Origin: a virus
DNA: 64,000 bases
Strand: one strand, 5' to 3'
Virus record (IMG/VR): IMGVR_UViG_3300026097_001455
Span: 1-64,000 of that record
Positions 1 to 64,000 of this stretch are shown piece after piece; the stretch's first letter is position 1; every line of letters begins with the position of its first letter. Both the position numbers and the translations under genes were made by a program. The notes beneath the pieces are model-generated. The model saw only the letters and a program-made list of their open reading frames with translations, did not search any database and had not been told where the DNA came from.

Positions 1-368
1 GTAGTCTTCCTTAGTTCTTGGGCTTTGTCGATAGAATACTTAGTTCCAGGGGATTTTGCATCCCAAAATGCAACAACCATATCACAGTTTTGAATAATTG
101 TTGTATTTCTATTAAATCCAGCTAGAGCATTATATTTAGACCCGTCACTGCGGGTCTTTATTTTGCATGGCTCTTTTGTGAGATCACTCCATTCAGCATT
201 ATATATTTCAGCATCTTTACCAAGAACTTCTTCAGAATACCTTTTACCAAGAGAATCAGCGCCCCTTGCCCCTCCAGACACAATTGCAGAAATCGGGTAA
301 AGGTCTAAAATTCTCTTTACCCGATCATAGTCATCAAAATCTCTTGAGCCTATTACTGCAACCTTCAT
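1..368 (-). CDS. SLOG-family (DUF2493/YspA-like) protein, C-terminus cut by window edge
   Basis: The reading frame starts at an ATG at 368 and stays open to base 1, giving about 122 visible residues. It begins MKVAVIGSRDFDDYDRV, followed by a Gly-rich turn IVSGGARGADSLGKRY and later NRNTTIIQNCDMVVAFWD. This is the Rossmann-like pattern of the DUF2493/YspA branch of the SLOG superfamily, whose members bind or process nucleotides or nucleotide-sugars. The start overlaps the stop of the upstream small membrane gene by one base (TAATG), so it is translationally coupled to the NAD+ gene cluster. SLOG domains are known as sensors of NAD-derived ligands in bacterial immunity, so its position may matter, but the substrate is unknown. 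Family call good; role inferred. Confidence 0.75.
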   Translation of the reverse strand, partial: MKVAVIGSRDFDDYDRVKRILDLYPISAIVSGGARGADSLGKRYSEEVLGKDAEIYNAEWSDLTKEPCKIKTRSDGSKYNALAGFNRNTTIIQNCDMVVAFWDAKSPGTKYSIDKAQELRKT

Positions 369-577
369 TAAAACGAATATATGAATGCCCAGCAGATGAG
401 GGATATAATGGCTGGCCAGGTCATTGGCCAGGTCCTTCTAACGCCATTCATCTTATCTATTAGCTCATCAGTTTCACTATAAGTAAGAGCTCCCAGAATC
501 CTTAAAGCAAGCACAATACTGGCTCCAATTCCGACTATCCATGCGATTATATGTAGAAATGTCATTAAACCGCTCAT
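368..577 (-). CDS. small membrane protein, two predicted TM segments
   Basis: A 69-residue protein with a hydrophobic segment at residues 5-27 (FLHIIAWIVGIGASIVLALR) and a second at about 48-69 (WPAIISLICWAFIYSF), joined by a charged loop containing ETDELIDKMNGVRRT. The predicted form is a two-pass inner-membrane protein. It lies between NadE and the SLOG gene, overlapping each by one base (TAATG), so all three are probably translated from one message. I do not recognise the family. Holin-like size and topology are possible, but it is not next to the endolysin. Confidence 0.6.
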   Translation of the reverse strand: MSGLMTFLHIIAWIVGIGASIVLALRILGALTYSETDELIDKMNGVRRTWPMTWPAIISLICWAFIYSF

Positions 578-1440
578 TATTTTCTATATTTAGAAGTTTC
601 GAAAATTGGAATGTCGATCATCTTGTGCAAGTTTGCGCTGTGCATCTTAGAATAAATGATAATTACCTCTCTTTCTCTTTCTGTTAAAGAAAAATCATCC
701 TTGTCATCATATGCAATAGGCTTACCGTTTTCATATACAGTTGAATCCTCTATCCACTGCATAGCCCACTCAAGCTCATCATACGTAGCACCAATCTGCT
801 CCTCATCAGTTCTGCCATCATCCCAAAGGCCATCTGTTGGTCTTGCTTTAAGTATAGAATCATTAACTCCAAGCTCAGCTCCAAGGGTATATACCTCTGA
901 TTTCATAAGATCAGCAATAGGACTGATGTCAACTCCACCGTCACCATACTTTGTGTAGAATCCTACACCGAAATCCTCAACTTTGTTTCCAGTACCACAA
1001 ACAAGCATTCCATTGATTTGTGCATTTGCATACAGCGTAGTCATTCTAAGTCTTGACCTCGTGTTTGCAAGAACCATAAATCTATTATCGCTCTTTGGGC
1101 CAGGGAGGTCTGAAGTGTTTTCAAGAGTTCTTATTAAAACATCATAAGTTTCAGTAAGATCAACTTTCTTTATTGTTACGTTGTCAAATTTCTCCTGGAG
1201 CCAGTCACAGTGTTCTTTTGCTCTTGTTACTTGATCGGCACCTTGATGTATTGGCATATCTAACACAAGAAGCTCCAAACCAGTCATTGCGCATAGCGTT
1301 GATGTTACTGCAGAATCAATACCTCCAGATACACCGATAACAAATCCTTTTGCTTTTGCGTTCTGAGCATAATCTTTAAGCCAAGCAGAAATATCCTCTG
1401 AAAGCTCTGTGTAATTTAATGTTGGTGTTAACGTTTTCAT
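577..1440 (-). CDS. nadE: NAD+ synthetase, ammonia-dependent type
   Basis: Catalyses the last step of NAD+ synthesis: nicotinate adenine dinucleotide + ATP + ammonia to NAD+. The 287-residue protein has the N-type ATP pyrophosphatase P-loop (VIGVSGGIDSAVTS, residues ~35-48), the substrate segment RSRLRMTTLYANAQ, and GTGNKVEDFGVGFYTKYGDGGVD typical of NadE (given here as a pattern, residues ~165-190). It lacks the N-terminal glutaminase domain, so it should use free ammonia. I chose the ATG at 1440 because the longer frame to 1500 would run through the end of nadD; this start leaves a 4-base gap. It ends one base into the next gene. Together with NadD and PncB it completes a Preiss-Handler pathway. 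Confidence 0.93.
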   Translation of the reverse strand: MKTLTPTLNYTELSEDISAWLKDYAQNAKAKGFVIGVSGGIDSAVTSTLCAMTGLELLVLDMPIHQGADQVTRAKEHCDWLQEKFDNVTIKKVDLTETYDVLIRTLENTSDLPGPKSDNRFMVLANTRSRLRMTTLYANAQINGMLVCGTGNKVEDFGVGFYTKYGDGGVDISPIADLMKSEVYTLGAELGVNDSILKARPTDGLWDDGRTDEEQIGATYDELEWAMQWIEDSTVYENGKPIAYDDKDDFSLTEREREVIIIYSKMHSANLHKMIDIPIFETSKYRK

Positions 1441-1444
1441 ATGC

Positions 1445-2065
1445 TTAATTTTTAAATAGACTATACTTGTCGATGTAGCTAATAACTTCATCTGGAACAA
1501 GGTATCTAAACGATTTATTATTTTTAATACAATTTCTTATATGAGTAGCAGATATGTCAATCTGAGGAACATCTTCAAGATACGTTGACACTGAGCGTGC
1601 TTTATCTGTAAGCTTCCACTTTGAATCCTTTTCAGAAACCTCTCTTGGATACACTATGATGTCATGCATATCAAGAACCTCTTCAGAGTTCTTCCAATAG
1701 TTGCCCATCTTTCTCTGGGTATCCGTGCCAGCTACTATAGAAAACTTAGTCTCTGGGTGTTTACTCCTTAACAATGCTAGTGTATCTGCTGTGTATGATG
1801 GTCGAGGCATATCAAACTCCACATCACATTCATGAAATCCTGGAGTGCCTGTAATGGCCAGCCTAACCATTTCAAGCCTGTGCACATCTTCTTCAAGTTC
1901 TCCAGTCTTTCTCTTAGCTGGATTCTCTGGAGATACAACAAACCAAAGCTCATCAATATCTGTCTGACTAAGCGCTGTATTAGCAACAATCAGATGTCCA
2001 ATATGTATTGGATTAAATGAGCCAAAATAAAGCCCTACTCTTTTATTTAGTAGTTTCTTCTGCAT
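1445..2065 (-). CDS. nadD: nicotinate-nucleotide adenylyltransferase
   Basis: Transfers AMP from ATP to nicotinate mononucleotide, forming NaAD for NadE. The class I nucleotidylyltransferase signature is clear: VGLYFGSFNPIHIGHLIVA with the HxGH-type motif at about residues 21-24, and the second signature ISATHIRN near the C-terminus (family usual ISSTxIR). FSIVAGTDTQRKMGNYWKN fits the NadD nicotinate-binding segment. Length about 206 residues, close to bacterial NadD. The ATG at 2065 lies inside the end of the Nudix gene (23-base overlap); an upstream ATG at 2095 would add ten residues. The order nudix-nadD-nadE is one transcription unit. Confidence 0.92.
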   Translation of the reverse strand: MQKKLLNKRVGLYFGSFNPIHIGHLIVANTALSQTDIDELWFVVSPENPAKRKTGELEEDVHRLEMVRLAITGTPGFHECDVEFDMPRPSYTADTLALLRSKHPETKFSIVAGTDTQRKMGNYWKNSEEVLDMHDIIVYPREVSEKDSKWKLTDKARSVSTYLEDVPQIDISATHIRNCIKNNKSFRYLVPDEVISYIDKYSLFKN

Positions 2066-2768
2066 CTGTGTTTCCTTCTGGTTTTGAATCATCATCTGAC
2101 TCTTCGTTAATCACTTTCTCTGCTGTGATCTTAGCTCTTTCAAGTCTTTGTATTTCAATATACTTCTTACCAGCATCAACTACATGCTGATTTCTTAAAT
2201 GCCAAAGAGCCTGAGCTCCCATTAGTGACTTAGCGTCAATAATCCCTCCATTAGCAACCATATCGAAAAACTCAGTAACTGGAACATTGTATATGTCAAT
2301 GTTTTCGTGCTCACTCTCTAAGCCCCCTCCATCTGTTACTCTATCAGCATTTGTTACGCTCGCTGCAAAAAGAAATACGGTTTCAGATGAATAACCTGGA
2401 GATGCGAAGAATCTGTTAAGAAACATCAAACTTTCCTCCTTAATATCATACCCTATTTCCTCAAGAACTTCTCTTCTAGCGGTTTCTTTAGGGTCTTCTC
2501 CCTCATCCATTTTCCCTGCAGGTATCTCAAATATTTTACCTCCAGCCTTTTTCTCTACTGCATAGCGATCTTGTTTAACCAGTATCACAGTATCTTCATC
2601 TGAGTTATACACCATAACTGAAACTGCATCTGGACGATCAAGTTTTAGTCTTGTGTATGTTACTTCATTTCCATCAGAATCAATTTCTTTAAATGTTGCT
2701 TCATCTACTTTGAAGTAGTTGTCAAATATTCTTTTCTCTGAAATTAATTCAACCTTAGGACTCTCCAT
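2043..2768 (-). CDS. Nudix hydrolase, ADP-ribose pyrophosphatase-like
   Basis: The 241-residue protein carries a perfect Nudix box at residues 85-107 (GKMDEGE, then REVLEEIGY), the Mg-binding helix that hydrolyses nucleoside diphosphate-X compounds. Downstream FFASPGYSSETVFLFAA matches the S-P-G segment characteristic of ADP-ribose pyrophosphatases (NudF/TrgB group). The expected reaction is ADP-ribose to AMP + ribose 5-phosphate; GDP-mannose hydrolase (NudK) is the nearest alternative. The acidic, Lys-rich C-terminal tail (residues ~210-241) looks disordered. It overlaps the thioesterase gene by 14 bases upstream and nadD by 23 downstream. In an NAD+ cluster it could remove ADP-ribose left by NADase-type defences or recycle it; that role is inferred. 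Confidence 0.88.
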   Translation of the reverse strand: MESPKVELISEKRIFDNYFKVDEATFKEIDSDGNEVTYTRLKLDRPDAVSVMVYNSDEDTVILVKQDRYAVEKKAGGKIFEIPAGKMDEGEDPKETARREVLEEIGYDIKEESLMFLNRFFASPGYSSETVFLFAASVTNADRVTDGGGLESEHENIDIYNVPVTEFFDMVANGGIIDAKSLMGAQALWHLRNQHVVDAGKKYIEIQRLERAKITAEKVINEESDDDSKPEGNTDAEETTK

Positions 2769-3174
2769 TTTCTTGTTCTTTTATTATTTTTTCAATTTTC
2801 GCTCGTGCTCCAATTCCAAGAGGTCTCTTGTTACCATCTTCCCTGTCTATTCTTACAAAGACAACTCTGGTTTTACAAACAAGTTTTTCAACGTCAGTAT
2901 GAACATTATACTTCCTTGCTTCAAGATCAAGCACGATGGAGGTCCTTCCAACAGTAACTGGTTTTCCGTAGATATAAACCTGCGTATTTTCTCTAACCTT
3001 TTTAAGAAATTTAATCCCTTCCATTTCGGCTGTAACCATACTATTTGATTCACACAGCCTTGTTGCCTCTATTGCCCCAGCTTTGTCTAAAAAACTCATC
3101 ATTCTACCACCGAAAAGGTTACCATGTACACCTAAATCACTTTTCAAAACAAGCTCCCTTGTAATAAGTCTCAT
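2755..3174 (-). CDS. hotdog-fold acyl-CoA thioesterase (YciA/4HBT type)
   Basis: About 139 residues with the hotdog signature DLGVHGNLFGGRMMSFLDKAGAIEA, where N-x-F-G-G and D-x-A-G-A match the YciA-type acyl-CoA hydrolase active site and the long helix. The central strands (VYIYGKPVTVGRTSIVLDLEA) fit the same fold. It would hydrolyse acyl-CoA thioesters to free acid and CoA. I chose the ATG at 3174 because it sits just after the homing endonuclease stop (3180) and gives the family-like N-terminus MRLITRELV. Its presence in a phage NAD+ cluster is unexpected; a link through the adenylate part of CoA or through membrane remodelling is speculation. Confidence 0.85.
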   Translation of the reverse strand: MRLITRELVLKSDLGVHGNLFGGRMMSFLDKAGAIEATRLCESNSMVTAEMEGIKFLKKVRENTQVYIYGKPVTVGRTSIVLDLEARKYNVHTDVEKLVCKTRVVFVRIDREDGNKRPLGIGARAKIEKIIKEQENGES

Positions 3175-3179
3175 AATTA

Positions 3180-3893
3180 TTAAATAAATTTCCAAATATA
3201 ACCACAAGCAGTTTTTCTCTTCCCTTTACAAACATCTCTTATATGGTCATTTTCATATTTTTTTATTGCAACACTTAAGCTTTCAAACTCCTCAAGCAAT
3301 TTATTGTTTTTACTAAATTTGCCAACTCTTAAAGTTTGATATACATTTCTTACTTTTATGTTCTTTGCAAATTTATCATTTTCTTTCCAGATAAAAAAAT
3401 AGCCATGAGAAAATTTAGGTTCTTTTTTTGGCATAGTACCCAATCTTCCCCCAATGGTTTCTTCTGCTTCTTTTTTCGATTCAAACTCTCTTAAAAAATC
3501 TCCCTTTAAATCATACTGAAGGATAGGTTTATAAAGTTTTTTATTTACTTTTTTTGGCCTTTTCCTTCCAGTTAAAGATTTTCTTATCCTTTCCTTGGTT
3601 TTTTCGCTTGTTTTATGTCCAAAAATAGCGCCTCCAGTTCCACCGTCTAATAAGTTATAAAAATCTTCAGACTTAACAGCATCAAAAAACTCTATCCACC
3701 ACTTTTCTCTTTCTTCAAGATGACTTCTATCAACACACTCTTCTAAGACTATTTTTTTAAAATTATGCTTGCCATATTTTTTAATAGCTTTAGTAAGTAT
3801 AGCTCCAGAGCCAAGATAACTTTTTTTGTTCTTTACATCCTTTCCTATATAACGTTTTTTATTAATAAGGTTAATTGTCATATAAACTATCAT
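3180..3893 (-). CDS. free-standing GIY-YIG homing endonuclease with NUMOD domains
   Basis: The N-terminus VYMTINLINKKRYIGK contains the GIY-YIG nuclease pattern, followed by the conserved Glu region (EEREKWWIEFFDA). After it comes a NUMOD3-type DNA-binding segment (GHKTSEKTKERIRKSLTGRK, residues ~92-111) and two NUMOD1-like segments (ILQYDLKGDFLREFESKKEA and a weaker one at the C-terminus, LLEEFESLSVAIKKYEND). This architecture is that of SegA/I-TevI-type homing endonucleases. It interrupts the NAD+ operon between the thioesterase and pncB, and its upstream flank holds a 23-bp direct repeat. Lys-rich and very AT-rich composition differs from the neighbours, consistent with recent mobility. 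Confidence 0.9.
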   Translation of the reverse strand: MIVYMTINLINKKRYIGKDVKNKKSYLGSGAILTKAIKKYGKHNFKKIVLEECVDRSHLEEREKWWIEFFDAVKSEDFYNLLDGGTGGAIFGHKTSEKTKERIRKSLTGRKRPKKVNKKLYKPILQYDLKGDFLREFESKKEAEETIGGRLGTMPKKEPKFSHGYFFIWKENDKFAKNIKVRNVYQTLRVGKFSKNNKLLEEFESLSVAIKKYENDHIRDVCKGKRKTACGYIWKFI

Positions 3894-3917
3894 AGCATTT
3901 TTTTACTATAAATAGCA

Positions 3918-3965
3918 TATAAAATCATCTTTCCACCAAAGCTATAAAATCATCTTTCCACCAAA
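3918..3965. repeat. 23-bp direct repeat, two copies, between homing endonuclease and pncB
   Basis: Two perfect copies of a 23-base unit (starting TATAAAATCATC, ending CCACCAAA) lie at 3918-3940 and 3943-3965, a period of 25. The second copy abuts the pncB stop codon. It may be a scar of the endonuclease gene's insertion or a short tandem duplication in the intergenic space. Confidence 0.8.
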
Positions 3966-5186
3966 TCACGCAGTCTCAGCAATTTTTTTGTCCTCAGAAT
4001 TAATTCTAAGAACACCTTTACAAAGTTTTATTTCTTCTTCAGTACCAGTATGCTTTCCTGGGTTGTCACTAAGCTTAACAGTATCAATCCAAAGGTTGCC
4101 AACTTTAACTTGAACAATCTTAATTACCATGTTAAGAGCTTTAACTCCAACATCATTTGTAAAATGAGTACCAATACCAAATGAACACATGATTCCGATC
4201 TTCTTGCAATAATTATGAAGTTCAACTGCTAAGTCTGTGTTGAGTCCATCAGAGAAAACTATAGTCTTTGATGCTGGGTCTATTCCAAGTTTTTCATAGT
4301 GTGCAACAACTTTGTCTGCAAACTTAAATGGGTCACCAGAGTCGTGACGAAGACCATCATAAAGCTTAGCTTCCTTTGTGTCAAAGGTTCTGAAGAAAAC
4401 ATCAACAGTAAATGTATCTGGAAGTGCTATTCCAAGGTCTCCCTTGTAAACTTTAACCCAGTTTTCAACACCTCTTGGATTTGCCATTGTATACCCATAG
4501 TGTACAGCATGGAACATGAACCACTCATGGGCATGCGTTCCTATTGGTTGTAGATCAAGCTCCATTGCAATGTGAACGTTTGAGGTTCCTACAAGGAAAG
4601 GGTTTCCGTTGTTGAAGCATGATTGTAAATCTTTTACAAGCTCTAGCTGATTTTCGTAAGAGTATCTTCTTCGAGTTCCAAAGTCAGCTACCTTCATTCC
4701 ATTTGTGTAGAATTTTTGCCCTTTCTCTAGGTTGTTCTCACGTCTCTCATCTCTACTCATGATTGACTCACCAGTCATTTTAAAATAAAGCTCAGATATA
4801 AGCGCCATTAATGGAACTTCCCATAGAATGGTTCTGTACCAATAGCCTTCAATTGTAACTGTAAGCTCTCCTCCATCTTGAGTAATTCCAATCTCAGAAG
4901 AATCGAATTGATATGACTTTAAGAAGTCGATGTAAGTAGGCTTCAAGAATTTTCCACATTTTGTTGTAAGGAAGTCAGCTTGCTTCTGATTGAGCTTGAG
5001 TTGCTCCATTCTCTTAAGTTCTTGTCGAAGCTTAAGAGCAAATCCATCTGGGAATTCTGTCTTCCCTCTATTGATAAAGCTGTATCTGACCCACTCTCTC
5101 TGAAAGAGTTCTACAACGCCTTGCTGCATTGTAAATTTGTATAGGTCATTATCAAGTATTGATCTTATAATTCCAGTATCGCTCAT
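3966..5186 (-). CDS. pncB: nicotinate phosphoribosyltransferase
   Basis: Makes nicotinate mononucleotide from nicotinic acid and PRPP, the committed step of the Preiss-Handler pathway. The 406-residue protein begins like E. coli PncB (SILDNDLYKFTMQQGV), followed by GYWYRTILWEVPLMALISE, DFGTRRRYSYENQ, LQPIGTHAHEWFMFHAVH and LRHDSGDPFKFADK, all hallmark segments of bacterial NAPRTs, including the phosphoribosyl-binding region near VFSDGLNTDLA. Length matches the family (about 400). The ATG at 5186 aligns with the family N-terminus. Its message probably starts at the intergenic CGTATAAC element 15 bases upstream; the homing endonuclease lies between it and the other NAD+ genes, all on the same strand. 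Nicotinamide phosphoribosyltransferase is less likely given these motifs. Confidence 0.93.
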   Translation of the reverse strand: MSDTGIIRSILDNDLYKFTMQQGVVELFQREWVRYSFINRGKTEFPDGFALKLRQELKRMEQLKLNQKQADFLTTKCGKFLKPTYIDFLKSYQFDSSEIGITQDGGELTVTIEGYWYRTILWEVPLMALISELYFKMTGESIMSRDERRENNLEKGQKFYTNGMKVADFGTRRRYSYENQLELVKDLQSCFNNGNPFLVGTSNVHIAMELDLQPIGTHAHEWFMFHAVHYGYTMANPRGVENWVKVYKGDLGIALPDTFTVDVFFRTFDTKEAKLYDGLRHDSGDPFKFADKVVAHYEKLGIDPASKTIVFSDGLNTDLAVELHNYCKKIGIMCSFGIGTHFTNDVGVKALNMVIKIVQVKVGNLWIDTVKLSDNPGKHTGTEEEIKLCKGVLRINSEDKKIAETA

Positions 5187-5200
5187 GTGCTTTTTTTTAT

Positions 5201-5208
5201 GTTATACG
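5201..5208 (-). promoter_or_regulatory. CGTATAAC element upstream of pncB
   Basis: Reads CGTATAAC on the minus strand, about 15 bases upstream of the pncB ATG. The same octamer occurs at 5955-5968 (on both strands, as a palindrome) and at 36010-36017. It is a candidate phage promoter or operator; function not shown. Confidence 0.35.
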
Positions 5209-5227
5209 TGAGTTATTTATTTTTGTT

Positions 5228-5458
5228 TCATTTGCAATCGCTTAAAGGCTCTATTCCACCTCTACCATTTACAAGGAACTCTCTGCCTTCAACCTCTACT
5301 ATGTACATATGATAACCATTCACGTTTGTCTGTTCTTTTAATATTATCCTTTTAGGGGTTGTTTCTCTTTCATCTTTGGCATCTGTACAGGAAACTGCAA
5401 CAACAGATAAAAAGAGAAAAATCGCATATTTTAAATTAATTTTTAATAAATTTTTCAT
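5228..5458 (-). CDS. small secreted lipoprotein
   Basis: A 76-residue protein with a Lys-rich n-region, a hydrophobic core (YAIFLFLSVVAVSC) and a Cys at about residue 24 that fits a lipobox (VAVSC followed by T-D). The mature part is about 52 residues with VNGYHMYIVEVEGREFLVNG. It should be lipidated and anchored in the inner or outer membrane. Small phage lipoproteins act in superinfection exclusion or as outer spanins; the sequence does not decide. Family not recognised. Confidence 0.6.
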   Translation of the reverse strand: MKNLLKINLKYAIFLFLSVVAVSCTDAKDERETTPKRIILKEQTNVNGYHMYIVEVEGREFLVNGRGGIEPLSDCK

Positions 5459-5469
5459 TTCTTCTACTT

Positions 5470-5712
5470 TTAATAAGAGCCTTTTCCATTAAAAACTCCT
5501 TTAGGCAATTCCACGCTTGTAACAAAAGATTTATCAATTTTTTCGTGCAAAGTTTTTGGAACTATGATGCCTCTTGTTTCCAATTCAACTGCATACTCTT
5601 TTCTAAGTCTTTCGTTCTGACTACCCTTCCAATGGCCATTACATCCACATGTAGCATCTGCGTTGGCATACATTTGAAGTAGTTCGTTTGTTTCAGTGTT
5701 TTTCAAATCCAT
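5470..5712 (-). CDS. small protein of unknown function with CxCxGHW motif
   Basis: An 80-residue protein, starting at the ATG at 5712 (MDLKNTETNELLQMYANA). The motif ATCGCNGHWKGS (residues ~21-32) has two Cys and a His that might bind metal, followed by a basic/acidic helix. The longer frame up to 5790 overlaps the preceding gene deeply and is not preferred. Downstream of the 5717-5935 gene by four bases, likely one message. Family not recognised. Confidence 0.5.
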   Translation of the reverse strand: MDLKNTETNELLQMYANADATCGCNGHWKGSQNERLRKEYAVELETRGIIVPKTLHEKIDKSFVTSVELPKGVFNGKGSY

Positions 5713-5716
5713 AATA

Positions 5717-5935
5717 TTAATAGTCTTTAGCCATTCTTTCAAAAGTCTTCGAGCTTTCTTCCCCATGAAGGTCTTTAAAATGCATTCCAATTTGATGCCC
5801 GTTTTGATCGGTCTCTGGAACTGGGACCTGGACGTCCATATTATACAACAACTGATGAAATCTTAGGTCAGGATACTTCTCAACTGCTTTAGATAATTCA
5901 TCAACAATTTTTCTATTAGCCTCTTGTCTACTCAT
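5717..5935 (-). CDS. small protein of unknown function
   Basis: A 72-residue protein starting MSRQEANRKIVDELSKAVEK, helical at the N-terminus, then a strand-rich middle (DLRFHQLLYNMDVQVP) and ending DLHGEESSKTFERMAKDY. This resembles small phage proteins with a helix followed by a 'R-FxQLL' segment, but I cannot name the family. The ATG at 5935 is preferred over the upstream one at 5986 because it lies 20 bases after the CGTATAAC element and the longer frame would run through the divergent promoter palindrome. Confidence 0.5.
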   Translation of the reverse strand: MSRQEANRKIVDELSKAVEKYPDLRFHQLLYNMDVQVPVPETDQNGHQIGMHFKDLHGEESSKTFERMAKDY

Positions 5936-5954
5936 ATTCGAAACATTTTTATTT

Positions 5955-5968
5955 GTTATACGTATAAC
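5955..5968. promoter_or_regulatory. 14-bp perfect palindrome in a divergent intergenic region
   Basis: GTTATACGTATAAC is its own reverse complement and sits between the divergent genes starting at 5935 (minus) and 6007 (plus). Each half is the CGTATAAC octamer seen upstream of pncB and of the gene at 36043, so each strand could have its own copy of a promoter or operator element. Confidence 0.45.
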
Positions 5969-6006
5969 AGAATGTAAATGTTTCAACTATTTAATAAAAA
6001 GATTGG

Positions 6007-7416
6007 ATGGAAGGTTATATTAGAAATAAAATAAGAGCAATACTTAATGAAGAATTTGGTTCTGGCCAACAAGAATTAGCCAAGCTTGTAACAGTACTGA
6101 ATGCGCTAGAATTTAAAGATGATGTCATTGCCGCAGGTGGAGAAATCTATGCAGTAGGAGGAATTGTGCGTGATGCTATAATGGGAACTCCTGGAGACGA
6201 TCTTGATATTGTTGTAAGAGGAATTCCATATGACAAGCTATTTGCTATCCTTTCTAAATATGGAAATGCTACTGACACTTCTCACGAGAAAGAGGATGGT
6301 GATAAAGACTTTGGCTCTACTATCTTTATTTCAAATAATCCCCAGTTTAATGAGTTCTTAGAAAAGAGTGGAGTTGATTTGGATATTGACGTAATGCTTC
6401 CACGTAGAGATGCTAAGGACCCTAATGTAAAAGGTCATAGAGGTATTAAATCTGATGTCAATCCTAGTTACACAATACATGATGATCTTGAGAGGCGTGA
6501 TATAACCATCAACGCAATAGCTATGGATACTGATGGAAACTTAATCACAAACGGAACTGGGCTAGAGGATATTAAATCTGGAACTATAAAAGCTGTTAAT
6601 GAAGACGCTTTCATAGAAGACCCCTTAAGAATGCTTCGTGCAATTAGGTTTGCTGCCAGATACAATTACGATATTGACCAGACTACCGTTAATCTCATAA
6701 AAAGTAATGCTCCAATGCTCTCAGATAAGCAAGAGCTCCCAAAGGAGAGATTCCTTAAGGAGTTTAATAAGATGATTGGCAAGTCTGATCTTAAGCGTGC
6801 TGTTAAGATGCTTGTTGATTTTGATATGTACAAACATATATTTGGTGTTGATTCTAAAATTAGAGACTTCAGCAAATTTGATAAGGCTGATAATATAGGT
6901 GAGTTTGCATATATGATGTTTGAGGGTCAACCGCTAGACGAAGTTGTTCCTTTAATCAATAATAACATCACCAACGACAAAAACATACTCAGCTACTCAA
7001 AGGCGCTTGTAGAGTATGAGAAAGCTGCTAAAGGTTATGTCAGAGGAATTTATGCAAAGGAAGTTGCGCCATGGGTAACAATGAGTAAGATAGCGAAATT
7101 GTACAAGCTATCACCTAGCGCTATGCTAAACTCGTCTTACATAGAAGATGGGGATAAAGAATTAATTAACAAAATTCACTCTGGAGAGATTCCTGCAAGT
7201 GAGCATGATATTGATCTAAAGAAAGATGATTTTAAGAATTTTGTAATAGACCTAATTAAGCAAGAGGAAGGTGAGTTTGTTCCTAAGAGAGATGGAATCA
7301 AGATGGGCCGTGCAAAAGAGTCTGTGTTAATCGGCATATACAATCATGAAGTTGATAACAACTCTGAAGACATAAAAAGATTCCTTGAGGACAATAAAGA
7401 AAAGTGGATGTCCTAA
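6007..7416 (+). CDS. CCA-adding-type tRNA nucleotidyltransferase / poly(A) polymerase family
   Basis: A class II polymerase-beta-type nucleotidyltransferase of 469 residues. The head motif YAVGGIVRDAIMG followed by DDLDIVVRG (residues ~48-70) holds the catalytic aspartates; RRDITINAIAMD (~163) is the neck motif that selects ATP/CTP, and EDPLRMLRAIRFAARYNYDI fits the body domain. It would add or repair tRNA 3'-CCA ends, or add poly(A). The N-terminus MEGYIRNKIRAILNEEF is extra to the family and resembles a short helix shared by several proteins in this window. It is convergent with, and overlaps by four bases, the next gene. No tRNA gene is visible here. Confidence 0.85.
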   Translation: MEGYIRNKIRAILNEEFGSGQQELAKLVTVLNALEFKDDVIAAGGEIYAVGGIVRDAIMGTPGDDLDIVVRGIPYDKLFAILSKYGNATDTSHEKEDGDKDFGSTIFISNNPQFNEFLEKSGVDLDIDVMLPRRDAKDPNVKGHRGIKSDVNPSYTIHDDLERRDITINAIAMDTDGNLITNGTGLEDIKSGTIKAVNEDAFIEDPLRMLRAIRFAARYNYDIDQTTVNLIKSNAPMLSDKQELPKERFLKEFNKMIGKSDLKRAVKMLVDFDMYKHIFGVDSKIRDFSKFDKADNIGEFAYMMFEGQPLDEVVPLINNNITNDKNILSYSKALVEYEKAAKGYVRGIYAKEVAPWVTMSKIAKLYKLSPSAMLNSSYIEDGDKELINKIHSGEIPASEHDIDLKKDDFKNFVIDLIKQEEGEFVPKRDGIKMGRAKESVLIGIYNHEVDNNSEDIKRFLEDNKEKWMS

Positions 7417-7913
7417 TTGTTAGTTGCTGTTGCTGGCAAAGAGAACTCATCCGTGCATGCAAAAGCTGGAGTAGTTCTATCGCTAAGCCCAAGGCCTAAC
7501 ACATTGTAGTCATACCATTCAAGAGCTTGAACATAGTAACTATAACCTGGGTCTTCTTTTTCTCCGCTTTTTAAACCCTCTTGTTCATACTCAGAAGCTA
7601 GTCTTTCCAAATAAGCTTCCTTATCATGAAGTATAGCAACAGCGTTATTTTCTAACGTAACATATCCTACAACAGAGTCTTCAAGCCCAGGAAAAGTTCC
7701 AACTGGAATGTCTGTTAACTCCTGGGCTTTTTTCTCTGCATCATCGTTAGTGTCTGTAAAGAATGTGTTGACTCCTTCATACAAAGGAATGATATGCATA
7801 CCAAATCTTTCAGCATATCCTATTAGCTTATCTTCATGTTCTTCATTGAACTTGATGCAGGGGTCAATTTCTAATATTCTTTGCTTTATTTCTTCTATCT
7901 GTTGTCTCTCCAT
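7413..7913 (-). CDS. uncharacterised protein
   Basis: A 166-residue acidic protein starting MERQQIEEIKQRILEID. The first half is mixed alpha/beta (RFGMHIIPLYEGVNTFFTD), the second has a Tyr/Trp-rich patch (SYYVQALEWYDYNVLGLG) near a hydroxyl-rich tail. The ATG at 7913 is preferred to the longer frame from 7952. No recognisable family. Tail-to-tail with the CCA enzyme gene. Confidence 0.5.
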   Translation of the reverse strand: MERQQIEEIKQRILEIDPCIKFNEEHEDKLIGYAERFGMHIIPLYEGVNTFFTDTNDDAEKKAQELTDIPVGTFPGLEDSVVGYVTLENNAVAILHDKEAYLERLASEYEQEGLKSGEKEDPGYSYYVQALEWYDYNVLGLGLSDRTTPAFACTDEFSLPATATNN

Positions 7914-7988
7914 GGGATAAATTTTATAGCAAAAATACCAACAAATTGTCATAGTACAAAGAAACCAGCTAAAAATCCATTTTTTTCC

Positions 7989-8000
7989 CTATTTATGATA
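7989..8000 (+). promoter_or_regulatory. late-promoter-like element (CTATTTATGATA)
   Basis: Matches the TATTTATA-type element found upstream of many virion-type genes. It begins 29 bases before the ATG at 8018. Confidence 0.5.
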
Positions 8001-8017
8001 AAGCATCTGTACATATT

Positions 8018-8413
8018 ATGGACAAGAAAGTAATCAACGAAGAGCAGTTTAGGAAACTCGTACTTAATGAAGCCAAGAAAGTAATGGCCGAGGGAGATAG
8101 CTCTCCTAAAAAGGAAGAGACTTCAAAAACTAAGAAATTTTCATTTGACAAGGTTGAAGGATTGATCGGTGAGATGGAGACGATGAACAAGTCGATCACT
8201 TCTATTATAGAAGAGTCTAGCGATGATGCTGACAAAGAAATCGTAGAAGAGGGGAAGTTAGGCCTAGAACAAAACTGGTCTCCTAATCAAAATAGAGACC
8301 TAGACCCTATCGAGCACAACAAAAAGAAAAACGTTCTTCACATGAATGAAGGCGAAAAAGAAAAGTGGAAGAGAATGATGGGGTATGAAATTCCTGATGA
8401 CGAAAAAAGATAA
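8018..8413 (+). CDS. small charged protein with shared N-terminal helix (candidate head-packaged protein)
   Basis: A 131-residue, highly charged, low-complexity protein. It opens with MDKKVINEEQFRKLVLNEAK, an instance of the helix motif (E-x-F-R-x-L-V-x-x-E-A) shared by several proteins in the window. The rest is predicted mostly disordered, with a C-terminal patch GEKEKWKRMMGYEIPDDEKR. It has its own late-type promoter and a terminator directly after it, so it is a single-gene unit. Family not recognised; packaging in the head is inferred from the T4-like motif form. Confidence 0.6.
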   Translation: MDKKVINEEQFRKLVLNEAKKVMAEGDSSPKKEETSKTKKFSFDKVEGLIGEMETMNKSITSIIEESSDDADKEIVEEGKLGLEQNWSPNQNRDLDPIEHNKKKNVLHMNEGEKEKWKRMMGYEIPDDEKR

Positions 8414-8436
8414 TAAAAATCAAACATACTTAAATT

Positions 8437-8463
8437 AACCCTGGAGAACCTAGGGTTTTTTTA
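8437..8463 (+). terminator. intrinsic terminator
   Basis: AACCCT pairs with AGGGTT around a short GG/CC-extended loop, followed by a run of seven T. It ends the transcript of the gene at 8018. Confidence 0.8.
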
Positions 8464-8474
8464 TGTTTTACAGA

Positions 8475-8486
8475 CTATTTACTTAA
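8475..8486 (+). promoter_or_regulatory. late-promoter-like element (CTATTTACTTAA)
   Basis: A variant of the TATTTATA-type element, 23 bases upstream of the ATG at 8498 and just after the terminator of the previous gene. Confidence 0.4.
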
Positions 8487-8497
8487 AAAGGAAAGAT

Positions 8498-8668
8498 ATG
8501 AGATTTACAAACGGATGGACATCTCCTAACAAGCAATGGGACAAGTGGGAAGTTAGACTTAGACTCGGAGCAGTTGATGTTATTAGAATAAAGTATGATC
8601 ATTCAGATAGATACCTTGAATTCAGAATTCTTAACTTAGGTGCTAAAATAGGTGGAAGCAGGAAATAA
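8498..8668 (+). CDS. small basic protein of unknown function
   Basis: A 56-residue frame below common gene-finder cut-offs. It starts MRFTNGWTSPNKQWDKWEVR and ends in GAKIGGSRK, a compact strand-rich small protein (VDVIRIKYDHSDRYLEFRIL). Support comes from the promoter-like element 23 bases upstream, an A/G-rich stretch (AAAAAGGAAAG) before the ATG, and tight spacing of three bases to the next gene. Function unknown. Confidence 0.6.
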   Translation: MRFTNGWTSPNKQWDKWEVRLRLGAVDVIRIKYDHSDRYLEFRILNLGAKIGGSRK

Positions 8669-8671
8669 CTA

Positions 8672-10396
8672 ATGAAAAGGGACGGTAAGATATATAAATT
8701 TAGAGATTTTAAATTCGCAGTTCAAGATGGTGAACTAAACATGATTCACCCTGACTATTATGAAGGGCAAGCTTTAGAGGGTAGCAAACCCACTTTGGAT
8801 GAAATTTTTAGCGTTATAGCTGATTATTTTGACTTACAGCATAGAGATGCGCCCTTGAGTGAGTTTGAAATAGCTCTAATAAACAGAAACTTCTCATGGG
8901 ATGAGAAACAAAAGCTGTTTGGAGATATACACACTGGAGATAATGATAGGGAGGGTGAATTTGAACTGGATAGTGAGGATGCGTGGAAAAAAGCCTTTTC
9001 ATCTGATTGGAATAAGGCGTACCCAGCAATAGGAAATAAAGATATGGCGTCTCTAAATGAGGATGTGCCAGAGGAATCAAGAAACCTGACTCAACCATCT
9101 AAGAGAAGCGCTAAATATAGAAACCGTAAAGGTCCTGCCAAATACTTTGCACCCTATAGAAACCTAAAACACATTACACTAGAAGACATCGAACCTCAAG
9201 ACGTGGATGTTCCAGTCGCACCATTAAGAGATCAGCTCAACGAGAAAGTATGGACTTCAGACAATAAGCTAAAGCCAGAGGTTAAACAAGCTCTTATTGA
9301 TATTGCCAACTCGTTTTATGAGTCTCTTGACTTTGGCCTTAAGGTTAAAGATGTATTGTTCACTGGTAGCTTAGCTAATTATGGCTGGACCCAGGGGAGT
9401 GATATTGATCTACACATTATAGTTGACTATGGTGATCTTGGAAATATTGAATTTCTTGAAGATTACTTCTATCTAAAAAAGAAGAACTGGCTAGAGAAGC
9501 ACAATATTAGTATATATGGATTTGAAGTTGAGCCCTTTGTTAAAGACGAAGAAGGTGAATACGAATACAAAGCAATATACAGCATAATAAATAACGAATG
9601 GATTGTCCCTCCAAGAAAGGATAAGCCGACAATTGACTTTAAGACTGTTCAGGAGAAATCCTCAAGCCTTATGAACAAGATTGATAAGATAGCTGACATC
9701 AAGGATGAAGAAAAGAGATTCAAACAAGCAGAAGCGCTTAAAAACAAAATTGGTGGATTAAGACAAATAGGTCTTGATAAGGAGGGTGAGTATTCAAATG
9801 AGAACCTTATATACAAGACATTAAGAAGAGCTGGATATACTGATAAATTATCAGATGCAAAATATAGCGCATTTGATCAGCAAATGTCTTTAAACAACGA
9901 GTCAGAAAAACTTATAGGAGGTCCACAAGCTTCTGATGAACACCTAAATGAATCAAAGGAGGTAATCGTTAATAAAGGAATAGTCCCTATGTTGCACAGG
10001 CTTGATGTTCAAAAGGGAATTGATGGTATGACACCAGATAAAGTAGGTGTCATCAAAGATTTTATATCTTTTGTTTGTGGAAAGCTTAAGATGGAGGGGC
10101 CTGTTCATGTATGCTTAAGAAGGGGTAGAGACGAATACATCGAGACTACAGCATCCTATGTTCCAAGTGAGAATACAAACCACGTAAGATGTGGTGGACG
10201 TGCTCTTGTTGACATAATGAGAAGTATAGCTCACGAGCTCACTCACAACAGACAAAGAGAGCTTAATATGTTCAAGCCTGGAGAGACTGTCCAAAACATT
10301 GGAGGTCACATAGAAGATCAGGCAAACTCAGTTGCTGGAGTCTTTATTAAGGACTTCACTCACAACTACGGGTTTGACAACATCTATGACTTTTGA
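8672..10396 (+). CDS. nucleotidyltransferase / HExxH zincin two-domain protein
   Basis: A 574-residue protein combining two apparent enzyme domains. Around residues 229-250, LFTGSLANYGWTQGSDIDLH is the GS-x(n)-S-D-x-D motif of MNT-type (pol-beta fold) nucleotidyltransferases. Near residue 521, IAHELTHNRQREL is a HExxH zinc-protease motif, with a downstream GHIEDQANSVAG that supplies a candidate third ligand Glu. The N-terminal ~130 residues are uncharacterised. Possible jobs are nucleotidylation of a target plus proteolysis, or a processed virion enzyme. Convergent overlap of 13 bases with the next gene. Domain calls are by motif only. Confidence 0.7.
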   Translation: MKRDGKIYKFRDFKFAVQDGELNMIHPDYYEGQALEGSKPTLDEIFSVIADYFDLQHRDAPLSEFEIALINRNFSWDEKQKLFGDIHTGDNDREGEFELDSEDAWKKAFSSDWNKAYPAIGNKDMASLNEDVPEESRNLTQPSKRSAKYRNRKGPAKYFAPYRNLKHITLEDIEPQDVDVPVAPLRDQLNEKVWTSDNKLKPEVKQALIDIANSFYESLDFGLKVKDVLFTGSLANYGWTQGSDIDLHIIVDYGDLGNIEFLEDYFYLKKKNWLEKHNISIYGFEVEPFVKDEEGEYEYKAIYSIINNEWIVPPRKDKPTIDFKTVQEKSSSLMNKIDKIADIKDEEKRFKQAEALKNKIGGLRQIGLDKEGEYSNENLIYKTLRRAGYTDKLSDAKYSAFDQQMSLNNESEKLIGGPQASDEHLNESKEVIVNKGIVPMLHRLDVQKGIDGMTPDKVGVIKDFISFVCGKLKMEGPVHVCLRRGRDEYIETTASYVPSENTNHVRCGGRALVDIMRSIAHELTHNRQRELNMFKPGETVQNIGGHIEDQANSVAGVFIKDFTHNYGFDNIYDF

Positions 10397-10695
10397 TCAA
10401 CCTCAACCTCTTGCTTAACCATCCAGCAAGAAGCTCCATTTCCAATTGGCTTACTAAAACCTCTATACACAACTTCAGATATAGGACTCTTAGCTATTGA
10501 TGCGCACGGCACCAAGTGAGACACAATGTCTTCAAACGTTTCCATTGAGCAGTCGAACTTTTCATAGATAGCTTCCTCTAGGTCATCATACTCAGAATCT
10601 TCGTCCATATTCAATATATGCGCTGCTAATTCCTGAATGTCAAAAGGACTAACTCTTGCTGGCTCATGCTTAATAATTTCTTCTTTATCACTCAT
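10384..10695 (-). CDS. small acidic protein of unknown function
   Basis: A 103-residue protein, starting MSDKEEIIKHEPARVSPFDI. It contains a predicted acidic helical segment (EDSEYDDLEEAIYEKFDCSMETF) and a C-terminal part SEVVYRGFSKPIGNG. The ATG at 10695 is used; two codons upstream there is only a TTG. It overlaps the preceding gene by eight bases. Family not recognised. Confidence 0.5.
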   Translation of the reverse strand: MSDKEEIIKHEPARVSPFDIQELAAHILNMDEDSEYDDLEEAIYEKFDCSMETFEDIVSHLVPCASIAKSPISEVVYRGFSKPIGNGASCWMVKQEVEVDQKS

Positions 10696-10909
10696 TTTCA
10701 AAACTTTTTAATTTTACCGCTCTTTTAGCTATTTCATCACCTTCTGCGTCTGGTGTTAGTAGTGTAAATTGACCTGTTAATGCTTCTTGTAACGCTTCAG
10801 TAAGCTCTGCTATGCAATTGCTATTGCTATTTCTCTCCATTTCTTCCCACATCTCATCACCCTTAAGGTCTTCATCTGTGAGCGTTATTTCGAATGTGTA
10901 TTTTTTCAT
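10688..10909 (-). CDS. small acidic protein of unknown function
   Basis: A 73-residue protein beginning MKKYTFEITLTDEDLKGDEM, a short strand-helix pattern, and continuing EALTGQFTLLTPDAEGDE. It overlaps its neighbours on both sides by a few bases, so the three small genes 10384-11298 form a coupled set. Not recognised. Confidence 0.5.
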   Translation of the reverse strand: MKKYTFEITLTDEDLKGDEMWEEMERNSNSNCIAELTEALQEALTGQFTLLTPDAEGDEIAKRAVKLKSFENE

Positions 10910-11298
10910 TTTGCATTAAGTTTTTTAGACGTCCAATCGTGAAAGTTAAAAAACACTTTGAATGGAAATAATCCGATTAGTGTATGCGCTAATATGTTAT
11001 GAGTAAGCCACCAGAAATGATGCTCAATAACTGGGTGAAATGGATAAAAAGGTTTTCTTAGATTCTTGGTATCTTCTAAGAAATTATCATCCCAGCCTTC
11101 AATATTAGAAGTTGGGGGCAATCCTTTCTTTCTGTTTTCAATAATATGTTCTCTAAGCTCTTTATTTGTTTTGTAGAGCCTTTTGCTAAGTCTATTCCTA
11201 TTATAGAATTTTTCTATTCTTTTTACAAACCTACCTTTACTACCAAGTTTATCAGAATCTCCTGGCATGTATCCATCTTCTTTTGAAAATCCGAACAT
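10906..11298 (-). CDS. uncharacterised protein with WWLTHNxxAH motif
   Basis: A 130-residue basic protein. The C-terminal part HFWWLTHNILAHTLIGLFPF followed by FNFHDWTSKKL is His- and aromatic-rich and recurs in phage proteins I have seen as hypothetical; it could form a membrane-facing amphipathic segment or a metal site. The N-terminal half is Arg/Lys-rich (RFVKRIEKFYNRNRLSKRLY). Lies directly after the dNMP kinase gene. Function unknown. Confidence 0.5.
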   Translation of the reverse strand: MFGFSKEDGYMPGDSDKLGSKGRFVKRIEKFYNRNRLSKRLYKTNKELREHIIENRKKGLPPTSNIEGWDDNFLEDTKNLRKPFYPFHPVIEHHFWWLTHNILAHTLIGLFPFKVFFNFHDWTSKKLNAK

Positions 11299-11304
11299 AT
11301 CTTA

Positions 11305-12186
11305 TTAATTATCAAGTATACTCATTTGCTTTCCAGGGAAATTCAAATCCTTGTCTGGCGTTTTAACCCCGTGCTTGCCTGCTATTGCCACAACTTGCAT
11401 AGAAACTAGCCTATCTCTGTGATTTCCTTCTTCTGGTATTCTTGGGTCAACTTTAAATTCATCATCAAAGAGCCATTTCTCCTGAGCGAGTCTTATGCAC
11501 TCATGAGTTAGGACGTCCTTGTCAGTCAATCCAAGTTGGCTAACATGGAATAAAAGTGTAGAATAACTCTTTGTTTTAAATCTTGGAGCCTGTTTAGAGC
11601 ATCCAGCCAGAGCAAATACGTTTAGAGTTCTATTTGAATGAGCGTTTGAGTTTTCAAATAACTCAAGCTCCTTTTTCCTTCTAACATCTGAGAGTATGAT
11701 CTTATCATGACCCTTTGCATCATTTTTAAATGCCTGGTTTATCCAATAATACTCTCCATTGATCTCACGAAGCTGTTCTCCATACCATATGATAAATGGT
11801 CGAAGTCTTTTTTTAACTGGAACGTCCTCTGTTTTAAAATCAATCATGTCAAGAGTAAGCGTTCTTCTATCCTCAAGTAGAAGACCATCTTCAATGTCTT
11901 TTTTCTTGATGTTTGGTAAATTAGAAACGCTTGATAGGTATTTGTAAACACTTTCTCTTAAATGCTCATTCATCTCCTTTTTGATGTTGTCTGCAAATGC
12001 CACTCTATGAAATTCATAGATGTCTATAAATTTTTTAGCTATTGTATCCTTACCACTCTTACCGTATCCACAGAGTCCAATGATCACTTTATTCTCCAGG
12101 TATTGCTCAAATATGTAATCGTGTTTTTCTTCTGTAATAACCTCCTTAGGTATATCAATGTCAAAATTGTACTGATGATTGAACAT
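11305..12186 (-). CDS. deoxynucleoside monophosphate kinase-like P-loop protein
   Basis: Phosphorylates dNMPs to dNDPs for phage DNA synthesis, as T4 gp1 does. The 293-residue protein has a Walker A loop IIGLCGYGKSGKDTIAKKF (residues ~35-53), then FHRVAFADNIKKEM, the segment that follows the P-loop in dNMP kinases, and DKIILSDVRRKKELELF, typical of the same fold. The C-terminal region (residues ~215-293) includes an extra part ending FPGKQMSILDN. It is upstream of thyA on the same strand, which fits a nucleotide-metabolism block. A host-type promoter box lies 17-24 bases upstream. Confidence 0.78.
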   Translation of the reverse strand: MFNHQYNFDIDIPKEVITEEKHDYIFEQYLENKVIIGLCGYGKSGKDTIAKKFIDIYEFHRVAFADNIKKEMNEHLRESVYKYLSSVSNLPNIKKKDIEDGLLLEDRRTLTLDMIDFKTEDVPVKKRLRPFIIWYGEQLREINGEYYWINQAFKNDAKGHDKIILSDVRRKKELELFENSNAHSNRTLNVFALAGCSKQAPRFKTKSYSTLLFHVSQLGLTDKDVLTHECIRLAQEKWLFDDEFKVDPRIPEEGNHRDRLVSMQVVAIAGKHGVKTPDKDLNFPGKQMSILDN

Positions 12187-12202
12187 ATTGTCTCTTTTGA
12201 TG

Positions 12203-12210
12203 CAAAACTA
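12203..12210 (-). promoter_or_regulatory. Bacteroidetes-type promoter -7 box (TAGTTTTG)
   Basis: Fits the TAnnTTTG box of Bacteroidetes primary-sigma promoters and lies upstream of the dNMP kinase ATG. The leader between box and ATG contains ATCAAAAGAGACAA, the same 14 bases found in the leader of the DUF4494 gene at 25702. Confidence 0.5.
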
Positions 12211-12285
12211 CTTATTAATTTTCAAGTAAAAAAATTTTAAAATAGAAATATAAAATTAAAAATCCACATATATATGGTGACTTTT

Positions 12286-12525
12286 TTATGGTAAAAATAT
12301 ATGAACTGTTAGTCCTGCAGTTCCAGATGAAATTTGATAGCTAGACTTCCTGTTGTCTGTTATAAACCCATAGTCTTTAAATCTAAATATGATTACCTCC
12401 TCTCCCTCAAATATTGCGTGTATAGCATTTGTTGCGTAATCTATTGATAGGTTGGTTATTTTAGATAACTTCAAAGGCTTTCTAAACTCTCCCTCAAGTT
12501 CATCTGCGGTAATGTGAAAAAACAT
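12286..12525 (-). CDS. small protein of unknown function
   Basis: A 79-residue, strand-rich protein starting MFFHITADELEGEFRKPLKL. The sequence KITNLSIDYATNAIHAIFEGE and VIIFRFKDYGF suggest a small beta domain. Eleven bases downstream of thyA and probably co-transcribed. The 100 bases beyond its stop are AT-rich and hold only a weak hairpin. Not recognised. Confidence 0.5.
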   Translation of the reverse strand: MFFHITADELEGEFRKPLKLSKITNLSIDYATNAIHAIFEGEEVIIFRFKDYGFITDNRKSSYQISSGTAGLTVHIFLP

Positions 12526-12535
12526 AGTTTATGAT

Positions 12536-13564
12536 TTAGACGGCAACTGGTGCCTTTATAGTTTTGAGCGGCTTATAGTCAACAACCTTAATATCTTCAT
12601 ACTGGAAGTCAAATATATTTTTGATCTCAGGATTTAACCAAAGACTAGGCAGTTCTGGGCCATAAGTATCTGGCATGTATTCAATGTCATCTTCCCAGAA
12701 GTTTATACCGCCTGCTCCATTGGAGTAAGTTCTATCGAGAAGTTCATTTACTTGATCTTTGTGATTAGAGTAAAGGTGAGCATCTCCAAATGTATGAACA
12801 AATTTCCCTGGCTTCATTCCAGTTACATGACATACCATGTGCAATAGCAGTGAGTATGATGCGATGTTGAATGGTACTCCAAGAAATGTATCAGCTGAGC
12901 GTTGGTACAATTGAAGTGATAATTCGTATTTTGGAAGCCCTTTATCATCCATATAGGTATCGCTGTCCCAGGCTTTCTTCTCATCTAAAGTAAGCATTTT
13001 ATATCTTTCTGTATCTCGAAGCTCTCTCGCTTGAAACTGAAAGAATGCATGACAAGGGCGAAGCGCCATCTTATCAAGCTGTCCAACATTCCATGCACTA
13101 ACAATAAGCCCTCTATCGTTTGGATTAAAGTTGTCGTGACTCTCTGTAAGCTTGTCAATGATTGTTTGAATTTGGTTATGGTAAACTGTCTCTATTCCCC
13201 ACCCGTATGTATCATAGTCTCTCCCTCTCCAGTTAACCCACTGCTTTCCATATACAGGACCAAGGTCTCCGTTCTCATCTGCCCACTCATCCCAGATGTG
13301 AACCTTATTGTCAACAAGATACTTAATGTTTGTCATCGGAAGGTCCTTATACGCATCAAGCTTTTGGTGGTTTCCAAGGAACCATAGAAGCTCATGAGTT
13401 ACTCCTGGCATCCAAGTTCTCTTAAGTGTTAGGAGAGGAAAACCATCATCCATGTTATATACGGACTGGTGTCCAAATATTTTAACAGTTCCCGTTCCTG
13501 TTCGGTCATCTGACTTATTACCTTCTTTTAAAATTCGTGTAACTAAATCTACGTATTGTTTCAT
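12536..13564 (-). CDS. thyA: thymidylate synthase
   Basis: Methylates dUMP to dTMP using methylene-tetrahydrofolate. The 342-residue protein carries the N-terminal DDRTGTGTVKIFGHQ (phosphate-binding Arg), HELLWFLGN, and the catalytic Cys171 in ALRPCHAFFQF, followed by LSLQLYQRSADTFLGVPFNIASY and the C-terminal KTIKAPVAV that closes the active site. It is longer than E. coli ThyA (264) through insertions typical of longer ThyA forms. Its ATG overlaps the stop of the upstream gene (ATGA). Expected in a lytic phage that makes its own dTTP. Confidence 0.97.
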   Translation of the reverse strand: MKQYVDLVTRILKEGNKSDDRTGTGTVKIFGHQSVYNMDDGFPLLTLKRTWMPGVTHELLWFLGNHQKLDAYKDLPMTNIKYLVDNKVHIWDEWADENGDLGPVYGKQWVNWRGRDYDTYGWGIETVYHNQIQTIIDKLTESHDNFNPNDRGLIVSAWNVGQLDKMALRPCHAFFQFQARELRDTERYKMLTLDEKKAWDSDTYMDDKGLPKYELSLQLYQRSADTFLGVPFNIASYSLLLHMVCHVTGMKPGKFVHTFGDAHLYSNHKDQVNELLDRTYSNGAGGINFWEDDIEYMPDTYGPELPSLWLNPEIKNIFDFQYEDIKVVDYKPLKTIKAPVAV

Positions 13565-14475
13565 GTTAAATCTGAGTGTTCTTCTTCGTAAATAATATCC
13601 ATAGCATCTAAGTACTCTTTAACCAGAGTTTTTTGTGATTGCTTTATTTCTGTTTTTATTCCTATAGTTGTAAGCGCATGAAACTTGAGTCTTCCTACCA
13701 TATTTAAGTATTCAAGACCTATGTACATTTGTTTGGCAGATACTCCAGCTTCAGCAGTAATATCGTACACAGAAAGAACTACATACTTTCCAAGGTACAT
13801 GCTATGTATTCCTTCTTTAAGCTTATCTGACTTTGCTAATTTTTCAAGATCAGACTTATTATCAACTAATGCTGTTAAGAATGGACCTGTGTATCCCTTA
13901 GATTCTTCTAGGTAATTGAAGGCTTCTAGGAATTCTTCTGGCCTCCACTTAAATTCCTTAGAAAATATGTGTTTACTATTCTTGTTTGCTCTAATTGATT
14001 TTATGATCTTATCCTTCTCGCTAGAATCCACTGTGATCTTGCTCCATTCAGTTTTTGGAGGGGCCTGCGCATTTTTAATGTTGTTAATACCTTCTAACCC
14101 ATTACTAAAGTCTTTTATTGTTTTTGATAGATTTTGGTATTCCTCTTCAGTGATTCCAGCTGCTTTCATAGCTTCCTCTCTAATAGCATCCTTTCTTTCG
14201 TCTGCTTGTATGGCAGAAACTATAGCACGCTTCTCATCGTCTGAAATACTATTGTTTTGCTGGGCACTATTTTCCTTTCTGATGTCTTTGTTTGGATGGA
14301 TGGGTTTAATATCTTGTAGGTCAAGATTAAGTAGCGAGCATATATCTACAAGCTTATTATTGATGTCTACAATATGATCTTCTACCATGTTCTTAATATG
14401 ATCGTCTTCTTTTTTTGTTTGCGACTGCTTTAGCGCTTCAATTAGACTATCATTTTTTCGGTGCATTTGTGCCAT
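13561..14475 (-). CDS. uncharacterised protein upstream of thyA
   Basis: A 304-residue protein with a Gln/Asp/Lys-rich N-terminal half that looks coiled or disordered, and a better folded C-terminal half (residues ~165-304) with KEFKWRPEEFLEAFNYLEES and GKYVVLSVYDITAEAGVSAK. The C-terminal half has a helix-turn-helix-like spacing, so a DNA-binding role is possible but unproved. A CTATTTTC variant of the late-type element lies about 31 bases upstream. Family not recognised. Confidence 0.5.
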   Translation of the reverse strand: MAQMHRKNDSLIEALKQSQTKKEDDHIKNMVEDHIVDINNKLVDICSLLNLDLQDIKPIHPNKDIRKENSAQQNNSISDDEKRAIVSAIQADERKDAIREEAMKAAGITEEEYQNLSKTIKDFSNGLEGINNIKNAQAPPKTEWSKITVDSSEKDKIIKSIRANKNSKHIFSKEFKWRPEEFLEAFNYLEESKGYTGPFLTALVDNKSDLEKLAKSDKLKEGIHSMYLGKYVVLSVYDITAEAGVSAKQMYIGLEYLNMVGRLKFHALTTIGIKTEIKQSQKTLVKEYLDAMDIIYEEEHSDLT

Positions 14476-14521
14476 ATCTCAAGTTTTTTAAAACTTAAGA
14501 AAATAGAAGTTTAATAACAAA

Positions 14522-15649
14522 TTAGCTGATAGAAAATTTACTAAAGTATTCACCAGCTGTAATCTCAGTTCTGTCAAGATCATCAACATATTCAATCATA
14601 TCTCCTATGGTCTGAATATCTTTTTGCATACTTGCGGCTTCTTCGTAATTTTCTTCTTCAGATAGGGCCACCATCTTTTCGGTTAAAAATTCCTGCATCT
14701 CTATGGCCTCAAACTTTATGTCCTCAACTGCTATGTATCTTTTGTTCTCCTGCTTTTGCTCAACTCTTATTTTCTCAGAAAGTTCTAGCAATCTATCATA
14801 CCCCATTCTGTTAGTCTCTATTACAATAGATTGATCGGGGTTAAGGAATCTCTTGACCTCGGCCATTTTGTAGTTGAATTTCTTCTCCTGGAGCATTACT
14901 GACTCTCCTTTCATAACTTTCCTCTGGTATCTAAAGAAACCATTGTACAATATTCCTACTTCTTTTAAAAAGTCATCCTGCTTCTTTGTACTGTGAAGTA
15001 TAATTGTATTTGGATTCTTTCCATCCTTAACTCTGACAAAATCGGATTCAACTATTCTTATGTAGTTTTTACTATCCATATCTTCAGAATTAGAAAAACC
15101 TCCTCCAAACTGAATGATAGGCTTCATGCTATTATCAAACCCAAACTCAAGAAATAAGTAAAAATATAACCTAATTTTATCCCCTACTCCTGGGACGTTG
15201 TGCTCGAATTTAAAGAGCTCATTTTTTGATATTATGAGCTTGTTCTTTGTTCCTTCTCCGATAGGATTCATTTGAAGTGTTTCGTAATCAAATGAAAATG
15301 TAGAACCCTCCATGCCATCATCTTCCCTTATGCTGTCTAAGTCTTTGATTATGTTTACCTCAAGCTCTCTGCTGTAAGTTAGTCCGCAACCTTCTAAAAA
15401 CCTAGCCATCTCTCTTATGTGGCTAATATCAGAAAGCTCTTCGTTTCTTGATGATTCGAATTTAAGTGGGCTTGTCTCTACGTATCCGAAGTGCTCAAGA
15501 ATTTCTTTAACATCTTTGTACTCTTCGCTACTTGTTATCTCTGGTTTTAAGCTCTTCTTTCCTGACTTAGTTATAAATACCATATTCCTACCTCCTTGAG
15601 AAAATGGGTTTGGTATAATGCAAAAATCAAACGTAGTCTCTTTACTCAT
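14522..15649 (-). CDS. uncharacterised protein with UVR-like C-terminal motif
   Basis: A 375-residue protein. The middle is alpha/beta (NELFKFEHNVPGVGDKIRLY and KPIIQFGGGFS). Residues ~325-350, TEKMVALSEEENYEEAASMQ, have the helix-hairpin pattern of the UVR motif of UvrB/UvrC and McsA (M-x-x-x-x-E-E-x-x-Y/F-E-x-A-A). UVR motifs mediate protein-protein contacts. The rest is not recognised. Its start is only 12 bases from a TATTTATA-type element, so the transcript has a very short leader. Confidence 0.5.
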   Translation of the reverse strand: MSKETTFDFCIIPNPFSQGGRNMVFITKSGKKSLKPEITSSEEYKDVKEILEHFGYVETSPLKFESSRNEELSDISHIREMARFLEGCGLTYSRELEVNIIKDLDSIREDDGMEGSTFSFDYETLQMNPIGEGTKNKLIISKNELFKFEHNVPGVGDKIRLYFYLFLEFGFDNSMKPIIQFGGGFSNSEDMDSKNYIRIVESDFVRVKDGKNPNTIILHSTKKQDDFLKEVGILYNGFFRYQRKVMKGESVMLQEKKFNYKMAEVKRFLNPDQSIVIETNRMGYDRLLELSEKIRVEQKQENKRYIAVEDIKFEAIEMQEFLTEKMVALSEEENYEEAASMQKDIQTIGDMIEYVDDLDRTEITAGEYFSKFSIS

Positions 15650-15650
15650 A

Positions 15651-15661
15651 ATTATAAATAG
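15651..15661 (-). promoter_or_regulatory. late-promoter-like element (CTATTTATAAT)
   Basis: Reads CTATTTATAAT on the minus strand, 12 bases before the ATG at 15649. Confidence 0.5.
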
Positions 15662-15689
15662 TCAGGAATTTATTTACCCTTTTTCTGGG

Positions 15690-15702
15690 TATTTATGATT
15701 AA
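15690..15702 (+). promoter_or_regulatory. late-promoter-like element (TATTTATGATTAA)
   Basis: Lies 26 bases upstream of the ATG at 15716. An earlier ATG at 15695 falls inside this element, which argues for the downstream start. Confidence 0.45.
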
Positions 15703-15715
15703 GAATATTAACAAA

Positions 15716-16276
15716 ATGGGAAAATTTAAAGTTAAAAGAGGTAAAAAGTTTTTCATGGGTCCTAGATGGAATTTCTTTGGGCGCTACAAAAAAGAGTTTG
15801 GTGCTAGAACCTACTTCTGGATTAACTGTACATATAAGCTTACAAAAAACTACGACCAAGTAAATAAGTTAACTGGTTGGTCATACAATATATTTCCATG
15901 GTATGATAAATCATCTAAAAAGTTCAGGTCAGGTCATCACAAGAATAGTGTGAGGTTTGGATGGAGGTGTGTTGACGGTGAGCAAATAGAACTAATTGCG
16001 TATGCATATATTGATGGTATTAGAAAACAAAGATCATTGATGTTTGTAGAAGTGGATTCTTGGATTAACTTAGGGTTTAAGGAAACTGATAGTTATTACA
16101 CATTCAAGGCTATAGCGGAAGATGGAGAAAGTTCTGTTGTAAGATTCAAGAAGAGTAGTGATAAAAAGGGTTTTCTTGGACTATTTATACATAGGTTGTA
16201 TCCTTATTTTGGTGGCAGAATACCTGCTCCACATAATATGACCATAGAAATAAAACATTTAAAAAAGTTGATATGA
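15716..16276 (+). CDS. uncharacterised strand-rich protein
   Basis: A 186-residue protein from the ATG at 15716 (MGKFKVKRGKKFFMGPRWNF); the in-frame ATG at 15695 lies within the promoter-like element and is less likely. The protein is rich in Trp, Tyr and Phe with probable beta strands, and ends with LYPYFGGRIPAPHNMTIEIK, a Gly-Gly/Pro-His patch that may be a conserved site. The composition suggests a beta-sandwich or binding protein. Family not recognised. Confidence 0.55.
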   Translation: MGKFKVKRGKKFFMGPRWNFFGRYKKEFGARTYFWINCTYKLTKNYDQVNKLTGWSYNIFPWYDKSSKKFRSGHHKNSVRFGWRCVDGEQIELIAYAYIDGIRKQRSLMFVEVDSWINLGFKETDSYYTFKAIAEDGESSVVRFKKSSDKKGFLGLFIHRLYPYFGGRIPAPHNMTIEIKHLKKLI

Positions 16277-16524
16277 ATTTATCAGAAGAAGACTTAAGAG
16301 CAATGGTAAGAGAAATGCTTAAAACTGGCGAAATAAGCGAGTATGATGCATTATACCCAAAGAAAAAAGAGTGGAAGGAGGAGTCTAAAGAACTTAGATC
16401 ACTACTTGTTGATCTGCTTAAGAACATCGAGAACGATGAATACGAAAAAGGAGTAGACAAGATCGACTCAGTTGTCTACAAATTAAAGTCTTGGAAAACA
16501 AAGATTGAGAAATTCTTAGGATAA
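16273..16524 (+). CDS. small helical protein with shared N-terminal helix
   Basis: An 83-residue, wholly helical, highly charged protein. It starts MNLSEEDLRAMVREMLKTGE, an instance of the S-x-x-x-L-R-x-x-V/I-R-E-x-L helix shared by several proteins here. It overlaps the previous gene by four bases (ATGA). The rest (KELRSLLVDLLKNIENDEYE) is a coiled-coil candidate. Function unknown; it may be a virion or scaffold-associated small protein. Confidence 0.6.
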   Translation: MNLSEEDLRAMVREMLKTGEISEYDALYPKKKEWKEESKELRSLLVDLLKNIENDEYEKGVDKIDSVVYKLKSWKTKIEKFLG

Positions 16525-16542
16525 TAAGAAAAAACAAATAAC

Positions 16543-16683
16543 ATGCACGATTCAAAGATAGAAAATATATGCACATGCGAATGCGAAGAATGCCTAAAGG
16601 GTGATTGTGAAAAATGCTCTTGCAAAGGCTGCGATTGCGAAGGATGTGACTGTGAGAAAAAATTCGAACCAGGAAGAGATTAA
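16543..16683 (+). CDS. 11-cysteine metallothionein-like small protein
   Basis: A 46-residue frame too short for routine gene finding. It reads MHDSKIENICTCECEECLKG, then DCEKCSCKGCDCEGCDCEKK, with 11 Cys (24%) in repeated C-x-C and C-x-x-C spacing separated by acidic and Lys residues, and no aromatic residue within the Cys-rich core. Such composition is the hallmark of metallothionein-like metal binders (Zn, Cu, Cd). It starts 18 bases after the preceding plus-strand gene, so it has expression context, and ends exactly where the convergent gene ends. The metal and role are unknown; translation is supported only by ORF quality and context. Confidence 0.6.
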   Translation: MHDSKIENICTCECEECLKGDCEKCSCKGCDCEGCDCEKKFEPGRD

Positions 16684-17580
16684 TCAATCCTTATGAACAT
16701 GAAGCTGAGGGTGAACTTCTAGTATATTGCTCCAGTTATTGTCATCTAACTTTTCAAAATTACAAAAGGCCAGGAACTTTCCTGGCTTTTCTATTAATAG
16801 TTTCTCCCATCCGAACGGAGTGATCTCGCTTATGTCTCTATCAAGCACTAAGTGAGAAAGATCAGGAGTCTCAAACATACAGCAAAGCCTAATAGAGTAG
16901 TATATATCCCCTCTATTGAACTTGCTGTAATCACAATACTTAAGCATCTCTGGCCTTCTTTCTAATAGGTTAATCCAGTCAATATTTGTCATCTTTGATG
17001 TACTTAGTATGTCAAGGTCACGTTCACCAGACTCAATTAATATCTCTGCTATCTGATACCCTTTTAGAGCCTTATAGTTTACTTGTTCTATTATATCTCT
17101 TCTATAGTTATACCCCTGAATTATATTCATCGACTCCTTGAAGTTAAATCTGTAGTTTGATAGGTCGATCTTATTAAGAAAATATGTTTCGCCAATTGAT
17201 AGAAGTGACGCAGCTTCAATAGTCTTTAGCTTATTGAGGTCTATAGGGAAATATTCTATATAATGAGGCCTCCTACCAAGTAGGTGAATTATATTCTTAA
17301 TCTTATATTGGTGTCCGTCCAGGTGAGGCTTGATCTCATCAGCTATATCTGTACCAACATCAATACACCTAATAAAAACCCTTATGAGTTTCATCTTGTC
17401 CATAGAATCCCAGTCAACAATTCTTCTAACATCTTCATTATTAACTATTACACGATCTGGTATAAGATTGAAGTCTACACTTTTAGACAATTTCTTAAGC
17501 ATAGAAGGTGTGAGCTCATGCCAATGATTCACAAGGGTGTTAGCCAATATTGCATCAATTACTATGGGAATATTTTTCAT
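16684..17580 (-). CDS. tandem-repeat protein with W-x-x-L-L-x-x-x-P-x-x repeats
   Basis: A 298-residue protein whose second half shows degenerate repeats of about 22-35 residues: WINLLERRPEMLKYCDYSKF, then GWEKLLIEKPGKFLAFCNFE, then NWSNILEVHPQLHVHKD; earlier copies (MNIIQGYNYRRDIIEQVNYK) are weaker. This W/L-L-P repeat is seen in Bacteroidetes and gut-bacterial solenoid proteins and usually makes helical pairs for binding. No enzymatic motif. Tail-to-tail with the Cys-rich gene and divergent from the gene at 17617. Confidence 0.55.
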   Translation of the reverse strand: MKNIPIVIDAILANTLVNHWHELTPSMLKKLSKSVDFNLIPDRVIVNNEDVRRIVDWDSMDKMKLIRVFIRCIDVGTDIADEIKPHLDGHQYKIKNIIHLLGRRPHYIEYFPIDLNKLKTIEAASLLSIGETYFLNKIDLSNYRFNFKESMNIIQGYNYRRDIIEQVNYKALKGYQIAEILIESGERDLDILSTSKMTNIDWINLLERRPEMLKYCDYSKFNRGDIYYSIRLCCMFETPDLSHLVLDRDISEITPFGWEKLLIEKPGKFLAFCNFEKLDDNNWSNILEVHPQLHVHKD

Positions 17581-17616
17581 AGTTGATTTTAAGAGTTTAT
17601 TTGCTTATTTTTCCCC

Positions 17617-18177
17617 ATGGATACATTTATAGGTAATTGTGATAAATATATTGGACCTACCTTATTAAAAATATATAATAAGGAAGGTAAACTAAAGCTG
17701 TATGTTAATAAAACTGAGCATGTAAAGATTATCTACATATATAGATATGAACAAGAAGTTACTCACATACATGCCTATACTATTCAACTGCCAGAACTTT
17801 CAAGAGATAGATTTATTAAAGACAAGAGTGGTAAGTATGTTAAAGGTAGACTTAGGCTTGGAGGTGATAAATTAAACGATAAGTACGCAACCTTTTTTGA
17901 TTACACTAAGTTGATTGACAGTGTTCCACAGGAAACGGTTAGACTTTCAGAATCTAGAATGGAGCAGTGGGAGGTTGTAGGAGATATGGAAGAAATTAAA
18001 AATGAACACATATTTCTCAGTGGCAATAAATACGAAACTAGAAAGAAAGTGATTGAGGGCGATGAGCTCACTATATATAAGACTATTTTTGAGAACGGAG
18101 AAATGAAGAACTTCCTTTTCTCAGTTCCAGAAAATAAAATTGAAGAATATTTAGATAAACTAAAACAAGAGGAATAA
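17617..18177 (+). CDS. uncharacterised protein
   Basis: A 186-residue protein starting MDTFIGNCDKYIGPTLLKIY, mostly beta with KIIYIYRYEQEVTHIHAYTI, and a charged C-terminal helix (ENKIEEYLDKLKQEE). Start of a plus-strand run of four genes (17617-20021). The ATG of the next gene overlaps its stop by one base (TAATG). Family not recognised. Confidence 0.5.
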   Translation: MDTFIGNCDKYIGPTLLKIYNKEGKLKLYVNKTEHVKIIYIYRYEQEVTHIHAYTIQLPELSRDRFIKDKSGKYVKGRLRLGGDKLNDKYATFFDYTKLIDSVPQETVRLSESRMEQWEVVGDMEEIKNEHIFLSGNKYETRKKVIEGDELTIYKTIFENGEMKNFLFSVPENKIEEYLDKLKQEE

Positions 18178-18494
18178 TGGAAAACGACAACAAAGTAGAC
18201 ATTGAGATGGCCGACATGATCGGTAAGACATATTTCAAAATAGCAACTTGGTATAACGAAGACTTTGGTACCGAAGGAGAAAGAGCAGAAGGCCTTAAGC
18301 ATGTTTGTGCAGAAGTAATACAACAAGTGCTTGAAGATACATTTATGCAAATACAAGGACTTGGCGGCACTGGAGTTAAGACAATAAAGAATGATCAGCC
18401 AGAAGATAATAGTACTCCAGGTAAAGGTGGAAGGATGTTCTCTGTAAATGAGGACGCTATTACAAGAGCTATGAGAGAACAAAAAGAAGAATAA
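18177..18494 (+). CDS. uncharacterised small protein
   Basis: A 105-residue protein beginning MENDNKVDIEMADMIGKTYF, with an N-terminal helical part (GLKHVCAEVIQQVLEDTFMQ) and a low-complexity Gly/Asp tail. Coupled to the genes on both sides (1-base overlap before, 2-base gap after). Not recognised. Confidence 0.5.
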   Translation: MENDNKVDIEMADMIGKTYFKIATWYNEDFGTEGERAEGLKHVCAEVIQQVLEDTFMQIQGLGGTGVKTIKNDQPEDNSTPGKGGRMFSVNEDAITRAMREQKEE

Positions 18495-18496
18495 CA

Positions 18497-19345
18497 ATGA
18501 AGATACTCAGAAATATATTAAAGTTCATTACAGACCCTAAGAATACACGCATGCTGCTTTTAGCTGGTGTTGTTGTATTGATTTTACTTTTGTTGCAGCA
18601 ATGTAATGCTAAAAACGCAGCAAGAGATGAGGCTGAGAAACAAAAGCAGGAGACTCAAAGAATAACAAACAACTATAGAGCTGCAGAAGATAGTATCGAA
18701 CAGTATCAAATTGACAAAGATACGTGGGAGGCTGAAAAGAAAGGGTACCTACTTGACTATGATGAGTTAAAATCTGATTACAGCAATCTACTTGCTGACT
18801 TCAAAGAGGAGAAAAATAAGCCGCCAAAAGTAGTTATTAGAACTGAGTACATCATTAAAGACTCAATAAGAGATGTTCCAGTTCTGGTTGAAATTGATAG
18901 TCTGGGCAATAAAACAATGAAATTTGGAGACTCTATAAACCACGACAAATCTAACTTCATGGTATTTGACGGGAAGATACCTTATGAAATAACTTTTGAT
19001 GAAATTGATTCAGTGTATAGATTAGTTCCTGGAAGTGCTTCTTTAGATTTTGAATTAGGTATGAATCTTGATCTCGGACTATTCCAAGATGAAGATACAA
19101 AAGAAGTTTTCATTAAGGCGCAAACAAACTATCCAGGATTAAAGTTTACAACACTAGATGGAGCCTTGGTAAGAACAAGCGATGAAAATAAAAAAGCGCT
19201 AAGAGCTCTCAGAAAACCATGGGCGTTGGGATTAAACTTAGGGTATGGAGCTGTAGTTGATGTTGGTACAGGCACGGTAAGTACTGGGCCTTATTTTGGA
19301 GTTGGGATTAGTTATAGTCCTAAGTTCTTGCAGTGGGGGAGGTAA
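18497..19345 (+). CDS. membrane-anchored coiled-coil protein, spanin-like
   Basis: A 282-residue protein. Residues ~17-37 (TRMLLLAGVVVLILLLLQQC) form one TM segment after a basic N-terminus, followed by a long coiled coil to ~residue 115 (EAEKQKQETQRITNNYRAAE). After a Pro-rich linker (KNKPPKVVIRTEYI) comes a beta region, and the C-terminus WALGLNLGYGAVVDVGTGTV, ending VGISYSPKFLQWGR, resembles an outer-membrane beta-hairpin ending in an aromatic/basic residue. One protein bridging inner membrane, periplasm and outer membrane is the layout of a unimolecular spanin. The Cys at 36 could alternatively be lipidated. Function inferred from topology. Confidence 0.55.
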   Translation: MKILRNILKFITDPKNTRMLLLAGVVVLILLLLQQCNAKNAARDEAEKQKQETQRITNNYRAAEDSIEQYQIDKDTWEAEKKGYLLDYDELKSDYSNLLADFKEEKNKPPKVVIRTEYIIKDSIRDVPVLVEIDSLGNKTMKFGDSINHDKSNFMVFDGKIPYEITFDEIDSVYRLVPGSASLDFELGMNLDLGLFQDEDTKEVFIKAQTNYPGLKFTTLDGALVRTSDENKKALRALRKPWALGLNLGYGAVVDVGTGTVSTGPYFGVGISYSPKFLQWGR

Positions 19346-19361
19346 ATTAGTCTTTTTTAAA

Positions 19362-19374
19362 CTATTTATAGAAA
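19362..19374 (+). promoter_or_regulatory. late-promoter-like element (CTATTTATAGAAA)
   Basis: Starts 21 bases upstream of the ATG at 19383, in the gap after the spanin-like gene. Confidence 0.5.
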
Positions 19375-19382
19375 ATAGTAAA

Positions 19383-20021
19383 ATGGCAAAAAAAGAAGAT
19401 AAAATACCAGGCGGACTAACTGATAATTGGACTGTTGAGCAAGTTGCAAAAAAACATGACGTATCTGTAGAGGATATAAAGAAACAACTTAAAAAAGGCG
19501 AAAAGGTAGAGCTTGAGCACACGAATAGCAAAGATAAGGCTAAAGAGATTGCTCTTGATCATCTTTATGAAGACCCTAAATACTACACAAATCTAAAAGA
19601 CATGGAAGATAAGGCTAAAAAAGACATGAACGAAGGAAAGGAAAGCATCACTGAATTTGCTAAAAGAATGAGAGAGCTTACTGGTCTATCGGAGAATGAA
19701 GACAAGAAAAGGCTTAAGACAATTCAAGAAGGAGAAAATACTTTTGATGGAGAATCTAAGTTCATGGCAAAAGATTTCATGAAATCAAATGATAATGTTG
19801 AGGAAGAAGATAAGAAAGTTCCTGGCGATCTTGATATAAATGGAAACCCTATTCCTGCCCCTATTAATGAGTCTGAGGACAAAACAGATGAGGAATTTGA
19901 AACTCACAAGTTTGAACAAAAGACAATAGAAGAGGGCGAGAATGATGATGAGCTTTATCAACTAGATGAAAACACTATTATAGTTCTTGATTTCCTCGAT
20001 GGTGAGGAAGAAGAGAAGTAG
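19383..20021 (+). CDS. DUF5661-like acidic protein
   Basis: A 212-residue protein. Residues ~8-68 contain GGLTDNWTVEQVAKKHDVSV and KVELEHTNSKDKAKEIALDH followed by LYEDPKYY, the DUF5661 signature, a small helical domain found in phages and bacteria. The rest is acidic, low complexity, with ITEFAKRMRELTGLSENEDK, which resembles the shared helix motif. The ATG at 19383 follows the late-type element; a longer frame from 19296 lies inside the spanin-like gene and is rejected. A head-packaged or virion-associated role is possible. Confidence 0.65.
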   Translation: MAKKEDKIPGGLTDNWTVEQVAKKHDVSVEDIKKQLKKGEKVELEHTNSKDKAKEIALDHLYEDPKYYTNLKDMEDKAKKDMNEGKESITEFAKRMRELTGLSENEDKKRLKTIQEGENTFDGESKFMAKDFMKSNDNVEEEDKKVPGDLDINGNPIPAPINESEDKTDEEFETHKFEQKTIEEGENDDELYQLDENTIIVLDFLDGEEEEK

Positions 20022-20035
20022 GATACCTTGGGACA

Positions 20036-20063
20036 AAAACGGCCCAGCCTAAAAGGACCGTTT
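20036..20063 (+). terminator. hairpin after the DUF5661 gene
   Basis: AAACGGCC pairs with GG-A-CCGTTT with one bulge and a loop of about ten bases; no strong T-run follows directly. It may stabilise the 3' end before the stronger terminator at 20074. Confidence 0.4.
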
Positions 20064-20073
20064 GAGTTACAAA

Positions 20074-20103
20074 AAAAGAGGACTTATCGCTAAGTCCTCT
20101 TTT
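20074..20103. terminator. bidirectional intrinsic terminator
   Basis: AAAAGAGGACTTA and TAAGTCCTCTTTT form a perfect 13-bp stem around the tetraloop TCGC, with A's on one side and T's on the other, so it can end transcripts from both strands between the convergent genes ending at 20021 and 20126. Confidence 0.9.
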
Positions 20104-20125
20104 CTATTTTTAGAAAATTAATTTA

Positions 20126-20371
20126 CTAATAACTTGACGGCTGATCTCCAGGCTGTGGCTCATGATCTTCTATTATTTCCTGACTATTTGATGGCGCCTG
20201 AGGCTTTTGCGTTTCACCTGCTTGTTCTGCTGCACCTTCTTGAGAAAGTTTGTTAAGGTAGTTAATTGCGAGATAAATGTAATGTGATTCCTCTAAAGAG
20301 TATGCTGATTTACCATGCGCAACATTAACTGCTGAGATTAGTGTGTTTATCGCTTCTGCTACTGAATTCAT
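20126..20371 (-). CDS. small protein of unknown function
   Basis: An 81-residue protein with an N-terminal helical half (MNSVAEAINTLISAVNVAHG, YIYLAINYLNKLSQ) and a Pro/Gln/Glu-rich disordered tail. No family recognised; the bidirectional terminator lies directly downstream. Confidence 0.5.
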   Translation of the reverse strand: MNSVAEAINTLISAVNVAHGKSAYSLEESHYIYLAINYLNKLSQEGAAEQAGETQKPQAPSNSQEIIEDHEPQPGDQPSSY

Positions 20372-20434
20372 AATGTAAAATTTAATATTTATTAAATATA
20401 TGAAGCTTCATCTTAAAACTAAATAGATATGATA

Positions 20435-21169
20435 TTAAAAATCTAAATTAAGAAAGCTTAAAACTTCTTTATTTTTTAAGTCTTTGTACCCACACACAAA
20501 CAAGGCAAATTCTATGATCATATCAAGATACTTATCCACAGGCTTCTTATTCCCTTTTCCATACTGCTGAACAACCTGCCTTCTGTCAACATCAATTTCT
20601 ATAGTTACGTGAGGCATATTTTTACTATCCCTCAGAGATAGTATTAAAGATTTTCTGTTATTTATCTTGTTTTTGTAATGACTACCTGCTACACAATGAC
20701 CCATAACAGCACCTTCATGCTTAAGGTCTTTGGGTGTTAGTAGGTAAAGAAAGTGATTGTTATCACTAAACTTGAACACAATTCTATCTTCTTCAACATC
20801 TGGCATGTCCATTTTTTGAATCTGGAGCTTTCTTCTCATTTCATCGTGCCAGTCAGTTTGCGCTTGATATGCGCTTTGAAAGTCGTATCTAAATATATCT
20901 GCTCTTGTTTCTGACGCCCAATCTACAATAAGCCTAAAGTCAGTGATTCTATTTATAAGCTCGTTATCCTTCTTGACTTCTTTAGAAATCCAAACATCAT
21001 ACTTATGCTTTCTTTTATCTGCCTTGTTCTGATCTTGATTAATACTACCTCCAACAAACCCTATAGAATCTCCTATTGAGGATATTTTCTTTACAATGTT
21101 ATTAGCACTATCTTCTGGTAGATCAGAAAAGAATGAATCTTTTATGTATTGCTCTCTTTTAGTTAGCAT
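20435..21169 (-). CDS. PcfJ-like domain protein
   Basis: A 244-residue protein. Its C-terminal half has the PcfJ-like signature: GAVMGHCVAGSHYKNKINNR, SLILSLRDSKNMPHVTIEID and QQYGKGNKKPVDKY. PcfJ domains occur in conjugative plasmids and phages, with unknown biochemistry. The N-terminal part is helical (LTKREQYIKDSFFSDLPED). It overlaps the next upstream gene by one base (TAATG). A distant second copy of this domain is at the end of the 27842-29797 gene. Confidence 0.75.
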   Translation of the reverse strand: MLTKREQYIKDSFFSDLPEDSANNIVKKISSIGDSIGFVGGSINQDQNKADKRKHKYDVWISKEVKKDNELINRITDFRLIVDWASETRADIFRYDFQSAYQAQTDWHDEMRRKLQIQKMDMPDVEEDRIVFKFSDNNHFLYLLTPKDLKHEGAVMGHCVAGSHYKNKINNRKSLILSLRDSKNMPHVTIEIDVDRRQVVQQYGKGNKKPVDKYLDMIIEFALFVCGYKDLKNKEVLSFLNLDF

Positions 21170-21426
21170 TATCCTACACTTATTCTAAGGTTGATACTCT
21201 TGTCATCGACATCACTCACTTCGAAACTTCCACCGTATTCTTTGGGGTCATCCATCTTAAGCCCATTGATCTTATGAGTTTTCTTGAAGGTGAATGTGTT
21301 GTCATCAGTTAGCTCAAAGTCTACTACGGTATAACATTTCATAAGTACTCGAAGCTTATGCTGTAGGATGGTTAGTTTCCTTCTTCTAAATGTTCTTCGT
21401 TTAATCACGAAATCCTTGTATACCAT
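21169..21426 (-). CDS. small basic protein of unknown function
   Basis: An 85-residue protein with an Arg/Lys-rich N-terminus (KRRTFRRRKLTILQHKLRVL) that could bind nucleic acid, followed by a small beta part (YTVVDFELTDDNTFTFKKTH). Sits between the SANT-like gene and the PcfJ-like gene, with close spacing to both. Family not recognised. Confidence 0.5.
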   Translation of the reverse strand: MVYKDFVIKRRTFRRRKLTILQHKLRVLMKCYTVVDFELTDDNTFTFKKTHKINGLKMDDPKEYGGSFEVSDVDDKSINLRISVG

Positions 21427-21429
21427 GGA

Positions 21430-22044
21430 TTACTTCTTTTTCTTCTTCTTTTTCTTCTTAAGACCCAGGGCGTTGATCTTCTTTTGGACTGAGCTCTCAT
21501 TTCTATTGAGATTGTTAGCGCAATACTTCCTTCCCTTAGTCGGATAATGCTTCTTAAGGAACTCTTCATCTTCATCAGACCAAGCTCCCTTGATATATCC
21601 GCCCTCTACATATTGTTTAACCTCGCTCTCAACGACTTCAAATGAAGTTGGGTCTTCTGGGTCCAGATCAATTTTAAAAGGCCCTGACGGCTTTTCTGAG
21701 GCTTCTGAAGATTTATCAACATTCTCTACTTCATGAGTTCTGGTTGTGTGAAACTTATCCATAGTCTCATCGTTATTGGAATCAATAGTTGTGTCAATAG
21801 TATTATTGTCTGACTCCTGCTTAACAACTTCTTCACTTAATAGTGATGAGGAGTCTGATTCAAACAATTGAGCTTCCTTTGTGGTTATAAAATTTCTTTT
21901 CTTAAAAATTCTTATAGTCTTTGTCTCAAAGTCATCTGCAACTATTGAATTGCCGCCTAGAATGGTTACTTTTTCGTCTACCCCATCCTTTCTGACAAAT
22001 AGGCTAATTGGGTTGTCAGTAATGTTTTTGATCTGGATTTTCAT
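21430..22044 (-). CDS. protein with SANT/Myb-like C-terminal HTH and poly-Lys tail
   Basis: A 204-residue protein in three parts. The N-terminal ~60 residues look like a small beta domain (ITDNPISLFVRKDGVDEKVT). A long acidic, disordered Ser/Asp/Glu linker follows. Residues ~158-195 (GAWSDEDEEFLKKHYPTKGR, CANNLNRNESSVQKKINALG) have the spacing of a SANT/Myb-type DNA-binding helix-turn-helix used by some phage homing-associated and terminase-like proteins. The protein ends in nine Lys. A DNA-binding role is likely; its target is unknown. Confidence 0.55.
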   Translation of the reverse strand: MKIQIKNITDNPISLFVRKDGVDEKVTILGGNSIVADDFETKTIRIFKKRNFITTKEAQLFESDSSSLLSEEVVKQESDNNTIDTTIDSNNDETMDKFHTTRTHEVENVDKSSEASEKPSGPFKIDLDPEDPTSFEVVESEVKQYVEGGYIKGAWSDEDEEFLKKHYPTKGRKYCANNLNRNESSVQKKINALGLKKKKKKKKK

Positions 22045-22105
22045 CAGTATATTTTTCTATTTTTAGAAACATAAGAAACTACGGGTAAAAAATAAAATAT
22101 TTGTC

Positions 22106-22140
22106 TAAAAAAAAGGCCTGCCAAATTAGCGACAGACCTT
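22106..22140 (-). terminator. intrinsic terminator (minus strand)
   Basis: On the minus strand AAGGTCTGTC pairs with GGCAGGCCTT (10 bp with two G-U pairs) around an eight-base loop, followed by a T-run. It lies directly after the stop of the gene at 22161. Confidence 0.85.
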
Positions 22141-22160
22141 AATATATCTAATATTTGTTA

Positions 22161-24092
22161 TTATCCCTTGTAGTTACGGTTTCTTACCATTCTACCTTTT
22201 TCGGCATCAAAGTAATAAGCTGTATCTGGAGTCTTTTCTTCCTTAGGTTTAACAGAAACACTCTCGTTAATAATTTCTTGCTTAGACTTTCTCTTAACTT
22301 CATTGATTGTTTCAATCTCATAGTTAGGATTCTTAACAAGATTTCCAGTGTTAAGATCAAGGATATAAGCCTTACTCTCATTAAGGTAGTCATCTTCGAA
22401 TACCTTAAACTCTGCTCCAGAAAGAGAATCTGGCTTAGGAACTACTATCACTTCCTTACCATCTACGCTGTCTCCAGCATCAATCTCTTGGTTTCTCTTC
22501 ATGAATTCTTTTTCATTCTCTATTTCTCCTTGCTCTCTTGAAACTTCTTTGTGAGAAACTTCTGGCTCATCGCATCCGCACGATTCAGCAAGTCTAATAG
22601 TTGAGTTCTTCTCAAAGTCAGAAAGCGATTTCCATCTATTGCTTTCTTCTTCTTTAGATTTCTTGTGAGTAATTATATATCTCTTGTTAACTCCTTTTTC
22701 TTCGTTTTCTGTAAGACCAACAAATTTTCTTTTTGATGGGTCAAAGCTTTCAGAAAGACCTTTTGACTTCTTACCTTTCATTCCAGCTCTACCTCTTGGT
22801 GGGTTAGCTGCAAGATCGTTTTCTTCTTCAGAATTAACCTCAACTCCGTGAAGACCAAGTGCGTGGTTCTTATTCATTCCTTTAGGAACGTACCCACTTC
22901 CTGGCTCAAGCTCTACTTCTGTCCATCCATCTGAACTAGATTCTCTCTTGAGCGTTCTTTTCTTACCTTTCTTAGAATATGGAGTCTCTTCAAATCTCTC
23001 CTTGAGCTTTTTCTTGTTGATTTTGCTCTCTGGAGAATCTCCCATTTCTTCATCGAAGTCTCCACCCTTAGCGAATGCTCCTGGAGTTTGGTATGCTCCT
23101 GCTCCTGCTCCACCAGCACTTGCAGTAACTTCATCAATGTATTTCTCTTCCTTATCAGATTTCCATCCCATATCAATAGTTTCCCACTCAGAAGGCTTAA
23201 GTTCTTTAGGAGAAGATGCGCCAAATTTGTTCATCATCTTTTCGAAGTAATCTCTGTAATCTTTCCCCATCTTTTGCTCACACTCTTCTAGGTCATCAAA
23301 TAGTAGATTACCTGGAGTGTTAGCATCTTTTACTTCTGGGTGATTCTGATCAACATCTTTGTCATCATGAGAGGATTCCATAATCCTATCAAGTGTTTCA
23401 TCGTAATCAGATGTAATAATATCTGTTAGGCTTAATTTTTTCATATTGCTTTCAACCATTGAGTTTATACTTTTTTCGACTCTATCTTCAATTCCTAGCT
23501 TCGTCTTAATGAAGTAGTTCGCCTCTCTTTCGGCATACTCATCAAACTTTTTCTTAAGTTCTTTTTTGAATTTGCTCATGTTATCAAGCTTGAAGAATAG
23601 TTTATCATCTATCATGAATGGCCCTTTCTTGTCGTGGTGACCTCTAAAGAATGATACTTCAGTAGTCTTGTAAGTCATGTCCATTGTTTCTGATTCAGCG
23701 TCAATATCAACGTGAATCTCAACAACCATCTTCTTACCACCAAAGCTCAAGTTCTTTTCAAAGAATCCATTAGTTGACTTAGAGCCTTTAACTCTGTTAA
23801 CAGTCACATTAACTTCACCTTTCTTGGAACCCATACCGTAAGTAGAACCATCACCGTAAACACCTCTATTCCAACCTTGCTCACCTTCACCTCTGTTCCA
23901 GTTAGTCTCGTCATCTTTCCTAATAGCTGTGTCTAAACGTGATTTAAAGCCTTCAGAATCGAAAGCTTTTTCAGAAGACTTTTCCAACTGCTCTTCAATT
24001 GCATCATAAACCTTAGCCTTAAGCTCTTGGTCTGTTGCAAAATGTGAACGTTGCTTGTCGTTTTTTTCTGAGTTATTTTCTATATTGGCCAT
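22161..24092 (-). CDS. large acidic protein, possibly virion-associated
   Basis: A 643-residue charged protein with no recognised enzymatic motif. N-terminal part is helical, then Gly/Asn-rich with WNRGEGEQGWNRGVYGDGST, then a beta-rich part (MVVEIHVDIDAESETMDMTY). The middle to C-terminus is Lys/Glu-rich and disordered. The end has two related patches: LDLNTGNLVKNPNYEIE and FDAEKGRMVRNRNYKG. The ATG at 24092 (MANIENNSEKND) is used because the frame extending to 24158 crosses the late-type element at 24111-24119. It has its own promoter-like element and terminator, as the structural genes do. Abundant virion or assembly protein is a guess. Confidence 0.55.
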   Translation of the reverse strand: MANIENNSEKNDKQRSHFATDQELKAKVYDAIEEQLEKSSEKAFDSEGFKSRLDTAIRKDDETNWNRGEGEQGWNRGVYGDGSTYGMGSKKGEVNVTVNRVKGSKSTNGFFEKNLSFGGKKMVVEIHVDIDAESETMDMTYKTTEVSFFRGHHDKKGPFMIDDKLFFKLDNMSKFKKELKKKFDEYAEREANYFIKTKLGIEDRVEKSINSMVESNMKKLSLTDIITSDYDETLDRIMESSHDDKDVDQNHPEVKDANTPGNLLFDDLEECEQKMGKDYRDYFEKMMNKFGASSPKELKPSEWETIDMGWKSDKEEKYIDEVTASAGGAGAGAYQTPGAFAKGGDFDEEMGDSPESKINKKKLKERFEETPYSKKGKKRTLKRESSSDGWTEVELEPGSGYVPKGMNKNHALGLHGVEVNSEEENDLAANPPRGRAGMKGKKSKGLSESFDPSKRKFVGLTENEEKGVNKRYIITHKKSKEEESNRWKSLSDFEKNSTIRLAESCGCDEPEVSHKEVSREQGEIENEKEFMKRNQEIDAGDSVDGKEVIVVPKPDSLSGAEFKVFEDDYLNESKAYILDLNTGNLVKNPNYEIETINEVKRKSKQEIINESVSVKPKEEKTPDTAYYFDAEKGRMVRNRNYKG

Positions 24093-24110
24093 TTGAAAAT
24101 CTTTATTTCC

Positions 24111-24119
24111 TATAAATAG
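24111..24119 (-). promoter_or_regulatory. late-promoter-like element (CTATTTATA)
   Basis: Perfect CTATTTATA on the minus strand, 27 bases before the ATG at 24092 and directly downstream of a terminator for the previous gene. Confidence 0.55.
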
Positions 24120-24122
24120 GCC

Positions 24123-24155
24123 AAAAAACAAAAAACCCATCACTTTGGATGGGTT
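24123..24155 (-). terminator. intrinsic terminator (minus strand)
   Basis: On the minus strand AACCCATC pairs with GATGGGTT around a six-base loop, followed by a run of T. It follows the stop of the gene at 24162. Confidence 0.85.
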
Positions 24156-24161
24156 CAAGTA

Positions 24162-24437
24162 TTATGATTGTTTACTGAATATTCCTGGCTTTCTGAAAAT
24201 CTTATTGCCTATCCAGACTAGATTTTTTTCTTTTGTAGTTTCGGCCTCTTCTATCTCCTCAAGGCCAAATTGCTCTGCGTGGTTATCAATCCAATGCTCG
24301 ATCAGCTCAACCATTGGCTTGCTCCTAAAATCATCGTTATACTTTTTGGTGTCTGAGTATTCATTTACCAACTCACTTGCCATGTGAAATTCAGATCGAA
24401 ATCCGAAAAATTCAAAGTCTTTAAAATAGTCTTGCAT
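24162..24437 (-). CDS. small protein of unknown function
   Basis: A 91-residue acidic protein from the ATG at 24437 (MQDYFKDFEFFGFRSEFHMA); the upstream frame would overlap the gene at 24443. It is predicted helical (LIEHWIDNHAEQFGLEEIEE) and ends WIGNKIFRKPGIFSKQS. It is the last gene of the run 24162-25702 and has a terminator directly downstream. Not recognised. Confidence 0.5.
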   Translation of the reverse strand: MQDYFKDFEFFGFRSEFHMASELVNEYSDTKKYNDDFRSKPMVELIEHWIDNHAEQFGLEEIEEAETTKEKNLVWIGNKIFRKPGIFSKQS

Positions 24438-24442
24438 AATTT

Positions 24443-24739
24443 TTATTTTACGTATCCCCTTTTTAACCAACACTTCCAAGTATCTTTGTCCACAAACTCT
24501 CTGACACCTGGGTTATCAAGATATAGTTTATTTTTATACATATATCCCACAAAACGCCTGCTCTTAACCTTTTTTTTCTTAGATATTATCTTTCCAGTAA
24601 TGTCTACATCTTCAAGGTTTAAGTCTTCTTCTACTTCATAAATATGGTCTTTATATATTTTCTCAGCATGTAGCCAGAAACGATAGTTCCATATTAAATT
24701 TAGTAGATAGAATCTTAGTCTTGAGCACTTCCATATCAT
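24443..24739 (-). CDS. small protein of unknown function
   Basis: A 98-residue basic protein with an aromatic N-terminus (MIWKCSRLRFYLLNLIWNYR) and a Lys-rich middle. It overlaps the small membrane gene upstream by four bases (ATGA). Not recognised. Confidence 0.45.
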   Translation of the reverse strand: MIWKCSRLRFYLLNLIWNYRFWLHAEKIYKDHIYEVEEDLNLEDVDITGKIISKKKKVKSRRFVGYMYKNKLYLDNPGVREFVDKDTWKCWLKRGYVK

Positions 24740-24966
24740 CCTATTGTAATTTTGGATATTATGAAATATGCGATAATAAATATAAGGGAAGCTATTGACA
24801 TCAGCATAAAGAAAAATACGAAGTTAAATCTCATTCTTCTCCATATAGATAGCTCATCATAACCTTCTTGCCTCCTTGTTCCCTGGAAGTCCTTAAACAC
24901 GAACCAACCAGCGAAGCCAGCAGCTACAGCCAATAGTCCAATAATTATTTTCAGTAATATCGCCAT
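24736..24966 (-). CDS. small two-TM membrane protein
   Basis: A 76-residue protein with TM segments at residues ~4-25 (LLKIIIGLLAVAAGFAGWFV) and ~48-72 (FVFFFMLMSIASLIFIIAYF), and a charged loop between (TRRQEGYDELSIWRRMR). Size and two-TM hairpin topology fit a holin, but it is far from the endolysin gene; no family match is recognised. Confidence 0.55.
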   Translation of the reverse strand: MAILLKIIIGLLAVAAGFAGWFVFKDFQGTRRQEGYDELSIWRRMRFNFVFFFMLMSIASLIFIIAYFIISKITIG

Positions 24967-25239
24967 TTATTTATCTTCTTTATCAGTAGGTGAGTCTGCG
25001 CTTTCTGAATCACCTTCGTCTTTAAGTTCGTTAGAAGTTAGTTGAACTATGAACGCCTGAGTTTCTTGCATAGATGCGTGAATATCTGCTAAATCAGAAA
25101 CCTTACCCTTAATCTTGTCAATTAAGCCAATCTGTTTATCCCTATCGTTAAGGATAGCATTGATGTCGTTCATTAGATCGTTTTGATCACTCTTGAGCGA
25201 CATCATTACTTCACCTAATATTTCAAGTTTACTCTTCAT
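24967..25239 (-). CDS. small coiled-coil protein
   Basis: A 90-residue protein that is nearly all helix with heptad pattern (KLEILGEVMMSLKSDQNDLM, KIKGKVSDLADIHASMQETQ) and a short acidic tail. It overlaps the DUF4494 gene by 11 bases and follows the small membrane gene closely. Not recognised. Confidence 0.5.
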   Translation of the reverse strand: MKSKLEILGEVMMSLKSDQNDLMNDINAILNDRDKQIGLIDKIKGKVSDLADIHASMQETQAFIVQLTSNELKDEGDSESADSPTDKEDK

Positions 25240-25702
25240 TGCTAACTGGCTCTCTTGATAATTCTACATCAAGGTCTTCATAAAAAACGTCCATGATTTT
25301 AGTGAGCGAAACATCTGTAGTTTCATAAGTAAACATAGCATCTGACAATTTATCCGCCAATTTGTTATTAGCAGATTGAACTGAAAATTCTTCTACCATG
25401 TAAGTCTGCTTAGTCTTAGAAACCTTTCCGTTATCATCTTCTTCAGAGATTTCGATCTTGCACTTATACCATTGTCCTCCATCTTGATTTCTGACTACAT
25501 CAGTTACGTCAGTTACAGACATAGCATGTACAAGGAACTCTCCTTGTGCTGATTTTCCGATTTCTTTTGTGATTCTTGCTTCAGCATCTGTGAATGATAC
25601 TGCTGGAAGGAGGAACGCCTCATTTACCTTTTTAAGGTCTTCATTTCCGTTCTTTTCAACCTTCTTAGTGTACTTTACCTTTACGGTATACCATCTGTTC
25701 AT
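25229..25702 (-). CDS. DUF4494 protein
   Basis: A 157-residue protein starting MNRWYTVKVKYTKKVENG-like, with VNEAFLLPAVSFTDAEARIT and WYKCKIEISEEDDNGKVSKT. This is the DUF4494 signature, a small beta domain family found in Bacteroidetes and their phages, function unknown. It supports a Bacteroidetes host. It has a Bacteroidetes-type promoter box upstream and shares the leader ATCAAAAGAGACAA with the dNMP kinase, so it is probably an early or middle gene heading the run 24162-25702. Confidence 0.75.
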   Translation of the reverse strand: MNRWYTVKVKYTKKVEKNGNEDLKKVNEAFLLPAVSFTDAEARITKEIGKSAQGEFLVHAMSVTDVTDVVRNQDGGQWYKCKIEISEEDDNGKVSKTKQTYMVEEFSVQSANNKLADKLSDAMFTYETTDVSLTKIMDVFYEDLDVELSREPVSNEE

Positions 25703-25726
25703 AATGTTGTCTCTTTTGATTTACTA

Positions 25727-25734
25727 CAAATGTA
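25727..25734 (-). promoter_or_regulatory. Bacteroidetes-type promoter -7 box (TACATTTG)
   Basis: TAnnTTTG on the minus strand, 32 bases upstream of the DUF4494 ATG, with a TTTTTTG stretch about 13 bases further upstream. The downstream leader contains the shared 14-base sequence ATCAAAAGAGACAA. Confidence 0.5.
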
Positions 25735-25760
25735 GAATTTTTTGAGACAAAAAACAATAG

Positions 25761-26468
25761 TTATCTATGGAATCTATGATTGTTTGTGCTCATCATATTG
25801 GTATCAAATATACCCATCCCTTTATTAGTGGCAGCACCCCCAGCTTTTCTAAGGTTCTTTTTAGTGTTAAGGTTGTCTTGCTTGAGTGAACCCATTTCTT
25901 GGTTTACCCAATCTTTACCAGAATCTCCGCCATGAAGTTCCCAGGCTTGAATTATTCCAGAATTTTTAACGGTTTTTCCTGCTTGCTTATCCTGGTTATA
26001 TTCGTCTTGATTGGTTTCAAAGAAAGATTTAAGCCTTCTCATCTGATCAAAAGACTGAGTTTGCTTAGAAGCGAGTTCCTTGGCTTTAGATAGTCCAGAG
26101 CCAGTGTTTGTACCAGATGTGGTTAGATTATTGTTATGAGCAGCATTAAGCGCCTCCTGAGCTCTCTGAGCAACGTTTGGTGGAGGAGTAAATGTTTTGT
26201 TGTTATCGAATTGAAATGCTTCGTACAAAACCTTTCTAACTCTTTGCCTAACTTCAGCTACCATTTTTGAATCCTGGTTTACTGAGCTAGTTTTTTTCTT
26301 GTAATCATTAACAACTGAGTCGGGATAAAGAGTGTTCTTATCCATAACATGAAGCCTATCTATATCATATCCCATATCAAGATAGTCCTCTAACTCATCG
26401 CTCCAGATGTAAATCATATCACCTGATTCTTCTGGACTAAATTTATCTCCAAATCCTAGTTGTTCCAT
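25761..26468 (-). CDS. uncharacterised Gln/Asn-rich protein
   Basis: A 235-residue protein with a helix-rich, Asn/Gln-rich low-complexity middle (ALNAAHNNNLTTSGTNTGSG). Residues ~69-92 (MVAEVRQRVRKVLYEAFQFD) carry an internal version of the R-x-x-V/I-R-x-x-L helix motif. The N-terminal 45 residues are acidic. It overlaps the next gene by one base. Virion-associated or scaffold role possible; not recognised. Confidence 0.5.
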   Translation of the reverse strand: MEQLGFGDKFSPEESGDMIYIWSDELEDYLDMGYDIDRLHVMDKNTLYPDSVVNDYKKKTSSVNQDSKMVAEVRQRVRKVLYEAFQFDNNKTFTPPPNVAQRAQEALNAAHNNNLTTSGTNTGSGLSKAKELASKQTQSFDQMRRLKSFFETNQDEYNQDKQAGKTVKNSGIIQAWELHGGDSGKDWVNQEMGSLKQDNLNTKKNLRKAGGAATNKGMGIFDTNMMSTNNHRFHR

Positions 26469-26959
26469 TACTTAATTAGATCAAGAATAGCGTTCTTAAT
26501 ATCTTGAGGTAATTTAGTAGGAAATCCTAATTGAGAAAGATTCCAGTTTACCTCGTCATAAAATGCTATGTCATTAACTGGCGCCCCGCTCTCAAGAGTT
26601 CTCTTAATAGCTATGTTTAAAGCCTCATCACTCTTAAGTGATATTGTATTTGCCTGAGCTCCTTGATATAAGGTGGGGTTGCTGTATAGGTTATCCACAA
26701 TAGAAGATACGCTTCTTGGTTGATTGGTGCCGTTCATTCCTCCACTAGCGTCTCCACCCATAAAATTACCTCCCTGAGTCTCTTGAATAGTTCCAGCCTT
26801 TTCTCCAGAAGCTAATTCCGATAGTCTCTTATATTCTTCTGATAGTTTTTCAGCGTTAGTTTCGTCTCTATCCTCTTTGAATACTTCGTTCTTCTTGTCT
26901 AGTGCTTTAGAAAGCTCTAGCATTCTGTTTTTTTCTTTATTCTCCTTGTTCTCTTCCAT
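26468..26959 (-). CDS. uncharacterised helical protein
   Basis: A 163-residue protein from the ATG at 26959 (MEENKENKEKNRMLELSKAL); the longer frame overlaps the gene at 26971. N-terminal charged coiled coil, a Gly/Asn-rich linker (GGNFMGGDASGGMNGTNQPR), and a helical C-terminus ending LPQDIKNAILDLIK. Reads as an assembly or scaffold-type protein; not recognised. Confidence 0.5.
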   Translation of the reverse strand: MEENKENKEKNRMLELSKALDKKNEVFKEDRDETNAEKLSEEYKRLSELASGEKAGTIQETQGGNFMGGDASGGMNGTNQPRSVSSIVDNLYSNPTLYQGAQANTISLKSDEALNIAIKRTLESGAPVNDIAFYDEVNWNLSQLGFPTKLPQDIKNAILDLIK

Positions 26960-26970
26960 AATAATTATTT

Positions 26971-27435
26971 TTACCAAACGATAAACCCTTGGCCAAGATC
27001 GCCAGAATAAAACCTAATAGATTTAGGTACAAAAGACTTGTAAATTTTCTCAAGGTCAAACTTAGGACTTGTAACCATACTGTTAGTTGAGTTGTTAGGC
27101 ATTTCATCATCTGGCATGATATTACCATCATCGTCCACTATCTCATTCATATTCGCATCTCCCTCAGAAGAGTTAGATAAAAAGTCAACAAGAAAATCTC
27201 TAAACATATTGCTATACTGCTCCTTGTTAGATTGAACCCAGTTTTTAAATTGTCCTAGCTCAACTACAGCACTAGCATCCTTTTCGTAGGGTGTAGAGAA
27301 ATTAAACTTTATGTAGTCATCTTCAACATTAAAGTCAACATCAGTAATATCTTTAACCATATCAGGTGATACGTCCATAATATCTTCGTTCTCACTAATG
27401 AGAACACTCAAGCATAAGTCTTTTAATTTCTTCAT
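26971..27435 (-). CDS. uncharacterised acidic protein
   Basis: A 154-residue acidic protein. Starts MKKLKDLCLSVLISENEDIM; central FKNWVQSNKEQYSNMFRDFL; C-terminal FDLEKIYKSFVPKSIRFYSG followed by DLGQGFIVW. It is preceded by a 21-base leader identical to that of the plus-strand baseplate gene at 52655, including a late-type element. That suggests virion-time expression. Family not recognised. Confidence 0.55.
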   Translation of the reverse strand: MKKLKDLCLSVLISENEDIMDVSPDMVKDITDVDFNVEDDYIKFNFSTPYEKDASAVVELGQFKNWVQSNKEQYSNMFRDFLVDFLSNSSEGDANMNEIVDDDGNIMPDDEMPNNSTNSMVTSPKFDLEKIYKSFVPKSIRFYSGDLGQGFIVW

Positions 27436-27436
27436 G

Positions 27437-27457
27437 AAGCGCTTTTTAAATAAATAT
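27437..27457 (-). promoter_or_regulatory. late-type promoter/leader identical to that at 52633-52653
   Basis: On the minus strand it reads TATTTATTTAAAAAGCGCTT, with one more A at its 5' end, one base before the ATG at 27435. The same 21 bases precede the ATG at 52655 on the plus strand, also one base before it. Confidence 0.65.
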
Positions 27458-27473
27458 GCGGAAATTAAAGAAA

Positions 27474-27842
27474 CTACAACTTATTTAGACAATCGCTAAT
27501 GAAATCTGGCTTTACTGTAAAAAGGTTTTTAGACAAAGATTTGGTTTCTGTCTCCTGATATGTATCTACTCTCTCGATAATATCAATTTTGCCATATGAG
27601 TTTATAGTGCCTCCGCTTTCTATGGCAGTATACGAAGTGCTTTCATGCCAGGGTACAGAGTGGAGCATTACTGGTGATATATATTCTATAGTACTACTCA
27701 CAAGCTCTTTGTCGCATTCATTCACAAATTTCCTGTGCATTACATTGTTCTGAACCCTGTAGTAGCAATTAAGATTACCACCATCATTAAACTCCACAAA
27801 ATCAGTGAGGTTATTGGTCTTGTCGTAAATACTTATCTTCAT
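27474..27842 (-). CDS. uncharacterised protein
   Basis: A 122-residue strand-rich protein starting MKISIYDKTNNLTDFVEFND, with SPVMLHSVPWHESTSYTAIE in the middle. It overlaps the upstream large PcfJ-like gene by one base and was probably translated with it. Not recognised. Confidence 0.5.
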   Translation of the reverse strand: MKISIYDKTNNLTDFVEFNDGGNLNCYYRVQNNVMHRKFVNECDKELVSSTIEYISPVMLHSVPWHESTSYTAIESGGTINSYGKIDIIERVDTYQETETKSLSKNLFTVKPDFISDCLNKL

Positions 27843-29797
27843 TACACCTCCTCTGAAAGTCTTAAGTCCTTGATAGGTCTAAATGATACATCTTTCTCTG
27901 TAAGATAATCCATAACAAGTTTCTTAAACCTATCGCTACCTAATTGGTTTGCAAATCCTTTAACCTGATCGAATTCAATACCATCTCTCTTGTTGTATGT
28001 GAATCCAATGGTATATCTCTCCATTTCATCTTCTGGTCTTTCTGGGTCTCTATCATAAGCTGAGCCTAACAGATATGTTCCCTGAGCTACGTTAGGAGCG
28101 TATGCAGAGGCGCTATGACGCATTTCTACACCTTCCTTAATGATCATGCCAGGAGAGTTGTGTAAAACGATCTCAAGAGGCCCATTGTAATCATCCTCTC
28201 CTTTAGTCTCAAGGAAATGGAATTTCTCAACAAATTCCTTAATAGCTCCCATCTTCTCCTCATCACTCTTAACCTTGTAATACTTAACTAGCATATCGTG
28301 ATATTCTACAAGATCATCATACGTCTTGATCTTGTTAAAGTGTCGCTTGGGGTCAAACTCCATTATTTCCATCATCATCCTCGCATCATCGTATTCAACG
28401 AACGAGAATTCTTTAACATTCTTATAGGTTTTAAAGAAATGCCTTGACTCAAGATATGAGTCAATAATCTGAAGCACTCTGTCTAGCTCATCAAACTCCA
28501 TTTTACTTCTAAAGTAAATTGCTTCAATAGCGTGAGTTAACAAGTCAAGATCATGCTTCTGCAGAAGGGCAATAACTTCTTTCTTTTCATAAAACTTAAA
28601 ATACTTGATGATTTGCTTATAATCAGCAAATGTATTTATTGTCTTAAATATGAACTTCGAGATTGTCCCATCCTCAACAGCGTCAAGAACCTGGTATCCA
28701 GAGTCAGTCTTAACAACCTTACCTCCTTTGTAGTTCTTGTTTTCCCTAACCATGTAGTTAGCGTCAACATCTTCATTCTTAACTTCAAACTTCAGATCAT
28801 CTTCAGATTTATTCTTTTCATTCTCATACTCGATTCTTTGCTTAGACTTATAAACAAAATCATGAGCTTCTTTATTATCTTCATTAACCTCTTCATTAAG
28901 CTTATTGATGTATTTAGTTACGAGGAAGTTGAATATCTTAACTGGAGATGTAGCTCCAGACTCTTCCATTTCTTTAGAATTAGGTATCTCACACTCAAGC
29001 ATAAGATCGTATAAAAACTGAGAACCTTTTGTAAGAGCAACTGTAGAAAGATTGCTGTATTTGATTATGCCAAAAAACACAGACAATAGCTTCTTTACAT
29101 AAGGAAGCCCTACATCATTTGACCTATTTCTTACAAACTCTAGAAATTCCGAAACAATGCTTGCATTCTTTGTATCTGAAACAAAATTAGCTAGTCTATT
29201 AATGTATAAGTGAAGGCTGAAGAAGTTGATTATCTTGTCTGTGTCCATAGTAAAGAACCTGTCAACATATTCAATAACTTCATCAAGATCGAACTCAACC
29301 TCTGGTTCATCCCCAAATTCTTGGAAGAATAAGTTTTTAGAGTTCTTTTCAAATCTCAGGTATTTGATTGATTCTTCAAACACAACTTTAAACTCATTTT
29401 CTCCACTTGAATTTGCTCTACTTGCAATTCCTGGACAAACTTTAGCATAGTATATGATAAGATCAGTATCGGTCTCTACAAACTCATATCCAGATATAAA
29501 AAACTCCCCAACGCTAATTAATTTCTTCTTTGCTTCTGGGTCGTTATATTTCTTTTCGCAGTGAGGGCATTTAATTTCTCTATCGAATGCAAGTTTAATA
29601 TCCTTATAAACTCCTTCATAAAGACCTTCTTCGTCATCCTGCATTACATGCTCAAGGTCTACCAACTCCTCTTCGTTACTAACAACAAACTGCTCTCCAC
29701 AGTTGCAAAAGAACCTATCTTCTGTCTTGTTTTCTCTGAAAATAAAGGAATACTCCTTGTCAATATTTTCTAAATTTATAATCCTATCTTTTACCAT
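27842..29797 (-). CDS. zinc-ribbon protein with PcfJ-like C-terminus
   Basis: A 651-residue protein. The N-terminus has a split zinc-ribbon: FFCNCGEQFVVS near residue 28 and IKCPHCEKKYNDPEAKK near 77, giving four Cys. The middle is helical. The C-terminus (residues ~540-640) has LEIVLHNSPGMIIKEGVEMR, HSASAYAPN, YTIGFTYNKRDGIEFDQVKG and DRFKKLVMDYL, a divergent PcfJ-like domain, with H replaced in part and the family's H-C/G motif as R-H-S. The smaller protein at 20435 has the classical form. Zn-ribbon plus PcfJ-like suggests nucleic-acid association. Function unknown. Confidence 0.6.
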   Translation of the reverse strand: MVKDRIINLENIDKEYSFIFRENKTEDRFFCNCGEQFVVSNEEELVDLEHVMQDDEEGLYEGVYKDIKLAFDREIKCPHCEKKYNDPEAKKKLISVGEFFISGYEFVETDTDLIIYYAKVCPGIASRANSSGENEFKVVFEESIKYLRFEKNSKNLFFQEFGDEPEVEFDLDEVIEYVDRFFTMDTDKIINFFSLHLYINRLANFVSDTKNASIVSEFLEFVRNRSNDVGLPYVKKLLSVFFGIIKYSNLSTVALTKGSQFLYDLMLECEIPNSKEMEESGATSPVKIFNFLVTKYINKLNEEVNEDNKEAHDFVYKSKQRIEYENEKNKSEDDLKFEVKNEDVDANYMVRENKNYKGGKVVKTDSGYQVLDAVEDGTISKFIFKTINTFADYKQIIKYFKFYEKKEVIALLQKHDLDLLTHAIEAIYFRSKMEFDELDRVLQIIDSYLESRHFFKTYKNVKEFSFVEYDDARMMMEIMEFDPKRHFNKIKTYDDLVEYHDMLVKYYKVKSDEEKMGAIKEFVEKFHFLETKGEDDYNGPLEIVLHNSPGMIIKEGVEMRHSASAYAPNVAQGTYLLGSAYDRDPERPEDEMERYTIGFTYNKRDGIEFDQVKGFANQLGSDRFKKLVMDYLTEKDVSFRPIKDLRLSEEV

Positions 29798-29832
29798 ACT
29801 TATTACGTTTTCAAAAATATATTCATTTAATA

Positions 29833-29860
29833 CAAAAAAACCAAGGCTTTCACCTTGGTC
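29833..29860 (-). terminator. intrinsic terminator (minus strand)
   Basis: On the minus strand ACCAAGG and CCTTGGT form a 7-bp stem with a six-base loop, followed by seven T. It lies between the gene ending at 29891 and the start of the PcfJ-like gene. Confidence 0.85.
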
Positions 29861-29890
29861 TTATTATAAATGATATGATTGTTTTGCTTA

Positions 29891-30580
29891 TTATAGAAGC
29901 TTAGATACTTTCTTAGATTCTTCGTTAATGAAGTTGAATAGCTCTTTTTTGCTTTTAAATGACTCTGGTAGTTCAATTCCTTTTGCAATTCTTCCATATG
30001 GGTCATCAGCGCTTGGCGCCTTTTCCTTAGCATCAGCTTTCTTCTGACCTGTTGTATGCTTTTCTCTTCCTTTAATGTCTCCACCAGCCTCAACGTAAGT
30101 TTTAGCTCCTTTGTCGCCCTCCTTATCTTGTGAGTTCATTTTAACTTCATCCTTTCTATCTTCAAAAGGAGTAGAGGCGTCTGTTCCTTGATTTCCTTTT
30201 TTAGAATCAAAGTCACTGTTGTGCATTCCTTCAATGTGTGGATTATCAGAGCTTCCTTTTTTAGTTGAAGATTTAGCGTCTACTTTTGCGGCTGCAGCTA
30301 TTTCTTCATCATGTCCCTGATCTTTATCTTGCTGATTCATTTTAACATCTGTTGGAATGTCTGAATTTTCCATGTTAGCTTTCTTCTTTTCAAACTTACC
30401 ATCAGTGTTTTTAGTATAAGCAGAGCCGTCAGAATTGTCAACTCTATCCATAGCGTTCATCTTAACATCCATGGTATCACCAGCATCAGTGATCTTATCT
30501 GCTTCCTCAGAAATAATTCTAAGAGCTTCTTCTTTAATAAGTTCTTTCAACTCCTTTGGAGAAATGTTTATCTTATCCAT
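29891..30580 (-). CDS. disordered acidic/Lys-rich protein with shared N-terminal helix and VKMN repeats
   Basis: A 229-residue, highly charged, low-complexity protein. It starts MDKINISPKELKELIKEEAL, one of the clearest copies of the shared helix motif. Three copies of a short repeat follow: DVKMNAMDR, DVKMNQQDK and EVKMNSQDK (around residues 37, 77 and 145). The C-terminus (LPESFKSKKELFNFINEESK) is again helical. The ATG at 30580 is placed 25 bases after a TATTTATA-type element; a longer frame from 30619 crosses this element. A head-packaged internal protein, or a scaffold, is a reasonable hypothesis. Confidence 0.65.
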   Translation of the reverse strand: MDKINISPKELKELIKEEALRIISEEADKITDAGDTMDVKMNAMDRVDNSDGSAYTKNTDGKFEKKKANMENSDIPTDVKMNQQDKDQGHDEEIAAAAKVDAKSSTKKGSSDNPHIEGMHNSDFDSKKGNQGTDASTPFEDRKDEVKMNSQDKEGDKGAKTYVEAGGDIKGREKHTTGQKKADAKEKAPSADDPYGRIAKGIELPESFKSKKELFNFINEESKKVSKLL

Positions 30581-30596
30581 TGTATTGCAATTTTTA

Positions 30597-30605
30597 TATA
30601 AATAT
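30597..30605 (-). promoter_or_regulatory. late-promoter-like element (ATATTTATA)
   Basis: Minus-strand ATATTTATA, 25 bases before the ATG at 30580. Confidence 0.5.
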
Positions 30606-30648
30606 GGAAGAAAACGCAAAATTCACCCCTTCTACAAAACTTTTTTAT

Positions 30649-30656
30649 TATATTTG
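30649..30656 (+). promoter_or_regulatory. Bacteroidetes-type promoter -7 box (TATATTTG)
   Basis: TAnnTTTG, 40 bases upstream of the IF-3 ATG. Directly after it is GCGTATAAG, close to the CGTATAAC element. No clear -33 TTTG is visible. Confidence 0.45.
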
Positions 30657-30695
30657 CGTATAAGTACTAACCTATAATTAAAAAGACGTACACTA

Positions 30696-31247
30696 ATGGC
30701 GAACAATAGAGGGCGAAATAGAGGTCGAAAAAGAGATAGAGGACCTAAGCATAAAATAAACGATAAGATCAGATACCCAGAAGTAAGAGTTGTTGAAGGT
30801 ATTGATACTGGAATTTACGATACCTCTGAGGCTCTAAGAGAAGCTGAAGACCTTGGCTTGGACCTTGTTCTAATAACTGAGAATGCTAAACCACCAGTTT
30901 GCAAGGTGATTGATTACAAAAAATTCTTGTATGAAGAAAAGAAAAAGCAGAAAGAGCAAGAAAAAAATCAAATCAAAGTTGTTGTAAAAGAAGTTAGATT
31001 GTCTCCAAACATAGGAGATCATGATTTTGATGTGGTTAAGAAAAGGGCTCACGGCTTCCTAGAAGATGGGAATAAGGTAAAGGTGACTTTAAGATTTAAA
31101 GGCAGAAACATTGTTTTTAAAGAAAGAGGTGAAGAGGTAATGCTTAGATTTGCAGACGAGCTTAGCGAAGTAGGCGTTCCAGAGTCTATGCCTAAACTAC
31201 AGAACAGGCAAATGATCTTTACAATAAAGCCAAAAAAGAAAAAATGA
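30696..31247 (+). CDS. infC: translation initiation factor IF-3
   Basis: Full-length IF-3 of 183 residues; E. coli IF-3 has 180. The N-domain starts with a basic tail (NNRGRNRGRKRDRGPKHK) then INDKIRYPEVRVVEGID and TSEALREAEDLGLDLVLIT, and AKPPVCKVIDYKKFLYEE leads into the Lys/Glu-rich linker helix. The C-domain has KEVRLSPNIGDHDFDVVKKR, VKVTLRFKGRNIVFKE and LQNRQMIFTIKPKKKK. IF-3 binds the 30S subunit and controls start-codon selection; a phage copy could redirect initiation toward phage mRNA. It is co-transcribed with the HNH-like gene (ATGA overlap). Known to occur in some huge phages. Confidence 0.96.
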   Translation: MANNRGRNRGRKRDRGPKHKINDKIRYPEVRVVEGIDTGIYDTSEALREAEDLGLDLVLITENAKPPVCKVIDYKKFLYEEKKKQKEQEKNQIKVVVKEVRLSPNIGDHDFDVVKKRAHGFLEDGNKVKVTLRFKGRNIVFKERGEEVMLRFADELSEVGVPESMPKLQNRQMIFTIKPKKKK

Positions 31248-31759
31248 GTAACAAAGAAGAAAAGTTTAAGCTTTGGCCGACTATATCACCATCAGACAAA
31301 CAGGTGAAATCAGTTGTGGGAGAAGCTACTTGGGAGAGCATGAAAAGCAATGCGTTCAGAAGAGATAACTATACCTGTCAAGGGTGTACATTTGAGCCTT
31401 ATGAAGTTCCTCCAGAGGAAGTTCTTGATATACATGTTGTTTCTGTTGATGAGAGTAATCCAGAGAACTCAGAAGTAAGAACGACTTGTATGTTATGTCA
31501 TTTTATAGAACATATTGACGCAGCTCTGGCGAAAGGTTATGTTGATCTGGTTAATAGCCACTTTTCTCAAGGTCAGATTATAAACATATGCCGCAACAAT
31601 TCTTTAAGTGATCACATAGAGAATGGTGACATTAGATACATAAAAAAATCTCCTCAAGAATATCTTGAAGAGATTAAATCTGGTATCGCCAAAGAAGGAC
31701 GTGTAAAAGTTGTATTCACGGAAAAGTTTATGCGTGAAATGGGTATAATGAGTGATTAA
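31244..31759 (+). CDS. HNH-like zinc-binding protein
   Basis: A 171-residue protein. WESMKSNAFRRDNYTCQGCT is the start of an HNH fold (C-x-x-C), DIHVVSVDES the central His, and RTTCMLCHFIEHIDAALAKG the second C-x-x-C-H pair, so one zinc site is complete. The second His of the usual H-H pair is replaced by Val, so catalytic status is doubtful. The C-terminal helical half (EYLEEIKSGIAKEGRVKVVF) is not recognised. It overlaps infC by four bases, so it is translated with it. Convergent overlap of four bases with the next gene. Confidence 0.7.
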   Translation: MSNKEEKFKLWPTISPSDKQVKSVVGEATWESMKSNAFRRDNYTCQGCTFEPYEVPPEEVLDIHVVSVDESNPENSEVRTTCMLCHFIEHIDAALAKGYVDLVNSHFSQGQIINICRNNSLSDHIENGDIRYIKKSPQEYLEEIKSGIAKEGRVKVVFTEKFMREMGIMSD

Positions 31760-32574
31760 GACTTCTTAATCTTCACTGGAACCATTTTGTAAAACTTTCC
31801 ATCTTGTCCTTTGACAACTTGGTATCCGTCTTTAGTTTTGGTGTAATTTTCGTAAGTTAGTTTTCCTTTAGTTTTTTCTGTGTAGCTATCAAGAACATCT
31901 GAAATTGTATTTCTTGCAATCTGCTCCATCATTTTCTTCATGTTGTTGAAGTCAAAGTTAGGTTGTCCTTGAGTTTGCTGATCTCCCATGACATTTGCCA
32001 TTTGATTTGCACTAGCCTTAGAAGCATACTGTAAATATTCACTATCGTTCTGCATCTTAGACCTTTTCTCTGCCATCATTCTTTGTGGATTGAATTCTGG
32101 TACGTATCCATTATCATCAACACTCAAGTCTGGTTGCGATGTATTTGCAGCATTTGGGTTGTAAGTAGGAGTTGAGTATGAACCTCCGCCTCCACCTCCG
32201 AACATAGCGTCAATAGCGTCTAACTCAGAGTTTCCACTACTTTTTGGCTTTGGTGGCAACCCAGCATCTGGATTAATCTTATAGCTTGGGTCGCTTACAC
32301 TGTTGTTAGGGTTGTTAGGATTTTTTTTCATCTTAGGCTCTGGAATACCTTGAAAACCCCCTGGGCCTGCTCCGTTCTTTTTAGCATTAACAAGGTTTGA
32401 CATATCACCTCTCTTAGCACCGCTTTTAAGAGCCTGAAGCCTTGAGTGCATGTCTGAATTTTGAGCTGTAACTGGAACGTGTGCTGTTCCTCCCTCATTC
32501 AAAGGGACTTCTGTGATAGGCATTGGTATACCCGCTTTTTTAGCTCTTGCTCTTTTTTCTTCTAATGTTGGCAT
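31756..32574 (-). CDS. uncharacterised low-complexity protein
   Basis: A 272-residue protein with Pro/Asn/Gly-rich disordered first two thirds (KKNPNNPNNSVSDPSYKINP) including a run of six Gly, then a helical part (MMEQIARNTISDVLDSYTEK) and a C-terminal strand pair YQVVKGQDGKFYKMVPVKIK. The C-terminal 'K-DGYQVVKG-DGKFYKM' resembles small domains of phage virion proteins. In a run with three further minus-strand genes and close to the endolysin. Not recognised. Confidence 0.5.
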   Translation of the reverse strand: MPTLEEKRARAKKAGIPMPITEVPLNEGGTAHVPVTAQNSDMHSRLQALKSGAKRGDMSNLVNAKKNGAGPGGFQGIPEPKMKKNPNNPNNSVSDPSYKINPDAGLPPKPKSSGNSELDAIDAMFGGGGGGSYSTPTYNPNAANTSQPDLSVDDNGYVPEFNPQRMMAEKRSKMQNDSEYLQYASKASANQMANVMGDQQTQGQPNFDFNNMKKMMEQIARNTISDVLDSYTEKTKGKLTYENYTKTKDGYQVVKGQDGKFYKMVPVKIKKS

Positions 32575-32588
32575 AATATTGTTTTTAA

Positions 32589-33056
32589 TTAGTCCTCTTC
32601 CTCTTCGCCTTCTCTTATCCTTCTAGCTTCTTCTTCAGTTATTTTTTTAAACTTAAGTCTTTCAGCTGTATTTAGCTCTCTTATATTAGAGATCACAAAG
32701 TCATGAAAAAATCTAAATTTTTTGTATTTTGTTTCACCCTCTGGGTTTCTAACTTCATCATTGGTAGCTTCTTCATCGACCTCTTCCTCTTTAAATATCC
32801 TTAAAAATAATTCATACTCATTTGGCTTCATATCCGCCTTTACTGTAAGTACGCCTTTTTTTTCTCTACCAAACTTTCTGAACCTAACTCCTCTGCCGAT
32901 CATCTCAAAAACCATATCTTTAAGGTCTATATAACTGGCCTGTTCTATTTCTGAATAACTAATCCAGTCTCCATAGAACTCTTCAAAAGTATTCATTGGA
33001 TATTTGTAATGGATGTCGATAAGTATTGGTGTTGTACCTTTTCTATTTTTTGCCAT
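32589..33056 (-). CDS. uncharacterised protein
   Basis: A 155-residue protein starting MAKNRKGTTPILIDIHYKYP, with MNTFEEFYGDWISYSEIEQA, a glutamate-rich region and a C-terminal helix (NTAERLKFKKITEEEARRIR). It overlaps the upstream gene by 14 bases. Family not recognised. Confidence 0.5.
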   Translation of the reverse strand: MAKNRKGTTPILIDIHYKYPMNTFEEFYGDWISYSEIEQASYIDLKDMVFEMIGRGVRFRKFGREKKGVLTVKADMKPNEYELFLRIFKEEEVDEEATNDEVRNPEGETKYKKFRFFHDFVISNIRELNTAERLKFKKITEEEARRIREGEEEED

Positions 33057-33333
33057 AACTTAAAATAACTGCTTCTGCACCTTCAGAATCCCACCAAACG
33101 TAAAACTCTTCGTTTCTCTTAGGGTGCAAGAAAAATAATCTATCAATTTCTTTCTTGTACTTCGCTCTCTTGAACGTTTTTTTAAGTTTATCCACTTGAT
33201 CTTGGATGTACTCATCCTCGGTATCAATGCTAAGCAAATCATCTTTAGTTTCTTTTAGGTCGTCAGTAAACCACCTAAGAATCTCTTTTCTGTAGACTTT
33301 TTGATTGTCTATTATTTGCTGAATAGTATGCAT
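33043..33333 (-). CDS. small charged protein
   Basis: A 96-residue helical protein starting MHTIQQIIDNQKVYRKEILR and ending YVWWDSEGAEAVILSYGKK. The ATG at 33333 is used; the frame extends upstream only by a TTG. A CTATTTACT variant of the late-type element lies about 45 bases upstream. Not recognised. Confidence 0.5.
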   Translation of the reverse strand: MHTIQQIIDNQKVYRKEILRWFTDDLKETKDDLLSIDTEDEYIQDQVDKLKKTFKRAKYKKEIDRLFFLHPKRNEEFYVWWDSEGAEAVILSYGKK

Positions 33334-33390
33334 AAACTTCAAAAGAAATATAATACAACAGCTATCTAAAGTAAATAGTTATGAATGTAA

Positions 33391-34053
33391 TTATGCTTCA
33401 GGGATTGGTTCTTCACCCCCTGCTGCTGGCTCCTGTGGCTCTGGTTCTTTATCAACTGGGTCACCTCCAGGTTTTCCTGGAATTATAGTGAGCTTTTCTC
33501 TCCAATCTTTTTGCCAAGCATCATAATGGCTATAGAGTTTCTCTACTAATCTTTTATTACCAGAAGTAACCAAAAGGTCTTCGGTGTTTATAACAAGACC
33601 GTCTTTTAGAGAATAAGCCCAGCTTAGAGTTCCTTCTCTTCCCATTTTAATTTGTCCAGATGCTCCAGCCTCAATTCCATCTTGTCCTACAGACATCTTA
33701 AGAGAGTATCCATTAGATTGCGTATCAAATACAACAGAAGCGCCATCAACCTCTTGAAGCATTTGTTCGAAAGAGTTTTCAAACTCAGCTATTTCAGAAG
33801 ACGTGATCTGTGGAATTCCGCTACCGTAGCTTTCTCTTATTGTTGTAGAAATAAGTTTATTTCCGTTCTTGTCTTCTTCTGGCTTATCTCCTCCGTAAAA
33901 AACAGCATATTCAAGCTCTTCTTCAGACAACCCCTTTGGCTTAAAGGTTCTGCTTCTAGCTTTCTTTTTTTTCTGAGCGCTATCTTTAAGAGTTTCAAAA
34001 GCAAGAGACTGAATCTCCTGTCTGATCATTTCTAATAAATCGTTTCTAGTCAT
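33391..34053 (-). CDS. uncharacterised protein with shared N-terminal helix
   Basis: A 220-residue protein. It starts MTRNDLLEMIRQEIQSLAFE, a copy of the shared helix, followed by a Lys/Arg-rich segment (KKKKARSRTFKPKGLSEEEL). The C-terminal half is beta-rich (ASVVFDTQSNGYSLKMSVGQ, GREGTLSWAYSLKDGLVINT) with a Pro/Glu tail. It is coupled to the next helix-motif gene, which ends two bases upstream. A virion- or head-associated role is inferred. Not recognised. Confidence 0.55.
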   Translation of the reverse strand: MTRNDLLEMIRQEIQSLAFETLKDSAQKKKKARSRTFKPKGLSEEELEYAVFYGGDKPEEDKNGNKLISTTIRESYGSGIPQITSSEIAEFENSFEQMLQEVDGASVVFDTQSNGYSLKMSVGQDGIEAGASGQIKMGREGTLSWAYSLKDGLVINTEDLLVTSGNKRLVEKLYSHYDAWQKDWREKLTIIPGKPGGDPVDKEPEPQEPAAGGEEPIPEA

Positions 34054-34054
34054 A

Positions 34055-34279
34055 TTAAATCTGGTTTATCCACATGCCTTTCTTTTCCCACATCCACCTG
34101 TGATACTTAAGCATGGTTTTTTTAATTAAGTCTTTGACTTCTTTACTGGTCATGACGTCCTTAACAGCTTTCTCAGCTTCATCTTGAGCTATTTTTTTAA
34201 CATCCTTATCATCAGGCATGTTTCTCAACTCGCTCTTAAGAACATCTTTCACTATACTCCTAACCTCTTTCTTGGTCAT
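34055..34279 (-). CDS. small protein with two copies of the shared helix motif
   Basis: A 74-residue, helical, charged protein. It starts MTKKEVRSIVKDVLKSELRN and repeats the pattern inside as MTSKEVKDLIKKTMLKYHRW. It lies between the endolysin and the previous gene, overlapping the endolysin by one base. It may be a small virion protein or a regulator of the endolysin. Function unknown. Confidence 0.6.
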   Translation of the reverse strand: MTKKEVRSIVKDVLKSELRNMPDDKDVKKIAQDEAEKAVKDVMTSKEVKDLIKKTMLKYHRWMWEKKGMWINQI

Positions 34280-35184
34280 TACTCATTAATTTTTTCTTTA
34301 ACTCGGTTAAGCATTTCAAAAAGTCTTTCATCTGGATAGGTGTCCTGCTTATCTCTTCTTATGCTTGTATGGCTCCAGATACCTGGGGTTTTGTTCTTAT
34401 ATAAGTCCTGACTGTATTCGAGCCACTCTCTATCGAATTCGATATTTTGTACTGGTATTTTGTATTCCTTAACCATCCAAATAATAAGCTTTTCAAGAGA
34501 TTTTATTTGCTTGTCAGAATACTTGTGGTAATACTTATCACCTCTCCACTTATCTTCAAGCGTGTATACTTCGTCTTCTGGAACCTGTCCTCCATAAACG
34601 TTATAGAACTTATCTCCTTTTTTAGTAAGTCTTCCCCAGGCGCAAATCTCAACACCTATTGAATGCTTATCAAGCTTACCTTTAGTTCCTTTTGCTCCAA
34701 GATGGTAACTCCAATAGTCTGGATTGTGAGCTTCATATACCTTTCCATCTTCTTCTCCTCTACCACTTATTACAAATGCGGTAGCAATTCTTGGAGCGTT
34801 TCCGTCCCAGTATTTAATAACTCTCTTAGCATCAGGTCCACTTACTGTGTAGTGTATGAAAATCTTATCTTTATCAAATACTTGCTTAATATATTGCTCT
34901 GGACCCATGTGATGATCTGCATCAACATCTAATCCTGGATAGTCTTTTGATCTGCTAGAATCTTTATCTTCCTTTGAAGTTCTTTTTTGAGCAGCTTTAA
35001 GAGCAGCAAAAGTTTTAGGACCAGCAATTCCATCTACTACAAGTCCATACTTCTTCTGAAATGCTTTAAGTGACCTCAAAGTTTTCGGCCCTAGATCGCC
35101 ATCAATTACAAGATCATACCCTAACATGGATAATAATTTTTGTAACTTAGATACCTCTGCGCCTTTGTCTCCCAATGTAACCAT
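34279..35184 (-). CDS. N-acetylmuramoyl-L-alanine amidase (endolysin) with PG-binding domain
   Basis: A 301-residue peptidoglycan hydrolase. Residues 1-72 form a PG_binding_1 domain (VSKLQKLLSMLGYDLVIDGD, LGPKTLRSLKAFQKKYGLVV, DGIAGPKTFAALKAAQ). Residues ~105-300 are an Amidase_2 domain: FIHYTVSGPDAKRVIKYWDG has the first Zn His, HSIGVEICAWGRLTKKGD follows, and PGIWSHTSIRRDKQDTYPD supplies the second His and a downstream Asp. The domain order (binding first) is the reverse of T7 lysozyme-type proteins and common in Gram-negative phages. No signal peptide, so release should depend on a holin. A late-type element lies 22 bases upstream. Confidence 0.9.
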   Translation of the reverse strand: MVTLGDKGAEVSKLQKLLSMLGYDLVIDGDLGPKTLRSLKAFQKKYGLVVDGIAGPKTFAALKAAQKRTSKEDKDSSRSKDYPGLDVDADHHMGPEQYIKQVFDKDKIFIHYTVSGPDAKRVIKYWDGNAPRIATAFVISGRGEEDGKVYEAHNPDYWSYHLGAKGTKGKLDKHSIGVEICAWGRLTKKGDKFYNVYGGQVPEDEVYTLEDKWRGDKYYHKYSDKQIKSLEKLIIWMVKEYKIPVQNIEFDREWLEYSQDLYKNKTPGIWSHTSIRRDKQDTYPDERLFEMLNRVKEKINE

Positions 35185-35196
35185 AAATCAATTTTA

Positions 35197-35206
35197 TTAT
35201 AAATAG
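35197..35206 (-). promoter_or_regulatory. late-promoter-like element (CTATTTATAA)
   Basis: Minus-strand CTATTTATAATAAAA, 22 bases before the endolysin ATG. Confidence 0.55.
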
Positions 35207-35242
35207 GTAGAAAACTGGTGTTTTTAAGATTTAAAGCAAAAT

Positions 35243-35268
35243 AAAAAAGCCCCCAAACTGGAGGCTTT
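35243..35268 (-). terminator. intrinsic terminator (minus strand)
   Basis: On the minus strand AAAGCCTCC pairs with GGGGGCTTT (one G-U), loop AGTTT, followed by a T-run. It follows the stop of the gene at 35295. Confidence 0.85.
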
Positions 35269-35294
35269 AATATTATATATAGACTTTAGTCTTA

Positions 35295-35897
35295 TTACTT
35301 ATTGTTTGAATTAAGCTTTTCTAATTCAGCTTGAAGTGCTTTCTTCTCGTTTTCAAGAACTACTTTTTTCTTAAACTTAAGAGCTTCTTCTCTTACAATG
35401 CTTCTAAACTCGTCAATGCTAATTTGCTTTCCTTCGTTTTTTCCACCTGTCCAACCCTTACGTCCTGAACCTGCTCCAGATGCAACGTCTGTAAAACTTG
35501 CTCCACCCTTCTGTGCTTGTTTCTTAAATGTATTTAAGTCCATAGGCTCAGCAACAACGTTTAAATCCTTGTAAAGAAGGTGAACATCGTTTTTATCTTT
35601 GATTCCATATTGCTTAGCAATCTTTCCAACTTGCTGTCTTGCAAGTTTCTTTAACTGGTCTGTAGCCTCAGAGTATGCTTCTACATTGTAGCTTTTATAA
35701 GCTTGCTGCATTTTGTCATACAAATCTTTGTTATTAGCAATAAATGCATTCTTTGCCTTTTTGAATTTATTTCCAAAGAGTTCGTCTAACTGCTCTCCTT
35801 CTTCGTAAGATTCTTCAATATTTTTGGCCATTAATTTCTCAGCTTCTTCCTTAACAAGGTTTCTGAATTCTTCAATAGTGATTTCTTTTTTTGCCAT
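35295..35897 (-). CDS. protein with two copies of the shared helix motif (candidate head protein)
   Basis: A 200-residue basic/acidic helical protein. It starts MAKKEITIEEFRNLVKEEAE and near the C-terminus repeats KQISIDEFRSIVREEALKFK. The centre is KFKKAKNAFIANNKDLYDKM with QVGKIAKQYGIKDKNDV. The motif EEFRNLVKEEA is close in form to the T4 capsid-targeting sequence (xxEFxxEA), so packaging in the head is plausible. I chose ATG 35897; a further ATG lies at 35933. A late-type element is 40-50 bases upstream. Confidence 0.65.
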   Translation of the reverse strand: MAKKEITIEEFRNLVKEEAEKLMAKNIEESYEEGEQLDELFGNKFKKAKNAFIANNKDLYDKMQQAYKSYNVEAYSEATDQLKKLARQQVGKIAKQYGIKDKNDVHLLYKDLNVVAEPMDLNTFKKQAQKGGASFTDVASGAGSGRKGWTGGKNEGKQISIDEFRSIVREEALKFKKKVVLENEKKALQAELEKLNSNNK

Positions 35898-35937
35898 AGC
35901 GGTATTTTGTTTCAATAATTTCTTAACAATCATTTCC

Positions 35938-35947
35938 AATAAATATG
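35938..35947 (-). promoter_or_regulatory. late-promoter-like element (ATATTTATTG)
   Basis: Minus-strand ATATTTATTG upstream of the helix-motif gene. It is about 40 bases from the chosen ATG (35897) and 5-15 from the alternative one (35933). Confidence 0.35.
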
Positions 35948-35970
35948 CTGAAAAAAACAAAATACAATTA

Positions 35971-35984
35971 CTATTTATAGTTAA
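35971..35984 (+). promoter_or_regulatory. late-promoter-like element (CTATTTATAGTTAA), plus strand
   Basis: Perfect CTATTTATA on the plus strand, 72 bases upstream of the ATG at 36043. A 6+6-base inverted repeat (AATGTT-GT-AACATT) overlaps its 3' end at 35983-35996, followed by T's, which could attenuate or end the leader. Confidence 0.4.
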
Positions 35985-36009
35985 TGTTGTAACATTTTTC
36001 TAAATATGT

Positions 36010-36017
36010 CGTATAAC
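36010..36017 (+). promoter_or_regulatory. CGTATAAC element
   Basis: Plus-strand CGTATAAC, 26-33 bases upstream of the ATG at 36043; same octamer as upstream of pncB and in the palindrome at 5955. Confidence 0.35.
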
Positions 36018-36042
36018 AAGAAAAACCAACAAGATTAAAATT

Positions 36043-36465
36043 ATGAAAGCTATTGTTTTAAAATTTGCAGATTTAACTCCAGAACTAGAGAGTAAGATTG
36101 ATAGGTTTATGTACGTAGAGATGCAAAAGCTTTTTTCTGAAGAAGAACAAGAGGAGATCATGATTATGGATGAAGATGAAGCTACCTTAGTGGCTTTCGT
36201 TGACGAAAATCAGCATAATAAACTTAATCAATTGGTGGGCGGCATTAAGCTTTTAGACAACTCTGCTATTGCAAAGTATGAGGATGTTACGGATAATTTC
36301 TTGTACAATAATGACTTTTCTGATTATACTAAGAAATCAGACAAAATTGATTCATTTATTAAAAGTCATCTTGATGTAGATGCTGTTCTTGATAAAATCT
36401 CAAATATTGGTATTGATAGATTGATTGATGCTGATCGAGAAATCCTTGAAGCTGCTAGTCACTAA
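36043..36465 (+). CDS. uncharacterised acidic protein
   Basis: A 140-residue protein beginning MKAIVLKFADLTPELESKID, with ERx-type acidic helices (SEEEQEEIMIMDEDEATLVA) and a C-terminal part DKISNIGIDRLIDADREILE. Single plus-strand gene between minus-strand blocks; its stop overlaps the end of the helicase gene by 11 bases. Not recognised. Confidence 0.5.
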   Translation: MKAIVLKFADLTPELESKIDRFMYVEMQKLFSEEEQEEIMIMDEDEATLVAFVDENQHNKLNQLVGGIKLLDNSAIAKYEDVTDNFLYNNDFSDYTKKSDKIDSFIKSHLDVDAVLDKISNIGIDRLIDADREILEAASH

Positions 36466-38398
36466 GAAGTTTAGCAATGAGTTGAGTCATAATACTTTCG
36501 TTAGACACACGAACCTTCTTGTTGTAATCCTTGTTGTCAAGAACTTTACTAACAACCTGGCCTTTGCCCTCAAGTAACTCTACAATATCTTCATCAATTG
36601 TGTCAACCACAACATATCTGATTATATGAATATTATCATGCTGAGTTGTTGCTCTATGTATTCTATCCTCCGCCTGTTCCATATCAGCAGGAGTCCATGC
36701 GTAGCCTAAGAATATTAGAGTAGCAGCCTCAGTTAAAGTAATACCAACTCCAGATGCACCTATCATACCAGCAAATACATTAATTTTCTTGTCCTCCTGG
36801 AATCTATCAACAGATACTTGCTTTTCCTCTTGGTTCATACTTCCAGTGTGAATAACTGAATTACCTGCGAACTTCTCATGAAGCTCTTCTGCTAGAAATT
36901 GATAGTCTGACATAACAACAAGCTTTTCATTATTTCCAGTCAACTCCTCAACTACGTCATCACTAATCATCCTCTTAAGCTTAACACCTCCAGTAAACTG
37001 CTTTAGCTTGTGGACTTTTTCTAAAAAGGATTCTTCCTTTTCTTCCTCAGTTCCATCTTCAGCAACCACTTTCTTCATTTCTTTGACAAGTTTATTATAC
37101 TCACGCCTTTCTGCGGGTGTAAGCTCTATTTGAATATCTGTGTAAGTCTTCTCTGGCAGCTGATCAAGAACATCTTTCTTAAGCCTTCTAAGGAAGAAAG
37201 GGGATATTCTGGAGAATAGCTCCTCAAGATTTGATGCTCCATCATAATCCCAGCCAAATCTATCTTCAAATGCAGCACAGTATCTAATTCCATAATCATG
37301 ATAACTATTCCACATGTCTGGATATAAGAAGTTAAGTCCAGAAAATAATTCTTTAGGCCTACTCTTAATGGCGGTACCTGATATAAGTATCTTTTTTTCT
37401 ATAGTATCTCTGAAAGCTTTCTTTATAATTTGTGTCCAATCTGTTTTTGGGTCCTTAATCCTGTGAAACTCATCAATCACTATAAGATCATATTCTTCAG
37501 GGTCAATATACGCATCGCCCTTATCTCTAAAATACGCAAGTCCATTGACCCTTGTTTTAAAACTGTTCGTGTTTTTGCAGTCTTCACATTTCTTGTGCTT
37601 TTTCTTAAGATCAATGATCTCACAGCCGCACTGCTGAGAACCCTTTCCAGGAACTATTATTCTACCCTTACACTTATGCTTATATTCAAGTTTAATGTAA
37701 GTCTGAATTGACTCGTAGTTAATTATATGGAATAGAGAATCTTCTTTTGCATAGTTGATCTTGCCGCTCTTCTTAGTTGGGGCATATTTGTATACATGAG
37801 CTCTCTCGTTAGAAAACTTAAGTATTTCTTTCCTCCAGTTAAGCTTGAGAGATGCTGGACATACCACAAGAGTCTTAAGACCATGCTTGGCAGCATAAGC
37901 AATAGCTGGGAGTGTCTTACCAACACCTGGCTGATCTCCAAGTATGGCTTTACCATTATTGATTTCGAAAAACTTAACAGCTTGCTTCTGGTAGTCGTAA
38001 GGCTGAATTTTCATAAAACTGAAATCCATATCATCAAAACTAAGGTCAGCCTGCTTTACTTTAAGCGCTTCCTTAATTCTCTTTTGCCTGATTCTATATT
38101 CATTTCTTAGGTGATTCAATTCTTCTGGCAGAAGATTCTCAAACGCAAAAGGAATTGCGTTATCAACCATAAAGGAGATAATGTTTCCCACTTGGACTTC
38201 ACGAATAATTCTAACCCAATCATCCTTTGTCCCCTCTGGAGTCATGATATTATCTACACGAACTGACCTATGTTCCTTAGGTAGCTTCTTTATAAAGTTT
38301 GTAAGCACTGGTAAGTAATCGTACCTAAGTTCGTAATTAGTCCTGAGTTTCTTGATCTTAACCTCAGGGGTCTTTTTATTTTTGCTTTTCTTTGCCAC
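36455..38398 (-). CDS. SNF2/SMARCAL1-type helicase with a Cys cluster insertion
   Basis: A 647-residue superfamily 2 ATPase. Residues ~131-165 contain QPYDYQKQAVKFFEINNGKA and LGDQPGVGKTLPAIAYAAKH (Walker A); VIDEFHRIKDP is the DExH box, LISGTAIKSRPKELFSGLNF is motif III, FFLRRLKKDVLDQLPEKTYT is the SNF2 hallmark, and ASGVGITLTEAATLIFLGYA with EQAEDRIHRATTQHDNIHII are motifs V and VI. An extra region (CKGRIIVP, QCGCEIIDLKK, CEDCKNTNSF) with six Cys sits between motifs I and II and may bind zinc. It begins with a GTG codon (38398). Likely fork remodelling or recombination, as T4 UvsW. Confidence 0.88.
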   Translation of the reverse strand: MAKKSKNKKTPEVKIKKLRTNYELRYDYLPVLTNFIKKLPKEHRSVRVDNIMTPEGTKDDWVRIIREVQVGNIISFMVDNAIPFAFENLLPEELNHLRNEYRIRQKRIKEALKVKQADLSFDDMDFSFMKIQPYDYQKQAVKFFEINNGKAILGDQPGVGKTLPAIAYAAKHGLKTLVVCPASLKLNWRKEILKFSNERAHVYKYAPTKKSGKINYAKEDSLFHIINYESIQTYIKLEYKHKCKGRIIVPGKGSQQCGCEIIDLKKKHKKCEDCKNTNSFKTRVNGLAYFRDKGDAYIDPEEYDLIVIDEFHRIKDPKTDWTQIIKKAFRDTIEKKILISGTAIKSRPKELFSGLNFLYPDMWNSYHDYGIRYCAAFEDRFGWDYDGASNLEELFSRISPFFLRRLKKDVLDQLPEKTYTDIQIELTPAERREYNKLVKEMKKVVAEDGTEEEKEESFLEKVHKLKQFTGGVKLKRMISDDVVEELTGNNEKLVVMSDYQFLAEELHEKFAGNSVIHTGSMNQEEKQVSVDRFQEDKKINVFAGMIGASGVGITLTEAATLIFLGYAWTPADMEQAEDRIHRATTQHDNIHIIRYVVVDTIDEDIVELLEGKGQVVSKVLDNKDYNKKVRVSNESIMTQLIAKLLSD

Positions 38399-38435
38399 TA
38401 TTAAATATAATAATATGAACCCTAAGTATCAAGAG

Positions 38436-38843
38436 CTAAGAAGCATTTGCTGCGTTCTTCTTTTTCTTTGACTTTCTAAGGTTTTCAGTTCGTTTTATAT
38501 AGCTCTCTTCTTTTTCAACACTAATCTTCTTATCAACAATAGCTTTCTCCAGAGTGTTGTTAGGAATTTCCTCTCCCTTGTACTCTATAATCTTATCTGG
38601 CTTCTTTTTTGTTTTAGCGTTAGCTCTTTCAAAATATCCACTTCTAATCTGTATTTGATTCCTGATAATGTCAGCCATAAGCTTAATGTCCTGCATGGAC
38701 TGTCTAACATCTACTCCAGCAGTTTTATTGTCTCTCAATACCTGCTCAGTCCTCTTTTTAAGGTCTTCAGCAGTTTCAATCAACTTGTAAAGAACATCTA
38801 GCTCATTACATTCTCTAAAATTTTCCAACTCATTAAGCTCCAT
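38436..38843 (-). CDS. uncharacterised helical protein
   Basis: A 135-residue protein, nearly all charged helix (LDVLYKLIETAEDLKKRTEQ, VRQSMQDIKLMADIIRNQIQ), ending in a very basic tail RKSKKKKNAANAS. It overlaps the upstream gene by 11 bases. Coupled to replication genes on the same strand. Not recognised. Confidence 0.5.
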   Translation of the reverse strand: MELNELENFRECNELDVLYKLIETAEDLKKRTEQVLRDNKTAGVDVRQSMQDIKLMADIIRNQIQIRSGYFERANAKTKKKPDKIIEYKGEEIPNNTLEKAIVDKKISVEKEESYIKRTENLRKSKKKKNAANAS

Positions 38844-39237
38844 CTTTATTGATATTTTCCTTGACCTTTTCTTCTAAGGCACTCTGGTCAACTATACCTT
38901 GTTTTGCAAGTTCTTTGTCTTGCTCTCTTTTCTTGATAACGTCCGAAACCGTGCACCCCTTCTTGGCTGATTCATAAAGATCAATCGCAAATCTATCATC
39001 TGTGTAAATGTCGTGATCTACTCTAACAAAAGCTCTGCCTCCCATTTTAACTTTAGGAGAATCTTTCTCTTCATCATCAGCATAGTCAAGCCAGAAAAAA
39101 CCAACCATATCCTCCTCGTTCTCCAATCTCATAACGACCTCCTCCCTTGGATTAAATGGTTCAATTCCTTTTTCCTCGATTTCCTTTATACTTGAATCAA
39201 CATATTCCAGGACTTCTTCTTTACTGTAGTACGCCAT
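38833..39237 (-). CDS. uncharacterised acidic protein
   Basis: A 134-residue protein starting MAYYSKEEVLEYVDSSIKEI, with VGFFWLDYADDEEKDSPKVK and VKMGGRAFVRVDHDIYTDDR, then a helical tail. It lies between the HhH gene and the coiled gene 38436 in a minus-strand replication block. Not recognised. Confidence 0.5.
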   Translation of the reverse strand: MAYYSKEEVLEYVDSSIKEIEEKGIEPFNPREEVVMRLENEEDMVGFFWLDYADDEEKDSPKVKMGGRAFVRVDHDIYTDDRFAIDLYESAKKGCTVSDVIKKREQDKELAKQGIVDQSALEEKVKENINKDGA

Positions 39238-39242
39238 TTCTA

Positions 39243-40499
39243 TTATAATTTAATGTATTCTTGAATCTTGCCTGCAGTCTTCTTACCAACACCCTTTAAT
39301 GTTGTTAGGTCATTATCCTCAAGGAACTTTTTAAGCTGACCATAGTTGGCAATATCGTTATTGTTTAGGGTTTTAATGATTCTTTTATCATCAATAAATC
39401 TTTCAAGTTTACTGTTAGCTCTAAACTTCTTTTTCTTTGGAGCCTTCTTTGTAGGTTTTAGCTCTGGAGCATTGATTCCATTGATTGTCATCAGGTAGTA
39501 GCTCAAGTTCATTCCCACAAGGTCAAGAACTTTTACAATATCTAACAATTCAAAGAATGATGAATCAAACTTAAAGCTCTCTATTTCAAATTCAAATTTA
39601 TTGATCTGAGCTGAGCAGTTTTTTACATTCAAGTCAATATCAAACTCAAGAGAAAAATCACCATCTAACAATCGACCTCCAAGACTTCTATTTCTTCCAA
39701 TTTTATTAAAAGTGAAATTATAGACATCATCTTTTCTGTGTCTATAGTTAATATTTTTCTTAGCAGGCTCAAGTCTTGATATTCCTTCTTTTAATTTGCC
39801 CATAAAAAATCTAAGCTCTTCTATCTTAGAAGGTGTAAGTCTGCTATTTTCATCTTTTGATGCTTTCTTAAGATTAGATTTACCAAGTTTTGCATCTAAA
39901 GAGAACGGTAGGTTCCCAATAGTTGCAGAAAGAGACTTGTCAACAAGCTCTCTATCATTACCTTCCTTCATGTTTTTAAGAGCTTCAAGCTTTCTTAAAG
40001 TTGATTCTGACATATCTTCCGAAGCTTTTGCAAAAGGCATTGCTCCACGGAGTGCATCAAAATCCTTAACAGACTCTAAAAGCTCTTCTTTAGACTTCCC
40101 TTTCTTCTCTCTTTCAACCCCTGCGTGCGGAGTTTCTTTCGGCTTTTTACCAGTAGCAAGAGATTTCATTTTATCTACATCAAATACAAATCCTTTGTAA
40201 GTATACCTTCCATCTTCCAATTCATCTACATCTTCAATAGGAGCGTCCATAGCTTCTCTGATCTTTTCTTCTAACATGCTCTTAGGAGCTTCGCTATCAT
40301 CACCACTATTGTCAGACTCATCTGATGTTTCAAAAATTTCCTTCTGGAGCTCAAGAAGTATTTCTTCCTTAAGACTTTCAATATCTTCTTTTGGAGTTGT
40401 CTTATACAGTTCATCAAGAACTGAATTTCTTAAATCTTTTTCAAAAGACTTAAGTGCATCTTTTTTAATTCTTTTAGCAATCTTTTTACTGAATCCCAT
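39243..40499 (-). CDS. protein with C-terminal helix-hairpin-helix DNA-binding motif
   Basis: A 418-residue protein. The C-terminus (residues ~370-418) contains IIKTLNNNDIANYGQLKKFL and LTTLKGVGKKTAGKIQEYI, a helix-hairpin-helix (G-V-G-K-K-T) pattern found in DNA-binding and repair proteins. The middle is strand-helix (FSLEFDIDLNVKNCSAQINK) and the N-terminal half is helical, charged and probably partly disordered. The N-terminus KIAKRIKKDALKSFEKDL may be another helix of the shared type. Not an obvious enzyme; it likely binds DNA during replication or packaging. Confidence 0.6.
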   Translation of the reverse strand: MGFSKKIAKRIKKDALKSFEKDLRNSVLDELYKTTPKEDIESLKEEILLELQKEIFETSDESDNSGDDSEAPKSMLEEKIREAMDAPIEDVDELEDGRYTYKGFVFDVDKMKSLATGKKPKETPHAGVEREKKGKSKEELLESVKDFDALRGAMPFAKASEDMSESTLRKLEALKNMKEGNDRELVDKSLSATIGNLPFSLDAKLGKSNLKKASKDENSRLTPSKIEELRFFMGKLKEGISRLEPAKKNINYRHRKDDVYNFTFNKIGRNRSLGGRLLDGDFSLEFDIDLNVKNCSAQINKFEFEIESFKFDSSFFELLDIVKVLDLVGMNLSYYLMTINGINAPELKPTKKAPKKKKFRANSKLERFIDDKRIIKTLNNNDIANYGQLKKFLEDNDLTTLKGVGKKTAGKIQEYIKL

Positions 40500-40507
40500 A
40501 ATTCCTA

Positions 40508-41413
40508 TTATTTTTTGTGTTCAAGTAACAGCTGTCTGTCTTGGTTTTTATCATTATTACACAACGGATGCTTTCCTCCCTTGAACTTGCAGAACATGCA
40601 TCCGAGAAACTCGTTTCCCGTGTGTTTTATTTTAGGAAATCTTTTGATTAGATGGATACTTTGTATAGTATCTGCCAACTTTTCAAGCGATTCCATTATT
40701 TCCTCTTTACTGGAGTTTATCTCCACATTCTGAACGCCTCCACATCCAGACTCTGGCTTTTTCTTATTTTTAAGCCTGTTTAACACGATGTACTCACAAT
40801 CTATATTATCAAGATCAACATCGTTCTTTCTAGCCCAGAAGTACTTATAGAATCTCATCTGGCACAAGAATATATCATCCTCAAGTTTTTTCTTTAAGTT
40901 CCACTTCTGGCTTGATGTCTTCCAGTCTATTATGACATATCTACCAGTTTCTCTATCCTGAACCACCAGATCAATAAATCCTTTAAAATAGAACTCACCG
41001 TATATGTGTTCAAATATTGGCTCCTCAACAGATACGATCTTATACTTTCTGACTATATCTTCAACTGAAAGAATTCTAAGCAATTCTTCGCCTTGATTCA
41101 AGTAATTTTTTAATTCTTCCTCAAACCCTGGCTCACCCTTCATATTATCAAGCATGTCCTTAGCAAAAGTTCTCTTAAAATAATCTATCCTCCTCTTCAG
41201 GCCCATAGTGTCTTTGAGCGTCTTTTCAAGCGACTCGTGAATAGCATTACCAAAAAATAGATGGACTGTCATTACAGAATCCGTAAGCTTAAGGTGTTTT
41301 TCAACCAAATGCCTATGTCCGCATTGATTAAATAAACTGAACTCACTGAAGCTAATATGTATTTTATTAGCATATTTATCATTGAGCGCTATGTAGTTTG
41401 AGTCCTTGTCCAT
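40508..41413 (-). CDS. Cas4/RecB-type PD-(D/E)XK nuclease with Fe-S cysteines
   Basis: A 301-residue nuclease. HISFSEFSLFNQCGHRHLVE and VHLFFGNAIHESLEKTLKDT are the N-terminal segment, YFKGFIDLVVQDR has the catalytic Asp, and RYVIIDWKTSSQK the D-W-K (D-x-K) motif, as in RecB-type nucleases. One Cys in NQCGHRH and three near the C-terminus (LGCMFCKFKGGKHPLC) fit the 4Fe-4S staple of Cas4 and AddB. It likely acts as a DNA exonuclease in phage recombination. A CTATTTAGT element lies 18-26 bases upstream. Adjacent to the HhH gene by nine bases. Confidence 0.82.
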   Translation of the reverse strand: MDKDSNYIALNDKYANKIHISFSEFSLFNQCGHRHLVEKHLKLTDSVMTVHLFFGNAIHESLEKTLKDTMGLKRRIDYFKRTFAKDMLDNMKGEPGFEEELKNYLNQGEELLRILSVEDIVRKYKIVSVEEPIFEHIYGEFYFKGFIDLVVQDRETGRYVIIDWKTSSQKWNLKKKLEDDIFLCQMRFYKYFWARKNDVDLDNIDCEYIVLNRLKNKKKPESGCGGVQNVEINSSKEEIMESLEKLADTIQSIHLIKRFPKIKHTGNEFLGCMFCKFKGGKHPLCNNDKNQDRQLLLEHKK

Positions 41414-41430
41414 TTTTTAGATGGGGTTTT

Positions 41431-41439
41431 ACTAAATAG
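41431..41439 (-). promoter_or_regulatory. late-promoter-like element variant (CTATTTAGT)
   Basis: Minus-strand CTATTTAGTAAAA, 18-26 bases before the nuclease ATG. It lacks the final A-T-A, so the match is partial. Confidence 0.3.
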
Positions 41440-41487
41440 AAGCAAAAAACATCTAAAAATCAAAAATTTAGAAGATTTTATACAAGA

Positions 41488-42204
41488 ATGAACCAGATCA
41501 GTGAGGCACATATTAGAAAAATAATAAGAGATGTCATATCAGAATCTCTAATTACAGAAATTTCTGCTGAAGAAAAATCTAAGGTAATGGGAAAGAGTAA
41601 CGAAAGAGTTCCTTTCTCAACCGAACTGATGAAACAAGCTATTCAACAAGGTCGTGAAGTAGGGATTAACTTCCAATCTAACAACACCAAGTATAAAATG
41701 CCTACTGTTAAGGCTAGGATAATTCACCCAGTAGCTATGGGGTATGACAGCAAAGGAAATCTTGTTATAAGAGGTCTTCATGTAACTGGTCAATCAGAAA
41801 AGGCTGCAAGAGAAACTGGAATTAGGAGTGCTGAGGTTGAAGCTGAAAAGGATGGAATGAACGCTTGGAGGCTTTTTAGGTCAGATAATTTAAGGTCAAT
41901 GTGGTTTACCGATAGGTTCTTTAGTGATAGCATACCAGGATACAATCCAAATGATAGCGCTATGTCTTCAGTAATAGCTTCATACGACCCAGGGGCAGCT
42001 AAGAAATACCAAGACAATCTTGTTACAGGGGAGCCAGAACAACAGCAGCCAGAGCAGCCCCAACAAACACAAGCACAAGCACAACAACAACAACAGTCAG
42101 AGCCTGAAATGCAAAAAAGGCCCCCAGTAACTAAGGACCTTGATCAAATGGATTATGAAGATCAGCCAGTTCAAGAAAAGAAGGTTAGAAGCCTATTTAA
42201 GTAG
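41488..42204 (+). CDS. WYL-like/virion-associated protein with shared N-terminal helix
   Basis: A 238-residue protein. It begins MNQISEAHIRKIIRDVISES, a copy of the shared helix. The middle (ARIIHPVAMGYDSKGNLVIR, GLHVTGQ, NAWRLFRSDNLRSMWFTDRF) has the strand pattern of WYL-type domains that occur in marine-phage proteins, though the W-Y-L triad itself is not evident. The C-terminus is Gln/Pro-rich and disordered (EQQQPEQPQQTQAQAQQQQQ). Followed by two hairpins. Probably a virion-associated protein; function unknown. Confidence 0.6.
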   Translation: MNQISEAHIRKIIRDVISESLITEISAEEKSKVMGKSNERVPFSTELMKQAIQQGREVGINFQSNNTKYKMPTVKARIIHPVAMGYDSKGNLVIRGLHVTGQSEKAARETGIRSAEVEAEKDGMNAWRLFRSDNLRSMWFTDRFFSDSIPGYNPNDSAMSSVIASYDPGAAKKYQDNLVTGEPEQQQPEQPQQTQAQAQQQQQSEPEMQKRPPVTKDLDQMDYEDQPVQEKKVRSLFK

Positions 42205-42205
42205 T

Positions 42206-42225
42206 TGCCACATTAAAACGTGGCA
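42206..42225. terminator. hairpin between convergent genes
   Basis: TGCCAC and GTGGCA form a 6-bp stem with an eight-base A-rich loop directly after the plus-strand stop codon. There is no T-run, so terminator function is uncertain; it adjoins the larger hairpin at 42223. Confidence 0.4.
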
Positions 42226-42274
42226 TAACAGCCGATAAAATTGCATTGAAACGCATTTTATCTTGGTGTTAGGC
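42223..42274 (-). other. attC-like imperfect hairpin at the end of a small ORF
   Basis: The outer arms GCCTAACA (minus strand 42274-42267) and TGTTATGC (42230-42223) pair with one mismatch; then an unpaired spacer, then GATAAAAT pairing with ATTTTATC, with a loop around GTTTCAATG. GCCTAAC fits the integron R'' box RYYYAAC; GTTATGC is one base off the GTTRRRY R' box. The stop codon TAA of the ORF at 42269 lies inside the R'' box, as is usual in integron cassettes. It could instead be a terminator-like structure. Moderate confidence in the structure, low in the attC function. Confidence 0.35.
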
Positions 42275-42487
42275 GTAATTTATAGCCTTCTTCAACTGTC
42301 TTAATACCCTTTTGCAATGTTTTTTATCTTCACCTTCGTTATTCCACACAAGAAACTCATAAGTGCTTATCATCCCCTCAATATCTTCATCTCTTAGGAT
42401 AACTTTTGTGTGAGAAAAACTACGCCTAACAACAGGTATAGTTAATTCCTGTTCTGTGCTTGTTTCTAAGTTCTGTTCTTTTTTCAT
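42269..42487 (-). CDS. small protein of unknown function (possible cassette ORF)
   Basis: A 72-residue protein starting MKKEQNLETSTEQELTIPVV, then VRRSFSHTKVILRDEDIEGM and ending RQLKKAINYA. Its stop codon is inside the attC-like hairpin and about 60 bases of AT-rich sequence (42488-42546) precede it, with GTATAACG at its upstream end. That layout resembles a one-gene integron cassette, but no integrase is present. Family not recognised. Confidence 0.5.
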   Translation of the reverse strand: MKKEQNLETSTEQELTIPVVRRSFSHTKVILRDEDIEGMISTYEFLVWNNEGEDKKHCKRVLRQLKKAINYA

Positions 42488-42546
42488 CGTTATATCTATT
42501 TTGAAAGTTTTGTAATTCTATTCAGGCACTAACCATACCCAAAACG

Positions 42547-43206
42547 TTATACATCATTTTTTGGAGCATAATACTTCCCACGAATTTTAACACCCTCTTT
42601 TATGAAGCCATCTTTGGATTTATAGTTTTGTTTTGATAGGAGAACCATGCCTTTGGTTTTTATCTCTATTTCTTCTAGCTTTTTATTTGACTCCTTAAGT
42701 ATTTTATCCGCCTTTTCCTTGAGGCTATGTAAACTAATAGATGTGTGAGATTTTCTTTTCCATTCTTCAACTAATATTTCATCACCTAGTATAAAAAGAT
42801 GGAATAGATTAATTCCTCTACTTATTCTAAACACCGTCTTATCATTGTAGATGCCCTCATGTCTTATCCCCTTCTCATCTGGATTTTCCCAGTCTACCAT
42901 GAATCTTGATTCGATAGCTTCTTTAATATCTTCTTTTCTTTCCTCTTTTTTCTGATCAGACTCAAGCCTTCTGAGTTTGGACTTAATTCTATTCTGTGCC
43001 TCCTGCTTAAGTTTTTCTTGCTTAAGCTTAGCCTCTCTTTCGCCTTGCCTCTCATTCTTTTGCTTAGACTCCTTGATGGCTTTCATGGCCTCTCTAGCCA
43101 GTTCATCAATAGACTTTTCTGGCTGCTCTGAATCCCTGATCTCTCTAGCTAGATCATCAATGGTCTTTTGAGACTCTGAATCTTTTTTATTTCCTTCCTC
43201 TGCCAT
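42547..43206 (-). CDS. uncharacterised helical protein
   Basis: A 219-residue protein. The first 110 residues are a long, highly charged coiled coil (DDLAREIRDSEQPEKSIDEL, KLKQEKLKQEAQNRIKSKLR). The second half has strands and helices: VDWENPDEKGIRHEG and HLFILGDEILVEEWKRKSHT. Its ATG shares the A with the Mre11-Rad50 stop by overlap. It may be an accessory of the nuclease-ATPase. Not recognised. Confidence 0.5.
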   Translation of the reverse strand: MAEEGNKKDSESQKTIDDLAREIRDSEQPEKSIDELAREAMKAIKESKQKNERQGEREAKLKQEKLKQEAQNRIKSKLRRLESDQKKEERKEDIKEAIESRFMVDWENPDEKGIRHEGIYNDKTVFRISRGINLFHLFILGDEILVEEWKRKSHTSISLHSLKEKADKILKESNKKLEEIEIKTKGMVLLSKQNYKSKDGFIKEGVKIRGKYYAPKNDV

Positions 43207-46200
43207 TATGTTATTGTAATCTTAGAAATACCCGCTTTAGGGTTGTTTTCAACGACTTCTGGCTCTAATCCATCTGTTACCTTGGTAACCTCTATGATGT
43301 TGTCCGAGAAGTCCTTTATTTCGTTCCTGTGCGTAATTATAAGCACGTTCTTATACTTATTTCTTAAATAGTTCAAAATATTGACTACACCCATGGTAAG
43401 TTCATCATCAAGTGTCCCGAAACCTTCGTCTATAATTCTAACAGTAGGCTTTGTAAGTCGGCTCATATACCTCAGCGCCTCTGTAATTACGATTGAAGCT
43501 ATAAACTTTTGTGAGCCAGATGCAGATGTCAATGGAAGCGTGTCTCCTTTGTCATCGCTAAAATAGAATGTCTCAACAATATCTCCGTTCTGCTGTATGT
43601 CAAGATCAATTTTAAAGTCAACTACCTCTTGAAGTATTGAGTTAATTTTTGAATTAATAATAGGAAGCTTTCTTCTTATAATAGAAGCTGGTATTCCATC
43701 TCTATGTACAGCTTGTAAATAAATAGAGTATTTCTTATACAGCCTTTCAGAATTGTTTATCTGACTAAGTTTGTCATCATAGTTTTCTCTATTATTCTCA
43801 AGAACTTTAAGCTCACCATAGCACTTGTTTATGTTCTTATCCAGGTTAAACACTGTAAGCTTGTAAGACTTGTACACCCTAGTCTTTTCATCTACCTGTT
43901 CTTGAATCTCTTTGTTTCTCTTTATCTTCCCGATGTTCTCATCAAACTTGCTTATCTTAGCCTCAAGGTCAGATATTAACTTCTCATTAGCACTAACCTC
44001 TTTGTTCTTGGTAGAGAGTTTTTTGCTATTGATGTCAACCTCATTGTTATGATCAATAATGTCTTGAGAGTTTTCTATGAGGTTGATCTTATCTTTAAGA
44101 ATCTTAAGTGACTCACGCTTCACTGATATAGATTCTTCAGCTATATCAAGCTGGTTTTTCTCGTTGTCTACAGTAGTGTTGTGCGCTATAATAGCATCAT
44201 TCTCCTTAATTCTTCTTTCCTTGTAATCAACAAGTCCTTGCTTCATTTCAATCTCTTCTAAGCATTCCACCTCCTTTTCTGGGTCTGGCTTATGTTCTAC
44301 ATGTCCGCATGTTGGGCAGCACTTGCCTTGATATGTTGGTAGCTTGGCGTTTAAGTTGGTTATTTCTCCTTTAAGCTCTTTTATCTGATCTTCGAAATTA
44401 GATACTTCAAGCTCTGAATTCTTAGGGTTGGTGTTAAGCCAGTCTTTCTTTGTTCTAATTTTATTCTCAAGACCATTAACTGTTTTTTGCTGTTCTGATA
44501 ATTGAGATTTAAGCGAACTTATACTAACGCCCTTATCAAAAGGAAGTTCCTTCTTAAAGTTTTTGTCAAGCCATTTTTCAAGATTTCCAATAACTACCTT
44601 GTCACTTTCAATAGATTCTTTGATGGACTCTATTTTCTTAACTGCGGCATCTCTGTCTGTAATTCCAGGGTCTTCAACTTTGTCAATTTTCTTATTAAGC
44701 TCAATGATCTCATCGTTTGTATCATTCTGCTTTATGAGCATCATGTCTTTCTCTTCCTCAAAAGACTTTAGCTCCTCTTTCTTTTCTTTGATTTCAGAGT
44801 CGATTTCTTTGATCTTATTCTCAATCTCTATAGCATTACCAAGGTCTTTCTGCTTACGCTTAACATCATTAAAAAAAGTCTTTCCATACTCATGCCTATC
44901 CTTGTATGGCTCAAGACCAAGAAATCTACTTATAAGAGCATTTTTTGGCTGCTGCTGTTGATTAATGTAATCACCTTTTCCACCCTGAGCCTGGAGCGAT
45001 GTCTTAGTGAAGTCATCAAACGTACCGATTGCATCAAGCACAATTGACTTAACTTCTTTTTTCTCCATTGTCTTTTTATCAGAAATCTCTGGAGACCACT
45101 TCTCTCCGACAACGTTTCCGTCATCATCATACTCCTTAGCAAGTTTGTCATACTTTATTCCAAAGCTATTTTTACCTTTCTTAGTAGTTATCTTCCTGTA
45201 TATTCTATACTTTTCACCATTAATAGTTAGAAAAATTTTCACATAACCCGTATCCGAATCTGTATAAATATTTACAAGGTATTTTGAAGTGCTTCGATTT
45301 CCACCAAGCATTTCTTCATATAACCCCCATACAATAGCTTTGATCACATTTGACTTACCATTAAAGTTCTTTCCAAATATTCCAGTAAGTCCCCCAACCT
45401 TATCAAAATCTATTTTTAAAGGCTTTTTGTCAAATGAAAGTATGTTACTTATTTCTATTGAGTTAAGGTCCCAGTCACTCATATGTCTTGATGAGGATTC
45501 ATTGATTTCAAGAGTTTCGTCTACATGTCTTGCAAACTCCATAAGCTCCTTCATGAGATCATCATCAACCTCAAAATCTCCATCTTCTATCCACTCCTTG
45601 AAAAGGTCTTCAAAAACTTGTTCCTGCTCTTCATCTTCTTGGAGTTCTGCAACATCCCTTATTATTTCGACAAACTCAACACGAACACTTTCGCATCCAT
45701 ATTTATCACGCACAAGTCTCTTAATCTGATTTTCCTTCTCAATAGAGTAGTTCTCTTCATAATCTTCCCAAGTGATATATACCTTTGTTTTTCTCTTGTT
45801 ATTACTAAACTTAACGTATTCAATCCTTTCGTCAACATCCTCGCCTTTTGCGATGTCTATTTTAGCAAACCCATAATCATTTAGAACAAACTTTCTCTCG
45901 TGAGTACAGTTATCTAAATCCCACAGAAGGTATCCTTTATCAATAGATTCTCCAAAGTTCTGCTGAATTAAAGAGCCTGCATAAGCTACTGTATCATCAT
46001 CTCTGAATGTCTGGTATTCATGAATATCTCCAAGCATAACAACATCAAAATTGTTAAAGGTGCTTAGTCTCATTAGGTTATCACCCTGCATTTGGTATCC
46101 ATTATCTCCTCTAGCTCCGTAAACAGTGCCATGATACATTGCTACATACTTTTTTCCTGGCTCCTTTTTTTCTAAAGTTAGAATTTCATTATCCTTGCAA

Positions 46201-46649
46201 GAATAAACTCCGTAAACGAGATTGTCACTGATTTCATAGAATCCTGAATCTGGATAATAATATACAGCTTTCTTACTAAAGTCTATACTATCCTTGTTTT
46301 CGTTTGTAACAACCACAGCCTTTCTGTTACCTGAATCTTCCAGTAAGTTTGCTAGATTGAATATTGGGGATATTGCGTCACCCTGCTCAAGCTGTTGAAG
46401 ATTGAGATCATGATTGCCTAAAATAACATCTGTTGGGGCTATGTCAGAAAGTTTAATGAATAGCTCTGCTAATAAGCTAAAAGAATTTGGTGACATATTA
46501 ATCTTGTGGTGAACAAGGTCTCCTGCTAAATAGATTCTATCTGGCTTTTGTTTTTTAAGGTCTTCATAAAGTCTTTCAAATACTTGTCTGTATTCATCAT
46601 GCCTTGTTCCAAACCTAATCTGTATATCTGCTAAGTGGGCTATTTTCAT
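43206..46649 (-). CDS. single-chain Mre11-Rad50 (SbcD-SbcC) nuclease-ATPase
   Basis: One uninterrupted 1147-residue frame joining two enzymes that are separate in T4 (gp47/gp46) and in bacteria. Residues ~1-390 are the Mre11/SbcD nuclease: IAHLADIQIRFG, LAGDLVHHKIN, VILGNHDLNLQ, YHGTVYG and MLGDIHEYQTF. The usual D-x-H of the first motif is D-I-Q. Residues ~395-1147 are Rad50/SbcC: IEISNILSFDKKPLKIDFDK, Walker A IFGKNFNGKSNV (~425), a long coiled coil, a zinc hook CCPTCGH (~778), signature SASGSQKFIASI (~1045) and Walker B VRIIDEGFGTLDDE (~1070). It would process double-strand ends for recombination-dependent replication. The primase stop overlaps its start by four bases. Confidence 0.93.
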   Translation of the reverse strand: MKIAHLADIQIRFGTRHDEYRQVFERLYEDLKKQKPDRIYLAGDLVHHKINMSPNSFSLLAELFIKLSDIAPTDVILGNHDLNLQQLEQGDAISPIFNLANLLEDSGNRKAVVVTNENKDSIDFSKKAVYYYPDSGFYEISDNLVYGVYSCKDNEILTLEKKEPGKKYVAMYHGTVYGARGDNGYQMQGDNLMRLSTFNNFDVVMLGDIHEYQTFRDDDTVAYAGSLIQQNFGESIDKGYLLWDLDNCTHERKFVLNDYGFAKIDIAKGEDVDERIEYVKFSNNKRKTKVYITWEDYEENYSIEKENQIKRLVRDKYGCESVRVEFVEIIRDVAELQEDEEQEQVFEDLFKEWIEDGDFEVDDDLMKELMEFARHVDETLEINESSSRHMSDWDLNSIEISNILSFDKKPLKIDFDKVGGLTGIFGKNFNGKSNVIKAIVWGLYEEMLGGNRSTSKYLVNIYTDSDTGYVKIFLTINGEKYRIYRKITTKKGKNSFGIKYDKLAKEYDDDGNVVGEKWSPEISDKKTMEKKEVKSIVLDAIGTFDDFTKTSLQAQGGKGDYINQQQQPKNALISRFLGLEPYKDRHEYGKTFFNDVKRKQKDLGNAIEIENKIKEIDSEIKEKKEELKSFEEEKDMMLIKQNDTNDEIIELNKKIDKVEDPGITDRDAAVKKIESIKESIESDKVVIGNLEKWLDKNFKKELPFDKGVSISSLKSQLSEQQKTVNGLENKIRTKKDWLNTNPKNSELEVSNFEDQIKELKGEITNLNAKLPTYQGKCCPTCGHVEHKPDPEKEVECLEEIEMKQGLVDYKERRIKENDAIIAHNTTVDNEKNQLDIAEESISVKRESLKILKDKINLIENSQDIIDHNNEVDINSKKLSTKNKEVSANEKLISDLEAKISKFDENIGKIKRNKEIQEQVDEKTRVYKSYKLTVFNLDKNINKCYGELKVLENNRENYDDKLSQINNSERLYKKYSIYLQAVHRDGIPASIIRRKLPIINSKINSILQEVVDFKIDLDIQQNGDIVETFYFSDDKGDTLPLTSASGSQKFIASIVITEALRYMSRLTKPTVRIIDEGFGTLDDELTMGVVNILNYLRNKYKNVLIITHRNEIKDFSDNIIEVTKVTDGLEPEVVENNPKAGISKITIT

Positions 46650-47659
46650 CCTTTAAGTTTATTTTTAATTTGAGAGGATAGGTTCATCTTTCTGACGCAA
46701 CGCAGAGCTTTTGCTACTTCCTCTTTGCCGTGGTCTTCATAAATCTTTGCAATATCCTTTTGGTGGCCTGATAAATCTACAAAAAAAACGTTCAAACCTA
46801 AAGAAGAAAGTTCTTGATAGGTTTCGATAGTTTTTTTCATCGCATCTGGGTCAAAACAAAGAATTACAATTGGGTTGTGCTTAAGTAGTTGAGCTATTAA
46901 AAGTGGAGATGCTTGCTTTCCAAGTACAGGGATAGAGTTGGGTACTTGAAACATGTCAAACACCCCTTCTACAAGATAAACAGGTAGGTCCCAGTTAATG
47001 TTGTATTCATTAAATATGATGTCATTTTTATGAACTTCCTCACCGCTTGGCTTCATGTAAGGAATCTTAGGGTCTTTCATATAAGATCGAGCATCATAAT
47101 AATTAAACCTACCAAGAGAATTCTTGGAGGGGATTATTATTCTAAACTTTCTATCTCCAGATTCAGTGTAGCCTATTTGATATTCATCTATCACATCAAG
47201 ACTTAGTTTACGCTGCTTTTTTCCGTGACCAGTAAAATACTCCCAAGCAAGATTATATAAATTTGTATTTCTCTTTTTGCCAAGAGGCATATATCCCTCT
47301 GGGAGTTTACATGTAACAAGGTGGTGATCTGTTCTGGGCTTAGCTGCCTGCTTGCTAAATTTCTTGAGCTTATCTGGAGGGAGTATTAGTTTTAACTTAT
47401 CATAATCAGCTTGGGTACCGTAATCTTTTGTAAGCTTGTACACGAAACCGTAGTATTCACACTTCCAGCACTTAAATACTTTCTTTTTAGAATTAAATTC
47501 TAGATTGAATTTATCAACATCATGCCTACAGGTAGGAGTAGGGCAATTGAACTGCCACTGATCTTTACTCAGCGCATCAACTTCACTCTTAGGTTTTCCA
47601 AGAAAGTTCTTTAGAACTTCGACTACCATGTAGCCCTTGTTCACTCCATCTCCATCCAT
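46646..47659 (-). CDS. DNA primase (zinc-ribbon and TOPRIM)
   Basis: A 337-residue protein. Zinc ribbon with CPTPTCRHD (~40) and VFKCWKCEYYGFVYK (~66), then a linker, then the TOPRIM-type catalytic core: LPVYLVEGVFDMFQVP with the conserved Glu, followed by HNPIVILCFDPDAMKKT (D-x-D). Short for DnaG-like primases (no helicase-interaction domain), like T4 gp61 in size. It synthesises RNA primers. Ends 4 bases into the Mre11-Rad50 gene. The ATG at 47659 sits six bases after a TACATTTG box; a second ATG at 47629 would leave a normal leader and cost ten residues. Confidence 0.85.
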   Translation of the reverse strand: MDGDGVNKGYMVVEVLKNFLGKPKSEVDALSKDQWQFNCPTPTCRHDVDKFNLEFNSKKKVFKCWKCEYYGFVYKLTKDYGTQADYDKLKLILPPDKLKKFSKQAAKPRTDHHLVTCKLPEGYMPLGKKRNTNLYNLAWEYFTGHGKKQRKLSLDVIDEYQIGYTESGDRKFRIIIPSKNSLGRFNYYDARSYMKDPKIPYMKPSGEEVHKNDIIFNEYNINWDLPVYLVEGVFDMFQVPNSIPVLGKQASPLLIAQLLKHNPIVILCFDPDAMKKTIETYQELSSLGLNVFFVDLSGHQKDIAKIYEDHGKEEVAKALRCVRKMNLSSQIKNKLKG

Positions 47660-47664
47660 ACTTA

Positions 47665-47672
47665 CAAATGTA
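47665..47672 (-). promoter_or_regulatory. Bacteroidetes-type promoter -7 box (TACATTTG)
   Basis: TAnnTTTG on the minus strand just upstream of the primase gene. It is close enough to the first ATG that the downstream ATG at 47629 may be the true start. Confidence 0.4.
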
Positions 47673-47687
47673 CAGATTTTTTTGGAA

Positions 47688-48227
47688 TTATCCTTCTTTT
47701 TGTTCGTTCACTACGTTGATATGACATTTTCCCACAGTGTATGCATCACACATGTCATAATTTTCTGTAGTTAACTTATGGCTTCTAGGTCCATATTTCC
47801 AAACAATATGAGGCTCTCTGTCACGAACTATAGTCCATATCTGATGCTTGTTCTCTGCGCTTTTTCTCTTTGCCTTATACTCTGGGAAAGCTGTCTTTCT
47901 AGCTGTATTAACATTGTAATAAATAGGCTCTATTCCGAACATTTCATAAACACATGCACTGATCATCCCGTTAAAGAAGTTTAGGATAGCTATTGTACTT
48001 GCGCTTGAATATTTTCCAGCAAACTTTTTGAGTGGTTCCTCAATTGCTATTTGCTGTACATCAACCTCTTCAAGAAACTTCATCTTTTTCTTAAATTCAG
48101 CTAATTTTTCAAAAATACTAATTTTGTTTTTGAATTTTATATAGTTAAGTTCCAATAGCTTTTCACCTGCCTCATCAAAGAGGGCATAGCCTATACAGCT
48201 TGTAGATACATCTAGTGCTAGAATCAT
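47688..48227 (-). CDS. RuvC-like Holliday junction resolvase
   Basis: A 179-residue RNase H-fold nuclease. MILALDVSTSCIGYALFDEA gives the first catalytic Asp, IAIEEPLKKFAG the Glu, and ENYDMCDAYTVGKCHIN the C-terminal D-x-x-D-A pattern of the RuvC/poxvirus-A22 family. It should resolve branched DNA before packaging, the job of T4 gp49. It is in the same minus-strand block as the recombination nuclease and primase. Confidence 0.85.
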   Translation of the reverse strand: MILALDVSTSCIGYALFDEAGEKLLELNYIKFKNKISIFEKLAEFKKKMKFLEEVDVQQIAIEEPLKKFAGKYSSASTIAILNFFNGMISACVYEMFGIEPIYYNVNTARKTAFPEYKAKRKSAENKHQIWTIVRDREPHIVWKYGPRSHKLTTENYDMCDAYTVGKCHINVVNEQKEG

Positions 48228-48249
48228 AATTTAGATTTTATAAAACATA

Positions 48250-48280
48250 AAAAAAGCGCTCGAAAATATCAAGCGCTTTT
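48250..48280 (-). terminator. intrinsic terminator
   Basis: AAAAGCGCTTGA pairs with TCGAGCGCTTTT (12 bp with one G-U) around a five-base loop, flanked by A's and T's on both sides. It lies downstream of the structural gene ending at 48303. Confidence 0.85.
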
Positions 48281-48302
48281 CATTAATAATGCTGGGGTTG
48301 CA

Positions 48303-49400
48303 TTAAACGTCTATGTCAAGATTAAACGTGATTAAGTTAGTGTAAGTTTTTTCTACTGGTCGATCAAGCTTCGCAACTGCAATCAACTCACTATTTTTGT
48401 TATACATACCAATTTCGGTTACATAAATAGAGTCAAACCCATTAGTACCATTTTGAAGTTCTTGCAAGTTAAAGGCAAGGTCCCAAGACGGGTTGGTTGA
48501 GAATGAAAACTCACCTGGCAACGCCAAACAAACGACAGATGTTCTGAAGTTAATGTTTATATCGGTATAAGTTAACTGAGAATTTGCTGAGCCGCCTGTG
48601 AAATAGACATTTGTAGTTCCAGAGTTAGAAGCGTTGGTATATTGATCAAACCCTTCGTTCCAAGGAATGTTGTTAACAATGTCTGGGTGCGTTAATACCA
48701 TAAATCCTTTATCAAGAACTGCAAACCCAACTGGAATATCATAATTGTATCCCTGATTTGTAGTTGTAGGATAGTTTTCTGTAATTGATGTCACCGCTAA
48801 ATTAACTCCTGACCATGGTCTATTATCTGTGTTGATGTCGGCAGAATCAACATCTGAATATGAATGTGCAGCTGGTCTATCAACAAAAGGTGAAACATTC
48901 CAGGTATTTCTTGGTGTAAATGTAGTTACACTAGGAGTTCCTGCATTTGTTGTTCCTGTTCTTGGTAAATTTACATCATCAGAAAAAAGAAAAGATATAT
49001 TATCACCGAGTAATGTGGAGTTTTGAGATTTAGTTAGTTGTCCATAAGTAGATGAAACAACCGTCTTAGTTGAACTAGAGCCTTGAGGCACTGTAAAAGT
49101 AATACTTCTACCATCAATTATTTCACTATACTCCTCTCTAGGTATTGGGCAGATTACTATATTATCAACATTTAATTGCTGAAGTTCTGGGTTCTGCAAA
49201 GAAAGAGTTGACCCTGTAGCAAATTGAGCTGCTTCATGTGGTAGCCTAAAAGAAAGAAAGTAATTAGCTTCTTTGCTAGTAAGGTTAGTTCTATCACAAA
49301 GCGTGTAGGTAAGACCGCTTTCGCTTATCGCTCTAAAAGTGGAATTCTCTTGCTTTGTTGATATTAAACTTGTTATTGGTTTATATGGTACGTTTGCCAT
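48303..49400 (-). CDS. virion protein (baseplate/tail family A)
   Basis: A 365-residue, Thr/Ser/Asn-rich beta protein starting MANVPYKPITSLISTKQENS. Its C-terminus SIYVTEIGMYNKNSELIAVA and TYTNLITFNLDIDV is closely related to that of the 678-residue protein at 50485 (YITEVGVLNNNNVLVAVGKP, YLAFQLEIDF), so the two are paralogues sharing a C-terminal domain. The domain looks like a virion beta-sandwich used for assembly. No enzymatic motif. Start of a minus-strand run of structural genes with terminator downstream. Exact component unknown. Confidence 0.65.
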   Translation of the reverse strand: MANVPYKPITSLISTKQENSTFRAISESGLTYTLCDRTNLTSKEANYFLSFRLPHEAAQFATGSTLSLQNPELQQLNVDNIVICPIPREEYSEIIDGRSITFTVPQGSSSTKTVVSSTYGQLTKSQNSTLLGDNISFLFSDDVNLPRTGTTNAGTPSVTTFTPRNTWNVSPFVDRPAAHSYSDVDSADINTDNRPWSGVNLAVTSITENYPTTTNQGYNYDIPVGFAVLDKGFMVLTHPDIVNNIPWNEGFDQYTNASNSGTTNVYFTGGSANSQLTYTDININFRTSVVCLALPGEFSFSTNPSWDLAFNLQELQNGTNGFDSIYVTEIGMYNKNSELIAVAKLDRPVEKTYTNLITFNLDIDV

Positions 49401-49419
49401 CTTTTTTTAGTTTTATAGT

Positions 49420-49956
49420 TTATGCTGTTGCAAATTGCTGACTTCCACCACCGCTAGTAGCGCCAAACACACCTGTAAACCTAACTGTATATTGAATTGC
49501 TGCAGATGTTTGGTTGGTATCTAATCCATACACAGTAAATGTAAGGGTTTTTGGAATGCTTGTTGGTTGAGACGGAAGTCCTAATGGATTATCTGCAATC
49601 CAGTTTCTTAAATCAGTTCTATATTGAGAAGGTATCCCTGTTTGATAGTCATAGTATCCATCTGAGTAGGAATTGTTTTTCTCGCAAAAAGTTACATAAA
49701 ACTCACTTGAGTTTGGTTGAGGTAAGTGAAATTTTAAATAACTTGCCCCCTGCGAGCTATCAGATGTTAGTGGAACTACTATTTTGTTTCCTCCTATACT
49801 TATCGCATTAAGAGGGATATTAAATGAGCCCGTAGGTCCAGAAACTGTGTGTGGTTCTGAAAAAACAGTTCCATTACTCAGGTTAGTGGTAGTGAAATTT
49901 ACTACCTGTGCCATTGGAAATCCTATATTTTGTGGGTCTTGATTTGCTGTTGCCAT
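49420..49956 (-). CDS. virion protein, uncharacterised
   Basis: A 178-residue beta-rich protein starting MATANQDPQNIGFPMAQVVN, with SIGGNKIVVPLTSDSSQGAS and LTFTVYGLDTNQTSAAIQYT, ending in Gly/Ser/Gln-rich sequence. Composition (Thr, Ser, Asn, Gly) and position among baseplate genes point to a small virion component. Not recognised. Confidence 0.55.
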   Translation of the reverse strand: MATANQDPQNIGFPMAQVVNFTTTNLSNGTVFSEPHTVSGPTGSFNIPLNAISIGGNKIVVPLTSDSSQGASYLKFHLPQPNSSEFYVTFCEKNNSYSDGYYDYQTGIPSQYRTDLRNWIADNPLGLPSQPTSIPKTLTFTVYGLDTNQTSAAIQYTVRFTGVFGATSGGGSQQFATA

Positions 49957-49973
49957 TTTGTTTTATTTTTTAA

Positions 49974-50444
49974 TTATAAACCACCCAATCCTGCTACTGG
50001 TCCTATAAGTCCTGGAAGTGCTGGAAGGGTTCCGCCCCCTCCTGATGGAGGTATGATGTTTCCGCTTTCTGAAGAAGAAATATCTGGTAAATCACTTTCT
50101 CTAATAAGAAGCTGATCTCCATCAACATCTGTTGAATACTCGACATTAGTGGGAGTATCATCAAACACATAAGCAAGCAAGCTAGTTTGGGTATAGTTAG
50201 CTGTAGCCTTAAGGCATCCTTCAGCCTTACCTGTTACATCTGGAACATCTCCAGACTCTAATAAATAGGCATCAGAAAGTTGATAATTTGTGTCAGAATC
50301 AGAAAGTGCAAACTTTGTGATTTGAAACAAATCATCGCCTGCTCCATCAAACCTATTGTTATTTTCATTAAATAAGTACCTCCTACCTGTCTCTGTTAGG
50401 TAGGCTGTTGCGTAAACTGTATCTGCCGAAGGTATATATCCCAT
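49974..50444 (-). CDS. virion protein with 'LTxxGRxxL' N-terminal domain
   Basis: A 156-residue protein. The N-terminal ATAYLTETGRRYLFNENNNR with FQITKFALSDSDTNYQLSD is a shorter version of the N-terminal domain of the 678-residue neighbour (INIKLTDAGRQLLSLGQLTF, IVSDREIDYG), so the two share this module. It ends in a Gly/Pro-rich tail (PPSGGGGTLPALPGLIGPVA). A late-type element lies 16-24 bases upstream. Component unknown. Confidence 0.6.
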   Translation of the reverse strand: MGYIPSADTVYATAYLTETGRRYLFNENNNRFDGAGDDLFQITKFALSDSDTNYQLSDAYLLESGDVPDVTGKAEGCLKATANYTQTSLLAYVFDDTPTNVEYSTDVDGDQLLIRESDLPDISSSESGNIIPPSGGGGTLPALPGLIGPVAGLGGL

Positions 50445-50459
50445 GTTCTATCTTTTTAA

Positions 50460-50468
50460 TATAAATAT
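50460..50468 (-). promoter_or_regulatory. late-promoter-like element (ATATTTATA)
   Basis: Minus-strand ATATTTATATTAAAAAG, 16-24 bases upstream of the ATG at 50444. Confidence 0.5.
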
Positions 50469-50484
50469 CTCAATTTAAAAAAAC

Positions 50485-52521
50485 TTAGAAATCTATTTCT
50501 AATTGGAAAGCTAAGTATCTTGATGAATTCTTTTTAATTGGAAATGTTGGCTTACCAACTGCAACCAATACGTTATTATTATTTAGAACCCCAACTTCTG
50601 TTATGTAAGTGTCTGTATCAAGCAATCCATCAAAGCTTGAGTTTTGCGAATTATTGTATTGAGGGTCTGGAAGCTGTACTGTCATTATAGACTTAAACAC
50701 AGTCGCTCTTATAGATGCTTTTATGTTACCGAAGAAAAATGATTCATTCCCAAAGGTAAGTCCATAACTATCGTCATCGTTATTATCGTGAAATGTGTTG
50801 TCAAGAACATAAGTGCTTCCGCTTACATAGTCTTCTCTTGAGGTTATAAACTGAAAACCTGCTAAGTTATTAGGGTCAATCGTTAAACTTCCTGTAGAGC
50901 CTGTATATAAGCCGTTACCAGTTCCTCCCGAAGACATTAATCTCCATCCATCTGTTGGTATTGTATCTAAATCGACAGAAGGGCTAGTTGTCAAATCAAC
51001 TTCATTTACGAGTAGCTGTACTTTATTTGCATTCCAACCAGTTCCAGAAAGGGCGCTCATATTACTAGAGTTTCTCATGTAAGGAAATGACGAAGAATTA
51101 AAGTATGCCCTAAGGTATTGAGGATTCCCAGAAGAGTCTTCAACTCCATCTATCCTCTGAATATATTGACACGGCAAAGATTGAGGGTATCCATAAGAAC
51201 TACCTGAGGCGTATTCTGAATCACTTTCTGTTATATAAGTCACAAAGTATGTGTACCCGCTTCTAAGCACTCCTGTTGAATTATTTGTATTAAGAGGTGT
51301 CTTAGGAACAGTTGTTGATTCCACGGTTAATGGGGGGAGGGTGTATGATCTGTTAGACTTATATGTCAACGCTGTTAGTAATTCAGCATCTGTTATCACA
51401 ATAAGTTTTAGTTTATGATAAACTCTACCTACAACAAAATTTTGAGCCGAATTTCCATCTCTAAGTTCTCTATATGTTGTCTGAGCTGCTGCATCAAATA
51501 TTGTCGAGCCTGCAGAATCACTTAACTGTATTCCATAAGAAGTTTCTGTTCCTATATTTCCAGGGTATCTGTGCCACTTTACATTTGGAATATCTATTAC
51601 AACACTTTTTTCAACAAGCTGTTCTGCATACGTATTTCCAGTGTACTCATTTGTGTAATGAATAACTCCAAGCTGTCTAGTCTCATCTTCAAATCCAAGA
51701 TATTGCTTAGTTCCGTTGTATTCTATAGAGCCATATGTGGTATAACCACTTATTGAGGCGTCCGTACCTTCAACAGAGCTTGTTCTTACTATGTTCATAT
51801 TCCACACTCTAGTGTTAACTGTTGCAGCAGAACCGTAAAAATCTTCAACTCCATTAAATGGATAGAAATAAGTATTTAAAACTTGAGATGATGTTGTGCC
51901 TGTTCCTCCAAAATTAGGAACCTCCCTATCAAGAGTTACTACTGAAGTTCCAGTGTCAGCCGTCATTACTCTGTACCAAAGGTCGTTAATTGACTTTCCT
52001 GAGTTAATTAGCTCAGATGAATCATACACAAACCCACTTGCCTGAACTGGCTCCCAAGGTATGTAAATTAGATCACCAGCAACAGGAATATATCCAGTTC
52101 CCCCTCCAGCAAGAGTTATTTCATTTGTCCCATCTGGAGTATATGTGGAGTAGTCTATTGTGTTAGAACCAATATATTCATCTGAATCAATCGCCCAAGA
52201 ATTTGTTGAGCCTGTGAAAAATCCAGTAGAATCAGTGCTTGCTGTTATTATCTGTGTTGCAGAACCAACTGTAATAGGAAATGCATTGGAGCCATCAAAA
52301 CTCGTTGGCGTTGCAAATCCAGGAGCTGAGTCCTTAGGGCTTAGTACTCTGTTGCAGCAGTCAATATCATACGCCCCAGTTCTATCAATGCCATAATCTA
52401 TCTCTCTATCAGATACAATTGCATTATTAAACGTAAGCTGTCCGAGGGACAGAAGTTGTCTCCCAGCATCGGTAAGTTTTATGTTGATGAACGTTGTCGG
52501 CTCTTTTGGTAAATAACTCAT
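50485..52521 (-). CDS. large virion protein (baseplate/tail family A)
   Basis: A 678-residue Thr/Ser/Gly/Asn-rich beta protein. N-terminus TFINIKLTDAGRQLLSLGQL, a module shared with the gene at 49974; the C-terminus (YITEVGVLNNNNVLVAVGKP) is shared with the gene at 48303. The middle has long strand-turn stretches (GGTGYIPVAGDLIYIPWEPV) like a tail or baseplate protein. No lytic or receptor motif. It starts with a CTATTTATA element 14-22 bases upstream and is divergent from the baseplate gene at 52655. Component unknown. Confidence 0.7.
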   Translation of the reverse strand: MSYLPKEPTTFINIKLTDAGRQLLSLGQLTFNNAIVSDREIDYGIDRTGAYDIDCCNRVLSPKDSAPGFATPTSFDGSNAFPITVGSATQIITASTDSTGFFTGSTNSWAIDSDEYIGSNTIDYSTYTPDGTNEITLAGGGTGYIPVAGDLIYIPWEPVQASGFVYDSSELINSGKSINDLWYRVMTADTGTSVVTLDREVPNFGGTGTTSSQVLNTYFYPFNGVEDFYGSAATVNTRVWNMNIVRTSSVEGTDASISGYTTYGSIEYNGTKQYLGFEDETRQLGVIHYTNEYTGNTYAEQLVEKSVVIDIPNVKWHRYPGNIGTETSYGIQLSDSAGSTIFDAAAQTTYRELRDGNSAQNFVVGRVYHKLKLIVITDAELLTALTYKSNRSYTLPPLTVESTTVPKTPLNTNNSTGVLRSGYTYFVTYITESDSEYASGSSYGYPQSLPCQYIQRIDGVEDSSGNPQYLRAYFNSSSFPYMRNSSNMSALSGTGWNANKVQLLVNEVDLTTSPSVDLDTIPTDGWRLMSSGGTGNGLYTGSTGSLTIDPNNLAGFQFITSREDYVSGSTYVLDNTFHDNNDDDSYGLTFGNESFFFGNIKASIRATVFKSIMTVQLPDPQYNNSQNSSFDGLLDTDTYITEVGVLNNNNVLVAVGKPTFPIKKNSSRYLAFQLEIDF

Positions 52522-52534
52522 CTGAATATTTTCA

Positions 52535-52543
52535 TATAAATAG
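52535..52543 (-). promoter_or_regulatory. late-promoter-like element (CTATTTATA)
   Basis: Perfect CTATTTATATGAAAA on the minus strand, 14-22 bases upstream of the ATG at 52521. Confidence 0.6.
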
Positions 52544-52632
52544 ACTGATAAAATTTATTTAATTCACATCGAAAAATAAATAGTTTTGATCAAAAAGAAT
52601 TTTCACATTTACATTCGAAAACTTTTTCACTA

Positions 52633-52653
52633 ATATTTATTTAAAAAGCGCTT
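52633..52653 (+). promoter_or_regulatory. late-type promoter/leader identical to that at 27437-27457
   Basis: Twenty-one bases containing TATTTATTTAAAAAGCGCTT, one base before the ATG at 52655, identical on the opposite strand to the leader of the 26971-27435 gene. Confidence 0.65.
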
Positions 52654-52654
52654 T

Positions 52655-55138
52655 ATGGCAACACCAGCAGAAACAGCAACCACTATATCTTTAGCATTCA
52701 GTCCAGGGGAACAAATATTGTTTGCACCAACTGGGTCTGAGTCTATTTTTACATTTGGTGATTATAGAGTAGAAAGAGATGGTGGGCCAGATATATTAAC
52801 TGGCACTTCTCAGAATTTGCAGTTTACGCCATTCTCTACGCTTAACAACTTAGGTGCATCTGGATTCAGCCCAAATTTTTCAGTATCAGTTCAGAACAAC
52901 GAGCTTAAACCAGTACATAAAGACCCATACAGCTACACCTATTTTGGCTCATTCTACACTGAAGTTGCAAACGCAATAAACAACGTAATTAATGATTTTC
53001 CTTATGCAGCTCTTGCATACGACAGTTTTGAGGGGGATACGATTATAGATTACAGCCAGACATTCAATAACATAACTGGACAGAAACTTTCTACTTTTAA
53101 AGTTCCGCTAGATGTAGTAACAAATCAAGGGTTTATACTATTCGGCTCTGGCTCTCCAATTAACAATGCAGTAAGCTTAATGACAAACACAAATATGTTT
53201 GAAATTCAACTTAGTGGAGCTACAACTGCAAAGACGGATTCTTATGAAATAAAGTCATATTCTTTTACAGCTGGTACTACAAATATATTAGAGTTTGAAA
53301 TATACGGGCACTTGTTTGAGGATGCTACAGAAGCATATACTGGACAGACTAATAGCAAATTACCTCTTTATATAAGACCCTCAAGAAAGAGGATGACAGA
53401 GTATAATAGAAGTATATCAAGAATAGAGAAGCAATTACTTGGCTCTGGTCTTCTTGATATTCCAGATGTAGATGACGAAAAAAGAGAATGGACATATAGG
53501 GTTCCGTGGCCTAGAACAATTGACGGATTTAACCCAGACACAAGAGGTGCAAACTTTGAGACTTTTAAAGATAATGTATTACTTCTTGCTGGCAATGTAG
53601 ATATGGATAAGACTGACATCATGTTAAAGACTATGTTGCCAGACAACTATCTTCAGTTTGATTCAGATCAGCAGATATACAAAAAATTAACTTCATCATA
53701 TGCTAAACAATTCGATGAGATCAAGAATTTCATTGATAACATGGCGTATGCTCACACTATCACATATAATGAGGAAGAAAATATACCTGACAAATTCTTG
53801 GTTAAACTAAGTAATTTGTTAGGATGGAAGCTTTCTAGTACTTTTAACGAGATAGACTTGTTTGATTACTTAGCAAATGATCAAGACTTACAAGGAAATC
53901 AATATGCTTATTACAACATAGAGCTGTGGAAGAGAATTTTAATTAATATAAATTGGCTATACAAGAGAAAAGGTACTAGAGATGCGCTTCAGTTTTTATT
54001 TAAACTAATGGGTGCTCCAGACTGTCTTATAGTATTTAATGAATTTATATATGAAATTGATTCTACTTTATCATCTGGCACAACAGTTCCAATAGGAACT
54101 CCTCCAAGTAGTCTTAAGACAAATCCTAGAGGCTACCCAAACTATGAGTGGAGTAATTTAGAGTTTCAAGAAGGAGGTTTAGGAAGAGGTACTGGTCAGG
54201 CGTACATAAATCAGTGGGAACCAGAATTTAATCCATTAAAAAAGGTAGATAACATCAAAGTTCAGGTTGGAGATACTGGATTTACTGGGAGTGAAAACAT
54301 AATGAACACCAAGGAGCTTTGTGCAACTTTGGACCCTGCTAACGCAATTGAGTGTGACGTTTTTGATTGGTATAAGCTAAGTGGTACTTGCTGGGTTTGG
54401 GGAAGTTCTGCCCCACCATTTAGTGCAAATACAGTTCCGTTCGAATATGCTATTGATGATTGTGAATTTGTTAATCCAGATAGAATTACTGGAATGACGT
54501 TCAATGATTACATGGAGTTTATTTACACATCAAACATTGACCCTACGAATAGAAAAACTAATGACCAGGGACATACGATGTTTACATATCCTGAGCTGAA
54601 GAAGATTTATATGAACTATTATTTGTTAGCCGAACCTCAATCAAATAGGCTAACAATAAAGAAGCTTGAGGCATTTCTTGATCTTATGGAGGTTAATTTC
54701 CAGGATTATCTACTTCAACTTATACCTGCTACAACTATTCTTGAATGTCAAGGGACTACATACAGAAACACTGTATTTCATAGACAAAAATTTGTTTACA
54801 AGGACGGTATAAACAAAGGTTCAGAATTTCAAAATTCTTTACCTCCAGATATTAGGCCAGGTGTAACACCTATAAAGGTAACCTCTAAAGTTAATGATTT
54901 CCAAAAAGCAACTATTAATCCGATAGTCATAAATTCAGACGTTAGTCAAGGAATAAGATCATCAGTTAACGCAATAGAGATAAAAGGTTATATTAACGTA
55001 AATAATATAGGTACAGGTATTGAAGGTTTCGATGTATCTGGAGATATTAATCTGCCGAGCGGAAGTTCTAGTCTATCTCTGTCAAACGCCCCAGTTAGAA
55101 TATCTCAACCAGCAAATCTAGCAGGGCTAAGCTCATAA
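52655..55138 (+). CDS. large baseplate/tail protein
   Basis: An 827-residue protein. The N-terminal ~250 residues are beta-rich. Around residues 250-320 there is charged and aromatic sequence (TEYNRSISRIEKQLLGSGLL, EWTYRVPWPRTIDGFNPDTR). Residues ~345-465 contain SSYAKQFDEIKNFIDNMAYA, DKFLVKLSNLLGWKLSS, ELWKRILININWLYKRKGTR and DALQFLFKLMGAPD. This 'W-(K)-R-I-L-x-N-x-x-x-L-x-K-x-K-G-T-R-x-A' segment is characteristic of tail baseplate proteins of large phages, where it joins wedge parts. The C-terminus is beta-rich (GDINLPSGSSSLSLSNAPVR). Divergent promoter region with the previous gene. Likely a baseplate wedge component. Confidence 0.72.
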   Translation: MATPAETATTISLAFSPGEQILFAPTGSESIFTFGDYRVERDGGPDILTGTSQNLQFTPFSTLNNLGASGFSPNFSVSVQNNELKPVHKDPYSYTYFGSFYTEVANAINNVINDFPYAALAYDSFEGDTIIDYSQTFNNITGQKLSTFKVPLDVVTNQGFILFGSGSPINNAVSLMTNTNMFEIQLSGATTAKTDSYEIKSYSFTAGTTNILEFEIYGHLFEDATEAYTGQTNSKLPLYIRPSRKRMTEYNRSISRIEKQLLGSGLLDIPDVDDEKREWTYRVPWPRTIDGFNPDTRGANFETFKDNVLLLAGNVDMDKTDIMLKTMLPDNYLQFDSDQQIYKKLTSSYAKQFDEIKNFIDNMAYAHTITYNEEENIPDKFLVKLSNLLGWKLSSTFNEIDLFDYLANDQDLQGNQYAYYNIELWKRILININWLYKRKGTRDALQFLFKLMGAPDCLIVFNEFIYEIDSTLSSGTTVPIGTPPSSLKTNPRGYPNYEWSNLEFQEGGLGRGTGQAYINQWEPEFNPLKKVDNIKVQVGDTGFTGSENIMNTKELCATLDPANAIECDVFDWYKLSGTCWVWGSSAPPFSANTVPFEYAIDDCEFVNPDRITGMTFNDYMEFIYTSNIDPTNRKTNDQGHTMFTYPELKKIYMNYYLLAEPQSNRLTIKKLEAFLDLMEVNFQDYLLQLIPATTILECQGTTYRNTVFHRQKFVYKDGINKGSEFQNSLPPDIRPGVTPIKVTSKVNDFQKATINPIVINSDVSQGIRSSVNAIEIKGYINVNNIGTGIEGFDVSGDINLPSGSSSLSLSNAPVRISQPANLAGLSS

Positions 55139-55153
55139 TGTAATAATATATAA

Positions 55154-56869
55154 ATGATAATAAGACAGTCCATACAACAAACAACAGGAACAAGCAATGA
55201 TGTAGTGCAAGCTTTTTACCAAAACATCTTTGTAAGATACACAGAAGTATCTATTACACCTGCTATATTTGATGTGCCTGAGTACACCACTCTTGGTGGC
55301 ACAACAGATTACTATGGACAGGACCCTAAGGCTATATTTACAAATCTAGTAAAGCCTTTTATTAGGTTTAATTTTTCTGAAAACACATCCAGTTTCGGTA
55401 ATAATGTAAAAATAATACATGACATATATAGGGTAGATTGGGAGAATTTCAAAATGGCTACTGGAAGGTTCAAGGTTGAGGGCGAGGAGAATGTTCAGAA
55501 TCAAAATACTATTACCGAGACTATAGAGGAAACTGATGACAGCGGTAATGTTAGCAGGAAAACGATTACAAGAAATATTACTGAGACAAAAAACACAGTT
55601 AGATCAAAAGATTCTTCTATTGGAGGTGATTCGTGTGATGTTAATAGTGAAGGCCAGACCATAGATACTTCAGCTCCAATGGTTGATGATGCTAATATAT
55701 TTGATTCCATGAAGGACTCTTATAGAGCGACAATTCAAGATCAGTTATCAGAACCAATATACACAATTACAGCAGATACAACAGGTATTACTACAAGTGT
55801 ATATGATTTTCAGCCAGATCAGTATATAAAAAATCTTGGTGACTTTAAGACAGAGCTATTTCAAGATCGTGCACAATACTTTGTTGATACAAGATTTGAG
55901 TTCAAATTTGCAACTCCTGAACTTAGTAATTTCATAACTATAAATGACAATGGAGATGTTGTTGATGGTACATATAGTGCTATAAAAACTGGAACTACAG
56001 AGACTACTGGAGGAACAATTGATAGAGGTGAGTTTGAAGGCATTTCGTTTAAAGGAGATGATTACTTTACATATTTTACTGTTCCAGATAAGCCAACATT
56101 TGAATATCCAACTCCAGAAGGACAAATAGATACATTCACTCCAGAAATATACTGGACAAACGGAGAGAATGATATTGATGAATATTTAGTTCAAGTTACA
56201 TATAACACTGGAGATACTGCATTTACTGGAAGTGTGTTTTCTTATGTAGTTCCTAGATGTGACGAATTAAAAGAAGAGGCTACAAACATAAGCAAAAACT
56301 CAACTAACGATTTTGAAACCACAAAAACAATAAGAAAATATCAACTTTCTCTTAAGTCAAATAGCTGCGCACTTTATAGGGTTGGTAATGTTAAGACTAT
56401 TACGAATATATTTGGCGTCAAACAGAATGTTGTCACCTTCTCTGATCACAAGCAGATATGTACTCAAATAGAACCTATTAGGTCATATGTGTTTGTTGAA
56501 AACGATAGCCCTTACGTAGAAGGTATAGCTGGCCTCACCAGCCCTCCTTCTCTAATCGCAGAAAACCCTCTTGGGGAGTATGTACTTAGTGGAACAGTTT
56601 CTGGCTCTACTATAGAAGGAGCTACAATGCAGCTTATATATCCTAACGGAAGCTTTGTGACAACTCTGACTGATAGTGGTGGCACATTCTCATTCGACAG
56701 TCTTGAAGATGGTGAGTATACTCTTAATACAACATACAGAGGTTATGCATCAGATAGCAGAACTATCAATATTACTGAAGACACTGGAGTATTCATAGAA
56801 ATAGAAATAAGATGGGATAATGAATTTGATATTTGGGCTGTTAAAGAAAATGACATAATTAAATATTAA
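55154..56869 (+). CDS. virion protein with C-terminal carboxypeptidase-regulatory-like domain
   Basis: A 571-residue protein. Residues 1-110 (TEVSITPAIFDVPEYTTLGG, PFIRFNFSENTSSFGNNVKI) are strand-rich; a central Thr/Glu-rich segment (ITETIEETDDSGNVSRKTIT) is probably flexible. Near the C-terminus EYVLSGTVSGSTIEGATMQL, YPNGSFVTTLTDSGGTFSFD and SLEDGEYTLNTTYRGYASDS is a carboxypeptidase-regulatory/CNA-B-like beta domain, often found in structural or adhesion proteins. It follows the baseplate gene by 15 bases. Probably a tail or baseplate part near the fibres. Confidence 0.65.
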   Translation: MIIRQSIQQTTGTSNDVVQAFYQNIFVRYTEVSITPAIFDVPEYTTLGGTTDYYGQDPKAIFTNLVKPFIRFNFSENTSSFGNNVKIIHDIYRVDWENFKMATGRFKVEGEENVQNQNTITETIEETDDSGNVSRKTITRNITETKNTVRSKDSSIGGDSCDVNSEGQTIDTSAPMVDDANIFDSMKDSYRATIQDQLSEPIYTITADTTGITTSVYDFQPDQYIKNLGDFKTELFQDRAQYFVDTRFEFKFATPELSNFITINDNGDVVDGTYSAIKTGTTETTGGTIDRGEFEGISFKGDDYFTYFTVPDKPTFEYPTPEGQIDTFTPEIYWTNGENDIDEYLVQVTYNTGDTAFTGSVFSYVVPRCDELKEEATNISKNSTNDFETTKTIRKYQLSLKSNSCALYRVGNVKTITNIFGVKQNVVTFSDHKQICTQIEPIRSYVFVENDSPYVEGIAGLTSPPSLIAENPLGEYVLSGTVSGSTIEGATMQLIYPNGSFVTTLTDSGGTFSFDSLEDGEYTLNTTYRGYASDSRTINITEDTGVFIEIEIRWDNEFDIWAVKENDIIKY

Positions 56870-56874
56870 GAAGA

Positions 56875-56888
56875 CTATTTATAAGAAA
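56875..56888 (+). promoter_or_regulatory. late-promoter-like element (CTATTTATAAGAAA)
   Basis: Plus-strand CTATTTATAAGAAA, 25 bases upstream of the ATG at 56900. It begins just after the preceding stop codon. Confidence 0.55.
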
Positions 56889-56899
56889 CTAATTAAAAG

Positions 56900-57844
56900 A
56901 TGACTGGCGAATTAATACCTACTGGCATAACCTTCGGAACAGGGAGGAAATCTATAAACACTTCTTTTAGTGGAACTGCTGAATTGAATAATATTCAACT
57001 TGACCCAGGGGGTGATTTTTCTGGTGGTACTGGAGGTGGTGTCATCTACTCAGGTGGAACTGATCTTTATGACATATTTGGCTCAGGAGGTGGTTCTGGA
57101 GATATTACCAGAGTTCAGCCAGGAACTAACATCACAACTGGAGGTACTGCGAATTTACCGATCATAAGCTTGTCTGACGATATTATAATAAATTCAATAT
57201 CAGCAACAACAGTATCAGGAGGAACTATTTATTCTGGAGATACAAATCTTGAAAATATATTTTTAACTATTTCTAACACAAATTTTATACCACTTAGCGG
57301 TACAGATGGTGTTAATATTGTAACAGGGGATGTTGAATTTGATGATGACTTTGGGTTAACTTGGCACACTGGCTTAGATTCTATTGTATACGGAAGCGCA
57401 ACAGGCTTAATAGAGGTGAACTCAAGTTTGGGGTTTGACTTCTCAACTGGAGCTATATTATCTGCAGGAACTGATTTATATAGTATATTCTGCACTGATT
57501 GCAGTACAGGAACTACAGCTTCTGAAACAACATTTGACTTTAAAGCAGTTGGTGGGGCACTAGACTGGGATGTTGATGGAAGTTCTTTGAATGCTAAATT
57601 TGTAATTACCGCAAATACTACTTTAAATGTTGTTAATGTAAATTCTGGTGATTTTGGTACTCTTAAAATAACTCAAGATGTAGCTGGGGGTCATGAATTA
57701 ACATTTGGTGTTGGTACACATAAAGTTGTGAATGGAGGTAGTGGTTCAGTATCACTTACATCAGCAGGAGGAGCAATAGATGTTATATCATTCTTTTATG
57801 ATGGAACCGAATTTTTATGGAGCCCAGGATATAATTATACTTAA
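56900..57844 (+). CDS. tail fibre-like protein with repeated S-G-G-T motif
   Basis: A 314-residue, Gly/Thr/Ser-rich protein. It contains repeats of the form I-x-S-G-G-T-D-L-Y-x-I-F: GVIYSGGTDLYDIFGSGGGS, SGGTIYSGDTNLENIFLTIS and TGAILSAGTDLYSIFCTDCS. These are typical of fibre/receptor-binding proteins of Bacteroidetes phages. The C-terminal 100 residues (FKAVGGALDWDVDGSSLNAK, GTHKVVNGGSGSVSLTSAGG) form a beta-rich tip domain. Likely trimeric and involved in host binding. Last gene of the plus-strand baseplate-fibre run, with a late-type element upstream. Confidence 0.75.
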   Translation: MTGELIPTGITFGTGRKSINTSFSGTAELNNIQLDPGGDFSGGTGGGVIYSGGTDLYDIFGSGGGSGDITRVQPGTNITTGGTANLPIISLSDDIIINSISATTVSGGTIYSGDTNLENIFLTISNTNFIPLSGTDGVNIVTGDVEFDDDFGLTWHTGLDSIVYGSATGLIEVNSSLGFDFSTGAILSAGTDLYSIFCTDCSTGTTASETTFDFKAVGGALDWDVDGSSLNAKFVITANTTLNVVNVNSGDFGTLKITQDVAGGHELTFGVGTHKVVNGGSGSVSLTSAGGAIDVISFFYDGTEFLWSPGYNYT

Positions 57845-58097
57845 TAGCAGTTGATGTGGGGTGAAAATTCACATTTTTATATAAACAACAAAAATAGGTG
57901 AAAGCTTTATCTTTTCAACTAATTCCGATAGAAGTGCCACACCTTACCCCATAGCAAGCATGTTATCAGGTAAAAGTTTTAGGCGGGACTTTGGAGGTGG
58001 GACTAGATCAATCGCTTCTGGCCCAACAAAAATTTACTCAGATTCAGGTGGTACAAAAATGTTCTACTTTCTTTTGATAGAGCTAAAAAAACAACCC
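57845..58097. other. intergenic region, 253 bases, between convergent genes
   Basis: The gap between the fibre gene stop and the minus-strand virion gene end. A plus-strand ORF could start at the ATG at 57960 (MLSGKSFRRDFGGGTRSIAS) but runs antisense into the next gene; its frame is open from a TAA at about 57885 but has no earlier ATG. The region has AT-rich and Gly-coding sequence that may be a remnant fibre segment. No clear terminator was recognised. Treated as unresolved. Confidence 0.4.
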
Positions 58098-58979
58098 TTA
58101 AAGAGTTCCTCCGTTGGCTATCTCAAAGAATGTTTGAGCATTATTAATACTTGTCCTCTGTTCTTTAATATCAACCTCTCCGCTACTGAACTGCTTCTTT
58201 CTAGTAAGAAGATTATATTGCCTAAATAAGTTTCCGTTTTCATCGAATATAGAATACACACCAGTCTCAAGGTCTCTTGTAGAATTACCATAAAGAGCAT
58301 ATGATAACGTCTTGATAGACTGGTCCACCATTTCAACCTCAACCATAACTGGGTCAAAAAAAGTGTTAGATAATAGTATTTCTTGACCAGATTTTCCGAG
58401 ATCAGGACTTATCTCACTTGTAATAAGACTTACTTCATCTGGCGTAAGTGTTAGGAATAGTTGATTTCCGTTTGGGTCAAGCACATAATTTGTTGAACTT
58501 GCGTTAGATGTGTTGTTACTTGGGTTTACGCTAACTAAGTCTGAACTTGTAACAATTCTATGAAAATTTTTAATCTTATTACCGTTGTCATCAAAATACT
58601 CAATTTGATAGCCTACAAGACTACCTGAACTCTGAAACTGGAGCTTTGGTATGATTATACCTTTTTTAGATAGCTGTATCTCCTGATCATTATTGGTAAT
58701 AACAAATGAACAATCGACTATTTGCGTCTGAAATGTTTTTGGTCTAATTAGTATAGAATAAAAACCAAGTCTATTAAATATTGATGCTGGAAGTCTTAAC
58801 TTATAGGCTCCGTCCGCTCCAATCATTTTTCTAAGCTCATTGTTGGTAACCGTGTTGTACATCGGTTGAAACTGAGTGTCACCGAGCGTTTCTCTGTCTG
58901 GAGCATATGAATATAGGATGTCAACATCATTAAAGTCAACATCAGCTAATTTAACCATTCCGTAAGTTCCTACTGCCAT
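58098..58979 (-). CDS. virion protein, uncharacterised
   Basis: A 293-residue protein starting MAVGTYGMVKLADVDFNDVD, strand-rich with RLPASIFNRLGFYSILIRPK and ITNNDQEIQLSKKGIIIPKL, then KFxRIVTSSDLVSVNP and a C-terminal half VYSIFDENGNLFRQYNLLTR. It starts the minus-strand virion run 58098->64000. A late-type element lies 17-25 bases upstream. Likely a baseplate or tail component; not recognised. Confidence 0.6.
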   Translation of the reverse strand: MAVGTYGMVKLADVDFNDVDILYSYAPDRETLGDTQFQPMYNTVTNNELRKMIGADGAYKLRLPASIFNRLGFYSILIRPKTFQTQIVDCSFVITNNDQEIQLSKKGIIIPKLQFQSSGSLVGYQIEYFDDNGNKIKNFHRIVTSSDLVSVNPSNNTSNASSTNYVLDPNGNQLFLTLTPDEVSLITSEISPDLGKSGQEILLSNTFFDPVMVEVEMVDQSIKTLSYALYGNSTRDLETGVYSIFDENGNLFRQYNLLTRKKQFSSGEVDIKEQRTSINNAQTFFEIANGGTL

Positions 58980-58995
58980 AACATCTTTTGTTTAA

Positions 58996-59004
58996 TATAA
59001 ATAT
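58996..59004 (-). promoter_or_regulatory. late-promoter-like element (ATATTTATA)
   Basis: Minus-strand ATATTTATATTAAA, 17-25 bases upstream of the ATG at 58979. Confidence 0.5.
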
Positions 59005-59024
59005 TCTTAGAAAAAAAATAAAGA

Positions 59025-59342
59025 TTAACGATCTACTCCAAGTATAGTATCTATTAGTGTAAATCCAGAATCGTCATCTGAATCGTCATCCGAATCATTA
59101 TTGAAGTTAGTTCCTAGCAAGTCAATATTAAATGATGGTAGTAAATTGACGTCTGGGGTATCATCATCTTCATTAGACTGGCCTCCACCTCCTAGTCCGC
59201 CTAAGTCAATAGGAGCTTGTAGATCAACATCAGGAATTAAAGCTCCAGGCTGATTTTCTGTATCTATTGTTGTATTTACATTTTCATCTAACTCTAAGTT
59301 TAGATCAACAAACCCTTGTAATATTGTGTGTATTCTTGCCAT
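59025..59342 (-). CDS. small acidic virion-region protein
   Basis: A 105-residue Asp/Gly-rich protein starting MARIHTILQGFVDLNLELDE; the middle is Gly-rich (LGGLGGGGQSNEDDDTPDVN) and the C-terminus Asp/Ser-rich. The ATG at 59342 is used; an earlier ATG at 59372 lies in the preceding gene. Low complexity, disordered. Not recognised. Confidence 0.5.
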   Translation of the reverse strand: MARIHTILQGFVDLNLELDENVNTTIDTENQPGALIPDVDLQAPIDLGGLGGGGQSNEDDDTPDVNLLPSFNIDLLGTNFNNDSDDDSDDDSGFTLIDTILGVDR

Positions 59343-59343
59343 A

Positions 59344-60273
59344 TTAATTTCTTGTTTGAGCACCTGGGTCAACTCCTCCTATTACTGAGCCTGTTCCTGT
59401 TCCTGAGCCTCCTCCAGAGCTTATTGGTCCTGATGGCTGGCTTGGCTCAGGTTCTCCAGCACCTGGCTCAGGCTCACTACCGCCAGAGTCATCTCCTGAA
59501 TCATCATTTATACCTGGTGGTATTATAATTTCTACATCAATAACTTCAAAATCACCGCCATCATCTCCATCATCGTTATCACCACCCAAATCAAGCTCTG
59601 TTATTGGGTCTAAAGGAGCTATTATTTCTGGTAGGTCTCCAAAATCATTACCACCCCCATCTGGCTGAAACTCTTCGATTATAGCCTGTATGTTATCGAA
59701 AAAAAACTTTTGCCTATCCATCATTCCAGAGCTTCTCTTTATGTGAACTGGTACATAATAGCTTTCGTCTGTACTATATGTTGTTAAGGCAGAATAAACT
59801 CTAAAATTCCTAGTACCCTGATCAATACTTTGCGGCAAATAGTTAAGGTACTTTCCAAAAGAAACTCCATCATAATTATAAACCATATTTTCTACAACTG
59901 TTATACCAGTTGTTCCAGTTAGCGCCCCAACTATAGCTGTACCAGATGGAACTTGATTGTTTATAACGCTTGATTCGTAGTATTCATTAAACACAGTAGC
60001 TATCTTCAAATCACTATTCCATATTTCAGCAAATTCAATAGTCGTTGTACTGGCAGTTAAATAAGAAAAGAAATCATTAATTATTCTCTCGTTGTTTTCA
60101 TCATTTAAAAAACCTCTAATATTATCTTCATTAACAACTCCGCCACCTAATCCTTGGATATTATTTACCTGATACTGGTTAATATCCTGAAGAGCTGAGT
60201 CAGTTGCTATTTCTGGAGCTGTTGTACCAGAAGAAAACCTTGGATTAAGTAATATAGTGTGCCTTTGAATCAT
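59344..60273 (-). CDS. virion protein with Pro/Gly-rich C-terminal tail
   Basis: A 309-residue protein. The first 200 residues are folded (DNIRGFLNDENNERIINDFF, SSGMMDRQKFFFDNIQAIIE). Residues ~200-309 are Gly/Pro/Glu/Ser-rich and probably disordered. It lies one base from the next upstream gene and two from the small gene downstream. The arrangement fits a virion-associated or tail-completion gene; not recognised. Confidence 0.6.
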   Translation of the reverse strand: MIQRHTILLNPRFSSGTTAPEIATDSALQDINQYQVNNIQGLGGGVVNEDNIRGFLNDENNERIINDFFSYLTASTTTIEFAEIWNSDLKIATVFNEYYESSVINNQVPSGTAIVGALTGTTGITVVENMVYNYDGVSFGKYLNYLPQSIDQGTRNFRVYSALTTYSTDESYYVPVHIKRSSGMMDRQKFFFDNIQAIIEEFQPDGGGNDFGDLPEIIAPLDPITELDLGGDNDDGDDGGDFEVIDVEIIIPPGINDDSGDDSGGSEPEPGAGEPEPSQPSGPISSGGGSGTGTGSVIGGVDPGAQTRN

Positions 60274-60788
60274 TATTTGTTAATATCTATATTGAAATAA
60301 TCTGCTTTAGAGATAATGTGATCAGCCTGAAGCGTTAGTACATCAAGATCATCAAGAGTGGTTTCAGAAGAAGTTCCTCTATTCCAAGGGAATTCGTTGA
60401 TTCCTATGGCATCAAACCATTCTCTAACCTCAGTGTTAGTAAACTCTGCAGTCTCTGGTCTAACATCTCTGATTTTATTTATCATAGGAGAAGTTAAATC
60501 ACTACCAAACAAGACTTTGTTTTGATTAATTGAGTCAAAGAAAGATAGCTCAAAAAAATATGGGTTGATTTCTTGCCTAACAATAGGTTGTATTTCATCA
60601 TCCTTATCTATTTGAATGTATTCATACACCTCGTTTGTTCTCTTGATAAAGATTGGAATATGGAAGTCGTGTTCTGGAAATCTTTTTTTAACATTTCTGT
60701 CATCCCATACAAAATCCCAACACCCTGGGGCTACTAGCTCAGCCTCAACGTATATCTTAAGTTGTTGTATGTTATCAATCGGTTCCAT
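60273..60788 (-). CDS. virion protein, uncharacterised
   Basis: A 171-residue protein starting MEPIDNIQQLKIYVEAELVA, with PGCWDFVWDDRNVKKRFPEH and FHIPIFIKRTNEVYEYIQID, folded alpha/beta, ending SKADYFNIDINK. Coupled to the following gene (1-base overlap) and preceded by a CTATTTATA element. Probably a tail or baseplate component. Not recognised. Confidence 0.6.
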   Translation of the reverse strand: MEPIDNIQQLKIYVEAELVAPGCWDFVWDDRNVKKRFPEHDFHIPIFIKRTNEVYEYIQIDKDDEIQPIVRQEINPYFFELSFFDSINQNKVLFGSDLTSPMINKIRDVRPETAEFTNTEVREWFDAIGINEFPWNRGTSSETTLDDLDVLTLQADHIISKADYFNIDINK

Positions 60789-60792
60789 TTGT

Positions 60793-60801
60793 TATAAATA
60801 G
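60793..60801 (-). promoter_or_regulatory. late-promoter-like element (CTATTTATA)
   Basis: Perfect CTATTTATA on the minus strand, 5-13 bases upstream of the ATG at 60788. Confidence 0.5.
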
Positions 60802-60814
60802 TAGCTATTAAAAT

Positions 60815-62887
60815 TTAGGAAAGCACCTTAGACATCTCTATAATATCATAGCAATTTATTATTTGAGAAGTAAGAGGGTTTGGTCTAAATTGAGGCGTAA
60901 ATGCTGGGATTCTTTCATTCTTAGCTTGAGCATCTGTATAACCTTGAACATTTGCTGCTATAAAGGCAAGGCCATTTAAGTAATATCCATTAGAATCAAA
61001 ATCATATGTACTAACGTTACAAACAGATGAGTCATTACTAGGAAGCGATGGAGCATCAACGTCTCTAATAGGCGTAACTAGGTAATAGTCATTTCCAGAA
61101 GTAGATGCAGCTAACGACTGAGCTGGAACGGTTACGCTTTTATAACCCCTCTTATTAATTCTAAATAAATAATTAGCTACTGTATTGTTATTATCATTAG
61201 CATATAACCTAATTTCAAAAGGAATTTGATCTGTTATTTCAAAAACTCTTCCATTTGGATAATCTGGGGTATTATCATTTCCTTGCAAGGCCGTTTCAGG
61301 ATTTAGAAGGCTAGACCCTGGAGCACTAGGTATCCAACCATTTACACTATTGGCTGGATGCTTGGCCGTAAGGGTAACTTCTGGACCACTCCTACTTATG
61401 TTAAATATCCTATCAACACCTATGTCATCAAAAGCGCTTTGAAGTTCATTTTCAAATTCCTCTGCAGCAAGTCTTATAGGACCTATTTCAACTCCATTAA
61501 TAAAGAACGTGCTATTATAAACATTAGTTACAAAAAAATTACCAGCACTAACCTCTTTAAAGTTAAATACCGCTTGTTCTCTTGGTAAAGTGTCATGATC
61601 TACGTATTTAGTCTCAATATCTAGCGTTATAGTTTGTCCTGCACCAAAAAATTGTTCACCAAGAGTAACGCCTGGTATAATGGGGAGGGTTGTTGTATCA
61701 CCACTGTTTATAATTTCTAACTCAAAGGTATCGTTTGGATAAAATCTGTAATTTTGCTGAAATTGACCTATTCCTCCAGCACCAGGTCTTCCTCCAAATG
61801 CATTAAGTTCTACTCCAGGTATTCTTGGAGCAAGGCTTTCTTCTTGACTTGATGGGTTGGTAACAGGAGTTATGTTTTGAATAATCTTTTGAAAATTGAA
61901 GTTTACGTATTTCTTTGGCGTCTGGTCAATTATACTTACAGTTGTTGATGGTATGTTAACCACTCCGTTATTTAAAGTTACGTTAACTGGGTTGGTAAGA
62001 TCAAACTTAGCAATTTCTATACTTTTCTCAACAATAAAATCCTCAAGAGAATCAAATGGTATAGTTTTATACTGCTCTCCAACAGACCAGTTAAGAGTAA
62101 CAGGGAATGTTGTTCCAGGAGTATTAAAATCAACGCCAGGAGCTGCATCTGTATAGGTCTCTACGAAAGATGAAGCTAAATCAATTGTTACGCTTTCATT
62201 ACCAAATACACTTGGCTCATTGAGGTAAACTCGTATATCTGTACCATTCCCTTCAATCAACGTATATGCAGACCTCTCAAAAGAAACATTTCTTGTTTTA
62301 ATTTCCTCTATCTGAAGGGGTTTTTTAATCCAATGCTTATTGTAGAAAAATGGAAAGTCATTCTCTATTGTTGCAAATTGTCCATTAAATCCTATATCAA
62401 CTGTTTCTGTTCCATAATCAATAAAATCACCATCAGCTCCATAAAACACAAGTTGTTGTTCAAAAACTTGATCTGCTGTATTAACTCCGTTCCCTTCAAT
62501 TTTAATCCAAATAGAGTCTGATAACTGATAGTTGTCAAGCTCGATAATATATTTACCATCTTGTTTTCCGTATACGTTAAAATCACCGTACCCAAGAGAG
62601 TTTGTTGTTGTTGCGTAAACTTGACTTGTTAGGCCAGAGTCTGAGTACACTCTAATAGGGAGATTGTCGCAATCAATTACTGTAGAATCTACTATACCAT
62701 ATATCCTAAAGCTTCTAGATTCATTTCTCTCTTTTCTAAACTGTTCAGCAAGATCAAAGTTGTTATCATATTTTTCTTTCTTAATCTGCTTAAACGTCTT
62801 TTGTAGATTAACATTAAGAAATATGTCATCTAGACCTTTAGCTAAAAAATCTTCACTACCTAATACTATTTTCTTTTTATCATCCAT
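60815..62887 (-). CDS. large virion/baseplate protein with Calx-beta-like domain
   Basis: A 690-residue protein. The N-terminal 60 residues are charged and helical (DDIFLNVNLQKTFKQIKKEK). Residues ~205-330 have a Calx-beta-like pattern: ERSAYTLIEGNGTDIRVYLN, TYTDAAPGVDFNTPGTTFPV and NWSVGEQYKTIPFDSLEDFI. The rest is beta-rich (GVTLGEQFFGAGQTITLDIE, NRVFEITDQIPFEIRLYAND). It lies two bases from the gene cut by the window edge. Probably baseplate/tail, as Calx-beta-type sandwiches occur in phage adhesion structures. Confidence 0.65.
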   Translation of the reverse strand: MDDKKKIVLGSEDFLAKGLDDIFLNVNLQKTFKQIKKEKYDNNFDLAEQFRKERNESRSFRIYGIVDSTVIDCDNLPIRVYSDSGLTSQVYATTTNSLGYGDFNVYGKQDGKYIIELDNYQLSDSIWIKIEGNGVNTADQVFEQQLVFYGADGDFIDYGTETVDIGFNGQFATIENDFPFFYNKHWIKKPLQIEEIKTRNVSFERSAYTLIEGNGTDIRVYLNEPSVFGNESVTIDLASSFVETYTDAAPGVDFNTPGTTFPVTLNWSVGEQYKTIPFDSLEDFIVEKSIEIAKFDLTNPVNVTLNNGVVNIPSTTVSIIDQTPKKYVNFNFQKIIQNITPVTNPSSQEESLAPRIPGVELNAFGGRPGAGGIGQFQQNYRFYPNDTFELEIINSGDTTTLPIIPGVTLGEQFFGAGQTITLDIETKYVDHDTLPREQAVFNFKEVSAGNFFVTNVYNSTFFINGVEIGPIRLAAEEFENELQSAFDDIGVDRIFNISRSGPEVTLTAKHPANSVNGWIPSAPGSSLLNPETALQGNDNTPDYPNGRVFEITDQIPFEIRLYANDNNNTVANYLFRINKRGYKSVTVPAQSLAASTSGNDYYLVTPIRDVDAPSLPSNDSSVCNVSTYDFDSNGYYLNGLAFIAANVQGYTDAQAKNERIPAFTPQFRPNPLTSQIINCYDIIEMSKVLS

Positions 62888-62889
62888 AA

Positions 62890-64000
62890 TTAGATAATTT
62901 CAATGGGCAATCCTTGTAGTCCATCATTAAACGATTCTCCACCACATATTGAGGAAATGGGTGAGCCTTGAAATCTGATCGCAAACAACCCACCGTTATT
63001 ATTTGTGTTTGGTGTTTTAAATAAAGCTCCATCCATTTTTACAGAACTTTCCCACTTACTTCCACTTCCCCCAAATGTACCACTCGTATCACAACTTTGG
63101 TTGTTCTCATTGTATTGAGTTCTTAGGTTCGTATATATAGAAACCAGATAATAATTAGGAGGAGTAGTATCTGCAGCAACTGCTGTAGAACCTATTGTAT
63201 AGTCATAAAAAACAGAATGAGATGAAGGAGTCCAAGCAGAGCCATCATCTTTTCTGTGAGTAATGTTTATAAATCTCATTGTATAATTTGCAGTATTATA
63301 TTTACTGGTTCCAAAATCAAAGTTAGAATTACCTGGTAATTCAATAACAAGATTATCCAACGCTATGTTTGTTGCATCGAATACAAAAGATTCTCCAGGG
63401 GCTAATTCAACAGCCGTCCCTGGTATTAACACATCTATATTACCATTGTTAGTTATTTCAATTTGTAAAAACTGATAGTTTTGTGAGCCATGTATTCCTC
63501 CTACAGCTCTAGAAAAACATTCTTCTCTATCGTTAGGACCTGAGTTTTTAACTGCAGATTTAATCCTTCTAGTGTTGCCACCTCTTTGGTAGTATATTGA
63601 CTGAAATCTATAAACAGCAGATGTAGGAATAACTTCTGGTTCAATGTCATTTCTTTCCTTCGGATTAACCAGTCTATACAAATCAAGCGAGCCTTCTGAA
63701 AAAGTTGCATCATCATCTAGTGCAAGAGCTAAATCACGATCTTCGATATTGTAAACATCAATAAATTGATTTTGAGCACCGACAATTATACCCTGACCTT
63801 CCTCTCCCAAAGAAAGAACACCTGGACCAAAAGCAGAGCTAAGCGTTGTATTTGGAGCTACTGAAGGTGGAAATATTGCATCTCCCCAAGGGTTTATAGA
63901 AATTGGCGGCCAACCTTCGGGCTTTAACCAGTATCCATACCCGCACTCTACTCTTTGATACTTCTCTCCATTTAATACACTTGACGCCCCTGGGTCAATC
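62890..64000 (-). CDS. virion/tail protein, N-terminus cut by window edge
   Basis: The frame stays open from 62890 to 64000, giving at least 370 residues; the TTG at 63810 is not the start because coding continues upstream (VECGYGYWLKPEGWPPISIN and NPWGDAIFPPSVAPNTTL precede it). The visible part is beta-rich (NRGSxFPxx pattern, GQGIIVGAQNQFIDVYNIED) with CDTSGTFGGSGSKWESSVKM near the end. GYWLK is a motif common in tail proteins. Two bases upstream of the large virion gene. Not assigned further. Confidence 0.65.
   Translation of the reverse strand, partial: IDPGASSVLNGEKYQRVECGYGYWLKPEGWPPISINPWGDAIFPPSVAPNTTLSSAFGPGVLSLGEEGQGIIVGAQNQFIDVYNIEDRDLALALDDDATFSEGSLDLYRLVNPKERNDIEPEVIPTSAVYRFQSIYYQRGGNTRRIKSAVKNSGPNDREECFSRAVGGIHGSQNYQFLQIEITNNGNIDVLIPGTAVELAPGESFVFDATNIALDNLVIELPGNSNFDFGTSKYNTANYTMRFINITHRKDDGSAWTPSSHSVFYDYTIGSTAVAADTTPPNYYLVSIYTNLRTQYNENNQSCDTSGTFGGSGSKWESSVKMDGALFKTPNTNNNGGLFAIRFQGSPISSICGGESFNDGLQGLPIEII

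Follow-up and report, generated by a model that had tools for sequence, protein, structure and literature searches.

Organization of the gene string at the contig end

The analysed window, a stretch of 64,000 bases, comprises bases 1-64000 of the virus record IMGVR_UViG_3300026097_001455 (80,861 bases; 80.9 kb), and the genome is thus incomplete. Genes for a baseplate wedge, an endolysin, a phage helicase and an SbcC-like protein support the phage identity of the record, which also encodes a thymidylate synthase and a dNMP kinase. A string of genes occupies the minus strand from position 5186 down to 1 in the order PncB, GIY-YIG homing endonuclease, thioesterase, Nudix hydrolase, NadD, NadE, a 69-aa ORF and a SLOG protein, and the majority of its adjacent genes overlap or abut. 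The localization of PncB, NadD and NadE on a single strand within 4.6 kb, as proposed in a preliminary description of this DNA, is correct, and all three genes are on the minus strand. Promoter-like and terminator-like sites in the string are near the shuffled expectation.

The pncB gene (3966..5186, minus strand) encodes a nicotinate phosphoribosyltransferase of 406 aa, which exceeds the cut-offs of TIGR01514 (411 bits, cut-off 270) and PRK05321 (458 vs 379 bits) and matches the PDB entry 2im5 with E=3e-93. PncB converts nicotinate, PRPP and ATP to NaMN. Alignment with the E. coli enzyme retrieves the motifs GTHAHEW, which contains the phospho-histidine, and RHDSGDP; this catalytic His is invariant in 12 phage PncB copies, and family score and aligned His together identify a PncB of the Preiss-Handler type. 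Its match to the NadV family phrog_448 is weak (55 bits). The product of nadD (1445..2095, minus strand), a nicotinate-nucleotide adenylyltransferase of 216 aa that forms NaAD from NaMN and ATP, clears the TIGR00482 cut-off of 112 with 160 bits, matches the NadD structure 1kam (E=4e-30) and exhibits the motifs GSFNPIHIGH and ISATHIR in alignment with E. coli, so that the HIGH and ISATHIR signatures of a NaMN adenylyltransferase are both present. The nadE gene (577..1440, minus strand) encodes a member of the ammonia-dependent NAD synthetase family, 287 aa from its ATG, with 167 bits against TIGR00552 (cut-off 64). These enzymes produce NAD+ from NaAD, NH3 and ATP; the window protein has no glutaminase domain, and SGGIDS, the Glu of GTGNKVED, TKYGDGG and the downstream Lys all align with E. 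coli. The reading frame is open from TTG 1500 (577-1500), but ATG 1440, directly past the NadD stop, is a more probable start than the TTG assumed before. Pfam agrees with the NCBIfam family calls for the enzymes of the string. The statement that all three enzymes carry clear catalytic motifs is thus borne out by curated family cut-offs and by intact motifs, and the loss of a catalytic residue, which had been named as evidence against the pathway, is seen in none of them on alignment with the E. coli enzymes.

A PncB search of IMG/VR recovered a sister contig of 142 kb (L002) in which the string is conserved as a whole, with its homing endonuclease, thioesterase, Nudix, NadD, NadE and SLOG genes. 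The Nudix gene (2043..2768, minus strand) overlaps nadD, as previously noted. Its product of 241 aa belongs to the AdpP/NudK subfamily (TIGR00052, 99 bits, cut-off 80) and harbors a full Nudix box GKMDEGEDPKETARREVLEEIGY, the downstream SPG and the HENIDI glutamate. The earlier assignment to the ADP-ribose type is not settled by these scores: the protein passes the cut-off of this AdpP/YffH subfamily, but misses the equivalog cut-offs of both AdpP (73 bits, cut-off 248) and NudK (103 bits, cut-off 234). ADP-ribose is a likely substrate. The GIY-YIG/NUMOD1 homing endonuclease (3180..3893, minus strand; TIGR01453 over cut-off, PHROG 314) is inserted in the string, and an 81% identical copy is located at the same position in the sister. 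Next to it lies a YciA-like hotdog acyl-CoA thioesterase (2755..3207, minus strand; PF03061, E=3e-14) with a likely start at ATG 3174, which is conserved in the sister as well. The 69-aa ORF (368..577, minus strand), identified as an open reading frame only, touches nadE and the SLOG gene and may be part of the same string. The SLOG (YspA/YAcAr) gene (1..368, minus strand; PF10686, 36 bits, cut-off 28) is interrupted by the contig end, and its homologue in the sister also follows nadE. None of the genes adjoining the string was recognised as a defence or counter-defence gene, and the string itself was rejected as a defence system, PADLOC yielding a weak Nudix-domain match alone. The regions upstream of the genes are A-rich without clear Shine-Dalgarno sites, and the nearest cellular relatives of the window PncB are pncB genes of Bacteroidota; together, these sequence features suggest a host from the Bacteroidota.

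Recurrence of the gene association in phages

With an alignment of 12 phage PncBs as query, 62 phage loci were retrieved. A dereplicated set of 54 phage loci was compared with the 74 dereplicated closest cellular pncB loci for neighbors within 6 kb of PncB. NadE is found in 38/54 phage loci versus 1/74 cellular ones, a nicotinamidase-family gene in 32/54 versus 5/74, and a NadD-like gene in 17/54 versus 1/74, based on locally built profiles that were tested for sensitivity with the E. coli proteins NadE, PncA and NadD; the Nudix profile, left out of this check, gave 13/54 versus 3/74. Among the “cellular” positives, no fewer than two (L034, L060) could be phage contigs that were binned into MAGs. 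Wherever present in the phage loci, NadE and nicotinamidase share the strand of PncB, although extended runs of genes on one strand are frequent in phages. The phage counts are lower bounds, as illustrated by a 508-kb phage contig (L203) that was reached only via NadE and harbors PncB-NadD-PncA-NadE-Nudix within 6.5 kb, its NadE belonging to the same subclade as that of the window. When a single NadD or NadE sequence served as query for IMG/VR, the sister alone or nothing was retrieved. The PncB tree is composed of deep phage lineages with few switches between phages and cells. An inherited host operon was rejected, because the closest cellular pncB genes, mostly from Bacteroidota, are not adjacent to nadE. 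The window carries a real, intact cassette that belongs to a gene association recurring in phages.

A nicotinamidase (PF00857) was found neither in the incomplete window record nor in its sister, so that this enzyme would have to come from the host or from an unsampled part of the phage. The preliminary proposal that a host nicotinamidase is needed is therefore appropriate here, but it does not extend to the PncB phages in general, as 19/27 of their records contain a PF00857 match, and the copy of one of them (L012) passes the nicotinamidase cut-off. Nicotinamide is the product that NADases release; the frequent pairing of PncB with nicotinamidase hence fits a recycling of this compound, without proving it.

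Comparison with known NAD+ routes

The cellular Preiss-Handler pathway comprises the same three enzymes by family (PncB, NadD, NadE) and would share its chemistry with the window cassette. The cellular genes are unclustered at the closest pncB loci, whereas those of phages are clustered, often together with nicotinamidase and Nudix genes. NAD+ salvage of the NARP2/KVP40 type proceeds via a phosphoribosyltransferase and an adenylyltransferase, as in the window. However, it starts from nicotinamide and runs via NMN without need of a NAD synthetase, while the window cassette would start from nicotinate and includes NadE. The NadV-NatV salvage of KVP40 has been described (PMC6715854). The nicotinamide phosphoribosyltransferase and NMN adenylyltransferase that define this type were not found in the incomplete record, where PncB falls into TIGR01514 and the sole PF01467 match is NadD. 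NARP1 is reported to restore the NAD+ of infected cells by means of phage enzymes (PMC12774641), and its likeness to the window cassette would lie in this function alone. NARP1 takes two steps to join ADP-ribose pyrophosphate with nicotinamide, whereas neither a Prs-like nor a Namat-like gene was found here: PF13793 has no match in the incomplete 80.9-kb record, which argues against a Prs-like Adps, and the sole PF04095 match is PncB, leaving no Namat-like gene. Moreover, the Nudix enzyme of the window would cut ADP-ribose to ribose-5-phosphate, if this is its substrate, while NARP1 uses ADP-ribose directly. An identity with NARP1 or NARP2 was rejected because the defining genes were not found in the incomplete record, and, judged by this gene content, the window cassette should be classed with neither.

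The closest counterpart in an isolated phage is that of Bacillus phage G (NC_023719), which harbors a NAPRTase, a NaMN adenylyltransferase, a NAD synthetase and a Nudix gene on one strand within 7.2 kb (Nudix gp273, isochorismatase gp275, PncB gp277, NadD gp281, NadE gp283). It differs from the window by an additional isochorismatase-family (nicotinamidase-like) gene and by KptA, located between gp273 and gp283, and also in gene lineage, since its PncB is of the TIGR01513 type and its NadE is canonical. The affiliation of the phage G PncB with another subfamily is indicative of an independent assembly of the cassette, more than once. Another example is the Sinorhizobium phage Phosso with genes for NadE, PncB, a MutT-like protein, a NMN adenylyltransferase and a hydrolase within 6 kb. 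The annotations of both phages document that the Preiss-Handler gene set of phages is already present in public records, but we found no description of such a cassette in the open-access literature. Barba19A and V22 carry “nicotinate phosphoribosyltransferase” genes beside or near Prs, which were not hit in the search with the window PncB; presumably these genes are of the NARP1 type. The preliminary proposal of a third route from nicotinate thus stands insofar as the set is complete by family and motif and no NARP1/NARP2-type genes were found in the record, but the window is not unique in this respect, as shown by phage G and dozens of contigs.

Function of the cassette and alternative explanations

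The gene string is probably a phage-borne Preiss-Handler cassette that keeps or rebuilds the NAD+ pool in the infected cell, and a biochemical role from nicotinate to NAD+ is likely. PncB would combine nicotinate with PRPP to NaMN, NadD would convert NaMN to NaAD, and NadE would amidate the latter to NAD+, with the cassette running during infection and thereby maintaining or restoring the pool. The probable task of the Nudix enzyme is the removal of ADP-ribose or a different NDP-sugar with release of AMP and ribose-5-phosphate, the latter of which the host Prs could turn into PRPP, the substrate of PncB; a phage Prs was not found in the record. Nicotinamide freed by NAD-cleaving enzymes would first be deamidated by a nicotinamidase, supplied by the host in this case and phage-made in many relatives. 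What the sequences establish are the genes, their families, the intact motifs, the synteny with one sister phage and the recurrence among phages; enzyme activity, flux and timing of the cassette are inferred. Against this reading stand the sugar context of most members of the NadE clade, the lack of a nicotinamidase match in the incomplete record, and the failure to find there any NAD-consuming genes in need of such a supply, LigA included, or a recognised defence or counter-defence gene next to the string.

The selective reason for such a cassette is a separate question. The cassette may plausibly act against NADase immunity, and NAD-depleting immunity, as opposed to a general NAD demand, has somewhat less than an even chance of being the selective reason. 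The alternative of a general metabolic supply, in which NAD+ is raised for phage biosynthesis irrespective of NADase immunity, is a comparably serious candidate that likewise falls short of an even chance. The demands in question are ribonucleotide and thymidylate metabolism, NAD-dependent DNA ligase and NAD-consuming enzymes, in agreement with the thymidylate synthase and dNMP kinase of the window, the NAD-using KptA in the cluster of phage G and the presence of LigA in 7/27 PncB phage records, once within the cluster (L010). However, LigA was not found in the window record and is absent from most PncB phages searched, so that NAD supply for a phage LigA is not supported as a general reason; moreover, the nicotinamidase gene in 32/54 loci points to the recycling of nicotinamide, a product of NAD cleavage.

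Of the three steps, that of NadE is the least secure, because its clade mostly occurs in sugar clusters and a search for a residue switch within the clade revealed no residues that clearly separate the pyridine from the sugar context. The window protein belongs to the phrog_11189 clade, which is characterized by a one-residue insertion (motif GTGNKVED[FY]GVGFYTKYGDGGVDI); 67/84 loci of this clade lie in sugar clusters, 64/84 encode a UDP-glucose dehydrogenase, and only four of the 84, plus the window, are beside PncB. Sugar-cluster members are found in cyanophages, HTVC008M and LR756502. Those of Kyanoviridae are about 50% identical to the window NadE and share the motif with the inserted residue, but unlike the latter they adjoin UDP-glucose dehydrogenase and carbamoyltransferase genes. 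For a NadE-like ligase encoded next to UDP-glucose dehydrogenase, a uronate may take the place of NaAD as the compound to be amidated. If the window enzyme were likewise an ammonia-dependent amidotransferase of another carboxylate, e.g. a uronic acid sugar nucleotide, the pathway would end at NaAD. We consider this unlikely, since UDP-glucose dehydrogenase is absent from the window record and its sister, all five pyridine-context members are located in a single 8-member subclade with a support of 99, and the protein retains its catalytic NadE motifs and passes TIGR00552.

A still less probable scenario is that NadE acts first, as a NMN synthetase (NaMN to NMN), and that NadD or another adenylyltransferase completes NAD+. 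The best PDB match of the window protein is 3fiu, an NH3-dependent NadE that we take to be the Francisella enzyme. A NadE homologue of Francisella functions as NMN synthetase and provides the precedent, but it goes along with NadM in place of NadD (PMC3376133), whereas the window harbors a clear NadD, the NaAD-making enzyme. A chance neighborhood of separate passenger genes without a joint pathway role, to which the homing endonuclease and the thioesterase without obvious link might point, is very improbable and was rejected, as PncB co-occurs with NadE or nicotinamidase on one strand in many phage lineages but not near cellular pncB (NadE: 38/54 phage loci vs 1/74).

The probable Preiss-Handler cassette may belong to a third widespread NAD+ route of phages, a deamidated salvage that recycles both nicotinamide and ADP-ribose released by NADase immunity into NAD+, which we propose with reservation and below an even probability. 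Its gene set would consist of nicotinamidase, PncB, NadD/NadR and NadE, often with Nudix, carried by large phages and put together repeatedly from different gene stocks, the window relying on a host nicotinamidase. The sugar-cluster members of phrog_11189 are a warning that genes of cyanophages and pelagiphages may be misannotated as “NAD synthetase”. The window, the 508-kb contig and the isolated Bacillus phage G provide a concrete, testable gene set for the question of why NAD+ synthesis is encoded by phages. Should the cassette confer protection from NAD-depleting defences, counter-defence by NAD+ rebuilding would comprise a third chemical route, from nicotinate or nicotinamide and independent of ADP-ribose, and this route would be common among large phages.

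Genes beside or within the NAD strings of the window and of phage G

The nadE gene of the window is followed by a SLOG (YspA/YAcAr) gene on the minus strand (positions 1-368), which is kept in the sister phage, an IMG/VR contig of 142 kb with the whole NAD string. SLOG domains can bind NAD-derived ligands, and a link of this gene to the string is therefore possible. A nucleotidyltransferase of the poly(A) polymerase/CCA-adding type adjoins the string on the plus strand (positions 6007-7416) and is likewise kept in the sister phage. The NAD+ synthesis string of Bacillus phage G includes an NAD-using enzyme, the RNA 2'-phosphotransferase KptA (gp280; L032:5480-6040, L-numbers denoting the loci compared with the window).

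Genes around phage PncB

A radical SAM gene is recurrent directly upstream of phage PncB and was found at ten loci (L116, L118, L119, L121, L122, L124, L127, L128, L130, and L139). The 10-kb flanks of PncB repeatedly contain a macro-like protein with a weak match to PF01661 (L122:14746-15276 and five more loci), which is perhaps tied to ADP-ribose handling. TonB-dependent receptor genes, odd in phages, are located at most a few kb from PncB in L115, L116, L121, L127, L129, L131, and the 735-kb phage LR756501 (L029). Several large-phage contigs (L134:4921-11982; L135:9992-19254; also L143, L147, L150, and L152) have a triad made up of a VWA-like protein, a PP2C phosphatase and a protein kinase, whose genes are interspersed among those for PncB, NadE and nicotinamidase. 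Locus L012 harbors a cpn60-type chaperonin gene between PncB and NadE (L012:7110-8732), and its nicotinamidase is followed by an IMPDH/GMP reductase gene (L012:10745-11839).

NAD strings in bacterial MAGs and NadE-like proteins in sugar clusters

Two contigs of bacterial MAGs carry the strings PncB-Nudix-NadD (L034, JAJFLM010000453.1) and Nudix-NadE-PncB-PncA (L060, JAHJMN010000175.1); both look like phage contigs that were binned in MAGs. The NadE-like phage proteins of phrog_11189, the clade to which the NadE of the window belongs, occur mostly in sugar-nucleotide clusters (L178, L179, L180, L181, and 63 more IMG/VR loci), where most of them adjoin UDP-glucose dehydrogenase. This setting makes the annotation of phrog_11189 members as "NAD synthetase" doubtful, and those encoded in sugar-nucleotide clusters may be uronate amidotransferases.
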